This document shows positions 1 to 64,000 of a stretch of DNA of 64,000 nt, piece by piece (within the stretch, counting starts at the first letter, position 1; every line of letters begins with the position of its first letter). This DNA comes from an uncultured Coriobacteriaceae bacterium (GTDB lineage: Bacteria; Actinomycetota; Coriobacteriia; Coriobacteriales; Coriobacteriaceae), in assembly GCA_944321435.1 (NCBI GenBank), contig CALULH010000006.1:62001-126000 (forward strand), given 5' to 3'. The notes under the pieces are model-generated. The model did not search any database. It saw nothing but the letters and a program-made list of their open reading frames with translations, and was not told where the DNA came from. The position numbers and the translations under genes were made by a program.

Positions 1-354
1 ACACTCCTTCCAACAGCCGTTGGCTATTGTTCTGTAGTGACATTAGCATGGGTACTGTGGGCGGTGGTGCAGACAATGGTGAAAACCGGTTCCCCATTTT
101 CCACAGCCTCAGAACGTGGCATGGCGGTTCTTTCAATTCTGTATTGTCTTCTTGCAGGGGTTTCCCTAATCCCATCCGAACCCGCTGCGCTATTAATCAA
201 AGTTGCAGGGATTACCGCCGGCTTCGTCTCTGACTCCGCAAGAAGCGGCAGGGTCAGCGTCGCCACCATTGGTGCCGCAATCATGTTTGCCGTACTTGCA
301 GTCGTATTCAAATACGGCTCCCTACTTCAACGCGTCTCCGATGACACGGTGTAG
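1..354 (+). CDS. DUF2975-type small membrane protein, 5' truncated by window edge
   Basis: The reading frame is open from base 1, so the gene starts outside the window. A GTG at 37 exists, but there is no need for it to be the start. The visible ~117 residues contain about three hydrophobic segments and end with a short tail (FKYGSLLQRVSDDTV) of the kind seen at the end of DUF2975 membrane proteins. The next gene, 8 bases downstream, is the small XRE regulator that habitually accompanies DUF2975 genes (YozG type), which supports the family call. The molecular function of this family is not established. A membrane-bound partner that modulates the regulator is a plausible reading. Confidence 0.72.
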   Translation, partial: TLLPTAVGYCSVVTLAWVLWAVVQTMVKTGSPFSTASERGMAVLSILYCLLAGVSLIPSEPAALLIKVAGITAGFVSDSARSGRVSVATIGAAIMFAVLAVVFKYGSLLQRVSDDTV

Positions 355-362
355 GAGGCGCA

Positions 363-575
363 ATGATAGTCGTAAACCTCGACCGCGTTCTCGTTGACCG
401 CAAGGTGAAGTCAAAGGATCTCGCCAAGAAAATCGGCTTGTCGGAAAACAACCTCTCCCGCATCAAAACCAACAACATTCGCGCCATGCGCTTCTCCACA
501 TTGAACGGACTGTGCCGCGAACTCGGCTGCAAGCCGGGGGATATTCTCGACTACATCCCCGACGAGGATGATTAG
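363..575 (+). CDS. XRE-family small transcriptional regulator (YozG-like)
   Basis: This 70-residue protein is almost entirely one helix-turn-helix domain. It opens with MIVVNLDRVLVDRKVKSKDLAKKIG, has the recognition-helix region SENNLSRIK, and closes with the acidic CKPGDILDYIPDEDD tail typical of regulators paired with DUF2975 proteins. The start is set by a GGAGG five bases upstream, and the gene is 8 bases after the membrane gene, so the two form one operon. It probably controls its own operon. Direct targets cannot be read from the sequence. Confidence 0.85.
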   Translation: MIVVNLDRVLVDRKVKSKDLAKKIGLSENNLSRIKTNNIRAMRFSTLNGLCRELGCKPGDILDYIPDEDD

Positions 576-591
576 GCACGTAAAGCGGTAA

Positions 592-622
592 ATGCAATGT
601 GGGGTGGCGCTCCACATTGCAT
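592..622. repeat. Perfect 11-bp inverted repeat after the XRE gene
   Basis: ATGCAATGTGG at 592-602 pairs perfectly with CCACATTGCAT at 612-622 around a 9-nt loop. It lies 17 bases after the XRE stop and just before the promoter of the DUF3990 operon. It could terminate the upstream operon (no clear U-tract) or bind a regulator. Confidence 0.6.
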
Positions 623-630
623 ATCTAGGC

Positions 631-648
631 TATACTTCTAGAGAAGTA
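631..648 (+). promoter_or_regulatory. -10 element overlapped by a 7-2-7 palindromic operator
   Basis: TATACT at 631-636 is a good -10 box for the DUF3990 operon; I see no strong -35. It overlaps the inverted repeat TACTTCT-AG-AGAAGTA at 633-648. An operator laid over the -10 of a gene pair that encodes an XRE protein fits negative autoregulation, as in toxin-antitoxin operons. The binding protein is inferred. Confidence 0.5.
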
Positions 649-671
649 CTGCTTCCTGAGGAGTATGACCT

Positions 672-1343
672 ATGCTGCTTTTCCACGGCTCTTCGCGGCG
701 CATTGAGCAGCCACGCTTTGGAGCAGGCAAGATGTACAATGACTATGGCCGGGGCTTCTACTGCACCGAAGTGCGTGATATGGCCATGGAATGGGCGGTT
801 GACCGCGGACGCAACGGCTATGTTAACGCCTATGAAATCGACCTTGCAGGCCTCGACGTGCTGAACTTAAACGACGGGAGCTACGGCATCCTGTCATGGC
901 TCGCCGTCCTGTTGGAGAACCGCACGTTCGATATCCCTTCCGGACTTGCGCTGGAAGCGAGGGAATACTTGCTGGACCATTTCCTGCCGGACTACCAAAC
1001 GCGCGATATCATCAGGGGCTACCGCGCCGATGACAGCTACTTTTCCTTTGCGCAGGACTTCATCAACGGAACGATTTCGCTGAGGCAGCTCGGGCGCGCC
1101 ATGCACCTCGGCAAAATCGGCGAGCAAGTGGTCATCAAGAGCCAAGCAGCTTTTTCTCGGCTGCGCTTTGTCAACGCCGACCCCGTTGACGCGGAAACGT
1201 GGTACCCGCGCAAGAGCGCACGCGATAGCGCGGCGCGGAGGGAGTACCTCGACGTTGAGCGCAACCGCCGCGAACGCGGCGACCTCTACATGGTTCAGAT
1301 ACTCGACGAGGAGATGGGCCCTGATGATCCACGCTTACGATAA
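672..1343 (+). CDS. DUF3990 protein, putative ADP-ribosyltransferase-fold toxin or effector
   Basis: This 223-residue protein starts MLLFHGSSRRIEQPRFG and contains GRGFYCTE near residue 29 and IGEQVVIKSQ near residue 150. These match the three blocks expected of H-Y-E type ADP-ribosyltransferases: the H-G strand, the GxGFY block and the late E strand. I therefore assign it to DUF3990, a family proposed to share that fold. GAGGAG about 9 bases upstream fixes the start. It overlaps the next gene by 20 bases, which implies translational coupling. The target molecule is unknown. A nucleotide- or protein-modifying toxin held by the downstream gene is an inference. The last ~50 residues are charged and may be flexible. 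Confidence 0.7.
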   Translation: MLLFHGSSRRIEQPRFGAGKMYNDYGRGFYCTEVRDMAMEWAVDRGRNGYVNAYEIDLAGLDVLNLNDGSYGILSWLAVLLENRTFDIPSGLALEAREYLLDHFLPDYQTRDIIRGYRADDSYFSFAQDFINGTISLRQLGRAMHLGKIGEQVVIKSQAAFSRLRFVNADPVDAETWYPRKSARDSAARREYLDVERNRRERGDLYMVQILDEEMGPDDPRLR

Positions 1344-1995
1344 GTGTTACCTGCCCGCGGCGCGCACGGCGCTGGGGCGGGCGCTCGACTACGCCGTATA
1401 CGATGCGGGCATGGCGCTGCCCCTGTTTTGGGAGGCGTTTCTCGCCTCCCCATACTCCCGGCAATTCGAACAGGGCAACCCCAAAGTGGTAGCAGGCATG
1501 TCGGGCGTTGAGATCGCCTGCGCCGTGTTGCATGAGGCGGGCATGCAAGAACTTCCTCCCGCTCGATACACCGTGGAAAGAAGTGCAGAATTCTGGGCGG
1601 GCTGGGCCCTGGCGCGCTACCAGTGGACTACGGCGCTTCCGTTCTCGGAGATCACCCGGGCGGTTCCCATCGAGCGCGTAGTCGAGTTCTACCACCCCTA
1701 TCATGAGATGGACGTCAGCCAGTTTGTCGCCAAGATGAACGAGCTGTACCGCTGCGCGTTTCCCGACTCTCGGCTCAAACGACGACGCGTGAACGTCGGG
1801 CTCAGCCAACGGGAGCTTGCCGAGCTGTCCGGTGTCCCGCTGCGCACGCTCCAGCAATACGAGCAGCGGCAAAAGAACCTAGGACGGGCAGGTGCCGAGA
1901 CGGTGATCAAGCTGGCGCAGGTTCTCTCATGCGATCCGATCGATCTTCTCGACCTGGTGCCGGCAACTGATGAGCAAGCTGATGAGGCAGCGTGA
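1324..1995 (+). CDS. Two-domain protein with C-terminal XRE helix-turn-helix, partner of DUF3990 gene
   Basis: I place the start at ATG 1324, inside the preceding gene, because the protein then begins MIHAYDKCYLPAARTALG, and a longer upstream extension of the frame is low complexity. The 223 residues split into an N-terminal ~140-residue domain of unknown fold (conserved-looking AGMSGVEIA, WAGWALARYQW) and a C-terminal XRE domain (GLSQRELAELSGVPLRTLQQYEQ). A DUF3990 gene followed by this architecture is a recurrent pair in gut Firmicutes and Actinobacteria as far as I recall. It is the likely antitoxin and autorepressor, with the N-terminal domain binding the enzyme; this is inferred. Confidence 0.72.
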   Translation: MIHAYDKCYLPAARTALGRALDYAVYDAGMALPLFWEAFLASPYSRQFEQGNPKVVAGMSGVEIACAVLHEAGMQELPPARYTVERSAEFWAGWALARYQWTTALPFSEITRAVPIERVVEFYHPYHEMDVSQFVAKMNELYRCAFPDSRLKRRRVNVGLSQRELAELSGVPLRTLQQYEQRQKNLGRAGAETVIKLAQVLSCDPIDLLDLVPATDEQADEAA

Positions 1996-2022
1996 TCAAG
2001 CAGAGACGCAGGCGAGAAGGAC

Positions 2023-2046
2023 GGGGCGCGCCCGATGGCGCGCCCC
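2023..2046. terminator. Hairpin between convergent operons
   Basis: A perfect 10-bp stem, GGGGCGCGCC at 2023-2032 and GGCGCGCCCC at 2037-2046, encloses a CGAT loop. It lies between the plus-strand XRE gene and the minus-strand binding protein gene. There is no U-tract, so it may act as a bidirectional or Rho-assisted stop. Confidence 0.6.
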
Positions 2047-2138
2047 GCAATGTGTCCCTTTCCCTTGCGCTCACCGATGCGCGCCGCAGCGTGCTCTTTC
2101 GCACGCGGCGATGCGCCCCGTAACGGGCTCGCCGCGCG

Positions 2139-3749
2139 TTACGCCTTTTCGATAGTCTCAGCGTCGTAGAAGCTCAACGGGTTAATGTTGTAGCCCGTCA
2201 CGTTGGCCGCGGTGGCACCCAGGCACTTGCCGTGGGAGATGACCATCCACGGCAGGTCGCGCGCGGCGATCTGCTCGCACTGCAGGTACACGTTGTCGCG
2301 GTCCTCCCCCGCCGGCGTGGTAACGCCGGCCACGATAAGCGCGTCGTACTCGGCGTTGGAGTAGTGCGCCACATTCTGGGTGCCCGCCTCGGTGGAGAGC
2401 AGGTTCATGAAGTTGTCCGGGTCGCCGTTGTCGCAGAGCCACCCCGAGCAGGTCACGTCGTAGTAGTCGGTTTCCTGGCGGCTCTTGTAGGTGGTCCAGT
2501 CGTAGGCGGAGATGTTCATGGTCACGCCCACGTCCGCAAGGTAGCCCTGCAGGGTCTCGGCGAGCGTCTGGCCGGTGCGCACGTTGTAGTCCTGCGCGTT
2601 GGTGTAGCTGAGCATCTGGATCTCGGTCACGCCGAGGCGCGCGAAGGTCTCGCGAGCGGCGTCGGGGTCGAAGGCCGGGCGCTCGATGTTCTGCGCGTAG
2701 GGCGCCATGGCCTCGGGCATGATGGAGTGCGCCACGGTGGAGTACTCGCCGTAGAGGCTCTCCACGAGCTCGTCGATGTTGATGGCCTGGCAAAATGCCG
2801 TGCGCGCCTCCAGGTTGGAGAAGATGGAGCTCTCCATGTTGAACGCCATGTAGTTGAGGCTGCTGGCGTCCTCGATGATGGAGGTGCCGCCGTTGGCGGT
2901 GACCTGATCGATCATGGCCGGGTCCACGCCGTCGATGATGTCCGCCTCGCCGTTGGAAAGCGCGGTTACGCGCGTGGAGGATTCGGGCACAAAGCGGTAC
3001 ACGATGGTCGTGCACTTGGGGTAGTTGTCCTTGTCCCAGTAGTCCTCGAAGGCCTCCATCTGGATGTTGTTGCCCTTTTCCCAGCTCACGAACTTGTACG
3101 GACCCGTGCCGCAGGGATGCTCGTTGAGGTTGCCGTCGTACTCGTCAAGCGCGGTGGGGCTCACGATGGGGGCGCCGAAGAGCATGGCGAGGTTCATCTT
3201 GAACGGGGTGGAGGCGGCGCGCATATGCATGACGACCTCGTAGTCGCCGGTCTTCTCGATGGACTCCACGCCCGTGCCGCTGGCCTCGGACCCGAAGACG
3301 AAGCTCGCGTAGGCCATGTCGTCGGTGCGGTTGGGCTCCAGCTGGCGTTCGATGGAGCGGACCACCGCGTCGGCGTTGAAGTCGGTGCCGTCGTGGAACT
3401 TGACGCCCTGGCGCAGCTGGAACGTGTACGTGAGGCCGTCCTCGGACATCTGCCAGTCCTCGGCCAGGCACGGCTCCACGTCGGTGCAGTCGGCGTTGAA
3501 CTTGACGAGCGTCTCGTACATCTGGCTCATGATGGTGCCCGGGTCGGAGCTCGCCAACGCCGGGTCCAGGCCCAGCGACTCGCTGCGCACCGCGTAGGTC
3601 AACGTGGTCGTGGATGCCGATCCCACGCCGCCCTCGCTGCCGGCTTCGCTCGCGCGCTGGCTGTTGCAGCCCGCCAGCGCCGCCGCGCCCGTAGCCGCCA
3701 GGGCGCCCGCCGCCCCCACAAACCCGCGCCGCGTGATGTTCTCGCTCAT
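2139..3749 (-). CDS. Peptide/nickel-type ABC substrate-binding lipoprotein (SBP family 5)
   Basis: The 536-residue precursor has a twin-arginine signal (TRRGFVGAAG) followed by an Ala-rich core and a lipobox LAGC, so it is probably Tat-exported and lipid anchored. The body follows the OppA/DppA pattern: LGLDPAL and the family-typical FHDGTDFNADAVVRSIER region. It should bind oligopeptides or related ligands for a permease. No permease or ATPase gene lies nearby, so it is an orphan component. GGAAAGGAAG precedes the ATG. It is 81 bases downstream of gatB on the same strand and may share its transcript. Confidence 0.88.
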   Translation of the reverse strand: MSENITRRGFVGAAGALAATGAAALAGCNSQRASEAGSEGGVGSASTTTLTYAVRSESLGLDPALASSDPGTIMSQMYETLVKFNADCTDVEPCLAEDWQMSEDGLTYTFQLRQGVKFHDGTDFNADAVVRSIERQLEPNRTDDMAYASFVFGSEASGTGVESIEKTGDYEVVMHMRAASTPFKMNLAMLFGAPIVSPTALDEYDGNLNEHPCGTGPYKFVSWEKGNNIQMEAFEDYWDKDNYPKCTTIVYRFVPESSTRVTALSNGEADIIDGVDPAMIDQVTANGGTSIIEDASSLNYMAFNMESSIFSNLEARTAFCQAINIDELVESLYGEYSTVAHSIMPEAMAPYAQNIERPAFDPDAARETFARLGVTEIQMLSYTNAQDYNVRTGQTLAETLQGYLADVGVTMNISAYDWTTYKSRQETDYYDVTCSGWLCDNGDPDNFMNLLSTEAGTQNVAHYSNAEYDALIVAGVTTPAGEDRDNVYLQCEQIAARDLPWMVISHGKCLGATAANVTGYNINPLSFYDAETIEKA

Positions 3750-3830
3750 ATCGCTTCCTTTCCGTACAGACCGGTTGGCCCGGTCGATAACCTGCTGATA
3801 TGCCCGGCCAGCCCCGCCGAGGTAACGCCC

Positions 3831-5531
3831 CTACCCGATCTTCTCGCGCAGAAGCTCGTTGAAGCGCTTGGGGTTGCCCTTGCCGCGGCTGGCCTTCATG
3901 CACTGGCCCACCAGGTAGCCGATGACCTTCTGGTTGCCGTCGCGGTACTGCTGCACCTGGTCAGGGCAGCTGTCGATGACCTGCTCCACCACGGGCAGGA
4001 GCGCGTCGTCGTCGGAGACCTGGCGCATGCCGCGCTCGTCCACGATCTTAGCCGGGTCGTCACCGGTCTCGGCCATGATGCCAAAGACCTCGTGCGCCTG
4101 GTTGGAGCTGATGGCCTCCTCGGCGAGAAGCACTGCGAGCGATGCCAGCTGCGCGGGGGCAACGCCGGTGTCGGCGATGGTGGCCCCGCCGCCGAGCGCG
4201 TTGGCGTAGCCCTGCAGCTCGTTCTGGACGAGGTTGGCCACGGTGCGGACGCGCTTGTCGACCGGCGCCTTGGACGCAGCGTCACGCGCGCCGGTGGCCG
4301 CGGCCTCAAAGAAGGCGGACACGGCGGGATCGCCGGCCAGCTGCTCGGCGTCAGCGCGGCGCAGGCCGAAGTCGGCCTCGTAGCGGGCGCGCTTCTCGTC
4401 CGGCAGCTCGGGGATCTCGGCGCGGCAGTGCTCGATGAACTCGTCCGAGAGGTTGAACGGCGCCAGGTCCGGGTCCGGGAAGAGGCGGTAGTCGTCGGCC
4501 GTCTCCTTGACGCGCATGACCACGGTGCGGCGGCGGCTGGGCTCCCAGTGACGGGTCTCCTGGTAGATGACACCGCCCTCCTCAAGCACCTCCGCCTGGC
4601 GGCAGATCTCGTACTCAAGGCCGTCGTGCAGGGCCTTGAAGGAGTTGAGGTTCTTGAGCTCGGTCTTGGTGCCCAGCGCGCTGGTGCCGCGGCGGCGCAG
4701 GGACACGTTGCCGTCGCAGCGCATGGAGCCCTTCTCCATGGAGCAGTCGGAGATGCCCAGCGTCAGGAAGATGCGGCGGAGCTTCTCCATGAACAGGCGT
4801 GCCTCCTCAGGGGTGCGCAGGTCGGGCTCGGTGACGAGCTCGATCAAGGGCGTGCCGCAGCGGTTGTAGTCGATGAGGCTCTCCGCCGCGCCGCCGATAC
4901 GGCCCTCCTCGCCGCCCACGTGCACCATCTTGGCGGCGTCCTCCTCCATGTGAATGCGCAAGATACGGATGGGCACGGTGTAGGAGCCGTCGTCGTGGCG
5001 CACGGGACCGGCGCCCGTGGCGGTGTCGTAGGTGCCCTGGCTGGAACCGGCGACGCGCGTGACGTCGGCCGTCTTCATGGTGGAGAGCCCCGTGGCGCCG
5101 GCACTGGCGCTGGCCAGGCTCGCGGCCTCGGCGTCGCCGAAGGCGCACTCCGGGCGTTCCGCGGCGCCCTGGCCCGCGACCTCCAGGTTCAGGTGGCCGT
5201 GCATGCAGAAGGCGATAGGTCCCTGGGTGGTCTGGAAGTTCTTGGCCATGTCCGGGTAGAAGTAGTGCTTGCGGTAGAACATGGAGCGCTTCTGGATCTG
5301 GCAGTTGGTGGCCAGACCCGCCTTCACGATGCTCTCGATGGCGCGCTTGTTGGGCACCGGCAGCGCGCCGGGCAAGCCCAGGCACACCGGGCAGACGTTG
5401 GCGTTGGGCTCGTCGTCGTGGCTGAGCTTGCAGTTGCAGAACATCTTGGTGTCGAGCGTCGTGAGCTCGGTGTGGATCTCCAGGCCGATCACGGCCTCCC
5501 AGTCCTGCAGGACCTCGGAGAGCTTCCTCAT
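3831..5531 (-). CDS. gatB: Aspartyl/glutamyl-tRNA amidotransferase subunit B
   Basis: GatB, the tRNA-binding kinase-like subunit of GatCAB, activates Glu or Asp on misacylated tRNA(Gln)/tRNA(Asn) for amidation. Visible marks are WEAVIGLEIHTEL at the N-terminus, zinc-binding cysteines (CNCKLS, CPVCLGLPG), RCDGNVSLR, and the C-terminal YqeY-like region ending NPKRFNELLREKIG. At 566 residues it is about 80 longer than usual. The excess is an Ala/Gly-rich insertion at about residues 135-190 between HLNLEV and IRIHMEEDA. Its start overlaps the gatA stop by 4 bases (ATGA), so the genes are translationally coupled. Confidence 0.97.
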   Translation of the reverse strand: MRKLSEVLQDWEAVIGLEIHTELTTLDTKMFCNCKLSHDDEPNANVCPVCLGLPGALPVPNKRAIESIVKAGLATNCQIQKRSMFYRKHYFYPDMAKNFQTTQGPIAFCMHGHLNLEVAGQGAAERPECAFGDAEAASLASASAGATGLSTMKTADVTRVAGSSQGTYDTATGAGPVRHDDGSYTVPIRILRIHMEEDAAKMVHVGGEEGRIGGAAESLIDYNRCGTPLIELVTEPDLRTPEEARLFMEKLRRIFLTLGISDCSMEKGSMRCDGNVSLRRRGTSALGTKTELKNLNSFKALHDGLEYEICRQAEVLEEGGVIYQETRHWEPSRRRTVVMRVKETADDYRLFPDPDLAPFNLSDEFIEHCRAEIPELPDEKRARYEADFGLRRADAEQLAGDPAVSAFFEAAATGARDAASKAPVDKRVRTVANLVQNELQGYANALGGGATIADTGVAPAQLASLAVLLAEEAISSNQAHEVFGIMAETGDDPAKIVDERGMRQVSDDDALLPVVEQVIDSCPDQVQQYRDGNQKVIGYLVGQCMKASRGKGNPKRFNELLREKIG

Positions 5532-7024
5532 GCAAGCTCACCCCCCTTCCCGGCAAAGTCCGGCGCCACGGTACCGCGCGCGCCCGCCGCGCGCTCGAGC
5601 GCGCGGGCAAAGGTCAAAAGACGCCGATCCTTGAAGGCCGGCCCCACCAGCTGGGCGGATACGGGCAGGCCGCTCTCCTCGCCCAAGCCCAGCGGCACGG
5701 ACACGCCGCCGTTGCCCACGATGTTGAGGCTCACGGTGAAGACGTCGGAGAGGTACATCTGCGTGGGATCCGAGATCTCGCCGAACTTGAAGGCCGTGCG
5801 CGGGCTTGCCGGCATGAGCACCACGTCGACACGCTCGAAAGCGCGGGCGTAGTCCTGCGTGATGAGCGTGCGGACCTGCTGCGCGGCGAAGTAGTACTCG
5901 TCGTAGACGCCCGAGGACAGCAGGTACGCGCCGAGCATCTGGCGGCGCTTGGCCTCGGCCCCGAAGCCGTGCGCGCGCGATGCCGCGCTCTGCTCGGCCA
6001 AGGTGGCGCAGCCCTCTTCCTGGTAGCCGTAACGGATGCCGTCGAAGCGGGCCAGGTTGGAGAAGGCCTCGGCCGGGCCGATGACGTAGTAGGCGGCGAT
6101 GGCGGCGTCCATGTGCGGCAGCTCGATCTCCACGAGCTCGGCGCCCTGGTCGGTGAAGGCGTCCATGGCCTTGCGCATGGCGGCGCGCATCTCCGGCGTC
6201 AGGCCCTCGGCCTCCATGAGACTGGGGATATAGCCCACGCGCATGCCCTCGACGGGGTCCTCCAAGTGCTCCAGGAAATCAACCGGGCAGTCCTGGCTCG
6301 TGGAGTCCAGCGGGTCGCGGCCCGCGCCCACGAGCGCGTTCATGGCGAGCGCCGCATCCTCCACGGTGCGGGCAAACGGGCCCACCTGGTCAAGCGAGCT
6401 GCCGAAGGCCACCACGCCGTAGCGGCTCACGGCGCCATACGTGGGCTTGAGGCCCACCACGCCGCAAAGCGCCGCCGGCTGGCGGATGGAGCCGCCGGTG
6501 TCCGACCCCAAGGTGAGCGGCACCTCGCCAGCGGCCACCGCCGCGGCCGAGCCGCCCGAGGAGCCGCCGGGCACGCGCTCGGTGTCCCAGGGGTTGTTGG
6601 TGCGGTGGAAAGCCGAGCTCTCCGTGGAGCTGCCGAAGGCGAACTCGTCCATGTTGGTCTTGCCCACCGGCACGGCGCCGGCGTCCAGCAGGCGCTGCAC
6701 GCAGGTGGCGGTGTAGGGGCTCTCGTAGTTCTCGAGCATGCGGGAGGCGCAGGTGGTGCGCGTTCCCACGAGGTTCATGTTGTCCTTGACGGCAACCGGC
6801 ACGCCGGCGAGCGCCCCGAGCTTCTCGCCCTTGGCGCGGGCCTCGTCAACGCGGCGGGCGGCGTCCAAGGCGAGTTCGGGCGTGACCTGCAGGAAGGCCC
6901 CCACCCTGGGCTCGCGCGCGTCTATGGCGTCGAGCGCCGCACGGGCGACCTCCGTTGCGGAGAAGGCGCCCGCGGCAACGCCGGCGGCTATCTGTTTTGC
7001 GGAGAGCTGGTCGAAGGACGCCAT
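5528..7024 (-). CDS. gatA: Aspartyl/glutamyl-tRNA amidotransferase subunit A
   Basis: GatA is the amidase subunit that releases ammonia from glutamine. The amidase-signature triad is visible: Lys in VAVKDNMN, cis-Ser in SDTGGSIRQPAA, and the nucleophile Ser within the GGSSGGSAAAVAAG block. Its 498 residues fit the family. It starts one base inside the gatC stop (TAATG) and ends overlapping gatB, giving an operon in the order gatC-gatA-gatB. Dependence on GatCAB suggests that this organism lacks a glutaminyl- or asparaginyl-tRNA synthetase; that is inferred. Confidence 0.97.
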   Translation of the reverse strand: MASFDQLSAKQIAAGVAAGAFSATEVARAALDAIDAREPRVGAFLQVTPELALDAARRVDEARAKGEKLGALAGVPVAVKDNMNLVGTRTTCASRMLENYESPYTATCVQRLLDAGAVPVGKTNMDEFAFGSSTESSAFHRTNNPWDTERVPGGSSGGSAAAVAAGEVPLTLGSDTGGSIRQPAALCGVVGLKPTYGAVSRYGVVAFGSSLDQVGPFARTVEDAALAMNALVGAGRDPLDSTSQDCPVDFLEHLEDPVEGMRVGYIPSLMEAEGLTPEMRAAMRKAMDAFTDQGAELVEIELPHMDAAIAAYYVIGPAEAFSNLARFDGIRYGYQEEGCATLAEQSAASRAHGFGAEAKRRQMLGAYLLSSGVYDEYYFAAQQVRTLITQDYARAFERVDVVLMPASPRTAFKFGEISDPTQMYLSDVFTVSLNIVGNGGVSVPLGLGEESGLPVSAQLVGPAFKDRRLLTFARALERAAGARGTVAPDFAGKGGELA

Positions 7025-7329
7025 TACGCAGCACCCCCGTCCCCCAGAATGGACGGGACGCGGAACGAGCGGTCCCGCGTGGACGCGGCGTTCCCCAACG
7101 CCGCGTCGAGGGAGAGCCCCGACGCGGGCGCATCGTCGCGCATGACGTTGGCCAAGTCGCCTATGGGATGGTACGTGGGCTCAACGCCCTCCAGATCGTA
7201 CTGCAGGATAGGATCGAGAATCGCGATGGTGTCGTTGAGGTACGCGGTCATGGCCTCGAGCTCGTCAGGGCCCAAGGCGATGCGCGCGTAATCGGCGATA
7301 CCGCGCACGTCCTCACGTGAAAGAGCCAT
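7024..7329 (-). CDS. gatC: Aspartyl/glutamyl-tRNA amidotransferase subunit C
   Basis: This is the small GatCAB clamp subunit, 101 residues. I choose ATG 7329 because AAAGGAG stands 6 bases upstream and the protein then begins MALSREDVRGIADYARIAL, the normal GatC N-terminus. The frame stays open 21 codons further upstream, but that stretch is Arg-rich and overlaps a leader hairpin. The C-terminal half, with VEPTYHPIGDLANVMRDDAP, matches the GatC motif that wraps around GatA. It is the first gene of the operon. Confidence 0.94.
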   Translation of the reverse strand: MALSREDVRGIADYARIALGPDELEAMTAYLNDTIAILDPILQYDLEGVEPTYHPIGDLANVMRDDAPASGLSLDAALGNAASTRDRSFRVPSILGDGGAA

Positions 7330-7355
7330 GGCGCTCCTTTCAGCTGCCAAAGAAA

Positions 7356-7419
7356 GCGCCCGCCTGCGGGGCGCACGCATAATGTTATTCATTATACGTA
7401 CAGCAACGCAGGCGGGCGC
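7356..7419 (-). promoter_or_regulatory. Leader inverted repeat upstream of gatC with overlapping terminator
   Basis: GCGCCCGCCTGCG at 7356-7368 is exactly complementary to CGCAGGCGGGCGC at 7407-7419. Read on the minus strand, the promoter-distal arm can alternatively form a shorter GCGCCC/GGGCGC hairpin followed by TTTCTTT. A nested CATAATG/CATTATA palindrome lies in the loop. The element may simply terminate the upstream HPr transcript, or offer alternative structures ahead of gatC. Confidence 0.45.
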
Positions 7420-7480
7420 ATCAGGCGGCCAAGAAGTACGCGCTTTGTAACATCCACGCCCTATCCGCGCGCCGCGGGGG

Positions 7481-7732
7481 TTAAAACGTGAAGACGCGCC
7501 GGAGCGCAGCGGCGGCCTCCTGCTCGTCGGGGCCCTCCACGCGCACCACGAGCGTGTCGCCGCAGCGAGCGTCGAGGCCCATGAGCCCCATGAGGTCCGA
7601 CGCCGCCACCGCGTCCGCGTCGCGCGTCACCGTGACCGCGCTCCGCCACTTGAGCGCCTCGGAGGCAATCGAGGCGACCGGCCGGGCGTGAAGGCCCGCC
7701 GGATCCGCGATCACGTGCGAGAATTCCTGCAT
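7481..7732 (-). CDS. HPr-like phosphocarrier with Asp at the regulatory Ser46 position
   Basis: This 83-residue HPr-fold protein carries phosphate from Enzyme I to EII components. The catalytic histidine motif GLHARPV is intact. An ungapped alignment to Bacillus HPr places SDLMGLMGL where KSIMGVMSL stands, so the residue that HPr kinase phosphorylates (Ser46) is Asp. Asp46 mimics phospho-Ser in classical mutants. ATAAAGGAGG precedes the start. It lies directly after the EIIA gene on the same strand. It could be a specialised paralogue with the general HPr elsewhere. Confidence 0.88.
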   Translation of the reverse strand: MQEFSHVIADPAGLHARPVASIASEALKWRSAVTVTRDADAVAASDLMGLMGLDARCGDTLVVRVEGPDEQEAAAALRRVFTF

Positions 7733-7754
7733 ACCGCCCTCCTTTATACAGAAA

Positions 7755-7784
7755 GCGGGCGGCCAGCTGCGCTGAACCGCCCGC
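7755..7784 (-). terminator. Terminator after EIIA gene
   Basis: GCGGGCGG at 7755-7762 pairs with CCGCCCGC at 7777-7784. On the minus strand it is followed by TTTC. It lies 33 bases beyond the EIIA stop, ahead of the HPr gene. Confidence 0.6.
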
Positions 7785-7816
7785 CCGTGGCATCGCCTGG
7801 AAAAGAGGCGATCGAC

Positions 7817-8350
7817 TTACTTGCGGGTGACCTTGACCACGGCGGTGCCGGCGGTTACCGAGGTCTCGGGCTCGACTTCCATGGCCACGTCGGCGAACTC
7901 GGCGGTGTTGGACACGGCGAGAACCACCACGTCCTTATAGCCGGCATCGGCGATGACCTGCTTGTCAAACTGCAGCATGGGCTGGCCAGCCTTGACCTTG
8001 TCGTCCTTCTTGACCAGGACCGTGAAGCCCTTGCCCTGCAGGTTGACGGTGTCCACGCCCACGTGCACGAGCACCTCGATGCCGTCGTCGGACATGAGGC
8101 CCACGGCGTGGCCCATGGTCACGGTCACGGTGCCGGAAACCGGCGCGTAAACGGTGGGGTCATCGGGCCAGATGGCGCAGCCCTTGCCCAGGACCTCGGT
8201 GCCGAAGACGGGGTCGGGCACGTCGGTCATCTTAATGGCCTTGCCCGTCACGGGAGCGCACAGCGTATCGGGCGCGGCGGCAGCGTCGACGCTGGGGACG
8301 GAGGGCGCGGCGGGCGCCTCCTTCTTCTTGAAGATATCGAACAAACCCAT
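7817..8350 (-). CDS. PTS glucose-type EIIA domain protein
   Basis: This 177-residue single-domain EIIA of the glucose family accepts phosphate from HPr and passes it to an EIIB. The two active-site histidines are in VTMGHAVGL and VLVHVGVDTVNLQG. The leading ~35 residues (FDIFKKKEAPAAPSVPS) form a Pro/Ala linker resembling the one ahead of EIIA in fused permeases. ATG 8350 is chosen for the AAGGAGAGG upstream. No EIIBC gene is present, so it must serve permeases encoded elsewhere, plausibly beta-glucoside importers given the GH1 neighbours. Confidence 0.93.
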   Translation of the reverse strand: MGLFDIFKKKEAPAAPSVPSVDAAAAPDTLCAPVTGKAIKMTDVPDPVFGTEVLGKGCAIWPDDPTVYAPVSGTVTVTMGHAVGLMSDDGIEVLVHVGVDTVNLQGKGFTVLVKKDDKVKAGQPMLQFDKQVIADAGYKDVVVLAVSNTAEFADVAMEVEPETSVTAGTAVVKVTRK

Positions 8351-8407
8351 GATTACCTCTCCTTGTAACTGCCGCGCGCACGCGCACGCGAAAAGAACAT
8401 GTTTGTA

Positions 8408-8436
8408 ACTATACGTGCCGCCAACCTCGCCCGCAA
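8408..8436 (-). promoter_or_regulatory. Sigma-70-type promoter for EIIA gene
   Basis: On the minus strand, TTGCGG (8436-8431) and TATAGT (8413-8408) are separated by exactly 17 bases. They stand 58 bases ahead of the EIIA start codon. Confidence 0.55.
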
Positions 8437-8466
8437 GCGCCTTTTCGCTAACGCGGCAACCTGTTC

Positions 8467-8480
8467 TGTAAACGGTTACA
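8467..8480. promoter_or_regulatory. cre-like palindrome upstream of EIIA gene
   Basis: TGTAAACGGTTACA fits the CcpA cre consensus TGNAANCGNWNNCA on both strands. It lies about 30 bases upstream of the predicted -35 of the EIIA gene. A LacI-family repressor other than CcpA could equally bind it. Confidence 0.55.
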
Positions 8481-8541
8481 CATGGGCAGCGCAACAGGTG
8501 TCAAAGACCCGCCTCGGAGCGGCGACTGCAAGCAAAAGCAA

Positions 8542-8564
8542 GGCGGCGGGCTCCCTCCCCGCCG
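8542..8564 (-). terminator. Terminator after first GH1 gene
   Basis: GCGGCGGG at 8542-8549 pairs with CCCGCCGC at 8557-8564. On the minus strand it is followed by a T-rich CTTGCTTTTGC, 20 bases after the GH1 stop. Confidence 0.55.
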
Positions 8565-8584
8565 CACGGTACCGCCCGGGCCCG

Positions 8585-10150
<1,566 letters not shown>

Positions 10151-10184
10151 TTATCGCACGCACACCGACCGCCCAAACAGAAAA

Positions 10185-10237
10185 CGTGCCGGTTATGCTG
10201 CATACAACCCGCGAGAAGGGGATGCATAACTGACACG
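10185..10237 (-). terminator. Stem-loop after second GH1 gene
   Basis: Minus-strand CGTG-TCA-GTTATGC (10237-10224) pairs with GCATAAC-CGG-CACG (10198-10185) and is followed by TTTTCTGTTT. It lies 55 bases past the second GH1 stop and before the start of the first GH1 gene. It probably separates or attenuates the two. Confidence 0.5.
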
Positions 10238-10291
10238 TTCGCTACGGTCGCCGCGCGCCGTCGCCGGCGGCAATCGGCGACGCTGCCGTGT

Positions 10292-11827
<1,536 letters not shown>

Positions 11828-11883
11828 TTACCTGGGCAAATTGGCACTTCTTTTCTGCCAGCGGACGCATAGCCCATAGGCGG

Positions 11884-11900
11884 TTGATACTTTTTGATAC
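11884..11900. promoter_or_regulatory. Candidate RpiR operator: TTGATAC direct repeats
   Basis: TTGATAC occurs at 11884-11890 and 11894-11900, spaced 10 bp (one helical turn), in the divergent region between the GH1 gene and the RpiR gene. Including the flanking GG and CC, it also reads as an imperfect palindrome. Assignment to RpiR rests on position only. Confidence 0.4.
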
Positions 11901-11969
11901 CATGAGGGGCAGTAAGCGCAGCGGGCGCCGTGCAGGCGAGCGCCGTCAACGTGGCAGGAAAGGGGTCCC

Positions 11970-12845
11970 ATGGGCATCAAGCAGCGCATCCGCGAGGGAC
12001 GCGGGTTCACCCCTACCGAGGAGCGCCTGGGCCAAGTGGTCCTCGCGCTCGACGAGCGCCTGCAACGGCTTTCGATCAAGGAGCTTTCGCACACCAGCGC
12101 CACCTCCATCGCCAGCATCCACCGCTTTTGCAAGAAATTGGGGCTCGAGGGATACAAGGAGCTCAAGGTCGAGATCGCCCGCGAGACAGCGCGCGGTGAC
12201 GAGCCGGACGTGGACATCAACTTCCCGTTCGCCGCAAACGACCGAGCGCGCAGCGTGATACCCGCCATGCGCGCGGTCTACGAATCCACGCTGCGGGACA
12301 CGGGCAAGACGCTCAAGCCCGACGCCCTCGACCGTGCGGCGAGTATTTTGGTGCGTGCGCGAAGGATCGATATCTACACGCAATCGCACAACCTGTTCCC
12401 CGCCCAGATGTTCTGCGACCGCCTGCTGTCAGCAGGCCGCGAGGCAACCTGCCACGAGAGCGTTGAGCGCCAGCTGCGCTGCGCCCTGGCATCGGAGCCG
12501 GACTGCGCGGCGGTGGTCATCTCCTACTCCGGCCTCAACGAGAACATCGGCACTATCCTGCCCCTCTTGGCCGAACGGGGCACTCCCGCGGTGCTCATAG
12601 GCACCGCGCACGCCCGGCGCTTGCACCCGGGACTCGACGCCTACCTTGAGGTGAGCGACCAAGAGCACCTGCAAGAGCGTATCACGCAGTTTGCAAGCCA
12701 TATTGCGGTGCAGTACGTGCTGGACAGCCTGTTCGGCTGCGTTTTTGCCCGCTCTTACGACAAGCACCTGGCGTTTTTACAGCGGTCCCTCCCCTACACG
12801 CGCCTGGGCCAGAAGGAGGCCGCAACGCAACGGGCACAGAAGTAA
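11970..12845 (+). CDS. RpiR/MurR-family regulator with SIS domain
   Basis: The 291-residue protein has an N-terminal RpiR helix-turn-helix (TPTEERLGQVVLALDERL ... TSATSIASIHRFCKKLG) and a C-terminal SIS sugar-phosphate-binding domain from about residue 120 (ARRIDIYTQS, VVISYSGLNENIG). Such regulators sense phosphosugars. Divergent placement against two 6-phospho-beta-glucosidases makes it their likely regulator. A GGAAAGG lies 11 bases before the ATG. Whether it activates or represses cannot be told. Confidence 0.9.
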   Translation: MGIKQRIREGRGFTPTEERLGQVVLALDERLQRLSIKELSHTSATSIASIHRFCKKLGLEGYKELKVEIARETARGDEPDVDINFPFAANDRARSVIPAMRAVYESTLRDTGKTLKPDALDRAASILVRARRIDIYTQSHNLFPAQMFCDRLLSAGREATCHESVERQLRCALASEPDCAAVVISYSGLNENIGTILPLLAERGTPAVLIGTAHARRLHPGLDAYLEVSDQEHLQERITQFASHIAVQYVLDSLFGCVFARSYDKHLAFLQRSLPYTRLGQKEAATQRAQK

Positions 12846-12850
12846 CACGG

Positions 12851-12914
12851 GATGAAATCGACCCTTTTTCTGATTTCTTTTTGCCACGTGGACGAAATCG
12901 ACCTTTTTTCTGAT
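12851..12914. repeat. Tandem copies of a dispersed GAAATCGACC...TCTGATTTC motif
   Basis: Two units lie just after the RpiR stop, at 12851-12876 and 12888-12914. Each contains GAAATC and GATTTC arms around a T-rich centre. The second unit is identical over 27 bases to 32595-32621. A related piece (CGAATCAGAAAA) follows at about 13096. The rest of the 360-base gap up to 13205 is AT-richer than its surroundings and shows no gene. Confidence 0.7.
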
Positions 12915-13205
12915 TTTGCGCGAGCCTCAATACCTCAGCCATAGGATCTGTTGCCCCATTTGTACTCAATAGAGCATGTTTTGGGGTGCGTTGCGGCACT
13001 TGATCAAGCGTTTTTCCCTGGTTTTATTACGGGCAACATGAGTTAGCCGCATCTAAAAGCAGAAAAATGTTCGATTTTATCCAACAGCGGGATGCGAATC
13101 AGAAAAGCCCTTCGTCTTGTCCCAAACCGCGTCCGCTCGCAAAAGACAAGGCGACTCTGTCTTATCGATCCCCCCGTTCATGCAAGCAGGCGCAAAACGC
13201 CTGCA

Positions 13206-14030
13206 TCAAGCCAAGCCGCCCAGCACGAACTTCTCGATCACCTCGGCAACGCCGCCCTGGGCGTTGTCAGCCTCGGCGAGGTAGTCCAGGTCGGGGCGCA
13301 TCTCGGGTCGGGCGTTCGCCACGCCGGCGCCCAGGCCCGCCGCACGGATCATGGGCAGGTCGTTGAGGTTGTCGCCAATGGCGATGGTATCCGCCATGTC
13401 GATGCCCAGGATTCCGGCCAGCCGAGCCAAGCCGGCACCCTTGTCCACGCCGCGCGGGTTGAGCTCCAGATAGCGGTTGGACGAGTAGCTGATTGCCAGC
13501 TGCGGCGCCAGATCGGAGAGATCGGACGCAATGGAGCGCAGGTACCCCATGTCGGAGTTCATGAAGATGAGTTTCATGATACGGTCGTCGGCCAGCGCGG
13601 ACAGGTCAACCCAGAAGACCTCTTTGAGCGGCATGCCGCGCCCCTCCAGGTTGGCGCGCTCCTCGTCGTTGTAGCGCGAGAGGTAGATGGCGTCGAGGGT
13701 GTACACGTGCACGCAGACGTCGTAGGACCGCGCACGGCGGAAAAGCTCCTCGGCCAGGGCGTGGTCGAGCGCGGTGCACGAAAGCAGGCGGTTGCCGGCG
13801 TTCTCGGTAATGGCCCCGCCGTTGAAGGAAATGGTGTACTCGCCCTTCTGCCCGAGAAGCCCCAGCTGGTCGAGCGTGTCGTCAACCGTGTTGTAGCCGC
13901 GGCCCGTAGCGCACACGAACCGCACCCCGCGCTCGCGGGCGGCGCGGATGGCGTCGACGTTGCGCTGGCAGATGCGGTGACCCGGGGCAAGGAGCGTCTC
14001 ATCAAGGTCGCTTGCGATGAGCTGGTACAT
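13206..14030 (-). CDS. Cof-type HAD phosphatase
   Basis: This 274-residue haloacid dehalogenase-superfamily protein has motif I (IASDLDETLL), motif II (FVCATGRG), motif III Lys in PRGVDKGAG, and motif IV (AIGDNLNDLPMI). The C2-type cap lies between motifs II and III. It is a Mg-dependent phosphatase on sugar phosphates or flavin nucleotides. The exact substrate is not readable. ATG 14030 follows GAAAGGGGAGG. A TATAAT box sits at 14060-14055 on the minus strand, but with no good -35. A second member of the family lies at 29815. Confidence 0.9.
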   Translation of the reverse strand: MYQLIASDLDETLLAPGHRICQRNVDAIRAARERGVRFVCATGRGYNTVDDTLDQLGLLGQKGEYTISFNGGAITENAGNRLLSCTALDHALAEELFRRARSYDVCVHVYTLDAIYLSRYNDEERANLEGRGMPLKEVFWVDLSALADDRIMKLIFMNSDMGYLRSIASDLSDLAPQLAISYSSNRYLELNPRGVDKGAGLARLAGILGIDMADTIAIGDNLNDLPMIRAAGLGAGVANARPEMRPDLDYLAEADNAQGGVAEVIEKFVLGGLA

Positions 14031-14158
14031 GGCCTCCCCTTTCGTTCCGATGCGATTATAGGAGAAGCGCGCTGAGAGGTGCGTTTCAATATGAGGCACG
14101 CTGAAGCGGGACGAGATGAGAAAAAGATGCGAAGGCAGGCGGAGGACCCGCCGAGAAG

Positions 14159-14205
14159 CACGGCGCAAACCCCGCGGGCGGCAGCGGCCACGGCGCAAAC
14201 CCCGC
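14159..14205. repeat. 17-bp direct repeat, period 30
   Basis: CACGGCGCAAACCCCGC occurs at 14159-14175 and again at 14189-14205. It lies in the 304-base gap between the MFS and HAD genes. Otherwise I see only GC-rich sequence there. Confidence 0.6.
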
Positions 14206-14334
14206 ACGGCCCCATGACGGCCAGGGGCGCAAGGCCCGCCGCCCACCCAGCCCAGAAGGCGCGGCACGACGCCCTTGACGCTGCCCGCCAAGCCGCCGCC
14301 CAACCGGCCCGGAAGGCGCGTTTGCGCGGAGATC

Positions 14335-15609
14335 CTAGCCCCGCCGGTCCTCCGCCCGGCGCTTCTCCTCGGCAACCAGCCGCGCAATGCGGCGGCGCGC
14401 CGCCACCATGCACAGCACCGGAAAACCCGCCACAAGGCAGCTCGCCCCCACGAGCACGCCCTGCACGCCAAGGGCCTCGGCCAGCCACGGCGCCGCGAAC
14501 AGCGGCAGCACGCCCGCCGACGTCAGCCCAGCGCTGATGACGGCGTTGACGCGGCCCAGGCTCTCGAGCGGGGCATGGGTCTGCACGAGCGTGCTCTGCA
14601 TGGGCTGCATGAGCCCGAAGGCGGTGCCCAGCGTCACCTGCCCCGCAAGAGCCACACCCACATAAGGCGTCGAGACGTACATGATGCAGCCAACGCCCAT
14701 GAGCGCGAGCACCCACAAAAGGGAGCGCATGTTGACGAAGCGGTGGGGAACGCGCACCGCGATGAGCGAGCCGAGCAAACAGCCGAGCCCCGCCGCGCTG
14801 GAAAGCCACCCCATCCACTCCACGCCCACGTCCAGCACGTCGCGGTAAAACAAGGATTCCAGGGGGTCGAACGCCCCGAAGCCCAGGAACGAGAAGAACC
14901 CGGCCCAAAAGAGCAGCGTGAGCGTGGGGCTGCCGAAGGCAACGCGCGCGCCGTCCCAAAGCGACGCGGAAGCGCGCGCGGCACCGTCCTTCTCGCCCGC
15001 CGCCGCAGGCAGCGCCGCGCGCCGGGACTTGAAGCCGCACGCGGGTACAAGGGACGTGAGGGCGCAGACGAGGGTGAAGCCGAACACCGCCTGCGACGGG
15101 GCCACGCTCGCGATGACGCCTCCCACAAGCGGCCCCACGATCACCGCCACTTGCGAGGCAGAGGAGATGACGGCGTTGAGGCGCTTGAGCTGCGCCGCGT
15201 CATCCGTGAGGTAGGCGGGGTACGAGCGCAGCACCGGCTCGCCCAGGCCCGCGGCAAAGCCCAAGGCCGCCGCGCCCGCAAGCACGCCGCCAGCGCTGGA
15301 GGCCAAGGTGAGCGTGAGCAGGCTCGCCGCCGCAAGCATGCCCGCCAAAGCCGCAAAGTGCCTGCGCGGCCCCACGCGGTCGAGCAGGGTGCCTCCCGCG
15401 GCGTTTCCAAGCACTTGGAGCAGGTTGAGAAGCCCCACCGAGCAGGCCAGCGCCACGGTGCTCGCGCCCATCTGGTAAGCGAGGGTCCCCATGATGCCGA
15501 TGAAGTACGAGGTCTGGACGCCCAAGTAGGCAAGGAAGCGCATAGCGACCAGGCAGTACGCTGAACGCCGTACGTCGGGCGCGTCCAAGGAGCGCAAGGC
15601 AAAGGGCAT
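14335..15609 (-). CDS. MFS transporter (probable efflux)
   Basis: The 424-residue protein has about 12 hydrophobic segments and a cytoplasmic loop between TM2 and TM3 containing LLDRVGPRRHFA, the MFS motif A region. Overall layout resembles the small drug or metabolite exporters of the major facilitator superfamily. The substrate is unknown. It is transcribed divergently from moaA with 182 bases between. The C-terminus is Arg-rich (RRRIARLVAEEKRRAEDRRG), consistent with a cytoplasmic tail. Confidence 0.85.
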   Translation of the reverse strand: MPFALRSLDAPDVRRSAYCLVAMRFLAYLGVQTSYFIGIMGTLAYQMGASTVALACSVGLLNLLQVLGNAAGGTLLDRVGPRRHFAALAGMLAAASLLTLTLASSAGGVLAGAAALGFAAGLGEPVLRSYPAYLTDDAAQLKRLNAVISSASQVAVIVGPLVGGVIASVAPSQAVFGFTLVCALTSLVPACGFKSRRAALPAAAGEKDGAARASASLWDGARVAFGSPTLTLLFWAGFFSFLGFGAFDPLESLFYRDVLDVGVEWMGWLSSAAGLGCLLGSLIAVRVPHRFVNMRSLLWVLALMGVGCIMYVSTPYVGVALAGQVTLGTAFGLMQPMQSTLVQTHAPLESLGRVNAVISAGLTSAGVLPLFAAPWLAEALGVQGVLVGASCLVAGFPVLCMVAARRRIARLVAEEKRRAEDRRG

Positions 15610-15791
15610 GGGAACTCCTCATGACGTCGGCCTTTGGGATACCAGCGCGACACACTATAACAAAGCGCGTGGATCGGAACCGTCCGCGCCGGCAAACGGC
15701 GGCGCTCTGCCGCAACGCATGTCGGCGCGGCGGCATTGTTCTCGCTGCGCTATCATGGTGCGGAAGATCAGACCCCGAAAGGCAGGACGGC

Positions 15792-16961
15792 GTGGAACAT
15801 CTGCATGACGCATACGGGCGCGGCATCGACTACCTGCGCATATCCGTAACCGACAAGTGCAACTTGCGCTGCGTGTACTGCATGCCCGCCGAGGGCGTGC
15901 CCTTCCGCCCTCACGAGGAGCTGCTGCGCGCCGAGGAGATCGCGCGGTTCGTGCGGCTGGTCGTCGGCGAGGGGATCAGGCGCGTGCGCCTCACGGGCGG
16001 CGAGCCGCTGGTGTTCAAGGGCATCGTTGACCTGGTGCGCGAGATCCGCGCCATCCCCCAAATAGAGGATATAGCGCTGACCACCAACGGCGCGGCGCTC
16101 CCCCGCCTGGCCCCCGCGCTGAAAGACGCCGGCCTCGACCGCGTGAACATATCCCTGGACACGCTGGACGCCGAGCAGTTCCGCCGGATCACGCGCATCG
16201 GCAGAATCGAGGACACGTTAGCCGGTATAGAGGCGGCTCTTGCCCACGGCTTCGACCCCGTCAAGATCAACTGCGTAGTGGTGCGGCGCCTCAACCAGGA
16301 CGCGTTGGCCTTTGCCAAGCTCTCGCTCGCGCGGCCGCTGCACGTGCGCTTTATCGAGTACATGCCCATCGGCAACGACGAGACCCGCTCCCACGGCGCG
16401 CTGGACCCCGCGGCCGAAACCTACGACGCCTCCGCCTGGGGCAAAAGCGACGTGGTGCCCACCGCCGAGCTTATCGACCGCATCAACGCTCAAGCCGCCG
16501 CCGAGGGGCTGGGCGCGCTCGAGCCGGTCGAGGCCGCGGGTATGGCCGAGCAGAAAAACGCGCCCGACGAGGAAGCGGTCTTCTTGCGCCGAGGAGGAGA
16601 AGAGCGGCACGGTACGGCCGCCGCAAAGGGCGCAGGATCCCCCGCGGCCCATGCGGCCCATGCGCCCCTGGGGGCCGGCCCCGCGCGGTACTACCGCTTC
16701 CCCGGCGCGCGGGGCACGGTGGGGTTCATATCGGCCATGTCGAACCATTTCTGCAGCAGCTGCAACCGTCTGCGCCTCACCGCCGACGGCGCCATCCGCC
16801 CGTGCCTGTTCTCGGACGACGAGTACCCCGTGCGCGACGCGCTGCGGCGCGGCGCCGACGACGAGGTTCTCGCCACCTACCGCGCCGCGCTTGCGCACAA
16901 GCCCAAGGAGCACGAGCTCATAGAGGGCACAGAGCGCTTCATGTCGCAGATCGGCGGGTAA
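15792..16961 (+). CDS. moaA: GTP 3',8-cyclase (radical SAM)
   Basis: MoaA starts molybdenum cofactor synthesis by cyclising GTP. The N-terminal radical SAM cluster motif CNLRCVYC, the GGEP SAM motif (LTGGEPLV), the C-terminal cluster motif CSSCNRLRL...RPC, and the essential terminal Gly-Gly (QIGG) are all present. I use GTG 15792, preceded by AGGACGG. Upstream residues would be low complexity. At 389 residues it is about 55 longer than usual because of an Ala/Glu-rich insertion at about residues 240-305, just before the C-terminal cluster. moaC-mobB follows after 60 bases. Confidence 0.95.
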   Translation: MEHLHDAYGRGIDYLRISVTDKCNLRCVYCMPAEGVPFRPHEELLRAEEIARFVRLVVGEGIRRVRLTGGEPLVFKGIVDLVREIRAIPQIEDIALTTNGAALPRLAPALKDAGLDRVNISLDTLDAEQFRRITRIGRIEDTLAGIEAALAHGFDPVKINCVVVRRLNQDALAFAKLSLARPLHVRFIEYMPIGNDETRSHGALDPAAETYDASAWGKSDVVPTAELIDRINAQAAAEGLGALEPVEAAGMAEQKNAPDEEAVFLRRGGEERHGTAAAKGAGSPAAHAAHAPLGAGPARYYRFPGARGTVGFISAMSNHFCSSCNRLRLTADGAIRPCLFSDDEYPVRDALRRGADDEVLATYRAALAHKPKEHELIEGTERFMSQIGG

Positions 16962-17021
16962 GGCGCACGGCCCGCGGTATCATCGTGCCCAACGAACACG
17001 CAACAACCCCGAGGAGGCACC

Positions 17022-18329
17022 ATGGCACATGAGACAACCCCCGCATCCCCAGGCGCACGCGACGCCTACCGCGACACGCTCACCCACGTGGACGCGCAGG
17101 GCGACGTGCGCATGGTCGATGTGTCCGAGAAGGCCGTCACCAAGCGCATCGCGCTGGCGGAGGGCACCGTGCTGATGCACCCCGAGACGCAGGCCATGGT
17201 GCTCGAGGACCGCGCCAAGAAGGGCGACGTGCTGGCCTGCGCGCGCGTGGCCGGCATCATGGCGGCTAAGCGCACGAGCGACCTTATCCCCATGTGCCAT
17301 CCGCTCGCCATTACCAAGGCCAAGGTTGAGATTGAGCCCATCCCCACCGATGCGGCGCACGCCAAGCCCGGCGGGCCTGCGCCCCGCCTCGACGGCCGCG
17401 TGGGCTTTCACGTGCTCGCCACCTGCGGCGTCACCGGCGTGACGGGCATCGAGATGGAGGCGCTCACCGCTGCCAGCGTGGCGTGCCTCACCATCTACGA
17501 CATGTGCAAGGCCGTGGACCGCGGCATGGAGATCGTCGACGTGAGGCTCCTGCGCAAGGAAGGCGGCCGCAGCGGGCTGTGGGAGCGCACGTATGGCGCC
17601 GAGACTTCCTCCGTGGCAACGGCCGGCGAGGCGGGCGACAAGGACGGCTCGGCGGGCGACAAGGGCACGGGCAATGCGCCTGCGTCGGACGCCGACGACG
17701 CCTCCCCCGCCGCCGACGCCGAGGCGCTTGACCGGGCCCTTTCCGGAGCGGCCCCCGCGTTGGAGAACGCGCTTGCCGACATGCCCTTCTCGCCCGCGCC
17801 GACGGCCGCACCGGCGTTTGCCTTTGTGGGCTACCAGAACTCGGGCAAGACCACGCTGGTCGAGAAGGTGATCGCACGGCTCGCCGAGCGCGGCTGGCGC
17901 GTGGGCTCGGTGAAGCACCACGGGCATGCGCGGTTCGACATCGACGCGCCGGGCAAGGACTCTTGGCGTCACGCGCGCGCCGGCAGCCGCCACGTGGCCA
18001 TCGTCTCGCCCGATCGCTGCGCCGAGTATCGCGACACCGGCCAAGAGGCCGACATCCACGAGGTGCTTGCGCACTATACCGACGTTGACGTGGTGATTGT
18101 TGAGGGTTACAAGTCGGCCGGGCTCACCAACATCATCGTGGCGCGCGAAGGCGTAGACGAGCTGCGCGGCAAAAACTCCCTCGACCTGATAAACGAGCGC
18201 ACGCTGGCCTTGGCATGCGACGAACGCCTGGCCCGCAAGGCGCAGCAAGACCAATGTCCCGCCCTCACCGTCAGCATCAACGACGCCACCGCGATAGCGA
18301 ACCTGATCGAGCAACAGCTGAAGCGCTAG
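17022..18329 (+). CDS. MoaC-MobB fusion: cyclic pyranopterin phosphate synthase plus MobB GTPase
   Basis: Residues 1-190 are MoaC ([37 protein letters not shown]), which completes cyclic pyranopterin phosphate. After a ~70-residue acidic Ala/Asp linker, residues ~265-435 are MobB, with a P-loop YQNSGKTTL and [16 protein letters not shown], which aids GMP attachment during dinucleotide cofactor formation. The fusion joins an early and a late cofactor step. GAGGAGG precedes the ATG, and the gene follows moaA by 60 bases, so the two are one operon. Other moa and moe genes are not in the window. Confidence 0.94.
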
Positions 18330-18381
18330 GCAGCCGCGCGGCGGCGCCGTCGCCCCTCCCCCGCCCTCCCTGCGCAAACAA

Positions 18382-18444
18382 AATCGCACCGAAAGCATCA
18401 GTTTTCGACCATATCAGCCGAATTCCGATGCTTTCGGTGCGATT
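18382..18444. repeat. Perfect 18-bp inverted repeat after moaC-mobB
   Basis: The arms at 18382-18399 and 18427-18444 (AATCGCACCGAAAGCATC and its complement) are perfect over 18 bp, around a 27-base loop. It sits between convergent transcripts and probably ends the moa operon. The sharp AT/GC contrast and long arms make it resemble a small repeat element too. Confidence 0.65.
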
Positions 18445-18503
18445 ATTTGTGGGCGCAGGACGGTTGGGCCGAAGGCGGCCTTTTCCCGGTGCCCCGGGCC
18501 GCC

Positions 18504-18544
18504 AAAAAAACGGGCGCGCATACGCCTTTTGGCAATGCGCGCCC
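18504..18544 (-). terminator. Intrinsic terminator of the first ABC exporter operon
   Basis: GGGCGCGCAT at 18512-18521 pairs with ATGCGCGCCC at 18535-18544, continuing into GCC/GGC around a TTTT loop. On the minus strand it is followed by seven U. The core resembles a hairpin at 29743-29767. Confidence 0.8.
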
Positions 18545-18592
18545 GCATGAGCAGCGAGGCAGGGCCCTGGGAAGGCGATCGGGTTGGAGCGC

Positions 18593-20602
18593 CTACTCCA
18601 ACTCGAAGGCGCCGGTATACAGCTGGTAGTACACGCCCTTCTTGGCGATAAGCTCGTCGTGGCTGCCGCGCTCGATGATGCGGCCGTGGTCCAGCACGAT
18701 GATCGCGTCGGAATTCTGCACGGTCGACAGGCGGTGCGCGATGACGAAGGTGGTGCGTCCGCTCATGAGCGCGTCCATGCCCTTCTGCACGATGGCCTCG
18801 GTGCGTGTGTCAATGGAGCTCGTGGCCTCGTCCAGGATCATGACCGGTGGGTCGGCAACGGCGGCGCGGCTGATGGAAAGCAGCTGGCGCTGGCCCTGGC
18901 TCAGGTTGGAACCGTTGTCGGTCAGCATGGTCTGGTAGCCCTCGGGCAGGCGGCGGATGAAGCCGTCGGCGCCGGCAAGCTTGGCCGCGGCGATGCACTC
19001 CTCGTCCGTGGCGTCCAGACGGCCGAAGCGGATGTTGTCCATAACGGTGCCGGTGAACAGGTTGACGTCCTGCAGCACCATGCCCAGGCTGCGGCGCAGG
19101 TCGCTCTTCTTGATCTTGTTGATGTTGATCCCGTCGTAGCGGATCTTGCCGTCGGCAATGTCGTAGAAGCGGTTGATGAGGTTGGTGATGGTGGTCTTGC
19201 CGGCACCCGTGGCACCCACGAACGCGATCTTCTGGCCCGGCTTGGCCCAGACGCTCACGTCGTGCAGGATGGTGTGGCCCGGCTTGTAGGCAAAGTCCAC
19301 GTTGTTCAAGCGCACGTCGCCCTCGAGCGGCACGAGCTCGGTGGTGCCGTCGTGGTGCGGGTGCTTCCACGCCCAGCGGCCGGACTTGGTGTCGGTCGTC
19401 TCGACGAGCTTGCCGTTGACCATCTTGGTGTTGACCAGCGTCACGTAGCCCTCGTCCTGCTCGGGCACCTCGTCCATGAGCTCGAAGATGCGCTCAGCAC
19501 CTGCGAGGCCCATGACCACGGCGTTGATCTGCTGGGAGATCTGGCCGATCTGGCCGGCAAACTGGCGCGTCATGTTGAGGAACGGCACCGTGACGGCGAT
19601 GGAGAAGCCGAGACCCGAGATCGAGACGTTGGGGATGCCCATCTCGATGAAGACGCCGCCCACCAGGGCCACGATGACGTACATGAGGTTGCCCAGGTTC
19701 ATGAGAATGGGGCCCAGGGTGTTGGTGTACATGTTGGCGGCGCGGGATGCGCGGAAGAGCGCCTCGTTGCGCACGTCGAAGTCCTCCTGGGCGGCCTGCT
19801 CGTGGCAGAAGACCTTGACCACGCGCTGGCCGTTCATGATCTCCTCGACATGGCCCTCGACGATGCCGATCTCGCGCTGCTGGGCCACGAAGTTGCGGGC
19901 CGAACGGCCGCCCAGCTGCTTGGTCATGTAGGCCATGAACAGCACGCCGGCCACGACCACCAGGCACATCCACACGCTGTAGTACAGCATGACGCAGACC
20001 ACGGAGACGCAGGTGACGAGCGTCAGCGTGATGTTGGGCAGCGACTGGCCGATCATCTGGCGCAGGGCGTCGATGTCGTTGGTGTAATGGCTCATGATGT
20101 CGCCGCGCTGGTGCTGGTCGAAGTAGCTGATCGGCAGGTCCTGCATGTGGTCGAAGAGCTTCTCGCGGAACTTCTCGAGCGAGCCCTGCGTGATAACGGC
20201 CATGCAGCGCGTCCAGGTGAAGTTCAGCACGAGCGACACCACGTAGATGCCGATGAGCGTGAGCACGAGCGAGCCGATGGCGCCGGACACGGAGGCCCAG
20301 TCGCCGGACTCCCAGGTGGCGGTCACGATCTCGAGCGCGCGCTGCATGAAGGTCGCGGGCAGCGACGAGAGGATGGCCGAAACCACGATGCAGCAGATCA
20401 CCAGCGGCAGGAGCTTGGGATAGAACGAGAAGAGCGTGCCGATGAGGCGAGCCAGGGTCTTGCCGCGCACGCCCGTGGTCTTGGGAGCGGGCTTCTGGCG
20501 CCCGGCAACGTTCTGGCGCTGGGGCTCGGGGTCCTTCTCGACGGGGCGGTTGACGCCCGTCACGTTCTTGAATGCCGTAGCGGCGGCGTTGCTATCGCTC
20601 AT
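18593..20602 (-). CDS. Heterodimeric ABC exporter, consensus-site half (LmrD/TM288-like)
   Basis: This 669-residue half-transporter has six TM helices and an NBD with Walker A GATGAGKTT, signature NLSQGQRQL, Walker B MILDEATS and H-loop IAHRLST. All catalytic residues are canonical, so it forms the active ATP site of the pair. A ~60-residue charged N-terminal leader precedes TM1. It starts at ATG 20602 after GGGAGGTGC, overlapping the upstream partner gene by 11 bases. The substrate is unknown; multidrug or peptide export is typical. Confidence 0.93.
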   Translation of the reverse strand: MSDSNAAATAFKNVTGVNRPVEKDPEPQRQNVAGRQKPAPKTTGVRGKTLARLIGTLFSFYPKLLPLVICCIVVSAILSSLPATFMQRALEIVTATWESGDWASVSGAIGSLVLTLIGIYVVSLVLNFTWTRCMAVITQGSLEKFREKLFDHMQDLPISYFDQHQRGDIMSHYTNDIDALRQMIGQSLPNITLTLVTCVSVVCVMLYYSVWMCLVVVAGVLFMAYMTKQLGGRSARNFVAQQREIGIVEGHVEEIMNGQRVVKVFCHEQAAQEDFDVRNEALFRASRAANMYTNTLGPILMNLGNLMYVIVALVGGVFIEMGIPNVSISGLGFSIAVTVPFLNMTRQFAGQIGQISQQINAVVMGLAGAERIFELMDEVPEQDEGYVTLVNTKMVNGKLVETTDTKSGRWAWKHPHHDGTTELVPLEGDVRLNNVDFAYKPGHTILHDVSVWAKPGQKIAFVGATGAGKTTITNLINRFYDIADGKIRYDGININKIKKSDLRRSLGMVLQDVNLFTGTVMDNIRFGRLDATDEECIAAAKLAGADGFIRRLPEGYQTMLTDNGSNLSQGQRQLLSISRAAVADPPVMILDEATSSIDTRTEAIVQKGMDALMSGRTTFVIAHRLSTVQNSDAIIVLDHGRIIERGSHDELIAKKGVYYQLYTGAFELE

Positions 20603-22388
20603 CTGCAGCACCTCCCTTCGCGGTCTGATCATCTGCGGCGGGAGCCTCGTCGGCATCCGCGCCGGAGCGGTTCTGGCTCTCGTAGGTGTCACGGTAGATG
20701 TCGCAGGTCTTCAGGAGCTCGTCGTGCGTGCCCAGCCCTGCGATATGCCCGTTGTCGAGCACCAGGATGCGATCGGCATCCTGCACGGAGCTCGTGCGCT
20801 GTGCGATGATGATCTTGGTGGTCTCGGGCAGGTAGCTCTTCAGGCCCTCGCGGATCAGCGCGTCGGTCTTGGTGTCCACGGCGCTGGTGGAGTCGTCCAG
20901 GATGAGCACCTTGGGGTGCTTGAGCAGGGCGCGCGCGATGCACAGGCGCTGCTTCTGGCCGCCGGAGACGTTGGTGCCGCCTTGCTCGATGTAGGTGTCG
21001 TACTTCTTGGGGAACGTCTGGATGAACTCGTCGGCCTGGGCGAGCTTGCAGACCTCGACGAGCTCGTCGTAGGTCGCGTCCGGATCGCCCCAACGCAGGT
21101 TCTCCTTGATGGTGCCCGAGAAGAGCACGTTCTTCTGCAGCACCACGGCGACGTTGTTGCGCAGGAAGTCCAGGTCGTAGTCGCGCACGTCGACGCCGCC
21201 GACTTTGACGGAGCCCTCGGTCACGTCGTACAGGCGGCTGATGAGGTTGACGAGCGACGTCTTAGCCGAGCCCGTGCCGCCCATGACGCCGATCGTCTCG
21301 CCCGAGCGAATGTGCAGATCGATATCGGCGAGGGCGCGATGCTCGGCCTTCTTGGAGTACTTGAACGTCACGTGGTCGAAGTCGATGGAGCCGTCGGCCA
21401 TCTCGCACACCGGATGCTCCGGGTTCTCGATGGTGGGCTCGGTCTCGATGACCTCGACGATACGCTCGGCGGACTCCTGCGCCATGGTGATCATGGCGAA
21501 GACCATGGACACCATCATGAGCGCCATGAGGATCATGAAGCCGTAGGTGGTCAGCGCGGAGAACTGGCCCACGTTCAGCAGCGTGCCGCGGCTGGAGATG
21601 ATGAGGTAGCTGCCGAACTGGATGACCACCACGAACACCGTGTACACGGCGAAGTTCATCATGGGCGTATTGAGCGCGAGGATCTTCTCGGCGCGGGTGA
21701 AGTCGCGGCAGACGTCGCGGGCGGCGCGGCCGAACTTCTCCTTCTCGTAATCCTGGCGCACGTAGCTCTTGACGTCGCGCATGCCGGTGACGTTCTCCTC
21801 GATGGACTCGTTCAGCGCATCGTACTTGCGGAAAACCGAGCGGAAGATGGGGTGCACCGTGCGGACTACCTTGTACAGGCCGAAGCCCAGGATCGGAACG
21901 ATGATCACGAAGACGAGCGCCATGGGGCCGGCCATGATGAACGCCATGACGATGCCCGCGATGAGCAGGAGCGGGCAGCGCACGGCCGTGCGGATGATCA
22001 TCATGTAGGCCAGCTGGACGTTGGTGATGTCAGTGGTGAGGCGCGTCACCAGCGAGCTGGCGGAAAACTGGTCGATGTTGGCGAAGCTGAAGCGCTGCAC
22101 CGCGGCGAAGACGTCGTGGCGCAGGTTCTTGGCGAAGCCGCAGCTGGCCTCGGAGCAGGTGATGCCCGCGCCGATGCCGAAGCACAGCGACAGGAGCGCC
22201 ATGCCGACGAGGATCGCGGCGTACGGCAGCAGGTCGTCGAGCCCCGCGCCCGCCTGGATGGCGTTGATGAGCTGGGCCGTCACGAAGGGAATAGCCACCT
22301 CCATCACGACCTCGCCCGTCACGATGATCGGCGTGGCGATGGCTGCCTTCCGATACTCGCGAATACTCTGCATTAACGTTTTAAGCAT
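20592..22388 (-). CDS. Heterodimeric ABC exporter, degenerate-site half (LmrC/TM287-like)
   Basis: This 598-residue half-transporter starts at ATG 22388 after AGGGAGG. The NBD shows the hallmarks of the degenerate partner: Walker B ILDDSTS (Asp for the catalytic Glu) and Gln in place of the H-loop His (IIAQRTSS), while the signature VSGGQKQRL is intact. Walker A reads GGTGSAKTS, with Ala for the last Gly of GxxGxGK. That is unusual even for this class. A structured leader with a terminator precedes the gene. Confidence 0.93.
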   Translation of the reverse strand: MLKTLMQSIREYRKAAIATPIIVTGEVVMEVAIPFVTAQLINAIQAGAGLDDLLPYAAILVGMALLSLCFGIGAGITCSEASCGFAKNLRHDVFAAVQRFSFANIDQFSASSLVTRLTTDITNVQLAYMMIIRTAVRCPLLLIAGIVMAFIMAGPMALVFVIIVPILGFGLYKVVRTVHPIFRSVFRKYDALNESIEENVTGMRDVKSYVRQDYEKEKFGRAARDVCRDFTRAEKILALNTPMMNFAVYTVFVVVIQFGSYLIISSRGTLLNVGQFSALTTYGFMILMALMMVSMVFAMITMAQESAERIVEVIETEPTIENPEHPVCEMADGSIDFDHVTFKYSKKAEHRALADIDLHIRSGETIGVMGGTGSAKTSLVNLISRLYDVTEGSVKVGGVDVRDYDLDFLRNNVAVVLQKNVLFSGTIKENLRWGDPDATYDELVEVCKLAQADEFIQTFPKKYDTYIEQGGTNVSGGQKQRLCIARALLKHPKVLILDDSTSAVDTKTDALIREGLKSYLPETTKIIIAQRTSSVQDADRILVLDNGHIAGLGTHDELLKTCDIYRDTYESQNRSGADADEAPAADDQTAKGGAADER

Positions 22389-22434
22389 CCATAAACCTCC
22401 CTGGATCCCTCTCCCCCGCAGGGGCGCGCCCGGC

Positions 22435-22465
22435 AAAAAAGAGAGCCGCCTTGCGGCGGGCTCTC
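22435..22465 (-). terminator. Intrinsic terminator in the leader of the ABC exporter operon
   Basis: GAGAGCC/GGCTCTC and GCC/GGC arms (22441-22450 and 22455-22465) are followed on the minus strand by six U (22440-22435). It stands 47 bases ahead of the exporter start codon, so it is either the distant lysR terminator or a transcription attenuator. Confidence 0.75.
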
Positions 22466-22576
22466 GTGGGTGGACTCTGCGCAAAAACACCGCGCCCGCG
22501 CATCCCGGGGACCCTGCTCCGATCTCCCTCGGCGCGAACGCGGCGTTACGGGCCTTTGTGCCGTCCACCGACGCGC

Positions 22577-22615
22577 TTACGCGCTGGCCGAACGTGTGCC
22601 CAAATACGTACACAT
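22577..22615 (-). CDS. Possible leader peptide (12 codons) of the exporter operon
   Basis: A short frame reading MCTYLGTRSASA lies upstream of the terminator. The complementary segments GGTGGAC (about 22565-22559) and GTCCACC (about 22478-22472) flank the space between it and the hairpin. This layout recalls ribosome-mediated attenuation of drug exporters such as bmrCD. No good ribosome site is seen, so this is tentative. Confidence 0.3.
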   Translation of the reverse strand: MCTYLGTRSASA

Positions 22616-22618
22616 GAA

Positions 22619-22647
22619 ATGCTAAGAGCATCCTGAGGCGAATGCAA
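22619..22647 (-). promoter_or_regulatory. Candidate promoter of the exporter leader
   Basis: On the minus strand, TTGCAT (22647-22642) and TAGCAT (22624-22619) are 17 bases apart. A transcript from here would have a ~220-nt leader before the exporter start. Confidence 0.45.
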
Positions 22648-22781
22648 GGTGCCTTCCTTATCGTATGCGACGCTATGCACAGAAGATTCACAATAGGGCG
22701 AGAAGCCCCTGGTCAAACCGTGAAACTGAAAGGCGCCCGAGGGGATCGGGAGGCCGTCTTGCCAAGGCGCTTGGGCAGGGT

Positions 22782-23681
22782 CTACGAGCTTGCGAGCTCA
22801 TCTGCCAGAGCCTTGACGAAGGCGTTCACCAGCGCGGGACGCCGGCCGCGGCGCACGCGCACGCCGAACGCAATGGGGGCAAGCCCCTCGACCGGGATAG
22901 CCACAAGGTCCGGTTGACGCGCGGCGGGGATATCGGGCAGCAGCGTGAAGGCCACGCCCGCGCGGGCCAACGCCAGGCACACCTCCACGTTGGCGCCCAT
23001 CATGACCTGGGACGTGTCCACCCGCATGGCAACCTGGCGCTGCGCCCGCACCAACGCCTCGGCGCAGTGATGCGGGTCGCCCACCGCTATGCGGCCCGCG
23101 CGCAGCAGGTCCTCGACGCACAGGGGGCCGCCCGCGCGGGAGGCCAGCGGATGGTCGCGCGCGCTCACGCACACCACCGGCAGGTCGGCCAAGCGCAGCA
23201 AGGTGGTCGCATTGCTCGGAGCCTCCGCCGGATCGCGGTACTCCGGGACCACGTCGATCGAGCCGTTCTCTAGCATGTCGCGCAAAGAGGAGGCCGGCCC
23301 CATGCGCAGCACCGGGTCGAAATCCGGATCCGCCGCATGCAGGGTTCGCAGCGCGGGGACAACCAGCTGCCCTTCCAACCCGTCGTGCACGCCGATCTTG
23401 ATCGTGTGCTCGGTCGAGCCGGAGCCCCCTTGCGCCAGCTGCGCCCGCGAGCGCGCCTCAAGGTCCAGTATCTCGTAGGCGTAGCCCAGAAACACCATGC
23501 CGTCTTCGGTGAGGCGCACGGTGCGGGTGCTGCGCGTAAGGAGCGCGCAGCCCAACTCGTCCTCGAGCGCCTTTATCTGGTGGCTCACCGTGGGTTGGGA
23601 CACGTGCAGGTTCTCCGCCGCCCGCGAGAAGCTCAAGGTGGTCGCGACCTCGGCGAAGCACGAAAGCTGCATGCTGTTCAC
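22782..23681 (-). CDS. LysR-family transcriptional regulator
   Basis: The 299-residue protein has the LysR winged HTH (FAEVATTLSFSRAAENLHVSQPTVSHQIKALEDELG) and a two-lobed periplasmic-binding-like effector domain. It is transcribed away from the collapsed ABC locus at 23831, sharing an AT-rich divergent region, so it probably once controlled that exporter. Whether it still has a useful target is uncertain. The downstream ABC operon on its own strand, about 390 bases away, is an alternative. The effector is unknown. Confidence 0.9.
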   Translation of the reverse strand: MNSMQLSCFAEVATTLSFSRAAENLHVSQPTVSHQIKALEDELGCALLTRSTRTVRLTEDGMVFLGYAYEILDLEARSRAQLAQGGSGSTEHTIKIGVHDGLEGQLVVPALRTLHAADPDFDPVLRMGPASSLRDMLENGSIDVVPEYRDPAEAPSNATTLLRLADLPVVCVSARDHPLASRAGGPLCVEDLLRAGRIAVGDPHHCAEALVRAQRQVAMRVDTSQVMMGANVEVCLALARAGVAFTLLPDIPAARQPDLVAIPVEGLAPIAFGVRVRRGRRPALVNAFVKALADELASS

Positions 23682-23830
23682 AGGCCTCTCCCCCCCTTGA
23701 TCGTTTAATAGAAATTAATTATAACTATTTCCTATAAGTGATAGAAATAACGACAGATAAAGAGCGCAGGAGTCCGTCAATACTTAATACCGCCAACAAA
23801 GTGGAATGCCAAATCACAAGGAGGTATCGC
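23682..23830. promoter_or_regulatory. AT-rich divergent promoter region between lysR and the ABC remnant
   Basis: About 60 bases (23703-23763) are strikingly AT-rich, with repeated ATAGAAAT-like words (23707, 23750) around AATTAATTATAACTATTTCC. This is the expected place for a LysR site and two promoters. A strong AAGGAGGT ribosome site at 23818-23825 still precedes the broken ABC frame. Confidence 0.45.
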
Positions 23831-25898
23831 ATGCGGCACATGCTCAGCTGCTTCGGGCGTTTTGGAAAAGACGCCGTGCTCATGCTGCTGCGCGTCGGGC
23901 TGCGCTCCCCCATCATGCTCGTGGCGAGCCTCGCCGCCGCCGTCAGCATATCCGCCCGTCTGAGCTGGATCTTCGCCGCAGCCATCGTGTTTCTCGCCCT
24001 GGCGCTCGGCGCGATCATGATCGTCGCCAACCGGCACTTCTCGCAGGTGTTCGACACCTACGACGACCTCAACGCCAGCGTTCAGGAAAACGTCGGCGCC
24101 ATCCGCGTGGTCAAGGCGTTCGTGCGCGAGGGGCACGAGAACTCCAAGTTCCGCGCGGCCGCCGAGAAGCTCTACCGCCGGTTTGTCTCGGCCGAGGGCT
24201 TGGTTGCGCTCAACAACCCCGCCATGTTCGGTGGACTTCGACCATGTGAGCTTCTCCTACGCCCACGGCACAGGCGAGAGCGTGCTCCAAGACATCGACC
24301 TGCACATCAGGAGCGGCGAGACGATCGGCATTATCGGCGGCACCGGATCGGGCAAGTCGAGCCTGGTGAGCCTCATCTGCCGCCTGTACGACGCCGACGA
24401 GGGCACCGTGGGCGTAGGCGGGCACGACGTGCGCTCCTATGACCTGGACGGCCTGCGCAACAACGTGGCCATGGTTCTGCAGGTGGTGAACTCGCTCGTC
24501 ACGCTGGTGGTGACGTTCGTCTCCATGGTGACGCTCGACGTGCCGCTCACCGTGCTGTCCGTGGCCATGGTCTGCCTCATGCTGGTGGTCACCAAGCGCG
24601 TTTCGCGCCTATCGGGACGCTACTTCGCCGCACAGCAGCGCGACCTGGGAGAGCTCGACGGCTTTATCGAGGAGATGATGGACGGGCAGAAGGTCGTGAA
24701 GGTCTTCTGCCATGAGGACGAGGCCCGCTCGGACTTCCGCGCCGTGAACGACCGGCTGCGCGAGAGCTCCCACCAGGCCAACCTCTTCTCCAATATCATC
24801 ATGCCCCTGAACGCCAACATCGGCAACCTGTCCTACGTGCTGGTAACGGCGGTGGGCGCGCTCATGGCGTTGGAAGGGATGTCGGGCCTTACGCTCGGCG
24901 CGTTGGTGAGCTTCATCACGCTCAACAAGAACTTCTCGCAGCCCATCACGCAGATAAGCCAGCAGATGACCTTCGTGACCACGGCGGCCGCCGGATCCGA
25001 GCGCATCTTCGCGTTGCTGGACGAGCAACCCGAGGAGGACCACGGTTACGTGGAGCTGGTATGCGCCCGCGTGTTGCCGGACGGCAGCGTGGAGCCGTGC
25101 GAGGAGCGCACCGACCTTTGGGCCTGGAAGCACCCGCACCGCGACGGCACCGTGACCTACGAGCGCCTGAAGGGCGCCATCGAGCTCGACCATGTGGACT
25201 TTGGCTACACGCCCGAGAAATGCGTGCTGCACGACATAAGCCTCGCCGCCAAACCCGGCCAGAAGGTGGCCTTCGTGGGATCCACGGGCGCGGGCAAGAC
25301 TACGATTACCAATTTGATTAATCGGTTCTACGACATCGACGACGGAAAGATCCGCTACGACGGCATCAACGTCAACAAGATCAAGAAGGAGGACCTGCGC
25401 CGCAGCCTGGGTATCGTGCTGCAGGACACGCACCTGTTCACGGGCACGGTGATGGACAACATCCGCTACGGGCGCCTGGACGCCACCGACGAAGAGTGCG
25501 TGGCGGCCGCCAAGCTCGCCGGCGCCGACGGCTTCATCCGCCGCCTGCCCAACGGGTACCAGACGGTCATCTCCGGCGACGGGGCGAGCCTGAGCCAGGG
25601 GCAGTGCCAGCTTTTGGCCATCGCCCGCGCCGCGGTGGCAGATCCGCCGGCGCTGATTTTGGACGAGGCCACCTCGAGCATCGACACGCGCACCGAGGAG
25701 ATCGTGCGGCGCGGCATGGACGCGCTCATGGCATGGCGCACCACGTTCGTGATCGCGCACCGGCTCTCAACCGTCAAGAACGCCGACCTCATCTGCGTCA
25801 TGGAGCAGGGCCGCATCATCGAGTGCGGCAGCCACGACGAGCTGATGGCCCAGCGCGGTCGCTACTGGCAGCTCTACACCGGCGGCCTGGAGGAGTAG
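23831..25898 (+). pseudogene. Collapsed heterodimeric ABC exporter locus (chimeric remnant of two genes)
   Basis: Three blocks of a former exporter pair survive. Block 1 (23831 to about 24230) encodes the middle TM part of an LmrC-like half, from RSPIMLVASLAA to VALNNPAMF, joined directly to an intact start codon. Block 2 (about 24230-24482, shifted frame) is the first part of its NBD (VDFDHVSFSYAHG, Walker A GGTGSGKSS, ending at the Q-loop VAMVLQ). Block 3 (about 24483-25898) begins inside the TM domain of an LmrD-like half (VVNSLVTLVVTF) and runs through a complete NBD (GSTGAGKTT, LSQGQCQL, LILDEATS). Blocks 2 and 3 are in frame. The N-termini, half of one TMD and most of one NBD are missing, so export is unlikely. 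Confidence 0.85.
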
Positions 25899-25979
25899 GG
25901 CTCTCTATCCCGGCGGCCTTCCCAGATGCTGCGCGGAAGCCGTTATACAATTGGTCTCATCAGCTACCAAGGAGGCCTC

Positions 25980-27113
25980 ATGACTGCACCCGCCGCCCAA
26001 AACGATGCCGCGCGCTGGCCCAACACGCTGGAAACCGCCCGCCTTATCCTGCGCCCCTGGCGCGACTCGGACGCCGAGCTGGCGTTCCCCTTCATGCACG
26101 ACCCCGACGTCGGCCCACGCGCCGGCTGGCCGCCCCACCGCACCGTAGAGGAAAGCCGCCAGATCGTACGCGACGTGCTGGCCGTACCCGAGAACTACGC
26201 CATTACGCTCAAGCGCCTGGCCCCGTTTGACCTGCCCATCGGCACCATCGGGCTCATTCCCTCCGAGAAGAGCACCGTTGCGGGCCCCAACGAGGCGGAG
26301 GTGGGTTACTGGGTGGGACGCCCCTTCTGGGGCCACGGCATCACGCCCGAAGCCACCATCGAGATCATCCGCCATGCCTTTGAGGACCTGGGCCTCAGCG
26401 CCGTGTGGTGCGTGTACTACGAGGGCAACGAGCAGAGCCACCGCGTGGCGCAGAAGGCGGGCTTCTCGCCCCACCACGTGGTGAAAGACGCGCCGCGTCC
26501 CCTCATGGGCGACACCGCGACCGAATACGCCACCCGCCTTACGCGCGCCGAGTGGGAGCTGGGGCAGCGGAAGGATCCGACCGACGCCGCCACGCGCACC
26601 GCGCAGCAAGAGGAGCGCGAGAGGATCGAACGCGCCATGGGCACCGTGGCGCGCATCCGCTCGGGCGGGCAAACCGGCTCTGATCGCGGCGCGCTGGACG
26701 CTGCCCGCGTCGCCGGCGTGCCCATCTGCGGATGGTGCCCGGCAGGCGGCCTTGCCGAGGACATGCCGCAGGCTCCCGGGCTTCTCGCCCCCTACCCCGA
26801 GCTTGAGGAGACGCCCAGCGCAGGCTACATGCAGCGCACCGCCTGGAACGTGCGCGACGCGCACGCCACGCTGGTGGTCTCGCCAGACGGGGTGGAGCCC
26901 AACAGCGGCACGAGCGCCACCGTGGACCTCGCCCGTGCCTACGGCCGGCCCGTCTTTGTGGCCGACCGCCTTGACGACCTGCCGGCTATCCGCGCCTGGC
27001 TGGCTGAGACGGGACGCGACCTCACCCTCAACGTGGCAGGTCCGCGCGGATCCAAGGTCCCCACCGCCTACGCCATGACGTACGACCTGGTAACCAGGCT
27101 GCTGCGGGGATAG
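25980..27113 (+). CDS. GNAT acetyltransferase fused to a molybdenum-carrier-like (SLOG) domain
   Basis: Residues 1-190 are a RimJ/RimL-type GNAT (ETARLILRPWRDSDAE, EVGYWVGRPFWGHGI for acetyl-CoA, and a YEGNEQSHRVAQKAGF block). After a short helical linker, residues ~220-375 match the putative molybdenum carrier family of the Rossmann-like SLOG clan (IRSGGQTGSDRGALDAA, GWCPAGGLAED, GTSATVDLARAYGRPV). SLOG domains bind nucleotides or ligands. Metal binding here is only by family name. ATG 25980 follows AAGGAGG. The fusion is uncommon in my knowledge, and its substrate is unknown. Confidence 0.85.
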   Translation: MTAPAAQNDAARWPNTLETARLILRPWRDSDAELAFPFMHDPDVGPRAGWPPHRTVEESRQIVRDVLAVPENYAITLKRLAPFDLPIGTIGLIPSEKSTVAGPNEAEVGYWVGRPFWGHGITPEATIEIIRHAFEDLGLSAVWCVYYEGNEQSHRVAQKAGFSPHHVVKDAPRPLMGDTATEYATRLTRAEWELGQRKDPTDAATRTAQQEERERIERAMGTVARIRSGGQTGSDRGALDAARVAGVPICGWCPAGGLAEDMPQAPGLLAPYPELEETPSAGYMQRTAWNVRDAHATLVVSPDGVEPNSGTSATVDLARAYGRPVFVADRLDDLPAIRAWLAETGRDLTLNVAGPRGSKVPTAYAMTYDLVTRLLRG

Positions 27114-27178
27114 GGGCAGCGCCGGGCTGCGGGCGGCAGCTCTTCTCGCATACCCTTCTAACCGCGGCGAGGGACGCC

Positions 27179-28027
27179 TTACTGCGCGCGCTTACGGCCG
27201 CAAGCCGCCCAATAACCCAGGCCCACCACCACTACGCCGCCCAGCAGGTTGCCGAGGGTGGCCGCCGAGAGGTTCAGCGCCATGGCGGCGGGGGTCAGCG
27301 CCTCCGCGCCGGCCACGGCGGCGCCATAGCCGGCCGCCTTCGCGATGAGCCCCATGGGCAGGAAGAACATGTTGGCCACGCAGTGCTCAAAACCCAGGAC
27401 CACGAAAGTGGAGATGGGCAGAATGATGCCGATGACCTTGTCGGTTGCGGAACGGGCGCCGAAGCCGATCCACACCGCCAGGCACACCAGGATATTGCAG
27501 AGCACGCCGCGGAAAAACGCAGTGCACCAGGGCAGGGCGGCCTTACCTGCCGCGATGCTGACCATGGCATCGCCCACGGCCCCGCCGTTGAGCGAGGCGG
27601 TGTTTGCCAAATAGAGCAGCGCGGCGATGATGAGCGATCCCGCAAAGTTGCCGATCCACACCACCGCCCAATTGCGCAGCATGCCGGAAAGGCTGATCTT
27701 GCGAGACACCACCCCGATAACCATGAGCGAGTTGCCCGTGAAAAGCTCGGCCCCGCAAAGGAGCACCATCACGAGCCCGACGCAGAACGTGAGCGCCCCC
27801 AACACGCGCTGAACGCCGAAGCTGAGCGAAGCGTCGCTGGTCACCGCCGTGAAGAACGACGCGCCGAACGCGATGAACATGCCGGCGAAGACGGCGAGAA
27901 CCACCAGGCGCGTGAGCGGCATGGTGGCTTTGGCCACGGAAACCTGCTCGACCTTCTGCTCGATCTCGTCGGGCGAGAGGGCGGCCGTCTGCGCAAAGGC
28001 AGCGGGCCTTTCATCGGAACGGGACAT
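27179..28027 (-). CDS. Formate/nitrite transporter family channel
   Basis: This 282-residue FNT channel (FocA/NirC type) has six TM segments. The family's TM2 and pore blocks are visible (GAELFTGNSLMV, GFEHCVANMFFLP). It probably exports formate in a fermenter, though nitrite or hydrosulfide cannot be excluded. The start at ATG 28027 has a GAAAGGAG upstream and drops 11 doubtful residues. No pfl or formate dehydrogenase gene is nearby. Confidence 0.93.
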   Translation of the reverse strand: MSRSDERPAAFAQTAALSPDEIEQKVEQVSVAKATMPLTRLVVLAVFAGMFIAFGASFFTAVTSDASLSFGVQRVLGALTFCVGLVMVLLCGAELFTGNSLMVIGVVSRKISLSGMLRNWAVVWIGNFAGSLIIAALLYLANTASLNGGAVGDAMVSIAAGKAALPWCTAFFRGVLCNILVCLAVWIGFGARSATDKVIGIILPISTFVVLGFEHCVANMFFLPMGLIAKAAGYGAAVAGAEALTPAAMALNLSAATLGNLLGGVVVVGLGYWAACGRKRAQ

Positions 28028-28113
28028 GCGGGCTCCTTTCACGAGCGCCGCGCATGGCAATGCGGCGCGTTGCGGTCAACCGGCCGTAATTGTACACGAG
28101 CGGCCCACATACG

Positions 28114-28146
28114 AGAACGGCGCGGCCCTGGGGACCGCGCCGTTCT
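28114..28146. terminator. 12-bp perfect hairpin between FNT and tailed-protein genes
   Basis: AGAACGGCGCGG at 28114-28125 pairs exactly with CCGCGCCGTTCT at 28135-28146. It lies 36 bases beyond the stop of the tailed protein on the minus strand. It has no U-tract. Confidence 0.6.
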
Positions 28147-28181
28147 GCGTGCGTTCTCTGTCCGCGCTGCGCGCGGTTCCG

Positions 28182-29408
28182 CTACTTCTTGGCCGTGGTG
28201 GTCTTCTTGGCCGCGGGCTTGGCGGCCGTCTTAGCGGCAGGCTGGGCAGCGGCGGCCTTCTTTGCCGGGGCGGCCTTGGCGGCAGGCTCGGCCTTGGCCG
28301 GAGCGACCTTGGCGGCAGCGGCGGGCTTAGCAGCCGGGGCAGCCTTGGGGGCCGCAGCCTTGGGGGCGGCCTTCTTGGCAGCCGGCTTCGCAGCGGGCTT
28401 CGGGGCCTCGGGTTTGGCGGCGACGAGCTTCTCGCAGTACGCGGCCAGCTCGGTGAAGGCGCTCTTCTTCACGCCGGCGGCGGCGCTCAGGGAGGCCTCG
28501 ATGGCGGCAATGGCCTCGGTCAGGTCGTAGCAGGACACGGAGGTCTTCTTGCCGTCGGGCAGCACGGCCTCGATCAGAACCTCGTCGGCAAAGGTGCACT
28601 TTGCCTCGGGCAGCAGCACGTGGACGATCAGCTTGAACGGCGCGGCGTCCTTGGCGAGCTTCACGGAAAGCTCCACGGTGTCGGAGCCCTCCTCCCAGTC
28701 AACGGCGCTCTCGGCCGGCTTGACCACGTCGGTGAAGTAGTCCTCGAGCTCCTCGACGAAGCCCTCGACGCCGTCCTCGAAGAACGCCAGCTCGGACTCG
28801 ACATCGGCGACCGCGTCGGCAAAGCTGTCGGACACGCCCGCATAGCACACCTTGCCGCCCACGAACACGGCCCACGGGAAGCTCTCGCCCTCGCCGTTGT
28901 CCACCGGGTCCAGCGCAACGGCAACGCTCACCTTGCCGGCAACCGCGCGAACCGCGCTCCACTCGACCGCGCCCTCCAGACCGGAGGCGCCGTGCACCAG
29001 GTTCAGGCCGCGCGGCAGGTCGAACTCGTCGACGATATGGTCAAAACGCGCCTTGAGGTCGTCGGTGGCCTCGGCGAAGTAATCCTTGAACTCCTTGGCG
29101 TATGCCTTCAGCTTGGCCTGCGTGGTGCCGAACGCCTTGGCAATGTCCTTCTCGGTCTTGAACGTGAGAACCGGCCAGGCCAGCGAGCGACGGGTCACGT
29201 AGTCGTGATCGGCGGTCTCGGTGACCTGCGGGTACAGGCCGTACTTCTCGATCATGGCCTTCATGTCGGCCGCGTCGAGGTCGTGATCGACCGCGTAGCT
29301 CACGAAGCTGCCCAGGCTCTCCAGGGCGTAGTACTCGCTGCGCGCGCAACGCTCGTCGAACTCGGCCAGCGCCTGCTCGCGGGCGGCTTCCTTGTCGATC
29401 TCTGCCAT
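28182..29408 (-). CDS. Uncharacterised protein with histone-H1-like Lys/Ala/Pro tail
   Basis: The 408-residue protein has about 335 residues of mixed, rather acidic sequence without a recognised motif (MAEIDKEAAREQALAEFDER, then FVGGKVCYAGVSDSFADAVADVE). A ~75-residue tail of PAAKPAAKKAAPKA-like repeats with about 25% Lys follows. Such tails are known from bacterial H1-like and HU-fusion proteins that bind DNA or RNA non-specifically. The acidic body may instead partner with another basic protein. ATG 29408 is supported by GAAGGAG. No neighbour indicates a pathway, and I do not assign a function. Confidence 0.75.
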   Translation of the reverse strand: MAEIDKEAAREQALAEFDERCARSEYYALESLGSFVSYAVDHDLDAADMKAMIEKYGLYPQVTETADHDYVTRRSLAWPVLTFKTEKDIAKAFGTTQAKLKAYAKEFKDYFAEATDDLKARFDHIVDEFDLPRGLNLVHGASGLEGAVEWSAVRAVAGKVSVAVALDPVDNGEGESFPWAVFVGGKVCYAGVSDSFADAVADVESELAFFEDGVEGFVEELEDYFTDVVKPAESAVDWEEGSDTVELSVKLAKDAAPFKLIVHVLLPEAKCTFADEVLIEAVLPDGKKTSVSCYDLTEAIAAIEASLSAAAGVKKSAFTELAAYCEKLVAAKPEAPKPAAKPAAKKAAPKAAAPKAAPAAKPAAAAKVAPAKAEPAAKAAPAKKAAAAQPAAKTAAKPAAKKTTTAKK

Positions 29409-29632
29409 CAGTACACTCCTTCGCATACCATACCTTAACGGGCGTACGCGCGGCGCTCATCGAAGCCCCGTGCGCCCGCCTCGCGAAAGAAGGCGGAAAC
29501 ACCCGCACTCACCTGCAATATTACTCGTATTTCGGCATAATGGGCAAACAGCGGGTAGTTTGTGCGCCAATTTGAAACATGAGCGGTCAGAATCGACCTC
29601 CAGGCGAGAAGGCGCCCCCGCCCCGTCGCAAC

Positions 29633-29666
29633 AAAAGACGGCCGTCCGAAATAGGACAGCCGCCGT
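29633..29666 (-). terminator. Terminator-like hairpin downstream of the HAD gene
   Basis: GGCCGTCC (29640-29647) pairs with GGACAGCC (29654-29661) with one G-U. On the minus strand it is followed by GTCTTTTGTT. It is the last element of the HAD transcript (gene end 29815). Confidence 0.55.
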
Positions 29667-29708
29667 GTCAACTAAATGCTCGGGAAAGAGCGCCCCGTCA
29701 GCGAGGGC

Positions 29709-29800
29709 GCCCCGGGTGCGGCAGATTGCCGTGAAAGCGGAAGCGCATGCGCCTTTTGGCGATGCGCAACGCTTGAGCGGCAAGGTGCCGTGCCCGGGGC
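29709..29800. repeat. Large branched inverted repeat with TTTT-loop core
   Basis: GCCCCGGG (29709-29716) pairs with CCCGGGGC (29793-29800), and the pairing continues through GCGGCA/TGCCGT. Inside lies GCGCATGCGCC-TTTT-GGCGATGCGC at 29743-29767, which matches the terminator core at 18516-18540 at about 22 of 25 positions. The remaining gap 29409-29632 shows no gene. Confidence 0.6.
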
Positions 29801-29814
29801 GGCCGTAGCGTCGA

Positions 29815-30693
29815 CTACAAATGCTGCTCGAGCCACACCGCCACGCCGTCCTCGGTGTCGGGCGGGCAGATGTCGTCGGCTATGGCCTTGATCTCGGGCG
29901 TAGCATTGCCCATGGCCACAAAGGTGCAAGCGCTGTCACCAAACGTCGCATCGTTTCCCGAGTCCCCGAAGGCCACGGCGCGGCTCTCGTCGATGCCGAG
30001 CTTCTCGCACAGGATGGAAAGAGCCGAGCCCTTGTTGACACCGGCCCGCGTGATCTCCAACTCGGTGGGACCCACACACGCAAGTTCGAGCCCGCCGGTG
30101 GCCTCGCTCGCGTTGAGCAGGTCGATGGCCGCCTTGGTCTGCTCGACCGTGTCGAACATGCAGCCCACCTTGAAGACGTCGGTGGTCAGGTTGTCCAGCG
30201 CCTCGTCGATGGTAGGGATCTCCTCGACGTCCTGCCCGCCGGCCAGTGCGTTCTCAACGAAGCTGAAGTTGGTGCGGTCGCCGTCCAGCGTGCCGCGCCC
30301 GCGGAACTTGTTGCGGCTCAACTCGCGGTCGAAGCCCGCGACCGAGGGCGCGAAGAGGCTCCAACCGCCCTGACCCACCGTGCCTCCGAGCGAGCGCACG
30401 CAGGACACCACGGCGCGCACCTGCGAGACCGGCATCATGCGGGCGCTCAGGATCTCTCCGTCGGACGCACGGCTCACGCAGGCGCCGTTCACGGTGATGT
30501 TCCAGTCGAGCCACGGCGCCCCCACCAGACTCGGCCCGAGCATGCCCGTGGGACGGCCGCTTGCCACGGCGAGCAGAACGCCCGCCTTGCTCGCCGCCTC
30601 AAAAGCGCGGATCACGCGGGGGCGGATGTACTTGGCATGGTCGACGTATACCGTGCCGTCCAGATCAAAGGCCACGAGGTCGAAATTGGGCAT
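29815..30693 (-). CDS. Cof-type HAD phosphatase (second copy)
   Basis: This 292-residue HAD hydrolase has motif I (VAFDLDGTVY), motif II (LAVASGRP), motif III Lys in AGVNKGSAL and motif IV (AFGDSGNDATF). The C2 cap lies between motifs II and III. It is a Mg-dependent phosphatase for small phosphorylated metabolites with an unknown substrate. It resembles the gene at 13206 in architecture but not closely in sequence. It is divergent from tcdA with 179 bases between. Confidence 0.9.
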   Translation of the reverse strand: MPNFDLVAFDLDGTVYVDHAKYIRPRVIRAFEAASKAGVLLAVASGRPTGMLGPSLVGAPWLDWNITVNGACVSRASDGEILSARMMPVSQVRAVVSCVRSLGGTVGQGGWSLFAPSVAGFDRELSRNKFRGRGTLDGDRTNFSFVENALAGGQDVEEIPTIDEALDNLTTDVFKVGCMFDTVEQTKAAIDLLNASEATGGLELACVGPTELEITRAGVNKGSALSILCEKLGIDESRAVAFGDSGNDATFGDSACTFVAMGNATPEIKAIADDICPPDTEDGVAVWLEQHL

Positions 30694-30872
30694 GGCGTCC
30701 TCCTGCGCGCTGACATGTTGTTTTTGCCGTGCACCATCTTACCCGCCTGCGGCGGCGCGTGCGTAAAGGTCTTGCAAGGCGCCGTGCAAGACCACGTTCT
30801 CTGCACGGATTGAACCGGCACCGGATGTCCCCTATGATGGCGGCGAGAGAAAACGAGACCGCAGGAGAGCAT

Positions 30873-31655
30873 ATGCTGCATGAGCCGTCATCCGAAAAGC
30901 GTCCCTTGCAAGCCAAGGGCGAGGACACCCCTACTGCGCGCCTTGAGCTCATAATGGGGGCGGAGGGCCTGGCGCGCGTGCGGGGCGCGCGCGTGCTGGT
31001 GCTGGGACTGGGAGGCGTGGGGTCCAACTGCGCCGAGGCCCTTGCACGCGGGGGCGTGGGCGACCTTATCTTGGTGGACGGCGACGTAGTGCAGGCCAGC
31101 AACATCAACCGGCAGGCCATCGCCTTCCCGGACACCGTCGGCATGCGCAAGGTCGAAGCAGCGCGGAGGCTTATAGAGCGCATCAACCCCGACGTCCGCG
31201 TCGAGACGATCGACCGGACAGTGCTCCCCGAAAACCTCGCCGACCTTCTCGCCCAAACCGGCGCTTCCGACGGGCGCGTCGACTACGTGGCGGACGCCAT
31301 CGACACCATCAGCACCAAGATCGCGCTTGCCGAGGAAGCCGAGCGCTGCGGCTTCAGGCTCATCAGCTCCATGGGAACGGCCATGAAGGTGCGCCCCGAA
31401 CGGCTCGAGGTCACCGACATTGAGAAGACCGCAGGGGATCCGGTGGCGCGCGTCATGCGCCGGGAGCTGCGCAAACGCGGCATACACCATCTTAAGGTGG
31501 TGAGCTCCCCGGAACGGCCGCGCGCCCTGCGGAGCGGTAAGGAAGGGGCCTCGCGCGAGCGGAGGCCCCCTTTGGGCACCGTATCGTTCGTACCGCCCGT
31601 GGCGGGCATGCTCATGGCCGGCGAGATCATCCGCGAGCTGGCGGGCATCAAGTGA
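30873..31655 (+). CDS. tcdA: tRNA threonylcarbamoyladenosine dehydratase
   Basis: TcdA, an E1/ThiF-like enzyme, converts t6A37 to its cyclic form in ANN-decoding tRNAs using ATP. The nucleotide motif VLGLGGVGSNCAEALARGG, the Asp-Asn-Arg block (DVVQASNINRQAIA) and DYVADAIDTISTK are visible. The family's C-terminal SFVPPVAGMLMAGEIIR is intact. I start at ATG 30873 with CAGGAG upstream, giving 260 residues; longer options are Arg-rich and lack a ribosome site. Its stop overlaps the tatD start. Confidence 0.92.
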   Translation: MLHEPSSEKRPLQAKGEDTPTARLELIMGAEGLARVRGARVLVLGLGGVGSNCAEALARGGVGDLILVDGDVVQASNINRQAIAFPDTVGMRKVEAARRLIERINPDVRVETIDRTVLPENLADLLAQTGASDGRVDYVADAIDTISTKIALAEEAERCGFRLISSMGTAMKVRPERLEVTDIEKTAGDPVARVMRRELRKRGIHHLKVVSSPERPRALRSGKEGASRERRPPLGTVSFVPPVAGMLMAGEIIRELAGIK

Positions 31656-32590
31656 CGAGCGTGGGAGGAAGCGCGCGAGGCGATACCGGCGCGCGGGAAC
31701 GCGCCGCGAGCGGGCGCAAAGGAGATTCCCCCGTTCAGCTCAAACGGCAACGGGAGCGTCGGGAAGGCGAAAAGCGTACCGCGGCGGAACAGGGGCATCC
31801 GATCGCCATCGCAACAGATACGCACTGCCACCTGGGATTTTTAGCAGACCCCGCGGCATACGCACGCGAGGTGGCCAACCGCGGCGTGCAATGCCTCAGC
31901 GCCACTGTGGAACCGACGGAGCATGCGCGATTGGCGTCTGCTTTGGAAGGGTGCCGCTCTGTGGCCGTGGGCCTGGGCCTTCACCCCTGGTGGGTCGCAG
32001 CCGACAACGCGGCGCGCGGCGCGCAGTTGGAAGCGTTCGAGCGTTCCGCCCGCAACGCGCCTTTGATCAGCGAGGTCGGTTTGGATTTTGGACCAACGCA
32101 TGAGGACGCGCGCGCGGCGCAAGAGGAGGCGTTCCGCCACATCTGCGCCCTTTGCGCAAAACCCCTGCCCTGCGGCGGAAAACGCGCTTTGTCGATCCAC
32201 GCCGTCAGATCCGCCGGGACGGTGCTCGACATCCTTGAGGAAACCGGCGCGCTCGGAGCTTGCGCCTGCGTCTTCCATTGGTTTAGCGGCACAAGCGACG
32301 AACTTACCCGCGCGCGACGGGCGGGTTGCCTTTTCTCCATCAACGAGCGTATGCTCGCAACCAAGAGGGGACGTGCCTACGCGCGGGCCATCCCCGCCGA
32401 CCGCCTGCTCCTGGAAACCGACCTTCCCAGCCGCCCCGGCGAGCCACTCTCCCCCGCTAGGCAAGAGCATGTGCTGCGCGCTGCGCTCAGAACGCTCGCG
32501 ACGCTTCGCAATGATCCGGATTTGCCGCAGCGCATTGCCCAGAACGCTGCCAGCCTGCACGTTTTAAGGGGCTTTTCTGATCGCGCGTAG
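31652..32590 (+). CDS. TatD-family metal-dependent nuclease
   Basis: This TIM-barrel hydrolase of the TatD family has the metal ligands TDTHCHL, the Glu in SEVGLDFG, His in LSIHAVRSAG and FHWFSG, and Asp in LLETDLPS. Family members are 3'-5' DNases or related nucleases. The frame begins at GTG 31652 in a 4-base overlap (GTGA) with tcdA, which gives a ~50-residue basic N-terminal extension not usual for TatD. There is no in-frame ATG nearer the conserved start, so the extension may be real. Confidence 0.88.
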   Translation: MTSVGGSARGDTGARERAASGRKGDSPVQLKRQRERREGEKRTAAEQGHPIAIATDTHCHLGFLADPAAYAREVANRGVQCLSATVEPTEHARLASALEGCRSVAVGLGLHPWWVAADNAARGAQLEAFERSARNAPLISEVGLDFGPTHEDARAAQEEAFRHICALCAKPLPCGGKRALSIHAVRSAGTVLDILEETGALGACACVFHWFSGTSDELTRARRAGCLFSINERMLATKRGRAYARAIPADRLLLETDLPSRPGEPLSPARQEHVLRAALRTLATLRNDPDLPQRIAQNAASLHVLRGFSDRA

Positions 32591-32594
32591 CCCC

Positions 32595-32757
32595 GTGGAC
32601 GAAATCGACCTTTTTTCTGATATTAACCTTGTCTAACAGCAGAGTCACCGCCAGATGACTTCTTTTTTCCTGGGAAAACGCCGCGCCCTTGACTCTGTCG
32701 CAACCGTCAGAAAGGCACGAGTTGTCCCCATTATCAGAAAAAAGGCCGATTTCGTCC
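32595..32757. repeat. 163-bp element with ~25-bp inverted ends; dispersed repeat
   Basis: The left end 32595-32621 is identical to 12888-12914. The right end 32733-32757 is its inverted copy with one mismatch. A further piece with CGAATCAGAAAA follows at 32770, as it does near 13096. Between the ends is AT-rich non-coding sequence. It resembles a small non-autonomous repeat or a long-stem hairpin after tatD. Confidence 0.7.
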
Positions 32758-32806
32758 CGCGCAGTAAACCGAATCAGAAAACCCCTTGTTTCCATCCCAA
32801 AACAAC

Positions 32807-32839
32807 GCGCGGGGACGCCCCGGCAGGGCGTCCCCGCGC
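32807..32839 (-). terminator. Terminator of the MarR-ABC operon
   Basis: A perfect 14-bp stem (GCGCGGGGACGCCC at 32807-32820, complement at 32826-32839) with a 5-base loop is followed on the minus strand by GTTGTTTTGG. It is 30 bases past the last stop of the operon. Confidence 0.75.
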
Positions 32840-32868
32840 AAAAGACGTGCCGCACGTCGGGCGCGCCA

Positions 32869-34842
32869 CTAGCTCAGTTCGAGCATGCCGGTGTAGAGCT
32901 GGTAGTACCGGCCCTTTTGGGCAATAAGCTCGTCGTGGCTGCCGCGCTCGACCACGCGGCCACGCTCCAGAACCATAATGGCATCGGCGTCGCGCACGGT
33001 GGAGAGCCGGTGCGCAATCACAAAGGTCGTGCGCCCGCGCATAAGCTGGTCCATGCCGCGGCCGATAAGCATCTCGGTACGCGTGTCGATGCTCGACGTG
33101 GCTTCATCCAGGATGAGCACCGGCGGGTCGGCCACGGCGGCGCGCGCAATGGCCAGCAGCTGCCGCTGACCCTGCGAAAGATTGGCCCCGTCCGAGGTCA
33201 CCATGGTGTCGTAGCCGTCCGGCAGGCGGCGGATGAAACTGTCCGCATTGGCTATCTTGGCCGCCGCGCGCACTTCCTCGTCGGTGGCGTCCAACTTGCC
33301 GAAGCGGATGTTGTCCGCAATGGTGCCCGTGAACAGGTGCGTGTCCTGCAGCACGATGCCCAGGCTCCCGCGCAGCGCGTCCTTCTGGATGTTCTTGACG
33401 TTGATGCCGTCGTAGGTGATCTCGCCGGCCTGCACGTCGTAGAAACGGTTGATGAGGTTGGTGATGGTGGTCTTGCCCGCACCCGTCGAGCCCACGAAGG
33501 CGATCTTCTGCCCGGGCTTGGCAAAGAGGTTGATGCCGTGCAGCACCTCGTGATCGGGCTCGTAGCCAAAGCTCACTTCGTGGAAGCGCACGTCACCGCG
33601 CAACGGGATGAGCCCCGTCGCAAGCTCCGTGCCGTCAACTCCGCGCGCGGTGGTCTGCGCAACGGCCCCCATCTGCGCGGCGGGAACCTCGCCTGCGGCG
33701 CTACCGGCTACGCGCCCCTTGTCCGGCGCCGTAGCGCGGCCCGCATCCGCCGCAACCGGAACCAGCGCTCCCCACGCGCCGACGCCCATGCCGTCGGGAA
33801 CCCTCCAGGCCCAGGCGCCCTCGCCGGTTTTGGCCAGCGTTACTACCCCCTCGTCAACCTCGGGCCTCTCGCGCATGGCGGCGAACACGCGCTCGGCGCC
33901 CGCCAGCGCGGACAGCAGGAAGTTGGACTGCTGCGTGAACTGGTTGATGGGCAGCGCCGTCTGGCGCACAAAGACCAGGTAGCTGGCGAGCACACCCACG
34001 TCGGTCAGGCCGGTCAGCGCCATCCAGCCGCCCAGCACCGCCACGATGGCGTAGTTCACGTAGCTGATGGACACCACCGCCGGCACCATGGACGCCGCAA
34101 AGGACTGCGCGCCGGTGCCCGCCACGCGCAGCCGCTCGTTTTTGTCACGGAAGCCGGACAGGTTGGCGCTCTCGTGGTTGAAGACCTTCACGACCTTCTG
34201 GCCGGTGACCATCTCCTCTATGTAGCCGTCCAGCTCGCCCAGCACGCTTTGCTGGCGTTGGAAGTACGCACGGCTCTTCTTGGTGGAGTAGCTGATGTAG
34301 GCGAACATGCACGCATAGCCCACCACCACGACAAGCGACAGCTGCCAGTTCAGGATGAAGATCATCGCCAGCGTCCCCACAATCTGAATGGCGCTCTGGA
34401 TCACCATGGCAAAGCTGTTGTTCATGGCCTCGGCCACCGTGTCCACGTCGTTGGTGAAGTAGCTCATGATGTCGCCGCGGTTGTGCGTGTCGAAGTAGCG
34501 CAGCGGCAGCGTCTGGATATGCGCGAAGAGATCGCGGCGGATATCCATCAGCACCTTCTGCGCCGCGTGCACCATAACCTGCGTGTAGCCGAAAGCCGCC
34601 GCCACGCCCGCCGCATAGATAGCCGCGGTGAGGATGATGCCGCGCACAAAGGCATCGTAGTCGCCGGCAGCCAGGCTGTCCACCACCGGACGGATCATGT
34701 ACGTGCCCAGCAGGTTGGCGACCGCCGACACGGCCACCAGCACCGCCACCGCCAAAAAGAGCAGCTTGTGACGGCCCATGTAGGACAGCAGCTCGCGCAG
34801 GGTGGCCAAGAGGTTTTGGGGCTTGTTTCCCGGTGCGGCCAT
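32869..34842 (-). CDS. Heterodimeric ABC exporter, consensus-site half
   Basis: This 657-residue half-exporter has six TM helices and a fully canonical NBD: Walker A GSTGAGKTT, signature NLSQGQRQL, Walker B LILDEATS, H-loop IAHRLST. A ~65-residue Ala/Gly-rich insert (VPVAADAGRATAPDKG region) separates the TMD from the NBD. It supplies the hydrolytic site for the degenerate partner encoded immediately upstream, with one base between the genes. MarR control suggests export of toxic or phenolic compounds. The substrate is unknown. Confidence 0.93.
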   Translation of the reverse strand: MAAPGNKPQNLLATLRELLSYMGRHKLLFLAVAVLVAVSAVANLLGTYMIRPVVDSLAAGDYDAFVRGIILTAAIYAAGVAAAFGYTQVMVHAAQKVLMDIRRDLFAHIQTLPLRYFDTHNRGDIMSYFTNDVDTVAEAMNNSFAMVIQSAIQIVGTLAMIFILNWQLSLVVVVGYACMFAYISYSTKKSRAYFQRQQSVLGELDGYIEEMVTGQKVVKVFNHESANLSGFRDKNERLRVAGTGAQSFAASMVPAVVSISYVNYAIVAVLGGWMALTGLTDVGVLASYLVFVRQTALPINQFTQQSNFLLSALAGAERVFAAMRERPEVDEGVVTLAKTGEGAWAWRVPDGMGVGAWGALVPVAADAGRATAPDKGRVAGSAAGEVPAAQMGAVAQTTARGVDGTELATGLIPLRGDVRFHEVSFGYEPDHEVLHGINLFAKPGQKIAFVGSTGAGKTTITNLINRFYDVQAGEITYDGINVKNIQKDALRGSLGIVLQDTHLFTGTIADNIRFGKLDATDEEVRAAAKIANADSFIRRLPDGYDTMVTSDGANLSQGQRQLLAIARAAVADPPVLILDEATSSIDTRTEMLIGRGMDQLMRGRTTFVIAHRLSTVRDADAIMVLERGRVVERGSHDELIAQKGRYYQLYTGMLELS

Positions 34843-34843
34843 G

Positions 34844-36688
34844 TTACGCGCCTCCCTTCAGCGCCGAGGCGGGCAAGACGGCAGCCTCCCGCGACCGCTG
34901 AGCAGCGCCGTCAGGCACAGGCGCGCCCCCACGCGCACCCGCGTCGGCGGGCGCCTCGTCCGGATCTTGCCCGTGCATCTGGGATTCGTAGATCTCCCGG
35001 TAAATGTCGTCATGGGCGAGAAGCTCGGCGTGCGTACCCACCGCGTGCACGCGGCCGTCGTCCAGGACCACGATCTGGTCGGCCTCCATAACCGAGCTCA
35101 CGCGCTGGGCGATGATGATCTTGGTGACGCCCCTGAGCGCCGCCAAGCTCGCGCGGATATCGGCGTCGGTCGCGGTGTCCACCGCGCTCGTGGAGTCATC
35201 GAAGATGATGACCTTGGGGTGTTTCAAAAGCGCGCGGGCAATGCACAGGCGCTGCTTCTGCCCGCCGGACACGTTCACGCCGCCCTGGCCCAGATCGTAG
35301 TCAAGCCCGCCGGGCAAGCGGTCGAGAAACTCGTCGACGCGCGCCTGGCGGCAAGCTGCCAAGAGTTCCTCGTCCGTCGCCTTGGGGTTTCCCCACTTGA
35401 GGTTCTCGCGCACCGTGCCCGAGAAGAGCACGTTCTTCTGCAGCACGATGGCCACCGCGTCGCGCAGGGTCGGCAGGCTGTAGGATCGCACGTCGCGCCC
35501 GCCCACGTAGACCTTGCCCTCCGTGGCGTCGTAGAGGCGCGGGATGAGCTGCACGAGTGTGGTCTTGCCCGCGCCGGTACCTCCCAAGACGCCCACCGTG
35601 GAGCCCGCCGGGAAGCTCAGGCTCACGTGCTCCAGGGCGTTCTCCTGCGCGTCGGCGCGGTACTTGAAGGACACGTTCTCAAACGCCACCGACCCGTCCG
35701 CCACCTCAGCGGCTGCGCCCTCGGGCGAGGTCAGGTCAACCTTCTCGTCCAGCACCTCGCAGATGCGATGGATGCTCGCAAGGGACCGCGTGAGCAGCAA
35801 AAACACGTTGGAGATCATGATGAAGGAGTTCAAGATCTGCATGACGTAGGACAGGAATCCGGTGAGCTCGCCCACCTGCAGCGCGCCGACCAGGATCATC
35901 TGACCGCCGAACCACATGATGAGCGTGGTGGCCGTGTAGAGCGAGACGTAGAGCACCGGCATGTTGAGCACCGCGAACCTGAAGGTGTGCTCGCTCGTTG
36001 CGGCCAGGCCCTCGTTGACGGCCGCAAACTGCGCGCACTCGTAGTCGCCGCGGACGTAGGCCTTGACGGCGCGGACGGCGGTGAGCATCTCCTGCACCAC
36101 GTCGTTGAGCTTGTCGACCGTGGACTGCAGCACGCCGTAGAGCGGGCCCACGTGCCGCACGATCAGGAAAAGCGCCACGATCATAAAGGGCGACACGCCC
36201 ACGAAGACCAACGCCAGCTCGGTGTTGAGGTAAAACGCCAGCCCAAAGCCGATGACGAGCATCACCGGTCCGCGCACCATGGGGCGGAAGCCCGCGTTGA
36301 GGGCGTTTTGGATCACGGTGACGTCGGTGGTCATGCGCGTGACGAGCGACGAGGTCTCAAAACGATCCAGGTTGGCAAAGCTCATGTCCTGCACGTGCTC
36401 GTACTCCGCTGCACGCAGACGGGCGCCCAGGCCGTAGGTGGCTCGCGCCGCGAAGCGCGCGTACAGAAGCCCCGTGATGAGCGAAAGCAGCGCGCAGATG
36501 CCCATGTAGACGCCCTGGCGCAGGATGAAGCCCAGGTCGCGGTTGGCCACGCCCACGTCGATGATGTCGGCCATGAGAATGGGGATCACCATCTCGAAGG
36601 CGCTCTCGATGACCACGAGCAGCATGCCCAGGACGGCGTCTCGCTTGTACTGGCCCAGGTAGCCGATGATGCGCTTGAGCTCGTGCAT
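34844..36688 (-). CDS. Heterodimeric ABC exporter, degenerate-site half
   Basis: This 614-residue half-exporter has an NBD with Walker A GGTGAGKTT, signature VSGGQKQRL, Walker B IIFDDSTS (Asp for the catalytic Glu) and Gln in the H-loop (IIIAQRVSS). That combination identifies the degenerate member of LmrCD/TM287-288 type pairs. A ~45-residue disordered Ala/Pro tail follows the NBD. Its ATG shares the A of the marR stop (TGATG), so the two genes are translationally coupled. Confidence 0.93.
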   Translation of the reverse strand: MHELKRIIGYLGQYKRDAVLGMLLVVIESAFEMVIPILMADIIDVGVANRDLGFILRQGVYMGICALLSLITGLLYARFAARATYGLGARLRAAEYEHVQDMSFANLDRFETSSLVTRMTTDVTVIQNALNAGFRPMVRGPVMLVIGFGLAFYLNTELALVFVGVSPFMIVALFLIVRHVGPLYGVLQSTVDKLNDVVQEMLTAVRAVKAYVRGDYECAQFAAVNEGLAATSEHTFRFAVLNMPVLYVSLYTATTLIMWFGGQMILVGALQVGELTGFLSYVMQILNSFIMISNVFLLLTRSLASIHRICEVLDEKVDLTSPEGAAAEVADGSVAFENVSFKYRADAQENALEHVSLSFPAGSTVGVLGGTGAGKTTLVQLIPRLYDATEGKVYVGGRDVRSYSLPTLRDAVAIVLQKNVLFSGTVRENLKWGNPKATDEELLAACRQARVDEFLDRLPGGLDYDLGQGGVNVSGGQKQRLCIARALLKHPKVIIFDDSTSAVDTATDADIRASLAALRGVTKIIIAQRVSSVMEADQIVVLDDGRVHAVGTHAELLAHDDIYREIYESQMHGQDPDEAPADAGARGGAPVPDGAAQRSREAAVLPASALKGGA

Positions 36689-37392
36689 CAGCGCTCGCCC
36701 CCTTCCCCGGGCGCGGCGGAGACGTCCGCAGGCGCTGATACCGCCGTGCCTGCGGAGGGACCCTGGGCGGCCAACGCAGCTGCGCCCTTATCGCCCTTGC
36801 CATCCTTGTCGGACTCCAGCTCTTTGAGGTTGGCGTACGAGCGGGCGAGAAGATCGGCAAACTGCCCGCGCTCGGCGGGCGAGAAGCCCGCGAGCATGGT
36901 TTCGGCCAGCTCCGCACAGAGGACATCCCACGCTGCCACGGTCTGCTTGCCGAAGTCCGTGAGCTCCACGGCCTTGGCACGACGGTCGGTTGCGTGCGGC
37001 GCTGCCTCGATGTAGCCGCCGCGCTTGAGCGCGTCGATCATGCGCGAGATGGCCGCCGGATCCAGGTCGAAGTACTGCGCCAGCTGGCTTTGCGTGCTGG
37101 TGCCGTATACCGCCAGGTACGAGAGCACCTTGGGCTGGCCCACCCCTAAACTCACCCGGTCGTTGCGGAACAGGTAGCGCCGCTGCGCATGGAACAGGCG
37201 GTACACCAGCGCGTGCAGGTCAAAGAGCGCCGCTCCGGCGCCGGGAGCCACATCCCCCGCTGCCGGGAGCTGGGGCCACAGCGGGACGGCGCCGGCCGAC
37301 GGCGCGCCAGGCTCCGCGACAACCGCAGCGGACGTCGGATCGCCGGTAGCGGTAGCACCCTGATCACAGGGGGCCTCATCCTTCCTATTCAT
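36688..37392 (-). CDS. MarR-family regulator of the ABC exporter operon
   Basis: The 234-residue protein has a central MarR winged-helix domain (about residues 60-185: ALVYRLFHAQRRYL, TQSQLAQYFDLDPAAISRMIDALKRGGYI, wing DRRAKAVELTDFG). It is flanked by unusual Ala/Gly/Pro-rich N- and C-terminal extensions of 50 residues each. It is first in the operon with two exporter halves, and two palindromes in its own promoter are the obvious operator. It probably represses until an exported compound binds. Confidence 0.92.
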   Translation of the reverse strand: MNRKDEAPCDQGATATGDPTSAAVVAEPGAPSAGAVPLWPQLPAAGDVAPGAGAALFDLHALVYRLFHAQRRYLFRNDRVSLGVGQPKVLSYLAVYGTSTQSQLAQYFDLDPAAISRMIDALKRGGYIEAAPHATDRRAKAVELTDFGKQTVAAWDVLCAELAETMLAGFSPAERGQFADLLARSYANLKELESDKDGKGDKGAAALAAQGPSAGTAVSAPADVSAAPGEGGER

Positions 37393-37409
37393 CTCATCCT
37401 CCTCATTAG

Positions 37410-37465
37410 TTGATATATCAATAGTTGATATATCATGTAATAGAAGGATACAGAGCCGCTGTCAA
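37410..37465 (-). promoter_or_regulatory. marR promoter with two tandem operators
   Basis: On the minus strand, TTGACA (37465-37460) and TATTAC (37442-37437) are spaced 17 bases. Immediately downstream lie TTGATATATCAA (37410-37421) and TTGATATATCAT (37425-37436), 15 bp centre to centre, covering the start point. This suits repression by the MarR dimer encoded next. Confidence 0.75.
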
Positions 37466-37512
37466 GAACCAGATAGGTCCTTACCGAATCTTTACGATTC
37501 CCTAACAGAGAC

Positions 37513-37541
37513 TTGACTAAAGCGCGGTAAGAATGTAGATG
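37513..37541 (+). promoter_or_regulatory. Promoter of the small membrane protein gene
   Basis: TTGACT at 37513-37518 and TAGATG at 37536-37541 have 17-base spacing. AGGAGGAGG follows 20 bases later, ahead of the ATG at 37574. Confidence 0.55.
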
Positions 37542-37573
37542 AATGCATATCTTGAAATGAGGAGGAGGCAGCC

Positions 37574-37831
37574 ATGCATGTGTACAACGGCCTCACCAGT
37601 CAGCACGAGAGCGAGTTCACCGGCATCAAGGGGCTGATCCTGCGCTACACGGGCACCACCTACGCGCTCATCCTCCTGAGCCTCTTCATCAAGGCGCTCA
37701 CCTTCGGCATCGGCGCACCGTTGGCAGGGCCTTTGAACGTGGCGTCCGCCGTAGTGATGATCGCCGCGTTTGTAACCTTCCCCCTGCGCCGTCACTGGCG
37801 CAAACAGCAAGAGAGCGTTTCCGCAGCGTAG
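37574..37831 (+). CDS. Small two-TM membrane protein, uncharacterised
   Basis: The 85-residue protein has a soluble N-terminus (MHVYNGLTSQHESEFTG), two hydrophobic helices (about residues 30-47 and 53-70), and a basic end (FPLRRHWRKQQ) that suggests a cytoplasmic C-terminus. A very strong GAGGAGGAGG and its own promoter argue that it is real. It is divergent from the marR exporter operon, so a linked role is possible. I do not recognise the family. Confidence 0.7.
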   Translation: MHVYNGLTSQHESEFTGIKGLILRYTGTTYALILLSLFIKALTFGIGAPLAGPLNVASAVVMIAAFVTFPLRRHWRKQQESVSAA

Positions 37832-37940
37832 CGGTATCAATCTTCAGATTTTGCAACACCTCCGGCACGGGGGCGCGGCCGCCCCTTACGCACGGCGAGC
37901 CCCGAGGCGCCAGCAGCATCCACCGCGCATCGCCTTACTG

Positions 37941-37980
37941 AAAAACAGCCTTTACGAGCCAGCGCGTTCGTAAAGGCTGT
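37941..37980 (-). terminator. Intrinsic terminator after ligA
   Basis: ACAGCCTTTACGA at 37945-37957 pairs perfectly with TCGTAAAGGCTGT at 37968-37980. On the minus strand five U follow. It also faces the end of the small membrane gene and may stop both strands. Confidence 0.75.
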
Positions 37981-38070
37981 CTCGCTATGTACGGCGGCAT
38001 GCGCTTTGCAAACCGCACGCCCCCTTGCCCCCTTGGTCGATGCGCCCGGATCGCGCGCTTTATCGAGGGC

Positions 38071-40671
<2,601 letters not shown>

Positions 40672-40694
40672 TCACCCCGTGGAGGCACGCGGGC

Positions 40695-40901
40695 CTACTT
40701 GCCCTCGTCCTCCTCGATGGCGGCGTCGATAACCGCGCGATAGGCAGCCTGCTCGGCCTCCTTGATGCGCAGCTTCTCAGCCCAGGCATCCATGGGATGG
40801 GTGCCCCAGACCTCGGCGAACGCCTTGGCGCCCACAAAGGCCAAACCTGCGACGACCGCGATGAGGCCCACGAGGATCGCCGGAACGACAACGTAGATCA
40901 T
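40695..40901 (-). CDS. Short membrane-anchor protein in the rnfB position
   Basis: The 68-residue protein has one N-terminal TM helix (about residues 3-29, MIYVVVPAILVGLIAVVAGL...) followed by ~40 charged residues ending AIEEDEGK. It has no cysteine. It occupies the slot where rnfB stands in rnfCDGEAB operons, and the helix followed by a KAFA-like turn resembles the RnfB membrane anchor. The [4Fe-4S] and ferredoxin domains of RnfB (normally 200 residues or more) are absent, and a terminator follows. AAGGAGG overlapping the rnfA stop sets ATG 40901. Identity as a reduced RnfB is inferred. Confidence 0.6.
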   Translation of the reverse strand: MIYVVVPAILVGLIAVVAGLAFVGAKAFAEVWGTHPMDAWAEKLRIKEAEQAAYRAVIDAAIEEDEGK

Positions 40902-40913
40902 GCGCAATCCTCC

Positions 40914-41504
40914 TTACACGAACAGACCAGACACGGCGCCGTTGATACCCACGAAGGCCAGCGCCATGAGCGCGGCGGTGAGCACCGAGATGGGCAGACC
41001 GCGCAGCGCAGCGGGCACCTGGGCGTCGTTGACGCGCCCGCGCAGCGTGGCGAAGAGCACCACGGCGATAAACGCGCCCAGACCGGCGCCGATGGCGGTG
41101 CCGGCACCCACATCAAAGGTGCAGTCCGCCTCGGCGATGGAAAGCGGGCAGGCAAGGAGGCACGCGTTCAGCGCAATGGCCGTGCAGATGACCATGGCGT
41201 CGCGGCGCTCCTCAAGCGGCTTCTTCGCAGCGAGCATGCCGCCTACGAGGAACACCACGGCAGAGGCCACCATGAGATACACGATGGGAGCCAGGTAGGA
41301 GATCCCCCACGGCTGCAGCAGCAGGTAGTACAGGGGCCAGCCCAGGATGCCCGATACGGCGGTAGCTCCCCAAAGGCCCAGGCCGAAACGCACGGACTCC
41401 TCCGGGCGCAGCGCGAGCACCATGACGCTCGCCATGCCCACCAACTGCACGAAGACCAGGTTGTTGTCGAGCGCGGCGGTGAAAAGCGCGTTCAGGAACT
41501 CCAT
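40914..41504 (-). CDS. rnfA: Rnf complex subunit A (Cys-depleted variant)
   Basis: This 196-residue integral membrane protein with six TM helices aligns without gaps to E. coli RsxA through its second half (VVLFATLRGRV...VPAALRG) and its first (LDNNLVFVQLVGMASVM). The two cysteines that in RnfA/NqrE bind the membrane [2Fe-2S] cluster are replaced. The first (LGLCPFM) is Ala (VGMASVM). The second (TNCAVLG) is Ala with a Cys one residue later (LNACLLA). Its start overlaps the rnfE stop (TAATG). Confidence 0.9.
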   Translation of the reverse strand: MEFLNALFTAALDNNLVFVQLVGMASVMVLALRPEESVRFGLGLWGATAVSGILGWPLYYLLLQPWGISYLAPIVYLMVASAVVFLVGGMLAAKKPLEERRDAMVICTAIALNACLLACPLSIAEADCTFDVGAGTAIGAGLGAFIAVVLFATLRGRVNDAQVPAALRGLPISVLTAALMALAFVGINGAVSGLFV

Positions 41505-42151
41505 TACTCCTCACCTCCGTCAGATGCGGCGGACGCCTTGAACAGGCCGCCCTCCAGGCTCTGCACGAACACGGCAACCAGCGTGAGCACCAGCAGCGAT
41601 CCGGCAGGCTTTCCGAAGACGGCAACCGGCGTCTCGGCGAGCTCGGTCATGGTCAGGCCGAAGATCTCGCCGGTGGCGAGCATGCCGTTAACAAGGCCGG
41701 TGAACGTAAGCGTGGCGAGCACGGCGACCGCGCCCAGAACGCCCGTCGCAACGCCGCCCTTGGCGGGTACAACCACCATGTCGCTCTTGGCCACGAAGGT
41801 CATGGCGAGGGCGTTGGTGGCGGCCAGCGGCAGGTACATGCCCAGGGCAACCTGGACTGCGGGGTCGATCAGATAGACGGCCAGGTCGAGCAGCGCAACC
41901 ACGGCGGCGCTGATCATGAGCGCCACGGGAATGCGCGTGACCCAGTTGGTCAAACGGTTGATGAGCGGCATGGCAAGGGCCATGACCACAATCGCAACAG
42001 CGGAGACAGCGCCGATCGCAAAGCCCTGCTCGAGCGTGTTGGCCACCGCAAGGCCCGGAAGCGAGCCCGCGACGACCAGGAACACCGGACTCGAGAGGGT
42101 CTTCTCAAGGCGCGCCTGGCGCTGTGCCGCAATGTAGGGGTGCAACGCCAT
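41504..42151 (-). CDS. rnfE: Rnf complex subunit E (Cys-depleted variant)
   Basis: This 215-residue membrane subunit homologous to RnfE/NqrD has six TM helices. The position of the first cluster cysteine (family LGLCPLLAV) reads AGSLPGLAV, and the second (family TNCIVVG) reads TNALAMT. Both [2Fe-2S] ligands are therefore missing. Family members are usually similar in length. ATG 42151 follows GGGAGGG. It is 1 base after rnfG and overlaps rnfA, so it is tightly coupled in the operon. Confidence 0.88.
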   Translation of the reverse strand: MALHPYIAAQRQARLEKTLSSPVFLVVAGSLPGLAVANTLEQGFAIGAVSAVAIVVMALAMPLINRLTNWVTRIPVALMISAAVVALLDLAVYLIDPAVQVALGMYLPLAATNALAMTFVAKSDMVVVPAKGGVATGVLGAVAVLATLTFTGLVNGMLATGEIFGLTMTELAETPVAVFGKPAGSLLVLTLVAVFVQSLEGGLFKASAASDGGEE

Positions 42152-42152
42152 G

Positions 42153-42725
42153 TTAGTTCCCTCCCAACTGCTGATAAGCCTGAATGGCGATGTTGACATC
42201 CTCGATCACCGCGGTGGAGGTGAAGGTGGCGCCGGACACGCCGTCCACATGGGCCGCGTCGCCGGTGGCGTCCTCGATAGTGACGCCGGTATCGGTCGCG
42301 GTACCCGCGAAGCTGGCCAAGTAATCCTCGGCCAGGGCGTTGGTGCCGATGCCGTCGGTCTCGGAGTGGCTTACGATCTGCACACCCACCACGCCGGTGG
42401 AGTCGATACCCACCATGAGGCGCACGAGACCGGCATAGCCCTGGCTCTCGACCTCGAAAACGTATCCGCCGGTATCGGCCTGGTAAACGGAGACGAGGCC
42501 CTCGATGTCGGGGGCGGAGACGCTGGTGAACGAACCGGCGTCGGGGAACAGAAGCGCGCGCTGCTCGCCGCCCTGGGCCTGCTCAAGGCGAGCGTCGGCC
42601 TCGGTCAGGGCGTCGGTTGCCGCGAAGCGGGCACCGGAGACAACGAGCGTGCAGACGACCGCGACGACGAGCACCGCGAGAAACGAGTACCCGAAACGGT
42701 CGCGACGGGGTTTAGGCGAGGGCAC
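42153..42725 (-). CDS. rnfG: Rnf complex subunit G (FMN-binding)
   Basis: The 190-residue protein has one N-terminal TM helix (YSFLAVLVVAVVCTLVV) and an extracytoplasmic FMN-binding domain. The flavin is attached covalently to the Thr of SGATFTS near residue 175, so this motif is intact. I choose GTG 42725 because GGGAGG stands 8 bases before it; the frame could begin 10 codons earlier. It overlaps the end of rnfD by 14 bases. Confidence 0.9.
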   Translation of the reverse strand: MPSPKPRRDRFGYSFLAVLVVAVVCTLVVSGARFAATDALTEADARLEQAQGGEQRALLFPDAGSFTSVSAPDIEGLVSVYQADTGGYVFEVESQGYAGLVRLMVGIDSTGVVGVQIVSHSETDGIGTNALAEDYLASFAGTATDTGVTIEDATGDAAHVDGVSGATFTSTAVIEDVNIAIQAYQQLGGN

Positions 42726-43644
42726 GCTTAACACCTCCCTCAGGCTTGGGAGCACAGAGCTTGTCGATCAGCGGAACGAGCATGTTCATGAACAGGATGG
42801 AGTAGGCAACGCCCTCCGGAGCGCTCGCGAAGAAGCGCACGAAGGAGGTGATGAGGCCGCACCCCACGCCGAACACAACCTTGCCGGTCTGCGTCATGGG
42901 CGTGGTGGTGTAGTCGGTGGCCATGAAGAAGGCGCCCAGCGCAAGACCGCCGGAGAGCAACTGCGCCAGCACGTCGTTGCCGGTGATGAGGCTCATGACC
43001 GCCACAACGCCGACGAACGGAAGCGTGGCCCAGGCGTCGACGATCCTCATGACGAGCAGGAACACATAACCGATGAGGAGCGTGATGATGCAGGTCTCGC
43101 CCAGCGCGCCCGCATGGTTGCCCAGAAGCAGGTCAAGATAGCTATGGTTGAAGGTGCCCGCCGTCATCTCGGCCAGCGGAGTTGCCCCGGTGATGGCGTC
43201 AAGCGGCGTGCCCTCGGGCGCGGGATAGCTGCCCAGCGCCGACGGGAAGGCCACCATCAGGAAGATGCGGCCGGCCACCGCCGGGTTGAACACGTTGCAA
43301 CCGATACCACCGAAGAGCATCTTGACCACCACGATGGCGAATGCGGTACCCAGGGCCGCGATCCAGAAGGGGCAGTCGGCCGGCAGGGTCATGGCGAGCA
43401 GCATGGCCGTGACCACGCACGAGAAATCGTCCGCCGTGGACGGACGACGCTGGATGAGGCAGCACAGGTGCTCGCACACGAGCGCCGTGGCGATGCACGC
43501 CAGAACCAGGATGGGCGCGCCCAGACCGTAGAGCACCGTTGCGGCGATCACGGTCGGCAGCAGGGCCAGGCACACGCACCCCATGATCTTGGGAGTGGAG
43601 TCCTTCCCCATGAAATGGGGGGAGCCCTCGACGATGAGCTTCAT
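42712..43644 (-). CDS. rnfD: Rnf complex subunit D (ion-translocating core)
   Basis: This 310-residue, roughly ten-TM subunit homologous to RnfD/NqrB has the covalent FMN site at the Thr of DAITGATPL, intact. GCNVFNPAVAGRIF and the MATDYTTTPMT region match the family core. It is the presumed Na+ or H+ channel of the complex. Its start codon is 1 base after the rnfC stop. Unlike RnfA and RnfE here, it keeps its cofactor site. Confidence 0.94.
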   Translation of the reverse strand: MKLIVEGSPHFMGKDSTPKIMGCVCLALLPTVIAATVLYGLGAPILVLACIATALVCEHLCCLIQRRPSTADDFSCVVTAMLLAMTLPADCPFWIAALGTAFAIVVVKMLFGGIGCNVFNPAVAGRIFLMVAFPSALGSYPAPEGTPLDAITGATPLAEMTAGTFNHSYLDLLLGNHAGALGETCIITLLIGYVFLLVMRIVDAWATLPFVGVVAVMSLITGNDVLAQLLSGGLALGAFFMATDYTTTPMTQTGKVVFGVGCGLITSFVRFFASAPEGVAYSILFMNMLVPLIDKLCAPKPEGGVKRALA

Positions 43645-43645
43645 G

Positions 43646-44986
43646 CTACTTACCTCCCTTCGCTTCGTCGGCCAGGCGACGCGTCTCGGTGCGGTAGAAC
43701 GCCTTGCCGTTGCGGATGGAATCGTTGATGCGGCGATGCGCCGGGCACGCGTACGTGCACGAGCCGCAGTCCATGCAGTTCATAACGCCCAGCTCGTCGA
43801 GCGCCAGCAGGTTCTTGTTGGCAGAGGCAACCGCCAGGCCCGTCGGGTTCAGGCTCAAGGGACAAGCGCGCACGCAGCGGCCGCACTTGATGCACGGCGT
43901 CGCCTCGGGCAGCACCGCTAGATCGTCCCAGCACAGGATGGCGTTGTTTGCCTTGAGGACCGGGCAGTCGAGGCTGGAGATGGCGCGCCCCATCATGGGA
44001 CCGCCCATAAGCACCTTCTTGGGATCCTTGACCAGGCCGCCCGCCGCCTCGATGACGTCGCGCACGTTCATGCCGATCGGCACGCGGTAGTTGCCCGGGT
44101 TCTTCACGCAGTCGCCCGCGACGGTGATGGTCTTGCGCACCAACGGCTCGCCGTAGCGGAAGTACTCCTCCACGCGCGAAACCGAGGTCACGTTCATCAC
44201 AAGGCAGCCCGCGTCCACAGGCAGGCCGCCCGCGGGAACCGCGCGGCCCGTAGTCGCCATAATGAGGACCTTCTCGCCGCCGGCGGGGTACTTGGTGGGA
44301 ACCGCCATGACCTCGACCTTGTCGCCCACGCCCTTCTCGGCGATGGTCTTGTTGAGCAGCTCGACGGCCTCGGGCTTGTTGTCCTCGATGCCGATAACCG
44401 CACCCGGGATCTCAAGCGCCTCGATGATGCGGGAGCAGCCGTCGATGATGCGGCCGGGATGCTCCATCATCTGACGGAAATCCGAGGTGATGAACGGCTC
44501 GCACTCCATGCCGTTGACCACCAGGTAGTCGAACTTCTTGCCCTCGGGCGCCTTCATCTTGAACCACGTGGGGAACGAGGCGCCGCCCAGGCCCACCACG
44601 CCGGAAGCGCGCACGCAGTCGATGAACTCGTCCTTCGTGCTGTAGCTGGGCTTGACGATGGACGGATCCTGCTCCATCTTGCCGTCGCCCTCGATCTCGA
44701 CCACGGGCGCGGTCTGGCCGGTGGGCAGCTGCTCGGTGGCGACCGAGGTCACCGTGCCGGAGATGCTGGCGTGGATGGGCGCGCACAGGCCCGTTCCATC
44801 GCCGATCAGCGTTCCCACGTAAACGTGGTCGCCCACGGAGACACAAGGCGTGCACGGCGCGCCGATGTGCATGTTCAGCGGAATGCGCACCTGCTGGGGC
44901 GGCTCAACATACACAACGGGGCAGTCGCGCGTGTCCTTGTGCTGCGGCGGATGAACTCCGCCCTTTGTCTTGTGCAGCGAGAACAT
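43646..44986 (-). CDS. rnfC: Rnf complex subunit C (NADH-binding, 2x[4Fe-4S])
   Basis: The 446-residue peripheral subunit has an N-terminal barrel-sandwich domain (GGVHPPQHKDT), the Gly-rich FMN/NADH region (GLGGASFPTWFK...GKKFDYLVVNGMECEP) and two complete cluster motifs CIKCGRCVRACP and CMDCGSCTYACP near residues 370-425. It should exchange electrons with NAD(H). It is the first gene of the operon. The ~250 bases upstream include an AT-rich stretch (about 45090-45200) that probably holds the promoter, but no element is clear. Confidence 0.95.
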   Translation of the reverse strand: MFSLHKTKGGVHPPQHKDTRDCPVVYVEPPQQVRIPLNMHIGAPCTPCVSVGDHVYVGTLIGDGTGLCAPIHASISGTVTSVATEQLPTGQTAPVVEIEGDGKMEQDPSIVKPSYSTKDEFIDCVRASGVVGLGGASFPTWFKMKAPEGKKFDYLVVNGMECEPFITSDFRQMMEHPGRIIDGCSRIIEALEIPGAVIGIEDNKPEAVELLNKTIAEKGVGDKVEVMAVPTKYPAGGEKVLIMATTGRAVPAGGLPVDAGCLVMNVTSVSRVEEYFRYGEPLVRKTITVAGDCVKNPGNYRVPIGMNVRDVIEAAGGLVKDPKKVLMGGPMMGRAISSLDCPVLKANNAILCWDDLAVLPEATPCIKCGRCVRACPLSLNPTGLAVASANKNLLALDELGVMNCMDCGSCTYACPAHRRINDSIRNGKAFYRTETRRLADEAKGGK

Positions 44987-45233
44987 GTACTCCCCTTACC
45001 GTTACTACTACAACGATGCCGTTGCGCCGGCGCAGATGCAGGTTGGCGAACACCCTGACCCCTTGTCGGCGAGACACAAAAACACCAGATATCGAGTTTA
45101 CAAGTTTTTCATAGCTTCTGCATCTGACAATTGCGTTTTTGCGTCCGACATGGCCCGCTGAGCTGCGGTTTTATATTCATTTGAGAATAATAACGCCGTA
45201 TGAAGGCCGCTCGTCGAGGCTGGTTTCGATATG

Positions 45234-45259
45234 AAAAAGCCCTCCCCGAAGGGAGGGCT
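45234..45259 (-). terminator. Intrinsic terminator after the HtrA gene
   Basis: AGCCCTCCC at 45238-45246 pairs with GGGAGGGCT at 45251-45259 around a CGAA loop. On the minus strand it continues into a run of U. It lies 46 bases past the protease stop. Confidence 0.85.
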
Positions 45260-45304
45260 CGAAGAAGAAGGACAGGTTACGCTTCGCCCGAAGGGGGGGT
45301 TTGA

Positions 45305-46882
<1,578 letters not shown>

Positions 46883-47082
46883 GTCTGCATCCTCTCAGTA
46901 TGATGCGCGGGCATCGCTCCTCCGCAACGCCCGCTTCGTTGGCCTGCCACAGGTATACCCCAATGAAACCCCACGTGATACGTACTTAAGCACGACTTAA
47001 TAGAGTTCGAGAAGTACCGTTATTCTTTTTCAGGTTTGTGGATGACCTTGCTTCAACACCTTACAACCTGACGGAACGGACG

Positions 47083-47176
47083 GGCATATCGTCCTGGCGC
47101 AGTTCTGCAGACGCAGAAGGCCCCGTTTCCGGGGCCTTCGTCGCGTCGAAGCTGTTTGAGCACAGGGTGATATGCC
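47083..47176. repeat. Structured repeat, copy 1 (about 94 nt)
   Basis: The outer arms GGCATATC and GATATGCC enclose CCTG/CAGG, GACGC/GCGTC and a central hairpin GAAGGCCCC/GGGGCCTTC. It matches 53128-53221 over its whole length, with paired base changes in the stems. It lies between the GlnR-like gene end and the HtrA gene start; the rest of that 349-base gap shows nothing else definite. Confidence 0.75.
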
Positions 47177-47231
47177 TGCGCCCCGCCCGCCAGTGGCGTC
47201 TCAACAAGGAGAGAAAGGAGCGCCTTCTCGC

Positions 47232-47900
47232 CTACTCTTTGAAGAGGTAGCCGACGCCGCGTACGGTGGTTATGTGGGCGGCAATCAGCGGGCCCACCTT
47301 GGAGCGGATACGGCGAATATGGACGTCGACGGTGCGGGTGCCGCCGCAGTACTCGAATCCCCAGACGCGGTGCAGCAGCACCTCGCGCGAGTAAGCGCGG
47401 TTGGGGTGCGTGGCCAGGAAGGCCAGGAGCGAGTACTCCATAAGCGTGAGGTCCACGGGCTCGTCGTCCAAGTAGACCTGGTAGGTTGCGAGGTTGATGA
47501 CCAGGTTGTCGATGCGCAGCACGTCGTCCACAGCGTAGGACTCTTCGTCGCCCAGCAGGCGCTGCGCGCGGGCCACCAACTCGTTCAGGCTGGCCGTCGG
47601 GCAGATGAAGTCGGCGCGGGCGTAGGCGGGCATGTGCAGCGCGGGGAGGCTCTCCTCCTCGACGATGAGGAGCATGGGGATGCTGCCGCGTTTGTCGAGC
47701 CACTGCGCCAGCTGCTCGATACGCTCGTTGCGGATGCCGTCCGCGTCCAGCACCATCAGGTCGAAATCGTGCGAGACGGACGGGGAATCGGGCGTTGCTA
47801 GATAGACCTCAACACCCAAGCTCGCGTTCAGCGAGCGCACAAAGTCATGATAACGGGTTGTACGCGCCATAAAGAGCACGTTCTTCTCAGCCACGGCCAC
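47232..47900 (-). CDS. GlnR-like orphan OmpR-family regulator
   Basis: The 222-residue protein has a receiver-like N-terminal half and an OmpR winged helix. The recognition region WGFEYCGGTRTVDVHIRRIRSKVG closely follows actinobacterial GlnR. The receiver keeps Asp in LMVLDAD but lacks the N-terminal acidic pair and the conserved Lys (the segment reads FICPTAS), so phosphorylation by a kinase is unlikely. No kinase gene is adjacent. I prefer GTG 47900, 5 bases after GAGGAGG; GTG 47906 abuts that site. It lies 67 bases downstream of a glnA-like gene, which supports a nitrogen role. Confidence 0.82.
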   Translation of the reverse strand: MAVAEKNVLFMARTTRYHDFVRSLNASLGVEVYLATPDSPSVSHDFDLMVLDADGIRNERIEQLAQWLDKRGSIPMLLIVEEESLPALHMPAYARADFICPTASLNELVARAQRLLGDEESYAVDDVLRIDNLVINLATYQVYLDDEPVDLTLMEYSLLAFLATHPNRAYSREVLLHRVWGFEYCGGTRTVDVHIRRIRSKVGPLIAAHITTVRGVGYLFKE

Positions 47901-47967
47901 ATGCACCTCCTCGGCAAAAGATGGCTTTTAGGATACCAAACAAGTTATTTTTATATCTGAAAAAGCC

Positions 47968-49305
47968 TTAAGAATCCGCTAGATACCGGTCGATTTCCCA
48001 GTCGGTCACGGCAGCGTTGAACTTGTTCCACTCATCGCGCTTCTTGCGCAGGAAGAACGAGTGGATGTGCTCGCCCAACGTCTCGTACATGAGCTGGGAG
48101 CTTTCAAATGCGTCAAGCGCCTCGCCCAGCGTACGGGGCAGCAAGGGATAGCCGGCCGCTGTGAGCTCGGCGTCGGTGCTTCCCAAAAGATCCGGCGTCT
48201 CGGGCGGCAGTTCCAGCCCCTCCTCGATGCCGCGCAGGCCCGCAGCCAACGTGACCGCGCAGGTGAGGTACGGGTTGGCCATGGGATCGGGCACGCGCAG
48301 CTCGATACGGGTGGAGAGCTGCTTGCCGGGCTTGTAGATGGGAATGCGGATCATGGCGGCGCGGTTGCGCAGGCCCCACGTGGCGTGCGTGGGGACCTCC
48401 CCGCCGCTGTTGTTGAGGCGCTTGTACGAATTGACCGTGGGGTTGGTGACCGCCATAAACTGCGGCGCGTACGCGAGGAGGCCCGCCATGTAGTGCTTAG
48501 CGACATCGGACAGGTGGTAGTGCTCGTCGTTCTCGCCCCAGAAGACGTTGTTGCCCTCATGGTCCAGAAGCGACTGGTACAGCAGCATGCCGCTGGAGCT
48601 CTGACCAGCGAGCGGCTTGGGCATGAACGAGGCGTGGATGCCCTTCTCGTACGCCTCGAAGCGGATCACGTACTTGGCGGTGGTGAGCGTGTCGGCAAAG
48701 GTGAGCGCCTCGGCATGGCGCAGCGACAGGCACTGCTGGCCCGGGCCCTTGGAGTGGTAGGAGTACTCGATGGGCACGCTCATCTTCTCCAACGAGGTCA
48801 CCGTGCGGCGGCGCAGGTCGAAGGCGGGATCGTCGGGCGTGAGGTCAAAATAGCCCGCCGAGTCCATGGCGGCGGTGCTGGTGCTGCTGGGGAAATAGTA
48901 GAACTCCAGCTTGCCGCCCACGTTCATGAGGAAGCCCATCTCCTCGGCCTTGCGGAACACGCGCTCCAGGCAGGCGCGGGGATCTCCGGCGAAGGGCTCG
49001 CGGTCGGGGGTGTAGATGTTGCAGAAGATGCGCGCCGTGTGCTGCTCCTTGTCGCGCCATGGCATGATCTGGAACGTGGTGGGATCCGGGAAGACCAGCA
49101 TGTCGGCCTCTTCCGGCGAGGTGAAGCCCTCGATGGACGAGCCGTCGAAGCCGATGCCCTCCTCGAAGGCAACCTCGAGGTCCTCCGGGCTGATGGCGAA
49201 GCTCTTAAGGCGCCCGATGACGTCGGCGAACCAGAGGCGGATAAACCGGACGTTACGCTCCTCGATGGTGCGCAGCACGAAGTCGATATTCTGACGCTGA
49301 TCCAT
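47968..49305 (-). CDS. Glutamine synthetase homologue lacking most metal ligands (GSI-like pseudoenzyme)
   Basis: The 445-residue type I glutamine synthetase fold starts at ATG 49305 after GAAAGGGG. Conserved parts include FDGSSIEGF, ASFMPKPL, NPTVNSYKRL, the flap Glu and RNR-like arginines. By ungapped alignment with the Bacillus enzyme, the metal ligands Glu129, Glu212, Glu220 and His269 (Salmonella numbering) are Lys (GGKLEF), Ser (YHSKGPGQ), Cys (GQQCLSL) and Leu (SSGMLLYQS). Glu131 and Glu357 remain. ATP-dependent glutamine synthesis is therefore doubtful. It may be a sensor or act on another substrate. A GlnR-like gene follows. Confidence 0.85.
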   Translation of the reverse strand: MDQRQNIDFVLRTIEERNVRFIRLWFADVIGRLKSFAISPEDLEVAFEEGIGFDGSSIEGFTSPEEADMLVFPDPTTFQIMPWRDKEQHTARIFCNIYTPDREPFAGDPRACLERVFRKAEEMGFLMNVGGKLEFYYFPSSTSTAAMDSAGYFDLTPDDPAFDLRRRTVTSLEKMSVPIEYSYHSKGPGQQCLSLRHAEALTFADTLTTAKYVIRFEAYEKGIHASFMPKPLAGQSSSGMLLYQSLLDHEGNNVFWGENDEHYHLSDVAKHYMAGLLAYAPQFMAVTNPTVNSYKRLNNSGGEVPTHATWGLRNRAAMIRIPIYKPGKQLSTRIELRVPDPMANPYLTCAVTLAAGLRGIEEGLELPPETPDLLGSTDAELTAAGYPLLPRTLGEALDAFESSQLMYETLGEHIHSFFLRKKRDEWNKFNAAVTDWEIDRYLADS

Positions 49306-49527
49306 GAGTCCCCTTTCACAGCATCTGCGGCACATGGTCGCGCGCCGCCGTACGCGACGCGAACAGTTGCCGTAAGTGTGCCACAACTATATTTCCTGGC
49401 TGTTTCGGTCATCCCGAGAAGGGATGGAGGACAGTGCGGCAGCGCCTCATCGCGCGGCCCGTGCAAAAGGGACGAGCGCATCGGGCGGAAAGAAGACCCC
49501 GCCTGCCGCGCGCATGCATCCTGCGGT

Positions 49528-49569
49528 AAAAATGCGGACGGGGCCGCAGGCGCAGCCCCGTCCCCGCAT
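49528..49569 (-). terminator. Intrinsic terminator of the feo operon
   Basis: ATGCGG-CGGGGC arms (49532-49544 and 49555-49569, with a small bulge) are followed on the minus strand by five U. It is 16 bases past the Cys-rich FeoB partner gene. Confidence 0.8.
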
Positions 49570-49584
49570 GCTCCGACCAGGGCC

Positions 49585-49770
49585 CTACAGCCCCTTGCCC
49601 AAGCGCTTCTCTATCTCAAGGGGATCCATGTGCGCCATGCAGGAGCCCTTGTGGGCGCACGTCCCCGCCTCCGAGCAGTCAGCGCATACGCCCTTGCGCC
49701 TTACGCGGAGCACGACGGCGGCGAGCGCGGCCGCGATCGCGACGAGGATAACGATATCGACGGGACCCAT
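49585..49770 (-). CDS. FeoB-associated Cys-rich membrane protein
   Basis: The 61-residue protein has a single TM helix (VDIVILVAIAAALAAVVL) followed by a cysteine cluster (GVCADCSEAGTCAHKGSC) and a short helix. This is the architecture of the small proteins found after feoB in many Firmicutes and Actinobacteria, thought to assist iron uptake. ATG 49770 with GGAGG is preferred to an upstream GTG. It has its own iron box at 49824, so it may be transcribed separately from feoB. Confidence 0.88.
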   Translation of the reverse strand: MGPVDIVILVAIAAALAAVVLRVRRKGVCADCSEAGTCAHKGSCMAHMDPLEIEKRLGKGL

Positions 49771-49823
49771 ACAGCCTCCTTTGCCAGCCTCCGCCATGTG
49801 GGGCGGCGGCAGTCCAGCTCTTC

Positions 49824-49843
49824 AAGTTAGGATACCCTAACTT
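49824..49843. promoter_or_regulatory. DtxR/IdeR-type iron box
   Basis: AAGTTAGG-ATAC-CCTAACTT has perfect 8-bp arms. It resembles the DtxR core TTAGG...CCTAA and stands 54 bases ahead of the Cys-rich gene. Two related boxes occur in the feo region. Confidence 0.7.
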
Positions 49844-49908
49844 ATTCTTCCCCGCATGCAGTCAGCTCAGTGCGACAAGAACGCCACAGGCTCCGCATGC
49901 GACGCGCG

Positions 49909-49939
49909 AAAAAAGGCCGCCGGCTCATCGCCGACGGCC
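49909..49939 (-). terminator. Terminator after feoB
   Basis: GGCCGCCGGC (49915-49924) pairs with GCCGACGGCC (49930-49939) with one mismatch and is followed on the minus strand by six U. It lies 75 bases beyond the feoB stop. Confidence 0.8.
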
Positions 49940-50013
49940 CGAGGGGAGGTGCCTGAAGGGACGGGCGCCCGCGCTTATCGCGCAGCGATGCGACCCCGTC
50001 CGGAGACGATGCC

Positions 50014-52245
50014 CTACGCGGTTGCCGCCGCAGCCGCCGGCTCGTCATCCCACGCGCCCTTGGGCATGGGGCGGAACACCTGAAAGAGGATAAGCGCCGC
50101 AAACGCAACCGCCACCACGGTCCAGACGCTGACCACGCCCTGCGCGAGCAGGTAGAACTGGTTGATCATAAGGCCCACAACCCAGGCGAAGCCGCACTCG
50201 TAGCCCAACGCGATGGCCGTCCACTTGGCGGAGTTCATCTGGGCGCGAATGGTGCCCATAGCGGCGAAGCACGGCGCGCAAAGCAAGTTGAAGGCGCCGA
50301 AGGCCATGATGCCGCCCATGGTGGAGAACATCCCGGCGAACGCCGCCCACAGGCTCGGATCGGTCTCCCCGGCGTCGGCGATGTGCAGCAGCGACGCCGC
50401 CGTGGCCACCACGTTCTCCTTGGCCACAAGGCCGGTAACAGACATAGCCGTGGCCTGCCAGGAATCGAAGCCCAGCGGGGCGAAGATCCAGGCGATGGCG
50501 CCGCCCAGCATAGCCAGCACCGAGTAGTCGGTGAACTCCTCGGGCACGCCTTCCATGTCGGGAAGGAACCCGAAGGCGCCCGAGCCGCCCTCCCAGCCAG
50601 CCGTGCCGAAGTTGGAGAGGAACCACACCACCACGGTGGAGGCGAAGATGATCGTGAAGGCCTTCTTGATGTAGGCGCTCACGCGCTCCCACACGTGAAG
50701 AGCCCAGGAGCGGATGGAGGGGAAGTGGTAGCTCGGCAGCTCCATTACGAACGGCGTGGGCCGACCGGCGAAAAGCTTAGTCTTCTTGAGCATGATGCCC
50801 GAGACGATGACCGCCACCACGCCCAGGAAGTAGAACAGCGGCGCGATCCAAGTAGCGTCGGACGTGCCCACCAGCGCGCCCATGAGCAGCGCGATGATGG
50901 GGAGCTTGGCTCCGCAGGGGATGAACGTGGTGGTCATGACCGTCATGCGGCGGTCCTTCTCGTTCTCGATGGTCTTGGTGGCGAGCACGCCGGGCACGCC
51001 GCAGCCCGTGGAGACGAGCATGGGGATGAACGACTTGCCAGACAGCCCGAAGCGGCGGAACACGCGGTCCATCACGAAGGCGACGCGCGCCATGTAGCCG
51101 CAGTCTTCGAGGAAGGAGAGCAGGATGAAGAGCACCACCATCTGCGGGATGAAGCCGAGCACGGCGCCCACGCCGGCCACGACGCCGTCGACTACCAGGG
51201 AGGTCACCATGGCGCTGGCGCCAGCGGCCTCGAGCCAGCCGGTCACCACGTCGGGCACGGACGGCATGGCCGCGCCGAAGAGCTCCCAACCCTCGCCGAA
51301 GAGGTTGTCGTTGACCCAGTCGGTGCCGGCAGTACCGAAGGTCGATATGGCCAGGTAGTACACGCCGAACATCACGGCCAAAAAGATCGGCAGGCCGAGG
51401 ATGCGGTTCGTGACGATGCGGTCGATCTTCTCGGACGTGCTCATCTTGGCCGGCGCCTTCTTCACGCACTCATCCATGATATGGGCGATCAGCGCGTAAC
51501 GCTCCCCGGTGATGATGGACTCGGCGTCGTCGTCGCAGTCCTTCTCGCACTGGGCCACCAGGGCCTCGACCTTGGCCGCGCTTGCCGGGGACAGGCTGAT
51601 GGCCTTCGCGGCCAGCTCATCGCGCTCGAAGAGCTTGACGGCGTAATAGCGGCGCTTGCCCTCCTCTACGCCGGCGGGCACGAGCTTCTCGATGTCGTCG
51701 AGGACCCCCTCGATGGCGGAATCGAACCTGTGCGCGGGAACAGAGCCCGCCTTGGCCGCCTCCTGACGGGCGGTGCGCAAAAGCTCGTCCACGCCGCTGC
51801 CCTTGAGCGCCGAGATCATCACGACGGGAGCCCCCAGGCGCTGAGAGAGCTTGCCTGCATCGATCTTGTCGCCGCTCTTCTCGACCAGGTCGGCCATGTT
51901 GAGGGCGATCACCACCGGCAGGCCGGTCTCAACGACCTGCAGGGTAAGGTAGAGGTTGCGTTCCAGGTTGGTGGCGTCCACCACGTTGACCACCACGTCG
52001 GGCTCGCCGCTCATGAGGTAGTCGCGGGAAACCTGCTCCTCGGGGCTGTACGGCGAAAGCGAGTAGATGCCGGGCAGGTCGGTGACGACCACGTTCTTGT
52101 CGGAGGAGAGGCGCGCCTCCTTCTTCTCAACCGTAACGCCGGGCCAGTTGCCCACGTAGCCGTTCTGGCCCGTGATGCGGTTGAACAGGGTCGTCTTGCC
52201 GCAATTGGGGTTTCCCGCCAACGCGACGCGAATGTCTGTTGCCAT
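50014..52245 (-). CDS. feoB: Ferrous iron transport protein B
   Basis: FeoB imports Fe2+ under anaerobiosis. The N-terminal G domain shows G1 (GNPNCGKTTLFN), G3 (DLPGIYS) and G4 (NMAD). The membrane part has the two gate-like motifs STGCGVPG and PCGAKLPI and ends with an acidic Ala-rich tail. At 743 residues it is a full-length protein. ATG 52245 follows GAAGGAAG; an upstream in-frame GTG-type start would add five residues. An iron box lies 93 bases upstream. Confidence 0.96.
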   Translation of the reverse strand: MATDIRVALAGNPNCGKTTLFNRITGQNGYVGNWPGVTVEKKEARLSSDKNVVVTDLPGIYSLSPYSPEEQVSRDYLMSGEPDVVVNVVDATNLERNLYLTLQVVETGLPVVIALNMADLVEKSGDKIDAGKLSQRLGAPVVMISALKGSGVDELLRTARQEAAKAGSVPAHRFDSAIEGVLDDIEKLVPAGVEEGKRRYYAVKLFERDELAAKAISLSPASAAKVEALVAQCEKDCDDDAESIITGERYALIAHIMDECVKKAPAKMSTSEKIDRIVTNRILGLPIFLAVMFGVYYLAISTFGTAGTDWVNDNLFGEGWELFGAAMPSVPDVVTGWLEAAGASAMVTSLVVDGVVAGVGAVLGFIPQMVVLFILLSFLEDCGYMARVAFVMDRVFRRFGLSGKSFIPMLVSTGCGVPGVLATKTIENEKDRRMTVMTTTFIPCGAKLPIIALLMGALVGTSDATWIAPLFYFLGVVAVIVSGIMLKKTKLFAGRPTPFVMELPSYHFPSIRSWALHVWERVSAYIKKAFTIIFASTVVVWFLSNFGTAGWEGGSGAFGFLPDMEGVPEEFTDYSVLAMLGGAIAWIFAPLGFDSWQATAMSVTGLVAKENVVATAASLLHIADAGETDPSLWAAFAGMFSTMGGIMAFGAFNLLCAPCFAAMGTIRAQMNSAKWTAIALGYECGFAWVVGLMINQFYLLAQGVVSVWTVVAVAFAALILFQVFRPMPKGAWDDEPAAAAATA

Positions 52246-52337
52246 GCTTCCTTCTTCCATGAGGCGATTCCGGAATCCTGTCGGCGCGCTGGAAGGGACG
52301 GCGCCGGCTTTGAAACCGCAGGTAGATCAGACGTTTT

Positions 52338-52355
52338 AGTTAGATATGCCTAACT
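52338..52355. promoter_or_regulatory. DtxR-type box between feoA and feoB
   Basis: AGTTAG-ATATGC-CTAACT matches the box at 49824 in both arms. Its place after feoA and before feoB implies a second, iron-controlled promoter for feoB. Confidence 0.6.
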
Positions 52356-52378
52356 TTATGCGCATGAAAAAGCTCCCC

Positions 52379-52600
52379 TTAGAGCACTTCCACGTGGGCC
52401 GCCTCCTCCTTGCGGATGGACAGCTCGTAACCGCGCACGGTGATCTCGACCGGGTCCCCCAACGGGGCCACCTTCACAACCGTGACGGTGGTACCCTTGA
52501 TCAGGCCCATGTCCATCAGGTGGCGGCGCAGCGCGCCCTCACCGTGCAGCTTGGCGATAGTGGCCGACTGCCCCACGGCAACGTCCTTCAGGCTCTTCAT
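52379..52600 (-). CDS. feoA: FeoA family protein (second in operon)
   Basis: This 73-residue SH3-like FeoA protein shows LKDVAVGQSATIAKL, LRRHLMDMGLIKGTTV and VEITVRGYELSIRKEEA, all on the family pattern. It binds FeoB and modulates its G domain. It lies 36 bases after another feoA-like gene and 133 bases before feoB. The two FeoA proteins differ enough to be non-redundant. Confidence 0.92.
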   Translation of the reverse strand: MKSLKDVAVGQSATIAKLHGEGALRRHLMDMGLIKGTTVTVVKVAPLGDPVEITVRGYELSIRKEEAAHVEVL

Positions 52601-52636
52601 TTCTCCCCCTCTCGATGGTTCCGCGGCGATGCGCGC

Positions 52637-52873
52637 TTACGCAACCATGACCCGCATGGCGGTCTTGCTGTCGATCCCCAAACGCGAGCCCTTCACCATG
52701 ACGATGATGTTGCCCAACGCCTGGTTCACCACGTGGACCTCGGAGCCCTCGACGAACCCCAGGTTCGATAAGTGGCGTTTGAGCTCCTCGCCGCCGCGGA
52801 CGCGAACCACACGCACGGTGTCGCCCGCCTTCGCCATGGAAAGCGGCATCGTGAATCCCGACGCTTCTGCCAT
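52637..52873 (-). CDS. FeoA family protein (first in operon)
   Basis: The 78-residue FeoA-like protein (MAKAGDTVRVVRVRGGEELKRHLSNLGFVEGSEV, ending KTAMRVMVA) heads the feo operon. ATG 52873 is supported by AGAGG, and the frame stays open upstream without a ribosome site. Paired FeoA proteins ahead of FeoB are found in several anaerobes. A degenerate iron box stands at 52929. Confidence 0.9.
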   Translation of the reverse strand: MAEASGFTMPLSMAKAGDTVRVVRVRGGEELKRHLSNLGFVEGSEVHVVNQALGNIIVMVKGSRLGIDSKTAMRVMVA

Positions 52874-52928
52874 CGCCGCATTCGCCTCTCTTCGTCTTCC
52901 GTGAACGAGGTTATTCTTCGTTCGCGTT

Positions 52929-52948
52929 AAGTAACCTATCACTAACTT
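52929..52948. promoter_or_regulatory. Degenerate DtxR-type box ahead of the feo operon
   Basis: AAGTAACC-TATC-ACTAACTT keeps the right arm of the AAGTTAGG/CCTAACTT boxes nearly intact, but the left arm has several mismatches. The call rests mainly on position, 56 bases before the first feoA-like start. Confidence 0.35.
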
Positions 52949-53044
52949 GCTGCGTTGTGAAGACTTTCGGGCAAATTTGTAGCGGGAAGTTAACTTTTTA
53001 GACGATAAACACGGGTCTTTGCGGGCGAGAAGAGCAGAGTATCC

Positions 53045-53229
53045 GGTCGGCCGCGCGGGGGCGGGGCATATGCTCACCGACCCCGCGAAGGCCTACGAGA
53101 TGCTCGGCCGGCCGCGCGCGGGGGCGGGGTATATCGTCCTGGCGCAGTTCTGCAGCCGCAGGAAGCGCCGTTCCCGGCGCTTCCGTCGCGGCGAAGCTGT
53201 TTGAGCACAGGATGATATGCCCCGCCCCC
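53045..53229. repeat. Structured repeat copy 2 with a duplicated GC-rich flank
   Basis: The core (about 53128-53221) matches 47083-47176. Its outer stem is extended by GGGGGCGGGG/CCCCGCCCCC pairing to 53229. The GC-rich flank (GGCCGCGCG-GGGGCGGGG) occurs twice, near 53050 and 53109, as if half of the element had been duplicated. It lies beyond the 3' end of the ROK kinase gene. Confidence 0.7.
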
Positions 53230-53290
53230 CCTGCTACGAAGTTACAAACGCTAGCGTTATGCGGCTGTCGGCCGTGCTTCTCGCAAAACG

Positions 53291-54181
53291 TTACTTTGCA
53301 GCCTCAAGGGCGCGGAGGCCGAGAACGATGGAGCCCAGGACGCCCTGGTTGCCGTCGAGGCTCGGGGGAACGATATAGGAATCAATCTGATCGAGCTCGG
53401 GGGTGGACAGGTAGCCGTTGAGCTTCTCGAGCGTCTTCTTCCGCACGAGAGGCATGAGCTCGGGGGTATGGTCCGGCACGCCGCCGCCCAGGATGATGCG
53501 CTGCGGAGAATAGCACAGGATATAGGTGGCCAGGCCCTGAGCCAGGTAGTCAGCCTCCTGCTCCATGACGGCGGGATCGTTTGAGAGCACGTCGTTGCCC
53601 TCCCCCAGGCGCAGCTGCACGGCCGGTCCCGCGGCAACGCCCTCCAGGCAGTTGCCGTGGCAGTGGCAGGTGCTGGGCACGTTGTCGCCGGCGGCGCGCT
53701 GAACCGCAACGTGACCGGCCTCGGGATGGAGCATGCCGTGCAGCATCTGGCCGCCGATGCACACGCCCACGCCGATACCGGTGCCCACGGTGATGTAAAT
53801 CACGTCGGTGAGGCCCTGGGCGGCGCCGAAGGTGATCTCGCCCAGGCAGGCCCCGTTAACGTCGGTGTCGATGCCCACGGGCACGTTGAGGGCGCGCTTG
53901 AGCTCGCCCATGAAGTCGTAGTTCTGCCATGCGATCTTAGGGGTGTTGAGAATGCGGCCGAGGCGCGGGTCGGCGGGGTTCACGGCCACCGGCCCAAACG
54001 CAGCCAGGCCAAGAGCGGCGATGTCCTTGTCTTTAAAGTAGCCGATAAGGTCGGGCAGGGTCTCCTGCGGGGTGCGCGTGGGATAGCTTGCACGGTCCAG
54101 CACCTTGCCGTCCGCAGTGCCCACGGCGCACACCATCTTCGTGCCGCCCGCCTCGATGGCGCCGATCAGCTTGTCGCTCAT
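53291..54181 (-). CDS. ROK-family sugar kinase, probable fructokinase
   Basis: The 296-residue ROK kinase shows the ATP loop GAIEAGGTKMVCAVG, which follows the fructokinase (ScrK/GmuE) version, the catalytic Asp in GIDTDVNGACLGE, and the zinc motif His plus CHCHGNCLEG. ROK fructokinases phosphorylate fructose or mannose in the cytoplasm. It stands alone; a cre-like site 136 bases upstream suggests carbon catabolite control. Glucose or other hexose specificity cannot be excluded. Confidence 0.88.
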   Translation of the reverse strand: MSDKLIGAIEAGGTKMVCAVGTADGKVLDRASYPTRTPQETLPDLIGYFKDKDIAALGLAAFGPVAVNPADPRLGRILNTPKIAWQNYDFMGELKRALNVPVGIDTDVNGACLGEITFGAAQGLTDVIYITVGTGIGVGVCIGGQMLHGMLHPEAGHVAVQRAAGDNVPSTCHCHGNCLEGVAAGPAVQLRLGEGNDVLSNDPAVMEQEADYLAQGLATYILCYSPQRIILGGGVPDHTPELMPLVRKKTLEKLNGYLSTPELDQIDSYIVPPSLDGNQGVLGSIVLGLRALEAAK

Positions 54182-54316
54182 TGCCTTAGCTCCCTTCAGG
54201 GGCCACGCCCCGTCCTGCCGCCCTGCTCGCGCGGCACGTCAATCCTCGCGCCGGGAAACCCAAGCGCCGCAATGCCCTTATTGTACGCCGCGGAAACGGC
54301 GAGCGTCCGCACATTA

Positions 54317-54330
54317 TGTAATCGTTTTCA
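54317..54330. promoter_or_regulatory. cre-like site upstream of the ROK kinase gene
   Basis: TGTAATCGTTTTCA fits TGNAANCGNWNNCA on both strands. It is the second such site in the window besides 8467. The 235-base gap contains no gene. Confidence 0.5.
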
Positions 54331-54416
54331 CTTTTCCGTGAGCGCACGCATGCGCGGATAAGCGGAAAGGAGAGCAGCGGACGCGCCGCTTACCGACGAG
54401 GGACCGCCGCTCCCGG

Positions 54417-54956
54417 TTAGAAAATGCGCTTCTCCATGATGTAATCGTCCATCACGAAGCCGTGGCCGATGTCGGTCTCGACGGCATCGATGGTCGCGAA
54501 GCCCTTCCCGCGATACGCACGCGTGCCGAGTTCGTTGCCCTTGTTGACAGTGAGGTACATTGCGCCGAGGCCGCGCTCGCGGCACAGGCGCTCGTAGAAG
54601 GCTACGACGGCGCTGGCGAAATGCCTGCCGCGCTCCGCCGCGCGCAGGTAGATCTTGCTGATGAAGAAGCGGTTGGTCTCCGGCTCCACATGGCCGCCGG
54701 TGTAGCCCACCACGCGTCCGTCGTCGGCGGCGCGCACGAACCAATACTCGTAAGCATGGTCAGCCATGTCGCGGCGAATGGCCGGAAGGCTCTGGAATTG
54801 CTCGACCATGTAGTCGGTCTGCGCCGGGCCGATAAGCGCCGGCCAATATTCATGCCAGATTTCCGACGCCAACGAGGCCAGACGCTCCTGCTGCTCGGAC
54901 GTCTCGACCGCCTCGAAGCGGGCGATCTTCTCGCCCGCAGCGTTCTTCTCGCACAT
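54417..54956 (-). CDS. GNAT-family acetyltransferase
   Basis: The 179-residue protein has the GNAT acetyl-CoA region around FFISKIYLRAAERGRHFASAVV and the later LTVNKGNELGTRAYRGKGF block. The substrate is unknown; small amines or protein N-termini are usual. It follows the glycosyltransferase gene by 39 bases on the same strand and may be co-transcribed, but a role in polysaccharide modification is only a possibility. Confidence 0.85.
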   Translation of the reverse strand: MCEKNAAGEKIARFEAVETSEQQERLASLASEIWHEYWPALIGPAQTDYMVEQFQSLPAIRRDMADHAYEYWFVRAADDGRVVGYTGGHVEPETNRFFISKIYLRAAERGRHFASAVVAFYERLCRERGLGAMYLTVNKGNELGTRAYRGKGFATIDAVETDIGHGFVMDDYIMEKRIF

Positions 54957-54995
54957 ACTGCCCTCTCCTCTCCGCCGCAGGCACCGGCGCCCGCG

Positions 54996-56387
54996 CTAGC
55001 GCTTCCCCTGCTTGATCAGGCTCTCTATCAGCTTCAGCGTGGCCTGATAGGCCTTAGAGCGGTCGAACTGCTCCTCGGCGACCTCGCGCGCGTTCATACC
55101 CATGCGCATGCGCTCGGGCTCGTCGGACAGCAGCGTGTCCAACGCCTGGGCGAGAAGCGCGGGCTGCTCGGGCTCCACGTTCACACCGAAGTCGTCCTGC
55201 GTGACCTTGAGGCCGAACTCGGGGCTGGGCGAGGTGTTGACCATGGGCTTGCCGGCCGCCAGATAGTCGGCGATTTTGGTGGGGACGCTCTGCGGCGCCT
55301 TGCGCGCGAGCGAGTTCACCAGCACGTCGGAGCTTTCCAGATAAGCCGCCATCTGACGGTAGGGCAGGTATCCGAGGAAGTCCACCGGGGCCTTCTCCTC
55401 GGCCGCAACCTGCTCGAGCGCGGCGCGGTCCACGCCGTCGCCCAGGAGTTTGAGGCGCACCGTCGGGTGCTTCTCGGCCACCTGCGCCACCGCGCGGATG
55501 AGCGTGGCGATGTCGTAGCAGGCGGACAGGGTGCCCGCGTAGGTTACCCAGAGCTCGTCCTCCGGGCGGTCGAGCTCGAGCGCGAACTCGTCCACGCCGC
55601 GGTCGAACTCCGCCAGGTCGTTGCCCACATAGACCACGAGCTTGGGAATGGTGTTGGGACGGTCCTTGAACGGGCGCGACGCGTATTCGTCGGACGTGCC
55701 CACAATGGCGTCGGCCAGGGAGTAGGCGCGCTTGGCCTGAGCGTAAAAGGGCGCGAAGGCAACGTTTGAGACCACGGGAACGTCGAGCGCCACGCGGAAC
55801 GCCTCGGGCCACAGGTCGTTCACGTCGATGATAAGCGGAATGCGGTAGCGTTCCGCAGCCTCGGCCACAGCGACCGCGACGTCGTTGGGCGGGATCTGGC
55901 AGTAAACGAGGTCGAAGGCATGATCGCGTTCGAAGAAGTCCGCAACGTTCTTGGCCATGATATGGTGCGACCAAATGCGCTGCGGGCACATGTTCTTGGG
56001 ATAGCCCGGCTCGTCGATGAGATGCACCGCATACGGGGCGTCCACCGCAAAGTCCTTGGAGCGCATCTCCTTGTCCCAGTGCTGGAAGCGCGACGTGATG
56101 AAGTCGACCTCGTAGCCCGCTTGGGCAAGCAGGCTGCACAGGAAGGTGTAGCGCGTGGCGCCTTTGACCTCGCCGGGCAGCTTGGCGTCGATGCTGTAAA
56201 CGGCGATGCGCCCGCGAGCGGGCGCAGACGCACCGTCCCCGGCCTCCTCGTCATCCTCGTCGGCCGCGCTGGTGAAATCCTCGAACGACTCGTCCGCCAG
56301 GGATTCCTCCCCGTCAAACGCGATTTCGTCTATCTCGTCTGAAGTGACAGCCTGGTCGTGCTCTGCGTTTGAAGTGTGGTCAACCAT
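54996..56387 (-). CDS. Glycosyltransferase family 4-like protein
   Basis: The 463-residue protein has an acidic, probably disordered N-terminus (~60 residues). The GT-B fold follows, with a donor-binding C-terminal half (VTYAGTLSACYDIATLI, LKLLGDGVDRAALE, PTKIADYLAAGKPMV). It should transfer an activated sugar to a growing surface polysaccharide on the cytoplasmic side. It is the last glycosyltransferase of a cluster headed by the Wzm/Wzt exporter genes. The sugar is not predictable. Confidence 0.85.
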   Translation of the reverse strand: MVDHTSNAEHDQAVTSDEIDEIAFDGEESLADESFEDFTSAADEDDEEAGDGASAPARGRIAVYSIDAKLPGEVKGATRYTFLCSLLAQAGYEVDFITSRFQHWDKEMRSKDFAVDAPYAVHLIDEPGYPKNMCPQRIWSHHIMAKNVADFFERDHAFDLVYCQIPPNDVAVAVAEAAERYRIPLIIDVNDLWPEAFRVALDVPVVSNVAFAPFYAQAKRAYSLADAIVGTSDEYASRPFKDRPNTIPKLVVYVGNDLAEFDRGVDEFALELDRPEDELWVTYAGTLSACYDIATLIRAVAQVAEKHPTVRLKLLGDGVDRAALEQVAAEEKAPVDFLGYLPYRQMAAYLESSDVLVNSLARKAPQSVPTKIADYLAAGKPMVNTSPSPEFGLKVTQDDFGVNVEPEQPALLAQALDTLLSDEPERMRMGMNAREVAEEQFDRSKAYQATLKLIESLIKQGKR

Positions 56388-56482
56388 GCGTCCCCCTTCG
56401 GTTCATCCGATCTTCATTGTAAACGAGGAGACGGCTGCGTGCCGCCCGCACGCAGACCGCCACGAGAGCCACAGCTCCGTCG

Positions 56483-57535
56483 CTACAGCCGACGCCCCAA
56501 GCGTTTCTCTATAAGCTCGTAGCCGATGCCCAACCGGTTCAGCGTCCACGCCGTCCAGTAGCGCCGCTCACCACGCCGCCACTGATCAGGGTTCCGCTCT
56601 TTGAGCTCCCTTCGGAACTGCCGGGCCCGCGCGCGCCCGCGCTTGCGGTCATGGTCGAACAGCAGCGCGATGTTGTAGTGCGTGTCAACGAGCAGGTGAA
56701 CCCGGTGTCTCAGGTACGCCAAGGCCTCGGAGGTAAGCGCTTGTCCTGCCGCGTTGTCATCCTCGCACGCACCGAGATAACGCAAGAGCTCGTCCACCAC
56801 GCGCGCATGGTCATCCCAACGCTTGACATAGTTCGCAAGGCTCACGCTCTGGTTCGCGTTGCCCACCAGGTACTGGTACACCTCAATGGGAAGGTAAACG
56901 ATGGTCGCGGCGGGCACGCTCGCCTTCACCGCGTACTCGAAGTCCTCGTAAAACGTGTGCTCCAACAGGCGCAACCCGATCCTGCGCAGATAGTCGGTCC
57001 GCGCCGTAAGCGTGTGGATCATGATCTGGGCACCCGCCGCGTCGTTACCGCACACCCGCGTAAACGGCAGGACCGCGCCCGCCTCAACACCCGGGGCCAG
57101 AGAAAACAGCGTGGTGGCACCCGTGCGCATGTCCACCTCGCGCTTCTCGTCTACCACGAGATCGCAGTCAAGCGCTTTGAGGCGCTCGATGAGCGCGACG
57201 AGCCCCTCCGTGCGCACCCAGTCGTCCCCGTCGACTACGCGGAAGTAACGACCGCGAGCCACCGCGAGGCCCGCGTTCACCGCCGAGCCGTGCCCACCGT
57301 TTGCTTTGGAAACGACCCGCACGATCTTGGGCCAGCGTACGGCGTAGCGCTCGGCCAGGGCGCGCGTATCGTCGGTGGACCCGTCGTTGACCACCACCAC
57401 CTCGAGATCGTCCTCGAGGTCTGGGGTGCAGCACGAGTCAAGCCCACGGCTGAGATAGGCCTCGACGTTGTAGGCGGGAACGGCTATGGTGAGGGTTTTG
57501 GAGGCCTTCTCAGCTCCTGGCATGCGCACGGTCAT
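56483..57535 (-). CDS. Glycosyltransferase family 2 protein
   Basis: The 350-residue GT-A enzyme shows the opening TIAVPAYNVEAYLSRGL, the nucleotide site VVNDGSTDDTRAL, the conserved KANGGHGSAVNAGLAVARG and the DxD-equivalent VVDGDDW. It probably adds a sugar to a lipid-linked glycan. It lies 7 bases from the next GT2 gene upstream and belongs to the export cluster. The C-terminal region is basic and helical. Confidence 0.9.
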   Translation of the reverse strand: MTVRMPGAEKASKTLTIAVPAYNVEAYLSRGLDSCCTPDLEDDLEVVVVNDGSTDDTRALAERYAVRWPKIVRVVSKANGGHGSAVNAGLAVARGRYFRVVDGDDWVRTEGLVALIERLKALDCDLVVDEKREVDMRTGATTLFSLAPGVEAGAVLPFTRVCGNDAAGAQIMIHTLTARTDYLRRIGLRLLEHTFYEDFEYAVKASVPAATIVYLPIEVYQYLVGNANQSVSLANYVKRWDDHARVVDELLRYLGACEDDNAAGQALTSEALAYLRHRVHLLVDTHYNIALLFDHDRKRGRARARQFRRELKERNPDQWRRGERRYWTAWTLNRLGIGYELIEKRLGRRL

Positions 57536-57542
57536 ACGGCTC

Positions 57543-58655
57543 CTAGCGTTGCATCTTGAGGTGGGCGTAGCCGCCGCTGGTACGCGCGCGCACGACGTGG
57601 ATCACGCGACCAAGCGCCAGATACGCGGGCACGCAGCGCGTCTTGAGAATAAGAAGGCTCACCTCGAGCACAGTGCCCGACCGTGAGTGCGCGCCGGGGA
57701 TCAGCGTGCGGAACAGGTCGTCGCGCACCAGCGCGCGGCACCAGGCGGCGCGCTGGGCATGCGTCATCTGGGCCCGAGCGTCGCAGTTGCGCTCAAGCGC
57801 CGAAAGGATGTAGCGCCCGTACAGGGACCCCAGGCGCGAGCGAACCTCCGGCGTGGCGAGTCCCCAGCGCTCCTGCTGGCGGTAAAGCTCTTCCACACGC
57901 AGGCGGTGCACCTCGAAGTAACGCGGCACAAAACGGTTGGTGAGGTTGGACGCGGTACGCTTGGCGTAACGGTAGAGCCCCTTGTCAACGACCGCGCATG
58001 TTTGCGCGCGGTCGAAGACCCGGATGCTGAACAAGATATCTTCAACAAGCGGCGTATCGCCAAACGCGAGCCCGTCGAGCAGGTTGCGGCGGTACAGCTT
58101 GTTCCACGCGTAACCGTACAGCGTGCGCTCTTCAAAACCGAGAACCGCGCCGCGCAGCTCCTCCTGTGCCAACAAGCCGTTTGCGCCAGGGAGCACTGCG
58201 TGCTCCTCGGTCACCGCGTCCCGCTCGTCGCGGTACTCTTCGACGCAGCCAAAGAGGGCCACATCGGCAAGCTCGCCTGCCGCCCACCCCGCACCTAGGG
58301 CCGCGCACGCCTCGGCGAGCAGCTCCGGGTCGTAGCGGTCATCCGGATCGGGCATCCACACGTAGCGCCCGCGCGCATGCGCCAGACCGGTGTTGCGCGC
58401 TGCTGAAAGGCCGCGATTCTCGGCATGGCTGACCAGCTTGATGCGAACGTCTCCCGCCATGCGGGCCCGCACGCGCTCTGCGCTCGCGTCAGGAGAGGCG
58501 TCGTCAACCGCGATGAGCTCCCAGTCGCCGAACGTCTGCGCCTGCAGGTCGTCCAGCGCCTGATCCACATAACGCTCAACACCGTAGCACGGCAACACGA
58601 TGCTGACGAAGGGAGCTTGGCTGTCAGCGTTGCGCGAGCGCTTCTCGTCCGCCAT
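57543..58655 (-). CDS. Glycosyltransferase family 2 protein (second)
   Basis: The 370-residue GT2 enzyme has VSIVLPCYGVERYVDQAL, AVDDASPDASAE, RGLSAARNTGLAHARG and the metal motif MPDPDDRYD. It follows the Wzt-like gene by 9 bases. It differs from its neighbour, so the two likely form different linkages of one repeat unit. No polymerase or flippase of the Wzy/Wzx type is seen, in keeping with ABC export. Confidence 0.9.
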   Translation of the reverse strand: MADEKRSRNADSQAPFVSIVLPCYGVERYVDQALDDLQAQTFGDWELIAVDDASPDASAERVRARMAGDVRIKLVSHAENRGLSAARNTGLAHARGRYVWMPDPDDRYDPELLAEACAALGAGWAAGELADVALFGCVEEYRDERDAVTEEHAVLPGANGLLAQEELRGAVLGFEERTLYGYAWNKLYRRNLLDGLAFGDTPLVEDILFSIRVFDRAQTCAVVDKGLYRYAKRTASNLTNRFVPRYFEVHRLRVEELYRQQERWGLATPEVRSRLGSLYGRYILSALERNCDARAQMTHAQRAAWCRALVRDDLFRTLIPGAHSRSGTVLEVSLLILKTRCVPAYLALGRVIHVVRARTSGGYAHLKMQR

Positions 58656-58664
58656 GGACGCGTC

Positions 58665-59426
58665 CTAGTTAAACTGGTTGCGATAGGCTTCGCAGACCTC
58701 GTTCACCGGGCCGATCATGCGCTGCTTGCCGCGCTCGATCCACACGGCCGAGGTGCACAGGCGCTCGACCTGCTCGATGGAGTGGCTCACGAACAGCACC
58801 GTAACGTTGCCCGAGTCGATGAAGCTCTGGATGCGCTTCTCGCACTTCTCTTGGAAGAACACGTCGCCCACCGAAAGGGTCTCGTCAACGATAAGCACGT
58901 CGGGCTCGGTGATGGTGGCGATAGCGAAGGCGATGCGGGCCACCATGCCGCTAGAGTAGTTCTTCATGGGCATGTCCATGAAGTCGTGCAGCTCGGCAAA
59001 CTCAACGATCTCGTCAAGGTGTTCGTCGATGAACTCCTTGGTATAGCCGAGAAGCGAGCCGTTGAGGTAGATGTTCTCGCGTGCCGTGAGCTCGAGGTCG
59101 AAGCCGGCGCCGAGCTCGATGAGCGGAGCGATGTTGCCGCGCACCGTAACCGAGCCCTCGCTGGGCTCGAGCACGCCGGCGATGATCTTGAGCATGGTCG
59201 ACTTGCCCGACCCGTTGGTGCCCACGAGACCCATGACCTCGCCCTTGGGCACCTTGAACGAAACATGGTCGAGCGCGCGGAACTCCTTGAAGAACAGCTC
59301 GCGCCGCGCGATCTTGATGAAGTACTCCTTCAAGCTGTTGAGCTGCTCGCTGGCCATGTTGAAGATCATCGAGACGTCGTTGACCTCGATGGCGTACTCA
59401 GGAGCCGCTGTTTGGTTGATGGCCAT
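58665..59426 (-). CDS. Polysaccharide/teichoic-acid ABC exporter ATPase (Wzt/TagH-like)
   Basis: The 253-residue ATPase has Walker A GTNGSGKST, signature NYSSGMVARI, Walker B VLIVDETLS and H-loop LFVSHSIEQ. The N-terminal segment with NSLKEYF and the ELGAGFDLELTARENIYLNG block are typical of O-antigen and teichoic-acid exporters. It lacks the C-terminal carbohydrate-binding domain of long Wzt proteins. It pairs with the permease encoded 15 bases upstream. Confidence 0.93.
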   Translation of the reverse strand: MAINQTAAPEYAIEVNDVSMIFNMASEQLNSLKEYFIKIARRELFFKEFRALDHVSFKVPKGEVMGLVGTNGSGKSTMLKIIAGVLEPSEGSVTVRGNIAPLIELGAGFDLELTARENIYLNGSLLGYTKEFIDEHLDEIVEFAELHDFMDMPMKNYSSGMVARIAFAIATITEPDVLIVDETLSVGDVFFQEKCEKRIQSFIDSGNVTVLFVSHSIEQVERLCTSAVWIERGKQRMIGPVNEVCEAYRNQFN

Positions 59427-59441
59427 GGGTGAGCCCCTTTT

Positions 59442-60260
59442 CTACACGTAGAGGATGAACTTATGCTCGGTCTTGCGGAAGATGACGAACCCAACGGCCA
59501 GCATGACGACCGCCCAGAGAACGCACGCGGCAAGCGTGGTCATGCTGGGGCTCTGCTGCCACAGGAAGATATCGCGCATGAAGGTAATATAGTTGTACAT
59601 GGGGTTTACCTTCACCAGCGTGATGATCCACGAGGGGACCGCCGGGTTGCTGGTCAGCAGGGAGAAATCCCAGAAGATGGGCGTCAGGTACGTCCAGGCG
59701 AGAATCACCACGCCCCACAGGTGAATGATGTCACGGAAGAAAACCGCGAGCGAGCCGATGGCGAACCCGATGCCGATGCAGAAGAGCATGAGCAGCACGA
59801 GCACCACCGGCAGCCAGATGAGATGCCACGTCGGCATGACGCGGAACCACAGCATGACCAGCGCCACCGCAATGAGCGAGAACGCAAAGTTCACCAATGC
59901 GAAGAGCACTTTCTGCACGGGGAACACAAACCGGTCGACCTTGACCTTTTTGAGCAGCGGCGCCGCGTCGATGATCGACCATAGCGCTGCGTTGGTGGAG
60001 TCGCTCATGAGCGAGAAGGTGATGTTGCCCACAATGAGGTACAAGGGGAAGTTCTCGATGTTCGAACCGAACAGGTAGCTGAACACGATGCTCATGACCA
60101 CCATCATGAGCAGCGGGTTGAGAACGCTCCACACCACGCCGAGCACGCTGCGACGGTACTTGAGCTTGAAATCCTTGGTGACAAGCTGGCGGAGAATGAA
60201 CACGTCCTTGGCAAAATTGCTCGACGCGTACTCCTGGCTTAGCTTTGTTTGCGCTGACAC
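59442..60260 (-). CDS. Polysaccharide ABC exporter permease (Wzm/TagG-like)
   Basis: This 272-residue ABC-2 type permease has six TM helices and the family N-terminus LRQLVTKDFKLKYRRSVLGVVWSVLNPL, followed by the conserved LTPIFWD...NPMYNYI region. With the adjacent ATPase it moves a lipid-linked polymer across the membrane. It is the first gene of the glycosyltransferase operon. The 134-base upstream gap shows no definite promoter. Confidence 0.93.
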   Translation of the reverse strand: MSAQTKLSQEYASSNFAKDVFILRQLVTKDFKLKYRRSVLGVVWSVLNPLLMMVVMSIVFSYLFGSNIENFPLYLIVGNITFSLMSDSTNAALWSIIDAAPLLKKVKVDRFVFPVQKVLFALVNFAFSLIAVALVMLWFRVMPTWHLIWLPVVLVLLMLFCIGIGFAIGSLAVFFRDIIHLWGVVILAWTYLTPIFWDFSLLTSNPAVPSWIITLVKVNPMYNYITFMRDIFLWQQSPSMTTLAACVLWAVVMLAVGFVIFRKTEHKFILYV

Positions 60261-60394
60261 GACTGCAACCCCTTACGAACCGCAGGTATGAGCAGGTACG
60301 AAAGCCCATGGTAGCACAGGCGCGCAACAGCCCCCTAGGTTCAAGAAAACTACGGAGCGGCGCGCAGGGGCAGCTCGACGCCCTGGCGCCTCCC

Positions 60395-60952
60395 CTAGGG
60401 AACCGCGCGGATCTTGCCCGTCCGCGGCTCCAGCGCAAAGCCCCACACCCGCACCGACCGCGGCATCAGCGGATGGTTCCTCAGCAGGAAAACCGTGCGC
60501 CGCACCGCCCCCTCGCTCGTCGACGCCCGACGCAGCAGATCCTTGGCGCGCGGGTCACCCTGCACCGTCCGCTCGATGCGGGCGCGCGACACCCCCGCCG
60601 ACACCAGACCCTCGATGGCCGTGTCCCGCGACACGGGCGTATCGGCGCCCTTATCGCGCCCCACAACCACGATATCGCTCGGCGCGTGCGCCGAGACCGC
60701 GGCTAAAATGGACCGCACGCCCTCCCCGTAGGCGCTCAGCACCTCCGCATGGGCAACCGTCACGACCGCGCACGCCGAGCGCTCGATCCCCAGCGCCTCC
60801 AGCGTCTCGCACGCGGCGCCCGGGGCCGCATCGGCCACAACCACCACGTTGCTCCGCGTGCCCACCTTCTCCCGCTTGCGCTTGCGCGCCCGCGCGCTTA
60901 CATATTCCGCATTGGCATGGAGCATTTCAATGACCTGCTGGGAGTACTTCAT
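60395..60952 (-). CDS. Beta-carbonic-anhydrase-like protein without zinc ligands
   Basis: The 185-residue protein follows the beta-carbonic anhydrase plan: an N-terminal helix with NAEYVSARARKRKRE, strand VVVVADAAPG, the central AVSAHAPSDIVVVG and the C-terminal LLRNHPLMPRSVRVWGFALEPRTGKI. Where the family has CxDSR the sequence is VADAAPG, and where it has GHTDCG it is GRDKGAD, so Cys, His and Cys ligands are all missing. Hydration of CO2 is not expected. ATG 60952 is chosen, with AAGGGA upstream. The function is unknown. Confidence 0.65.
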   Translation of the reverse strand: MKYSQQVIEMLHANAEYVSARARKRKREKVGTRSNVVVVADAAPGAACETLEALGIERSACAVVTVAHAEVLSAYGEGVRSILAAVSAHAPSDIVVVGRDKGADTPVSRDTAIEGLVSAGVSRARIERTVQGDPRAKDLLRRASTSEGAVRRTVFLLRNHPLMPRSVRVWGFALEPRTGKIRAVP

Positions 60953-61326
60953 CCCCGACCGTTCCCTTCGCATGTGGGGCGGCCCCCGAAATGCCACCCC
61001 GTAAATAGCCTCGAAATGAAACTATAGTCATTTAATTTGCTTACGCACACAATTCATTTTGCCAATACAGCAATTGATCCGTGAACGGTAACGCAAACAG
61101 GCGTCACGATATGCTTTTGGGCAGAAAAGAGCGCATTCCGGTATATCTCTCGGTTTTGCCGCCCGCTCATGGGGATGCCGCAAGTTCCGCGCCCGCCGCG
61201 GCCCGCGCGCGGGCGCTGTCGTATCATAACTGGGTAGTATCGTCGTCCGGCTGAAGGCAGCGCGCGGGGCAAGCCCCGGCACCGACCGCCGCCGGCATCC
61301 GAACATGCGCACAGAAGGGCAGGACC

Positions 61327-64000
61327 ATGGTCTCTCGCATCTACGTAGAGAAGAAACCGGGCTTCGACGTCGAGGCGCGCGGGCTTGAGCACGAGCTCAC
61401 GGGCATCCTGGGCGTCTCCGGCATCGACCGCCTCCGCATCATCAACCGCTACGACGTGGAGGGCATCTCCGAGGAGCTCTTCCGCAGCTGCGTGCCCACC
61501 GTCTTCTCCGAGCCCCAGGTGGACACCGCCACCGACCGGCTCCCCGCCGACCCGAGCGCACCGGGCACCAGCGTCTTCGCCGTGGAGTACCTGCCCGGCC
61601 AGTTCGACCAGCGCGCCGATTCCGCCAGCGAGTGCATCCAGCTCATCTCCTGCGGCGAGCGCCCCCAGGTGCGCTCGGCCAAGGTCTACGTCATCGAGGG
61701 CAGCCTGTCGGCCGAGGACCTGGAGGCCGTCAAGCGCTACGTAATCAACCCGGTTGAGGCACGCGAGGCCTCGCTCGACGAGCGCACGACCCTGGCCGCC
61801 GAGATACCCGAGCCCCAGCCGGTCGAGGTTCTCGACGGCTTCCTCGACCTGGACGAAGCCGGCCTCCAGGCCTTCATCGACGACCGCGGCCTGGCCATGG
61901 ACCTTGCCGACATCCGCTTCTGCCAGGAGTACTTCGCGGGCGAGAAGCGCTGCCCCACCATTACCGAGATCAAGGTCATCGACACCTACTGGTCAGATCA
62001 CTGCCGCCACACCACCTTCGGCACCGTGCTCACCGATGTCGAGATCGACGACGCCGCAGTGCAGGCGGCCTTCGACAAGTACCTCGCCATGCGCCACGAG
62101 CTCGGCCGAGACGAGAAGCCCGTGTGCCTCATGGACATGGGCACCATCGGCGCCAAGTACCTCAAGGCGACCGGCCGCCTCAAGAACCTGGACGAGTCCG
62201 AGGAGATCAACGCCTGCACCGTCAAGGTCACCGTCGACGTGGACGGGCATGACGAGGACTGGCTTTTCCTCTTCAAGAACGAAACTCACAACCACCCCAC
62301 CGAGATCGAACCCTTCGGCGGGGCGGCCACCTGCATCGGCGGGGCCATCCGCGATCCGCTCTCCGGGCGCAGCTACGTCTACCAGGCCATGCGCGTCACC
62401 GGCGCAGCCGATCCCACGGTGCCCGTAGCGAGCACGCTCCCGGGCAAGCTCCCGCAGCGCAAGATCGTCACCACCGCGGCGGCGGGATACTCCTCCTACG
62501 GCAACCAGATCGGCCTGGCCACCGGCCAGGTCTCCGAGCTCTACCACCCCGGCTACATGGCCAAGCGCATGGAGGTCGGCGCCGTGGTGGGCGCCACGCC
62601 GGCAAGCCACGTGCGCCGCGAGGAGCCCCAGCCGGGCGATAAGATCGTGCTTCTCGGCGGCCGCACCGGACGCGACGGCATCGGCGGCGCGACCGGCAGC
62701 TCGAAGGCCCACAACGTGGAGTCCATCGAGAAAGACGGCGCCGAGGTCCAGAAGGGCAACGCCCCCATGGAGCGCAAGCTCCAGCGCCTCTTCCGCCGCG
62801 AGGACGTCTGCCGCCTCATCAAGCGCTGCAACGATTTCGGCGCAGGCGGCGTCTCCGTGGCCATCGGCGAGCTGGCCGACGGCCTTGAGATCGACCTTAA
62901 CCGGGTGCCCAAGAAGTACGAGGGCCTGGACGGCACCGAGCTCGCCATCTCCGAGTCCCAGGAGCGTATGGCCGTAGCACTCGCCCCCGAGGACGTGGAC
63001 GAGTTCCTGGGCTACGCGCGCGAGGAAAACCTCGAGGCCACGGTCGTCGCCACGGTCACCGCAGAGAAGCGCGTGCGCATGTCTTGGAACGGCACAGATA
63101 TCGTGGACCTGTCCCGCTCCTTCCTCGCAAGCAACGGTGCCCCCAAGCACCAGCGCGTGCACGTGGAAGCCGGCCGTCCCTGGCAGCCCGCCTGGCAGGG
63201 CGCCACACTGGCCGAGCGCATGCGCGCGCTCGTGACCGACCTCAACGTCGCTTCCAACAAGGGGCTCTCCGAGCGTTTCGACTCCACCATCGGCGCCGGA
63301 ACCGTGCTCATGCCCTTCGGCGGCAAGACCCAGCTCACGCCCGCGCAGGCCATGGTGGCCAAGTTCCCCGTCATGGGCGAGACCACTACCGCCTCGGCTA
63401 TGGCCTGGGGCTTCAACCCCTACCTCATGAGCGCCGACCAGTATGCCGGCGCCTACCTGTCGGTTGTCGAGAGCGTCTCGCGCCTGGTGGCAACCGGCTT
63501 TACCCGCGAGCGCGCCTACCTGTCCTTCCAGGAGTACTTCGAGCGCCTGCGCACCGAGCCCGAGCGCTGGGGCAAGCCCACCGCCGCCGTGCTGGGCGCC
63601 CTTATGGCGCAGATCGACCTCGGGGTCGGCTCTATCGGCGGCAAGGACTCCATGTCCGGCTCCTTCGAGGACCTGGACGTGCCGCCTACTCTCGTCAGCT
63701 TCGCCGTCTCCACCGGGTCCGTTGACCGCGTGGTCTCCCCCGAGTTCAAGGAAGCCGGCCACCGCGTGATCCGCTTCGAACCGGCGGCCTACCTTGATGA
63801 CTGGCGCCCCGACGTTGCCGGCCTCAACGAGGTTCTCGGCATGGTCGAGCAGCTCACGGCCGACGGCTCGGCGCTGGCCGTCTCCACGCCCGGCTACGGC
63901 GGTGCGGCGGAGGCCCTGTTCAAGATGTGCGTGGGCAACCGCATCGGCCTGGCCGTGGACAGCCGCGTGCCCGTGGACAAGCAGTTCGCCCCGTCCTACG
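61327..64000 (+). CDS. purL: Phosphoribosylformylglycinamidine synthase, long form, 3' truncated by window edge
   Basis: The frame is open for 891 codons from ATG 61327 and runs off the window. It follows the large single-chain PurL of clostridia and Bacteroidetes: an N-terminal PurS-like part, then SDHCRHTTFGT, KNETHNHPTEIEPFGGAATCIGG (ATP and Mg site), GGRTGRDGIGGATGSS and KGNAPMERKLQR, then the second half with VGSIGGKDSMSGSF. The glutaminase domain would lie beyond the edge. The ~370 bases upstream, divergent from the carbonic-anhydrase-like gene, show no recognisable purine riboswitch. Confidence 0.96.
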   Translation, partial: MVSRIYVEKKPGFDVEARGLEHELTGILGVSGIDRLRIINRYDVEGISEELFRSCVPTVFSEPQVDTATDRLPADPSAPGTSVFAVEYLPGQFDQRADSASECIQLISCGERPQVRSAKVYVIEGSLSAEDLEAVKRYVINPVEAREASLDERTTLAAEIPEPQPVEVLDGFLDLDEAGLQAFIDDRGLAMDLADIRFCQEYFAGEKRCPTITEIKVIDTYWSDHCRHTTFGTVLTDVEIDDAAVQAAFDKYLAMRHELGRDEKPVCLMDMGTIGAKYLKATGRLKNLDESEEINACTVKVTVDVDGHDEDWLFLFKNETHNHPTEIEPFGGAATCIGGAIRDPLSGRSYVYQAMRVTGAADPTVPVASTLPGKLPQRKIVTTAAAGYSSYGNQIGLATGQVSELYHPGYMAKRMEVGAVVGATPASHVRREEPQPGDKIVLLGGRTGRDGIGGATGSSKAHNVESIEKDGAEVQKGNAPMERKLQRLFRREDVCRLIKRCNDFGAGGVSVAIGELADGLEIDLNRVPKKYEGLDGTELAISESQERMAVALAPEDVDEFLGYAREENLEATVVATVTAEKRVRMSWNGTDIVDLSRSFLASNGAPKHQRVHVEAGRPWQPAWQGATLAERMRALVTDLNVASNKGLSERFDSTIGAGTVLMPFGGKTQLTPAQAMVAKFPVMGETTTASAMAWGFNPYLMSADQYAGAYLSVVESVSRLVATGFTRERAYLSFQEYFERLRTEPERWGKPTAAVLGALMAQIDLGVGSIGGKDSMSGSFEDLDVPPTLVSFAVSTGSVDRVVSPEFKEAGHRVIRFEPAAYLDDWRPDVAGLNEVLGMVEQLTADGSALAVSTPGYGGAAEALFKMCVGNRIGLAVDSRVPVDKQFAPSY

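Follow-up and report, generated by a model that had tools for sequence, protein, structure and literature searches.

What can an Rnf complex do when the iron-sulfur entry for ferredoxin is missing from it? The question is raised by a 64,000-nt stretch of DNA (hereafter the window) from an uncultured Coriobacteriaceae bacterium (GCA_944321435.1, contig CALULH010000006.1, positions 62,001-126,000 of the forward strand). Six closely spaced ORFs occupy positions 40695-44986 of its minus strand, the strand of all features given below, in the order rnfC-D-G-E-A followed by a 68-aa single-TM ORF. A strong intrinsic terminator-like hairpin, 14 pairs and then a T run, is seen in the sequence at the operon end (40589..40621); the operon neighbours are ligA and a gene for an HtrA-type protease. 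Our answer is that the operon is likely to encode a halved Rnf, exporting electrons one way from NADH through RnfC and RnfD to RnfG, with no oxidation of ferredoxin and probably with no ion pumping.

In Acetobacterium woodii the membrane [2Fe-2S] cluster is held by RnfA C25/C113 and RnfE C25/C108, and mutating cysteines of this cluster eliminates both Fd:NAD activity and growth (PMC11889175). In published descriptions the cluster is strictly conserved and Na+ pumping has its seat there (PMC12174285, PMC11889175). When RnfA and RnfE of the window are aligned with their solved counterparts, other residues stand at all four positions. In the RnfA variant (196 aa, 40914..41504; PF02508 67.8 bits) Ala25 (41430..41432) stands at Cys25 and Ala114 (41163..41165) at Cys113; in the RnfE variant (215 aa, 41504..42151; PF02508 42 bits, cut-off 23.8) Leu31 (42059..42061) stands at Cys25 and Ala114 (41810..41812) at Cys108. 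None of the four cysteines is present in any of the 30 rnf-bearing genomes of the family. The two RnfA positions are taken by Val in 27, Ala in 2 and Leu in 1, and by Ala in 29 and Ser in 1; the first RnfE position is Leu in 30/30, the second Ala in 18 and Gly in 12.

The ligands have not simply moved. No cysteine is conserved in all 30 family RnfA or RnfE proteins, and the window's RnfE has no cysteine at all. New cysteines are frequent, with RnfA C107 in 23/30 and one RnfE column (Ala143 in the window) in 21/30, while the RnfA cysteine next to the lost ligand (+1, C115) is found in only 7/30 relatives. Both proteins score far below the curated models (RnfA 92 bits against the TIGR01943 cut-off of 229, RnfE 35 bits against 213 for TIGR01948). 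Counting columns invariant among canonical members of the class, the family retained 5 and lost 27 in RnfE, and retained 12 and lost 20 in RnfA. Residues of the A. woodii Na+ network were lost as well: RnfA E88 and T110 are each retained in 0/30, and RnfE E115 in 3/30 (Asp in 20); the presumed position of RnfE R67, which belongs to Na+ coupling in A. woodii, is retained in 21/30. A fold prediction for RnfE, made from two sequences, had pLDDT of 54 and was discarded.

The rnfB slot (40695..40901) is filled by the 68-aa protein, which we call an anchor; it carries no Fe-S domain and has no match in Pfam or NCBIfam. A short TM ORF of ~50-70 aa lies downstream of rnfA in 30/30 genomes. Comparison of the anchor with the RnfB TM helix gave an hhalign probability of 10%, so homology is not provable. 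The RnfB Fe-S domain (PF04060) is absent from the window's genome and from 67/67 family genomes. A second rnfB or rnfAE set elsewhere was ruled out, as genome searches found none; the window's genome has a single PF02508 pair, this RnfA/RnfE.

What the preliminary description had observed in this operon is confirmed: the rnfC-D-G-E-A order with a 68-residue protein in the rnfB slot and a strong terminator, the absence of the four RnfA/RnfE cysteines at aligned positions, and the absence of an encoded RnfB ferredoxin domain. Its claim that the ferredoxin entry route is broken is supported. It had named two observations that would refute it, a full-length rnfB together with a second cysteine-bearing rnfAE set, and cysteines that were merely shifted; both were checked and neither was found. 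Of the three options it had left, use of the adjacent RnfA cysteine is rejected, given the rarity of C115 and the cysteine-free RnfE.

Another of these options was docking of a separate iron-sulfur protein on the anchor, which, with a relocated or non-cysteine RnfA/E cluster, would leave the complex a ferredoxin-type Rnf. The position, size and TM nature of the anchor are conserved and new cysteines are frequent, as this reading would have it. Still, no RnfA/RnfE cysteine is common to all 30 genomes, the Na+-site residues are also gone, and no candidate partner gene was found beside the operon; in the family neighbourhoods only ligA, the HtrA-type protease gene and other housekeeping genes are conserved. 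A docked protein would also have no RnfA/E cluster to which it could hand electrons, and we consider this option very unlikely.

Could the operon be a functionless remnant in decay? Its absence from 37 of the 67 family genomes could be read this way. However, across eight species pairs dN/dS of the six genes ranges from 0.01 to 0.29 (0.08-0.25 for the anchor), and all six frames are open in the 30 genomes that carry them; purifying selection acts on every gene of the operon, and genes for flavinylation are retained alongside it. A pseudogene reading is rejected by the dN/dS values, and decay is all but excluded. An assembly gap or one aberrant genome is ruled out by the 30 genomes, some of them in one to three contigs.

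The variant is a fixed trait of the whole family Coriobacteriaceae, which are actinobacteria of gut type. In other families of the class the cysteines and RnfB were seen in all readable operons among 68 examined (19 aligned, 49 motif-scanned); a few of the 68 were truncated at contig ends or contained a stop, and a few failed only the strict regular expression. In each of five gene trees the family is monophyletic, its sister group being the order's two remaining families, and a long branch leads to it for RnfA/E. The preliminary description had not gone as far as the family-wide extent of the change, the loss of Na+-coupling residues or the flavinylation system that travels with the operon.

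The other half of the complex is retained, in agreement with the claim that both RnfC [4Fe-4S] motifs and the FMN threonines of RnfD and RnfG are kept. RnfC (446 aa, 43646..44986; TIGR01945 446 bits, cut-off 246) has Complex1_51K, RnfC_N, SLBB and Fer4 domains in a profile search. The eight cysteines of its two clusters, C365-C368-C371-C375 (43862..43894) and C404-C407-C410-C414 (43745..43777), are present in 30/30 family operons and in 18/18 canonical ones, and the Complex1_51K-type domain for NADH and FMN is likewise intact, its motif residues being invariant. RnfD (310 aa, 42712..43644; TIGR01946 273.6 bits, cut-off 207), the flavin-bearing membrane subunit with PF03116 as its only domain, matches Clostridium tetanomorphum RnfD with E-value 1.2e-69; the riboflavin-site residues N117, N120 and D244 are retained, as is Thr155 of the DAITGAT motif (43180..43182), the covalent FMN site. 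RnfG (190 aa, GTG start, 42153..42725; PF04205 55 bits, cut-off 22), the membrane-anchored exoplasmic FMN subunit, matches its C. tetanomorphum counterpart with E-value 9.1e-18. Its SGAT motif, with the FMN site Thr167 (42225..42227), is found in 30/30, yet the protein scores under the TIGR01947 cut-off. Flavinylation of both threonines is inferred from homologs. By the count used above, invariant residues retained and lost are 72 and 12 in RnfC, 53 and 4 in RnfD, 13 and 6 in RnfG. RnfD also has a pair of lineage-specific invariant cysteines, C61-C62.

With RnfB gone, ferredoxin might feed the RnfC [4Fe-4S] clusters instead, and electrons would then run through RnfD and RnfG to the outside. 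This is compatible with both RnfC motifs being complete in 30/30 and with the gain in RnfC of three family-invariant cysteines, C261, C293 and C341, not seen in canonical RnfC. On the other hand, the NADH/FMN domain is intact, its motif residues being invariant, which makes NADH the simpler donor, and no ferredoxin-docking module was added; we find this explanation unlikely.

The NADH-driven reading is in line with the gene content of the carriers. ApbE is encoded in 30/30 rnf carriers versus 7/37 non-carriers (Fisher p 1e-12), and the EetB-type FAD exporter PF07456, a function assigned on the basis of PMC9973259, in 30/30 versus 1/37 (p 3e-18). One ApbE with a lipoprotein-type signal adjoins PF07456 and a riboflavin-type ECF system. 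The extracytosolic flavinylation set is thus complete (ApbE, an exported FMN_bind target and an FAD exporter), and no FMN_bind protein besides RnfG is found in any carrier. No acceptor protein was found. As UbiA is absent from 20/30 carriers, quinone is rejected as the general acceptor.

The same cofactors would suffice for the opposite direction, from an external reductant through RnfG, RnfD and RnfC to NAD+, and the known Rnf is reversible (PMC11889175). Such an inward half-path, though, would depend on a donor outside the cytosol with a potential of about -320 mV or lower, and the operon has no conserved partner of this kind; we regard this path as very unlikely.

The outward path, which we favour, was among the options of the preliminary description, as NADH-driven reduction of an outside acceptor via RnfG, and is the best fit of the three. 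NADH would reduce RnfC (FMN and two [4Fe-4S] clusters), from where electrons would move on to the riboflavin and the covalent FMN in RnfD, then to the covalent FMN of RnfG at the outer face, and finally to an extracytosolic acceptor of unknown identity. The normal half, from ferredoxin through RnfB and the RnfA/E [2Fe-2S] cluster to RnfG, would be lost and redox-driven Na+ pumping with it, while RnfA/E and the short anchor would be kept as a scaffold. In the A. woodii Rnf, the main docking place of RnfG is the cavity of RnfA/E, and the TM helices of RnfB and RnfG pack against each other. RnfA/E are still under purifying selection and may do more than hold RnfG. Export of electrons costs membrane potential; therefore, redox balance (NAD+ regeneration) is a likelier use than energy conservation.

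What has been shown is that the four cluster ligands, the Fe-S domain of RnfB and Na+-network residues were lost, that the RnfC, RnfD and RnfG ligands were retained, that the six genes are under selection and that exported flavinylation co-occurs with the operon. Assembly of the complex, electron direction, the outside acceptor and the absence of ion pumping and of Fd:NAD+ activity are inferred, with no protein, activity or expression data. A bolder reading, that a reversible ion-pumping ferredoxin complex was turned into a dedicated NADH-driven extracellular electron transfer complex whose retained half acquired a metal centre or a redox switch from RnfC C261, C293 and C341 and RnfD C61-C62, is improbable, though compatible with the data.

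We found no description of an Rnf form lacking both RnfB and the cluster in the literature searched (subscription papers and most preprints were outside its scope), and the preliminary description knew of none either. For an Rnf form without RnfB only the paper on the origin of NQR was relevant, and no paper there linked RnfB with Coriobacteriia or Eggerthella lenta. In one paper mentioning both Collinsella and Rnf, Rnf was discussed for Bacteroides. The natural, family-wide loss of the cluster under selection offers a ready test of which Rnf parts serve electron transfer and which pumping; the semicircular Rnf path can, it appears, be split in two in nature. A further implication is a possible way of exporting electrons in anaerobic gut-type bacteria, one which annotation would label as ordinary Rnf or, where RnfB is required, miss.

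Canonical Rnf (A. woodii, C. tetanomorphum, Azotobacter vinelandii) shares with the variant the C-D-G-E-A-(B slot) order, the FMN threonines, the residues for riboflavin and the two [4Fe-4S] motifs of RnfC, and RnfC and RnfD of the variant reach the curated cut-offs; the variant differs in having no RnfB Fe-S domains, RnfA/E [2Fe-2S] ligands or Na+-network residues, and its RnfA, RnfE and RnfG fall under curated cut-offs. The two-subunit NQR/RNF-like systems, known mainly from Actinobacteria and the candidate phyla radiation (Meheust 2021, PMC8238504; PMC10979944), likewise have one electron path, proposed to lead from NAD(P)H to an exoplasmic FMN domain. However, theirs is an RnfD-NqrF (PF00175) fusion without RnfC, RnfA and RnfE, and their RnfD-like subunit has no FMN threonine; here RnfC would be the input, RnfD has no PF00175 fusion, and A/E with the anchor are retained. 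The RNF definition of the 2021 survey (PMC8238504) required RnfB, and the variant would therefore be missed by it. With Listeria-type extracellular electron transfer (FmnB/EetB, PMC9973259) the carriers share an exported ApbE beside genes for an EetB-type (PF07456) FAD exporter and an ECF transporter, but they have no separate PplA-like FMN_bind lipoprotein, RnfG being the sole FMN_bind protein.

Na+-NQR (Reyes-Prieto 2014, PMC4014512) also descends from an rnf operon with loss of RnfB and kept an RnfB-like TM helix. In NQR, though, the RnfA/E cluster was retained, NqrF was added and the cofactors of RnfC disappeared, whereas NqrF (FAD/[2Fe-2S] NADH input) is found neither in the present operon nor as a conserved neighbour. 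The variant did the reverse and is the mirror image of the origin of NQR.

The rnf operon (44986-40695, minus strand) comprises six genes, rnfC, rnfD, rnfG, rnfE, rnfA and an ORF encoding a 68-aa protein with a single TM segment, the last occupying the slot of rnfB in other members of the class. The genes are tightly packed: the gaps measure 1 to 12 bases and two gene pairs overlap. A strong hairpin resembling a terminator lies 3′ of the operon (40621-40589, minus strand). Pfam matches were to FMN_bind, NQR2_RnfD_RnfE, Rnf-Nqr (twice) and RnfC domains; the 68-aa anchor had no match among Pfam models. The NCBIfam cut-offs are reached by RnfC (446 bits vs 246) and RnfD (274 vs 207) only; RnfA (92 vs 229), RnfE (35 vs 213) and RnfG (59 vs 102) fall below theirs.

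The membrane [2Fe-2S] cluster of A. woodii is held by RnfA C25 and C113 and RnfE C25 and C108 (PMC11889175). In phmmer alignments with the solved chains, these positions correspond to A25 and A114 of the window's RnfA and to L31 and A114 of its RnfE, a protein with no cysteine at all. In the alignment none of the 30 carriers has a cysteine at any of the four ligand columns. Among aligned operons of the class from outside the family (n=19) cysteines are found at the four columns in 18-19/19, with a full RnfB downstream wherever readable. A motif scan of 49 further operons from outside the family found each of the two RnfE motifs in 48, the CGxCG motif of RnfB in 47 and the RnfA C113 motif in 46; the misses are attributable to contig ends, one stop-bearing copy or an over-strict pattern. 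In one otherwise canonical operon from another family (stretch L165, genome G170), the RnfE stretch contains one in-frame TAG and its second cysteine motif was not found in the scan; this could be a broken or misassembled copy.

The window's genome (2.30 Mb, 94% complete) has a single PF02508 pair, and PF04060 was not found in it, nor in any of the 67 family genomes. The rnf genes are present in 30 of these 67, and a short TM ORF directly follows rnfA in all 30 carriers (in stretch L052 it was identified by manual reading). An HtrA-type protease gene lies upstream in 25/30 and ligA downstream in 28/30, both names being judged from sequence and not by search. Since the family is monophyletic in all five gene trees, with the order's two remaining families as its sister, the variant most likely arose once from ordinary Rnf and then descended vertically.

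Counted over residues invariant among canonical class members, the family kept 72 and lost 12 in RnfC, 53 and 4 in RnfD, 13 and 6 in RnfG, 12 and 20 in RnfA, and 5 and 27 in RnfE. All eight [4Fe-4S] cysteines of RnfC are retained, as are the FMN threonines and riboflavin-residue equivalents of RnfD and RnfG. Certain A. woodii RnfA/E residues matter for Na+, as judged by mutation or simulation: RnfA E88 and T110 are each found in 0/30 family members, and RnfE E115 is Asp in 20/30 and Glu in 3/30. RnfD of A. woodii is reported to be an electron carrier only, without Na+ transfer. Judged by these residues, the family has therefore lost the ferredoxin-RnfB-RnfA/E limb with its pump (absence of pumping is inferred), while the NADH-RnfC-RnfD-RnfG limb is intact. 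Despite this loss, purifying selection acts on each of the six genes (dN/dS 0.01-0.29, eight species pairs).

The retained half has gained cysteines. RnfC (43646-44986) has C261, C293 and C341 in 30/30 family members, all absent in canonical proteins; RnfD (42712-43644) has C61 in 30/30, a Trp in all canonical members, beside C62, C50, C185 and C262, also 30/30 and partly present in canonical proteins. Inferred from sequence alone, the lineage-specific invariant cysteines could conceivably form a new centre or cofactor site, disulfides or a redox switch; the sole fold prediction made, for RnfE, was of poor quality.

For FMN to be attached covalently outside the membrane, ApbE must be exported and FAD supplied. 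Both ApbE (30/30 carriers vs 7/37 non-carriers, p 1e-12) and PF07456, the EetB-type FAD exporter family with a role demonstrated in Listeria (PMC9973259) (30/30 vs 1/37, p 3e-18), track the variant across the family, although the p values assume independent genomes, an assumption that does not hold here. No carrier has an FMN_bind protein other than RnfG. On contig C10 of the window's genome (stretch L113:8454-10401 and 11871-15400) an ApbE with a lipoprotein-type signal, judged by eye, adjoins the PF07456 exporter, a riboflavin-type ECF S component, a two-domain ABC ATPase and a CbiQ/EcfT protein.

The sole non-carrier with PF07456, genome G167, has one cluster (L191:5196-14875, no rnf) of Tp47-domain and multi-FMN_bind proteins, a Fer4_5 membrane protein, ApbE and PF07456. 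It represents a separate exoplasmic flavinylated electron system within the same family, similar to the class that Meheust 2021 calls NapH-like.

We propose that electrons would pass from NADH through RnfC, RnfD and RnfG to an outside acceptor; this path is likely, with direction, acceptor and absence of pumping inferred. RnfA/E and the anchor may serve as scaffold, by analogy with A. woodii, where RnfA/E is the main docking site of RnfG and the RnfB helix touches the RnfG helix (PMC11889175). Because such electron export would spend membrane potential, the likely role inferred for the complex is that of an electron sink.

A UbiA-family prenyltransferase is encoded on contig C4 of the window's genome (L192:5618-7408). 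UbiA occurs in 10/30 carriers and 0/37 non-carriers, so that all ten UbiA genomes (10/67) carry the variant (Fisher p 1e-4, relatedness ignored). Quinone as the acceptor in most carriers was excluded, since UbiA is present in only these ten.

No description of the variant was found in the literature searched; the eLife survey (Meheust 2021, PMC8238504) would not count it, because RNF was assigned there by the presence of RnfB. NQR likewise traces back to an rnf operon that lacked rnfB, but it retained the RnfA/E cluster and acquired NqrF, whereas the cofactors of RnfC were lost (PMC4014512; PMC12174285). The two-subunit NQR/RNF-like systems similarly keep one path, but they rely on an RnfD-NqrF fusion (PMC8238504; PMC10979944).
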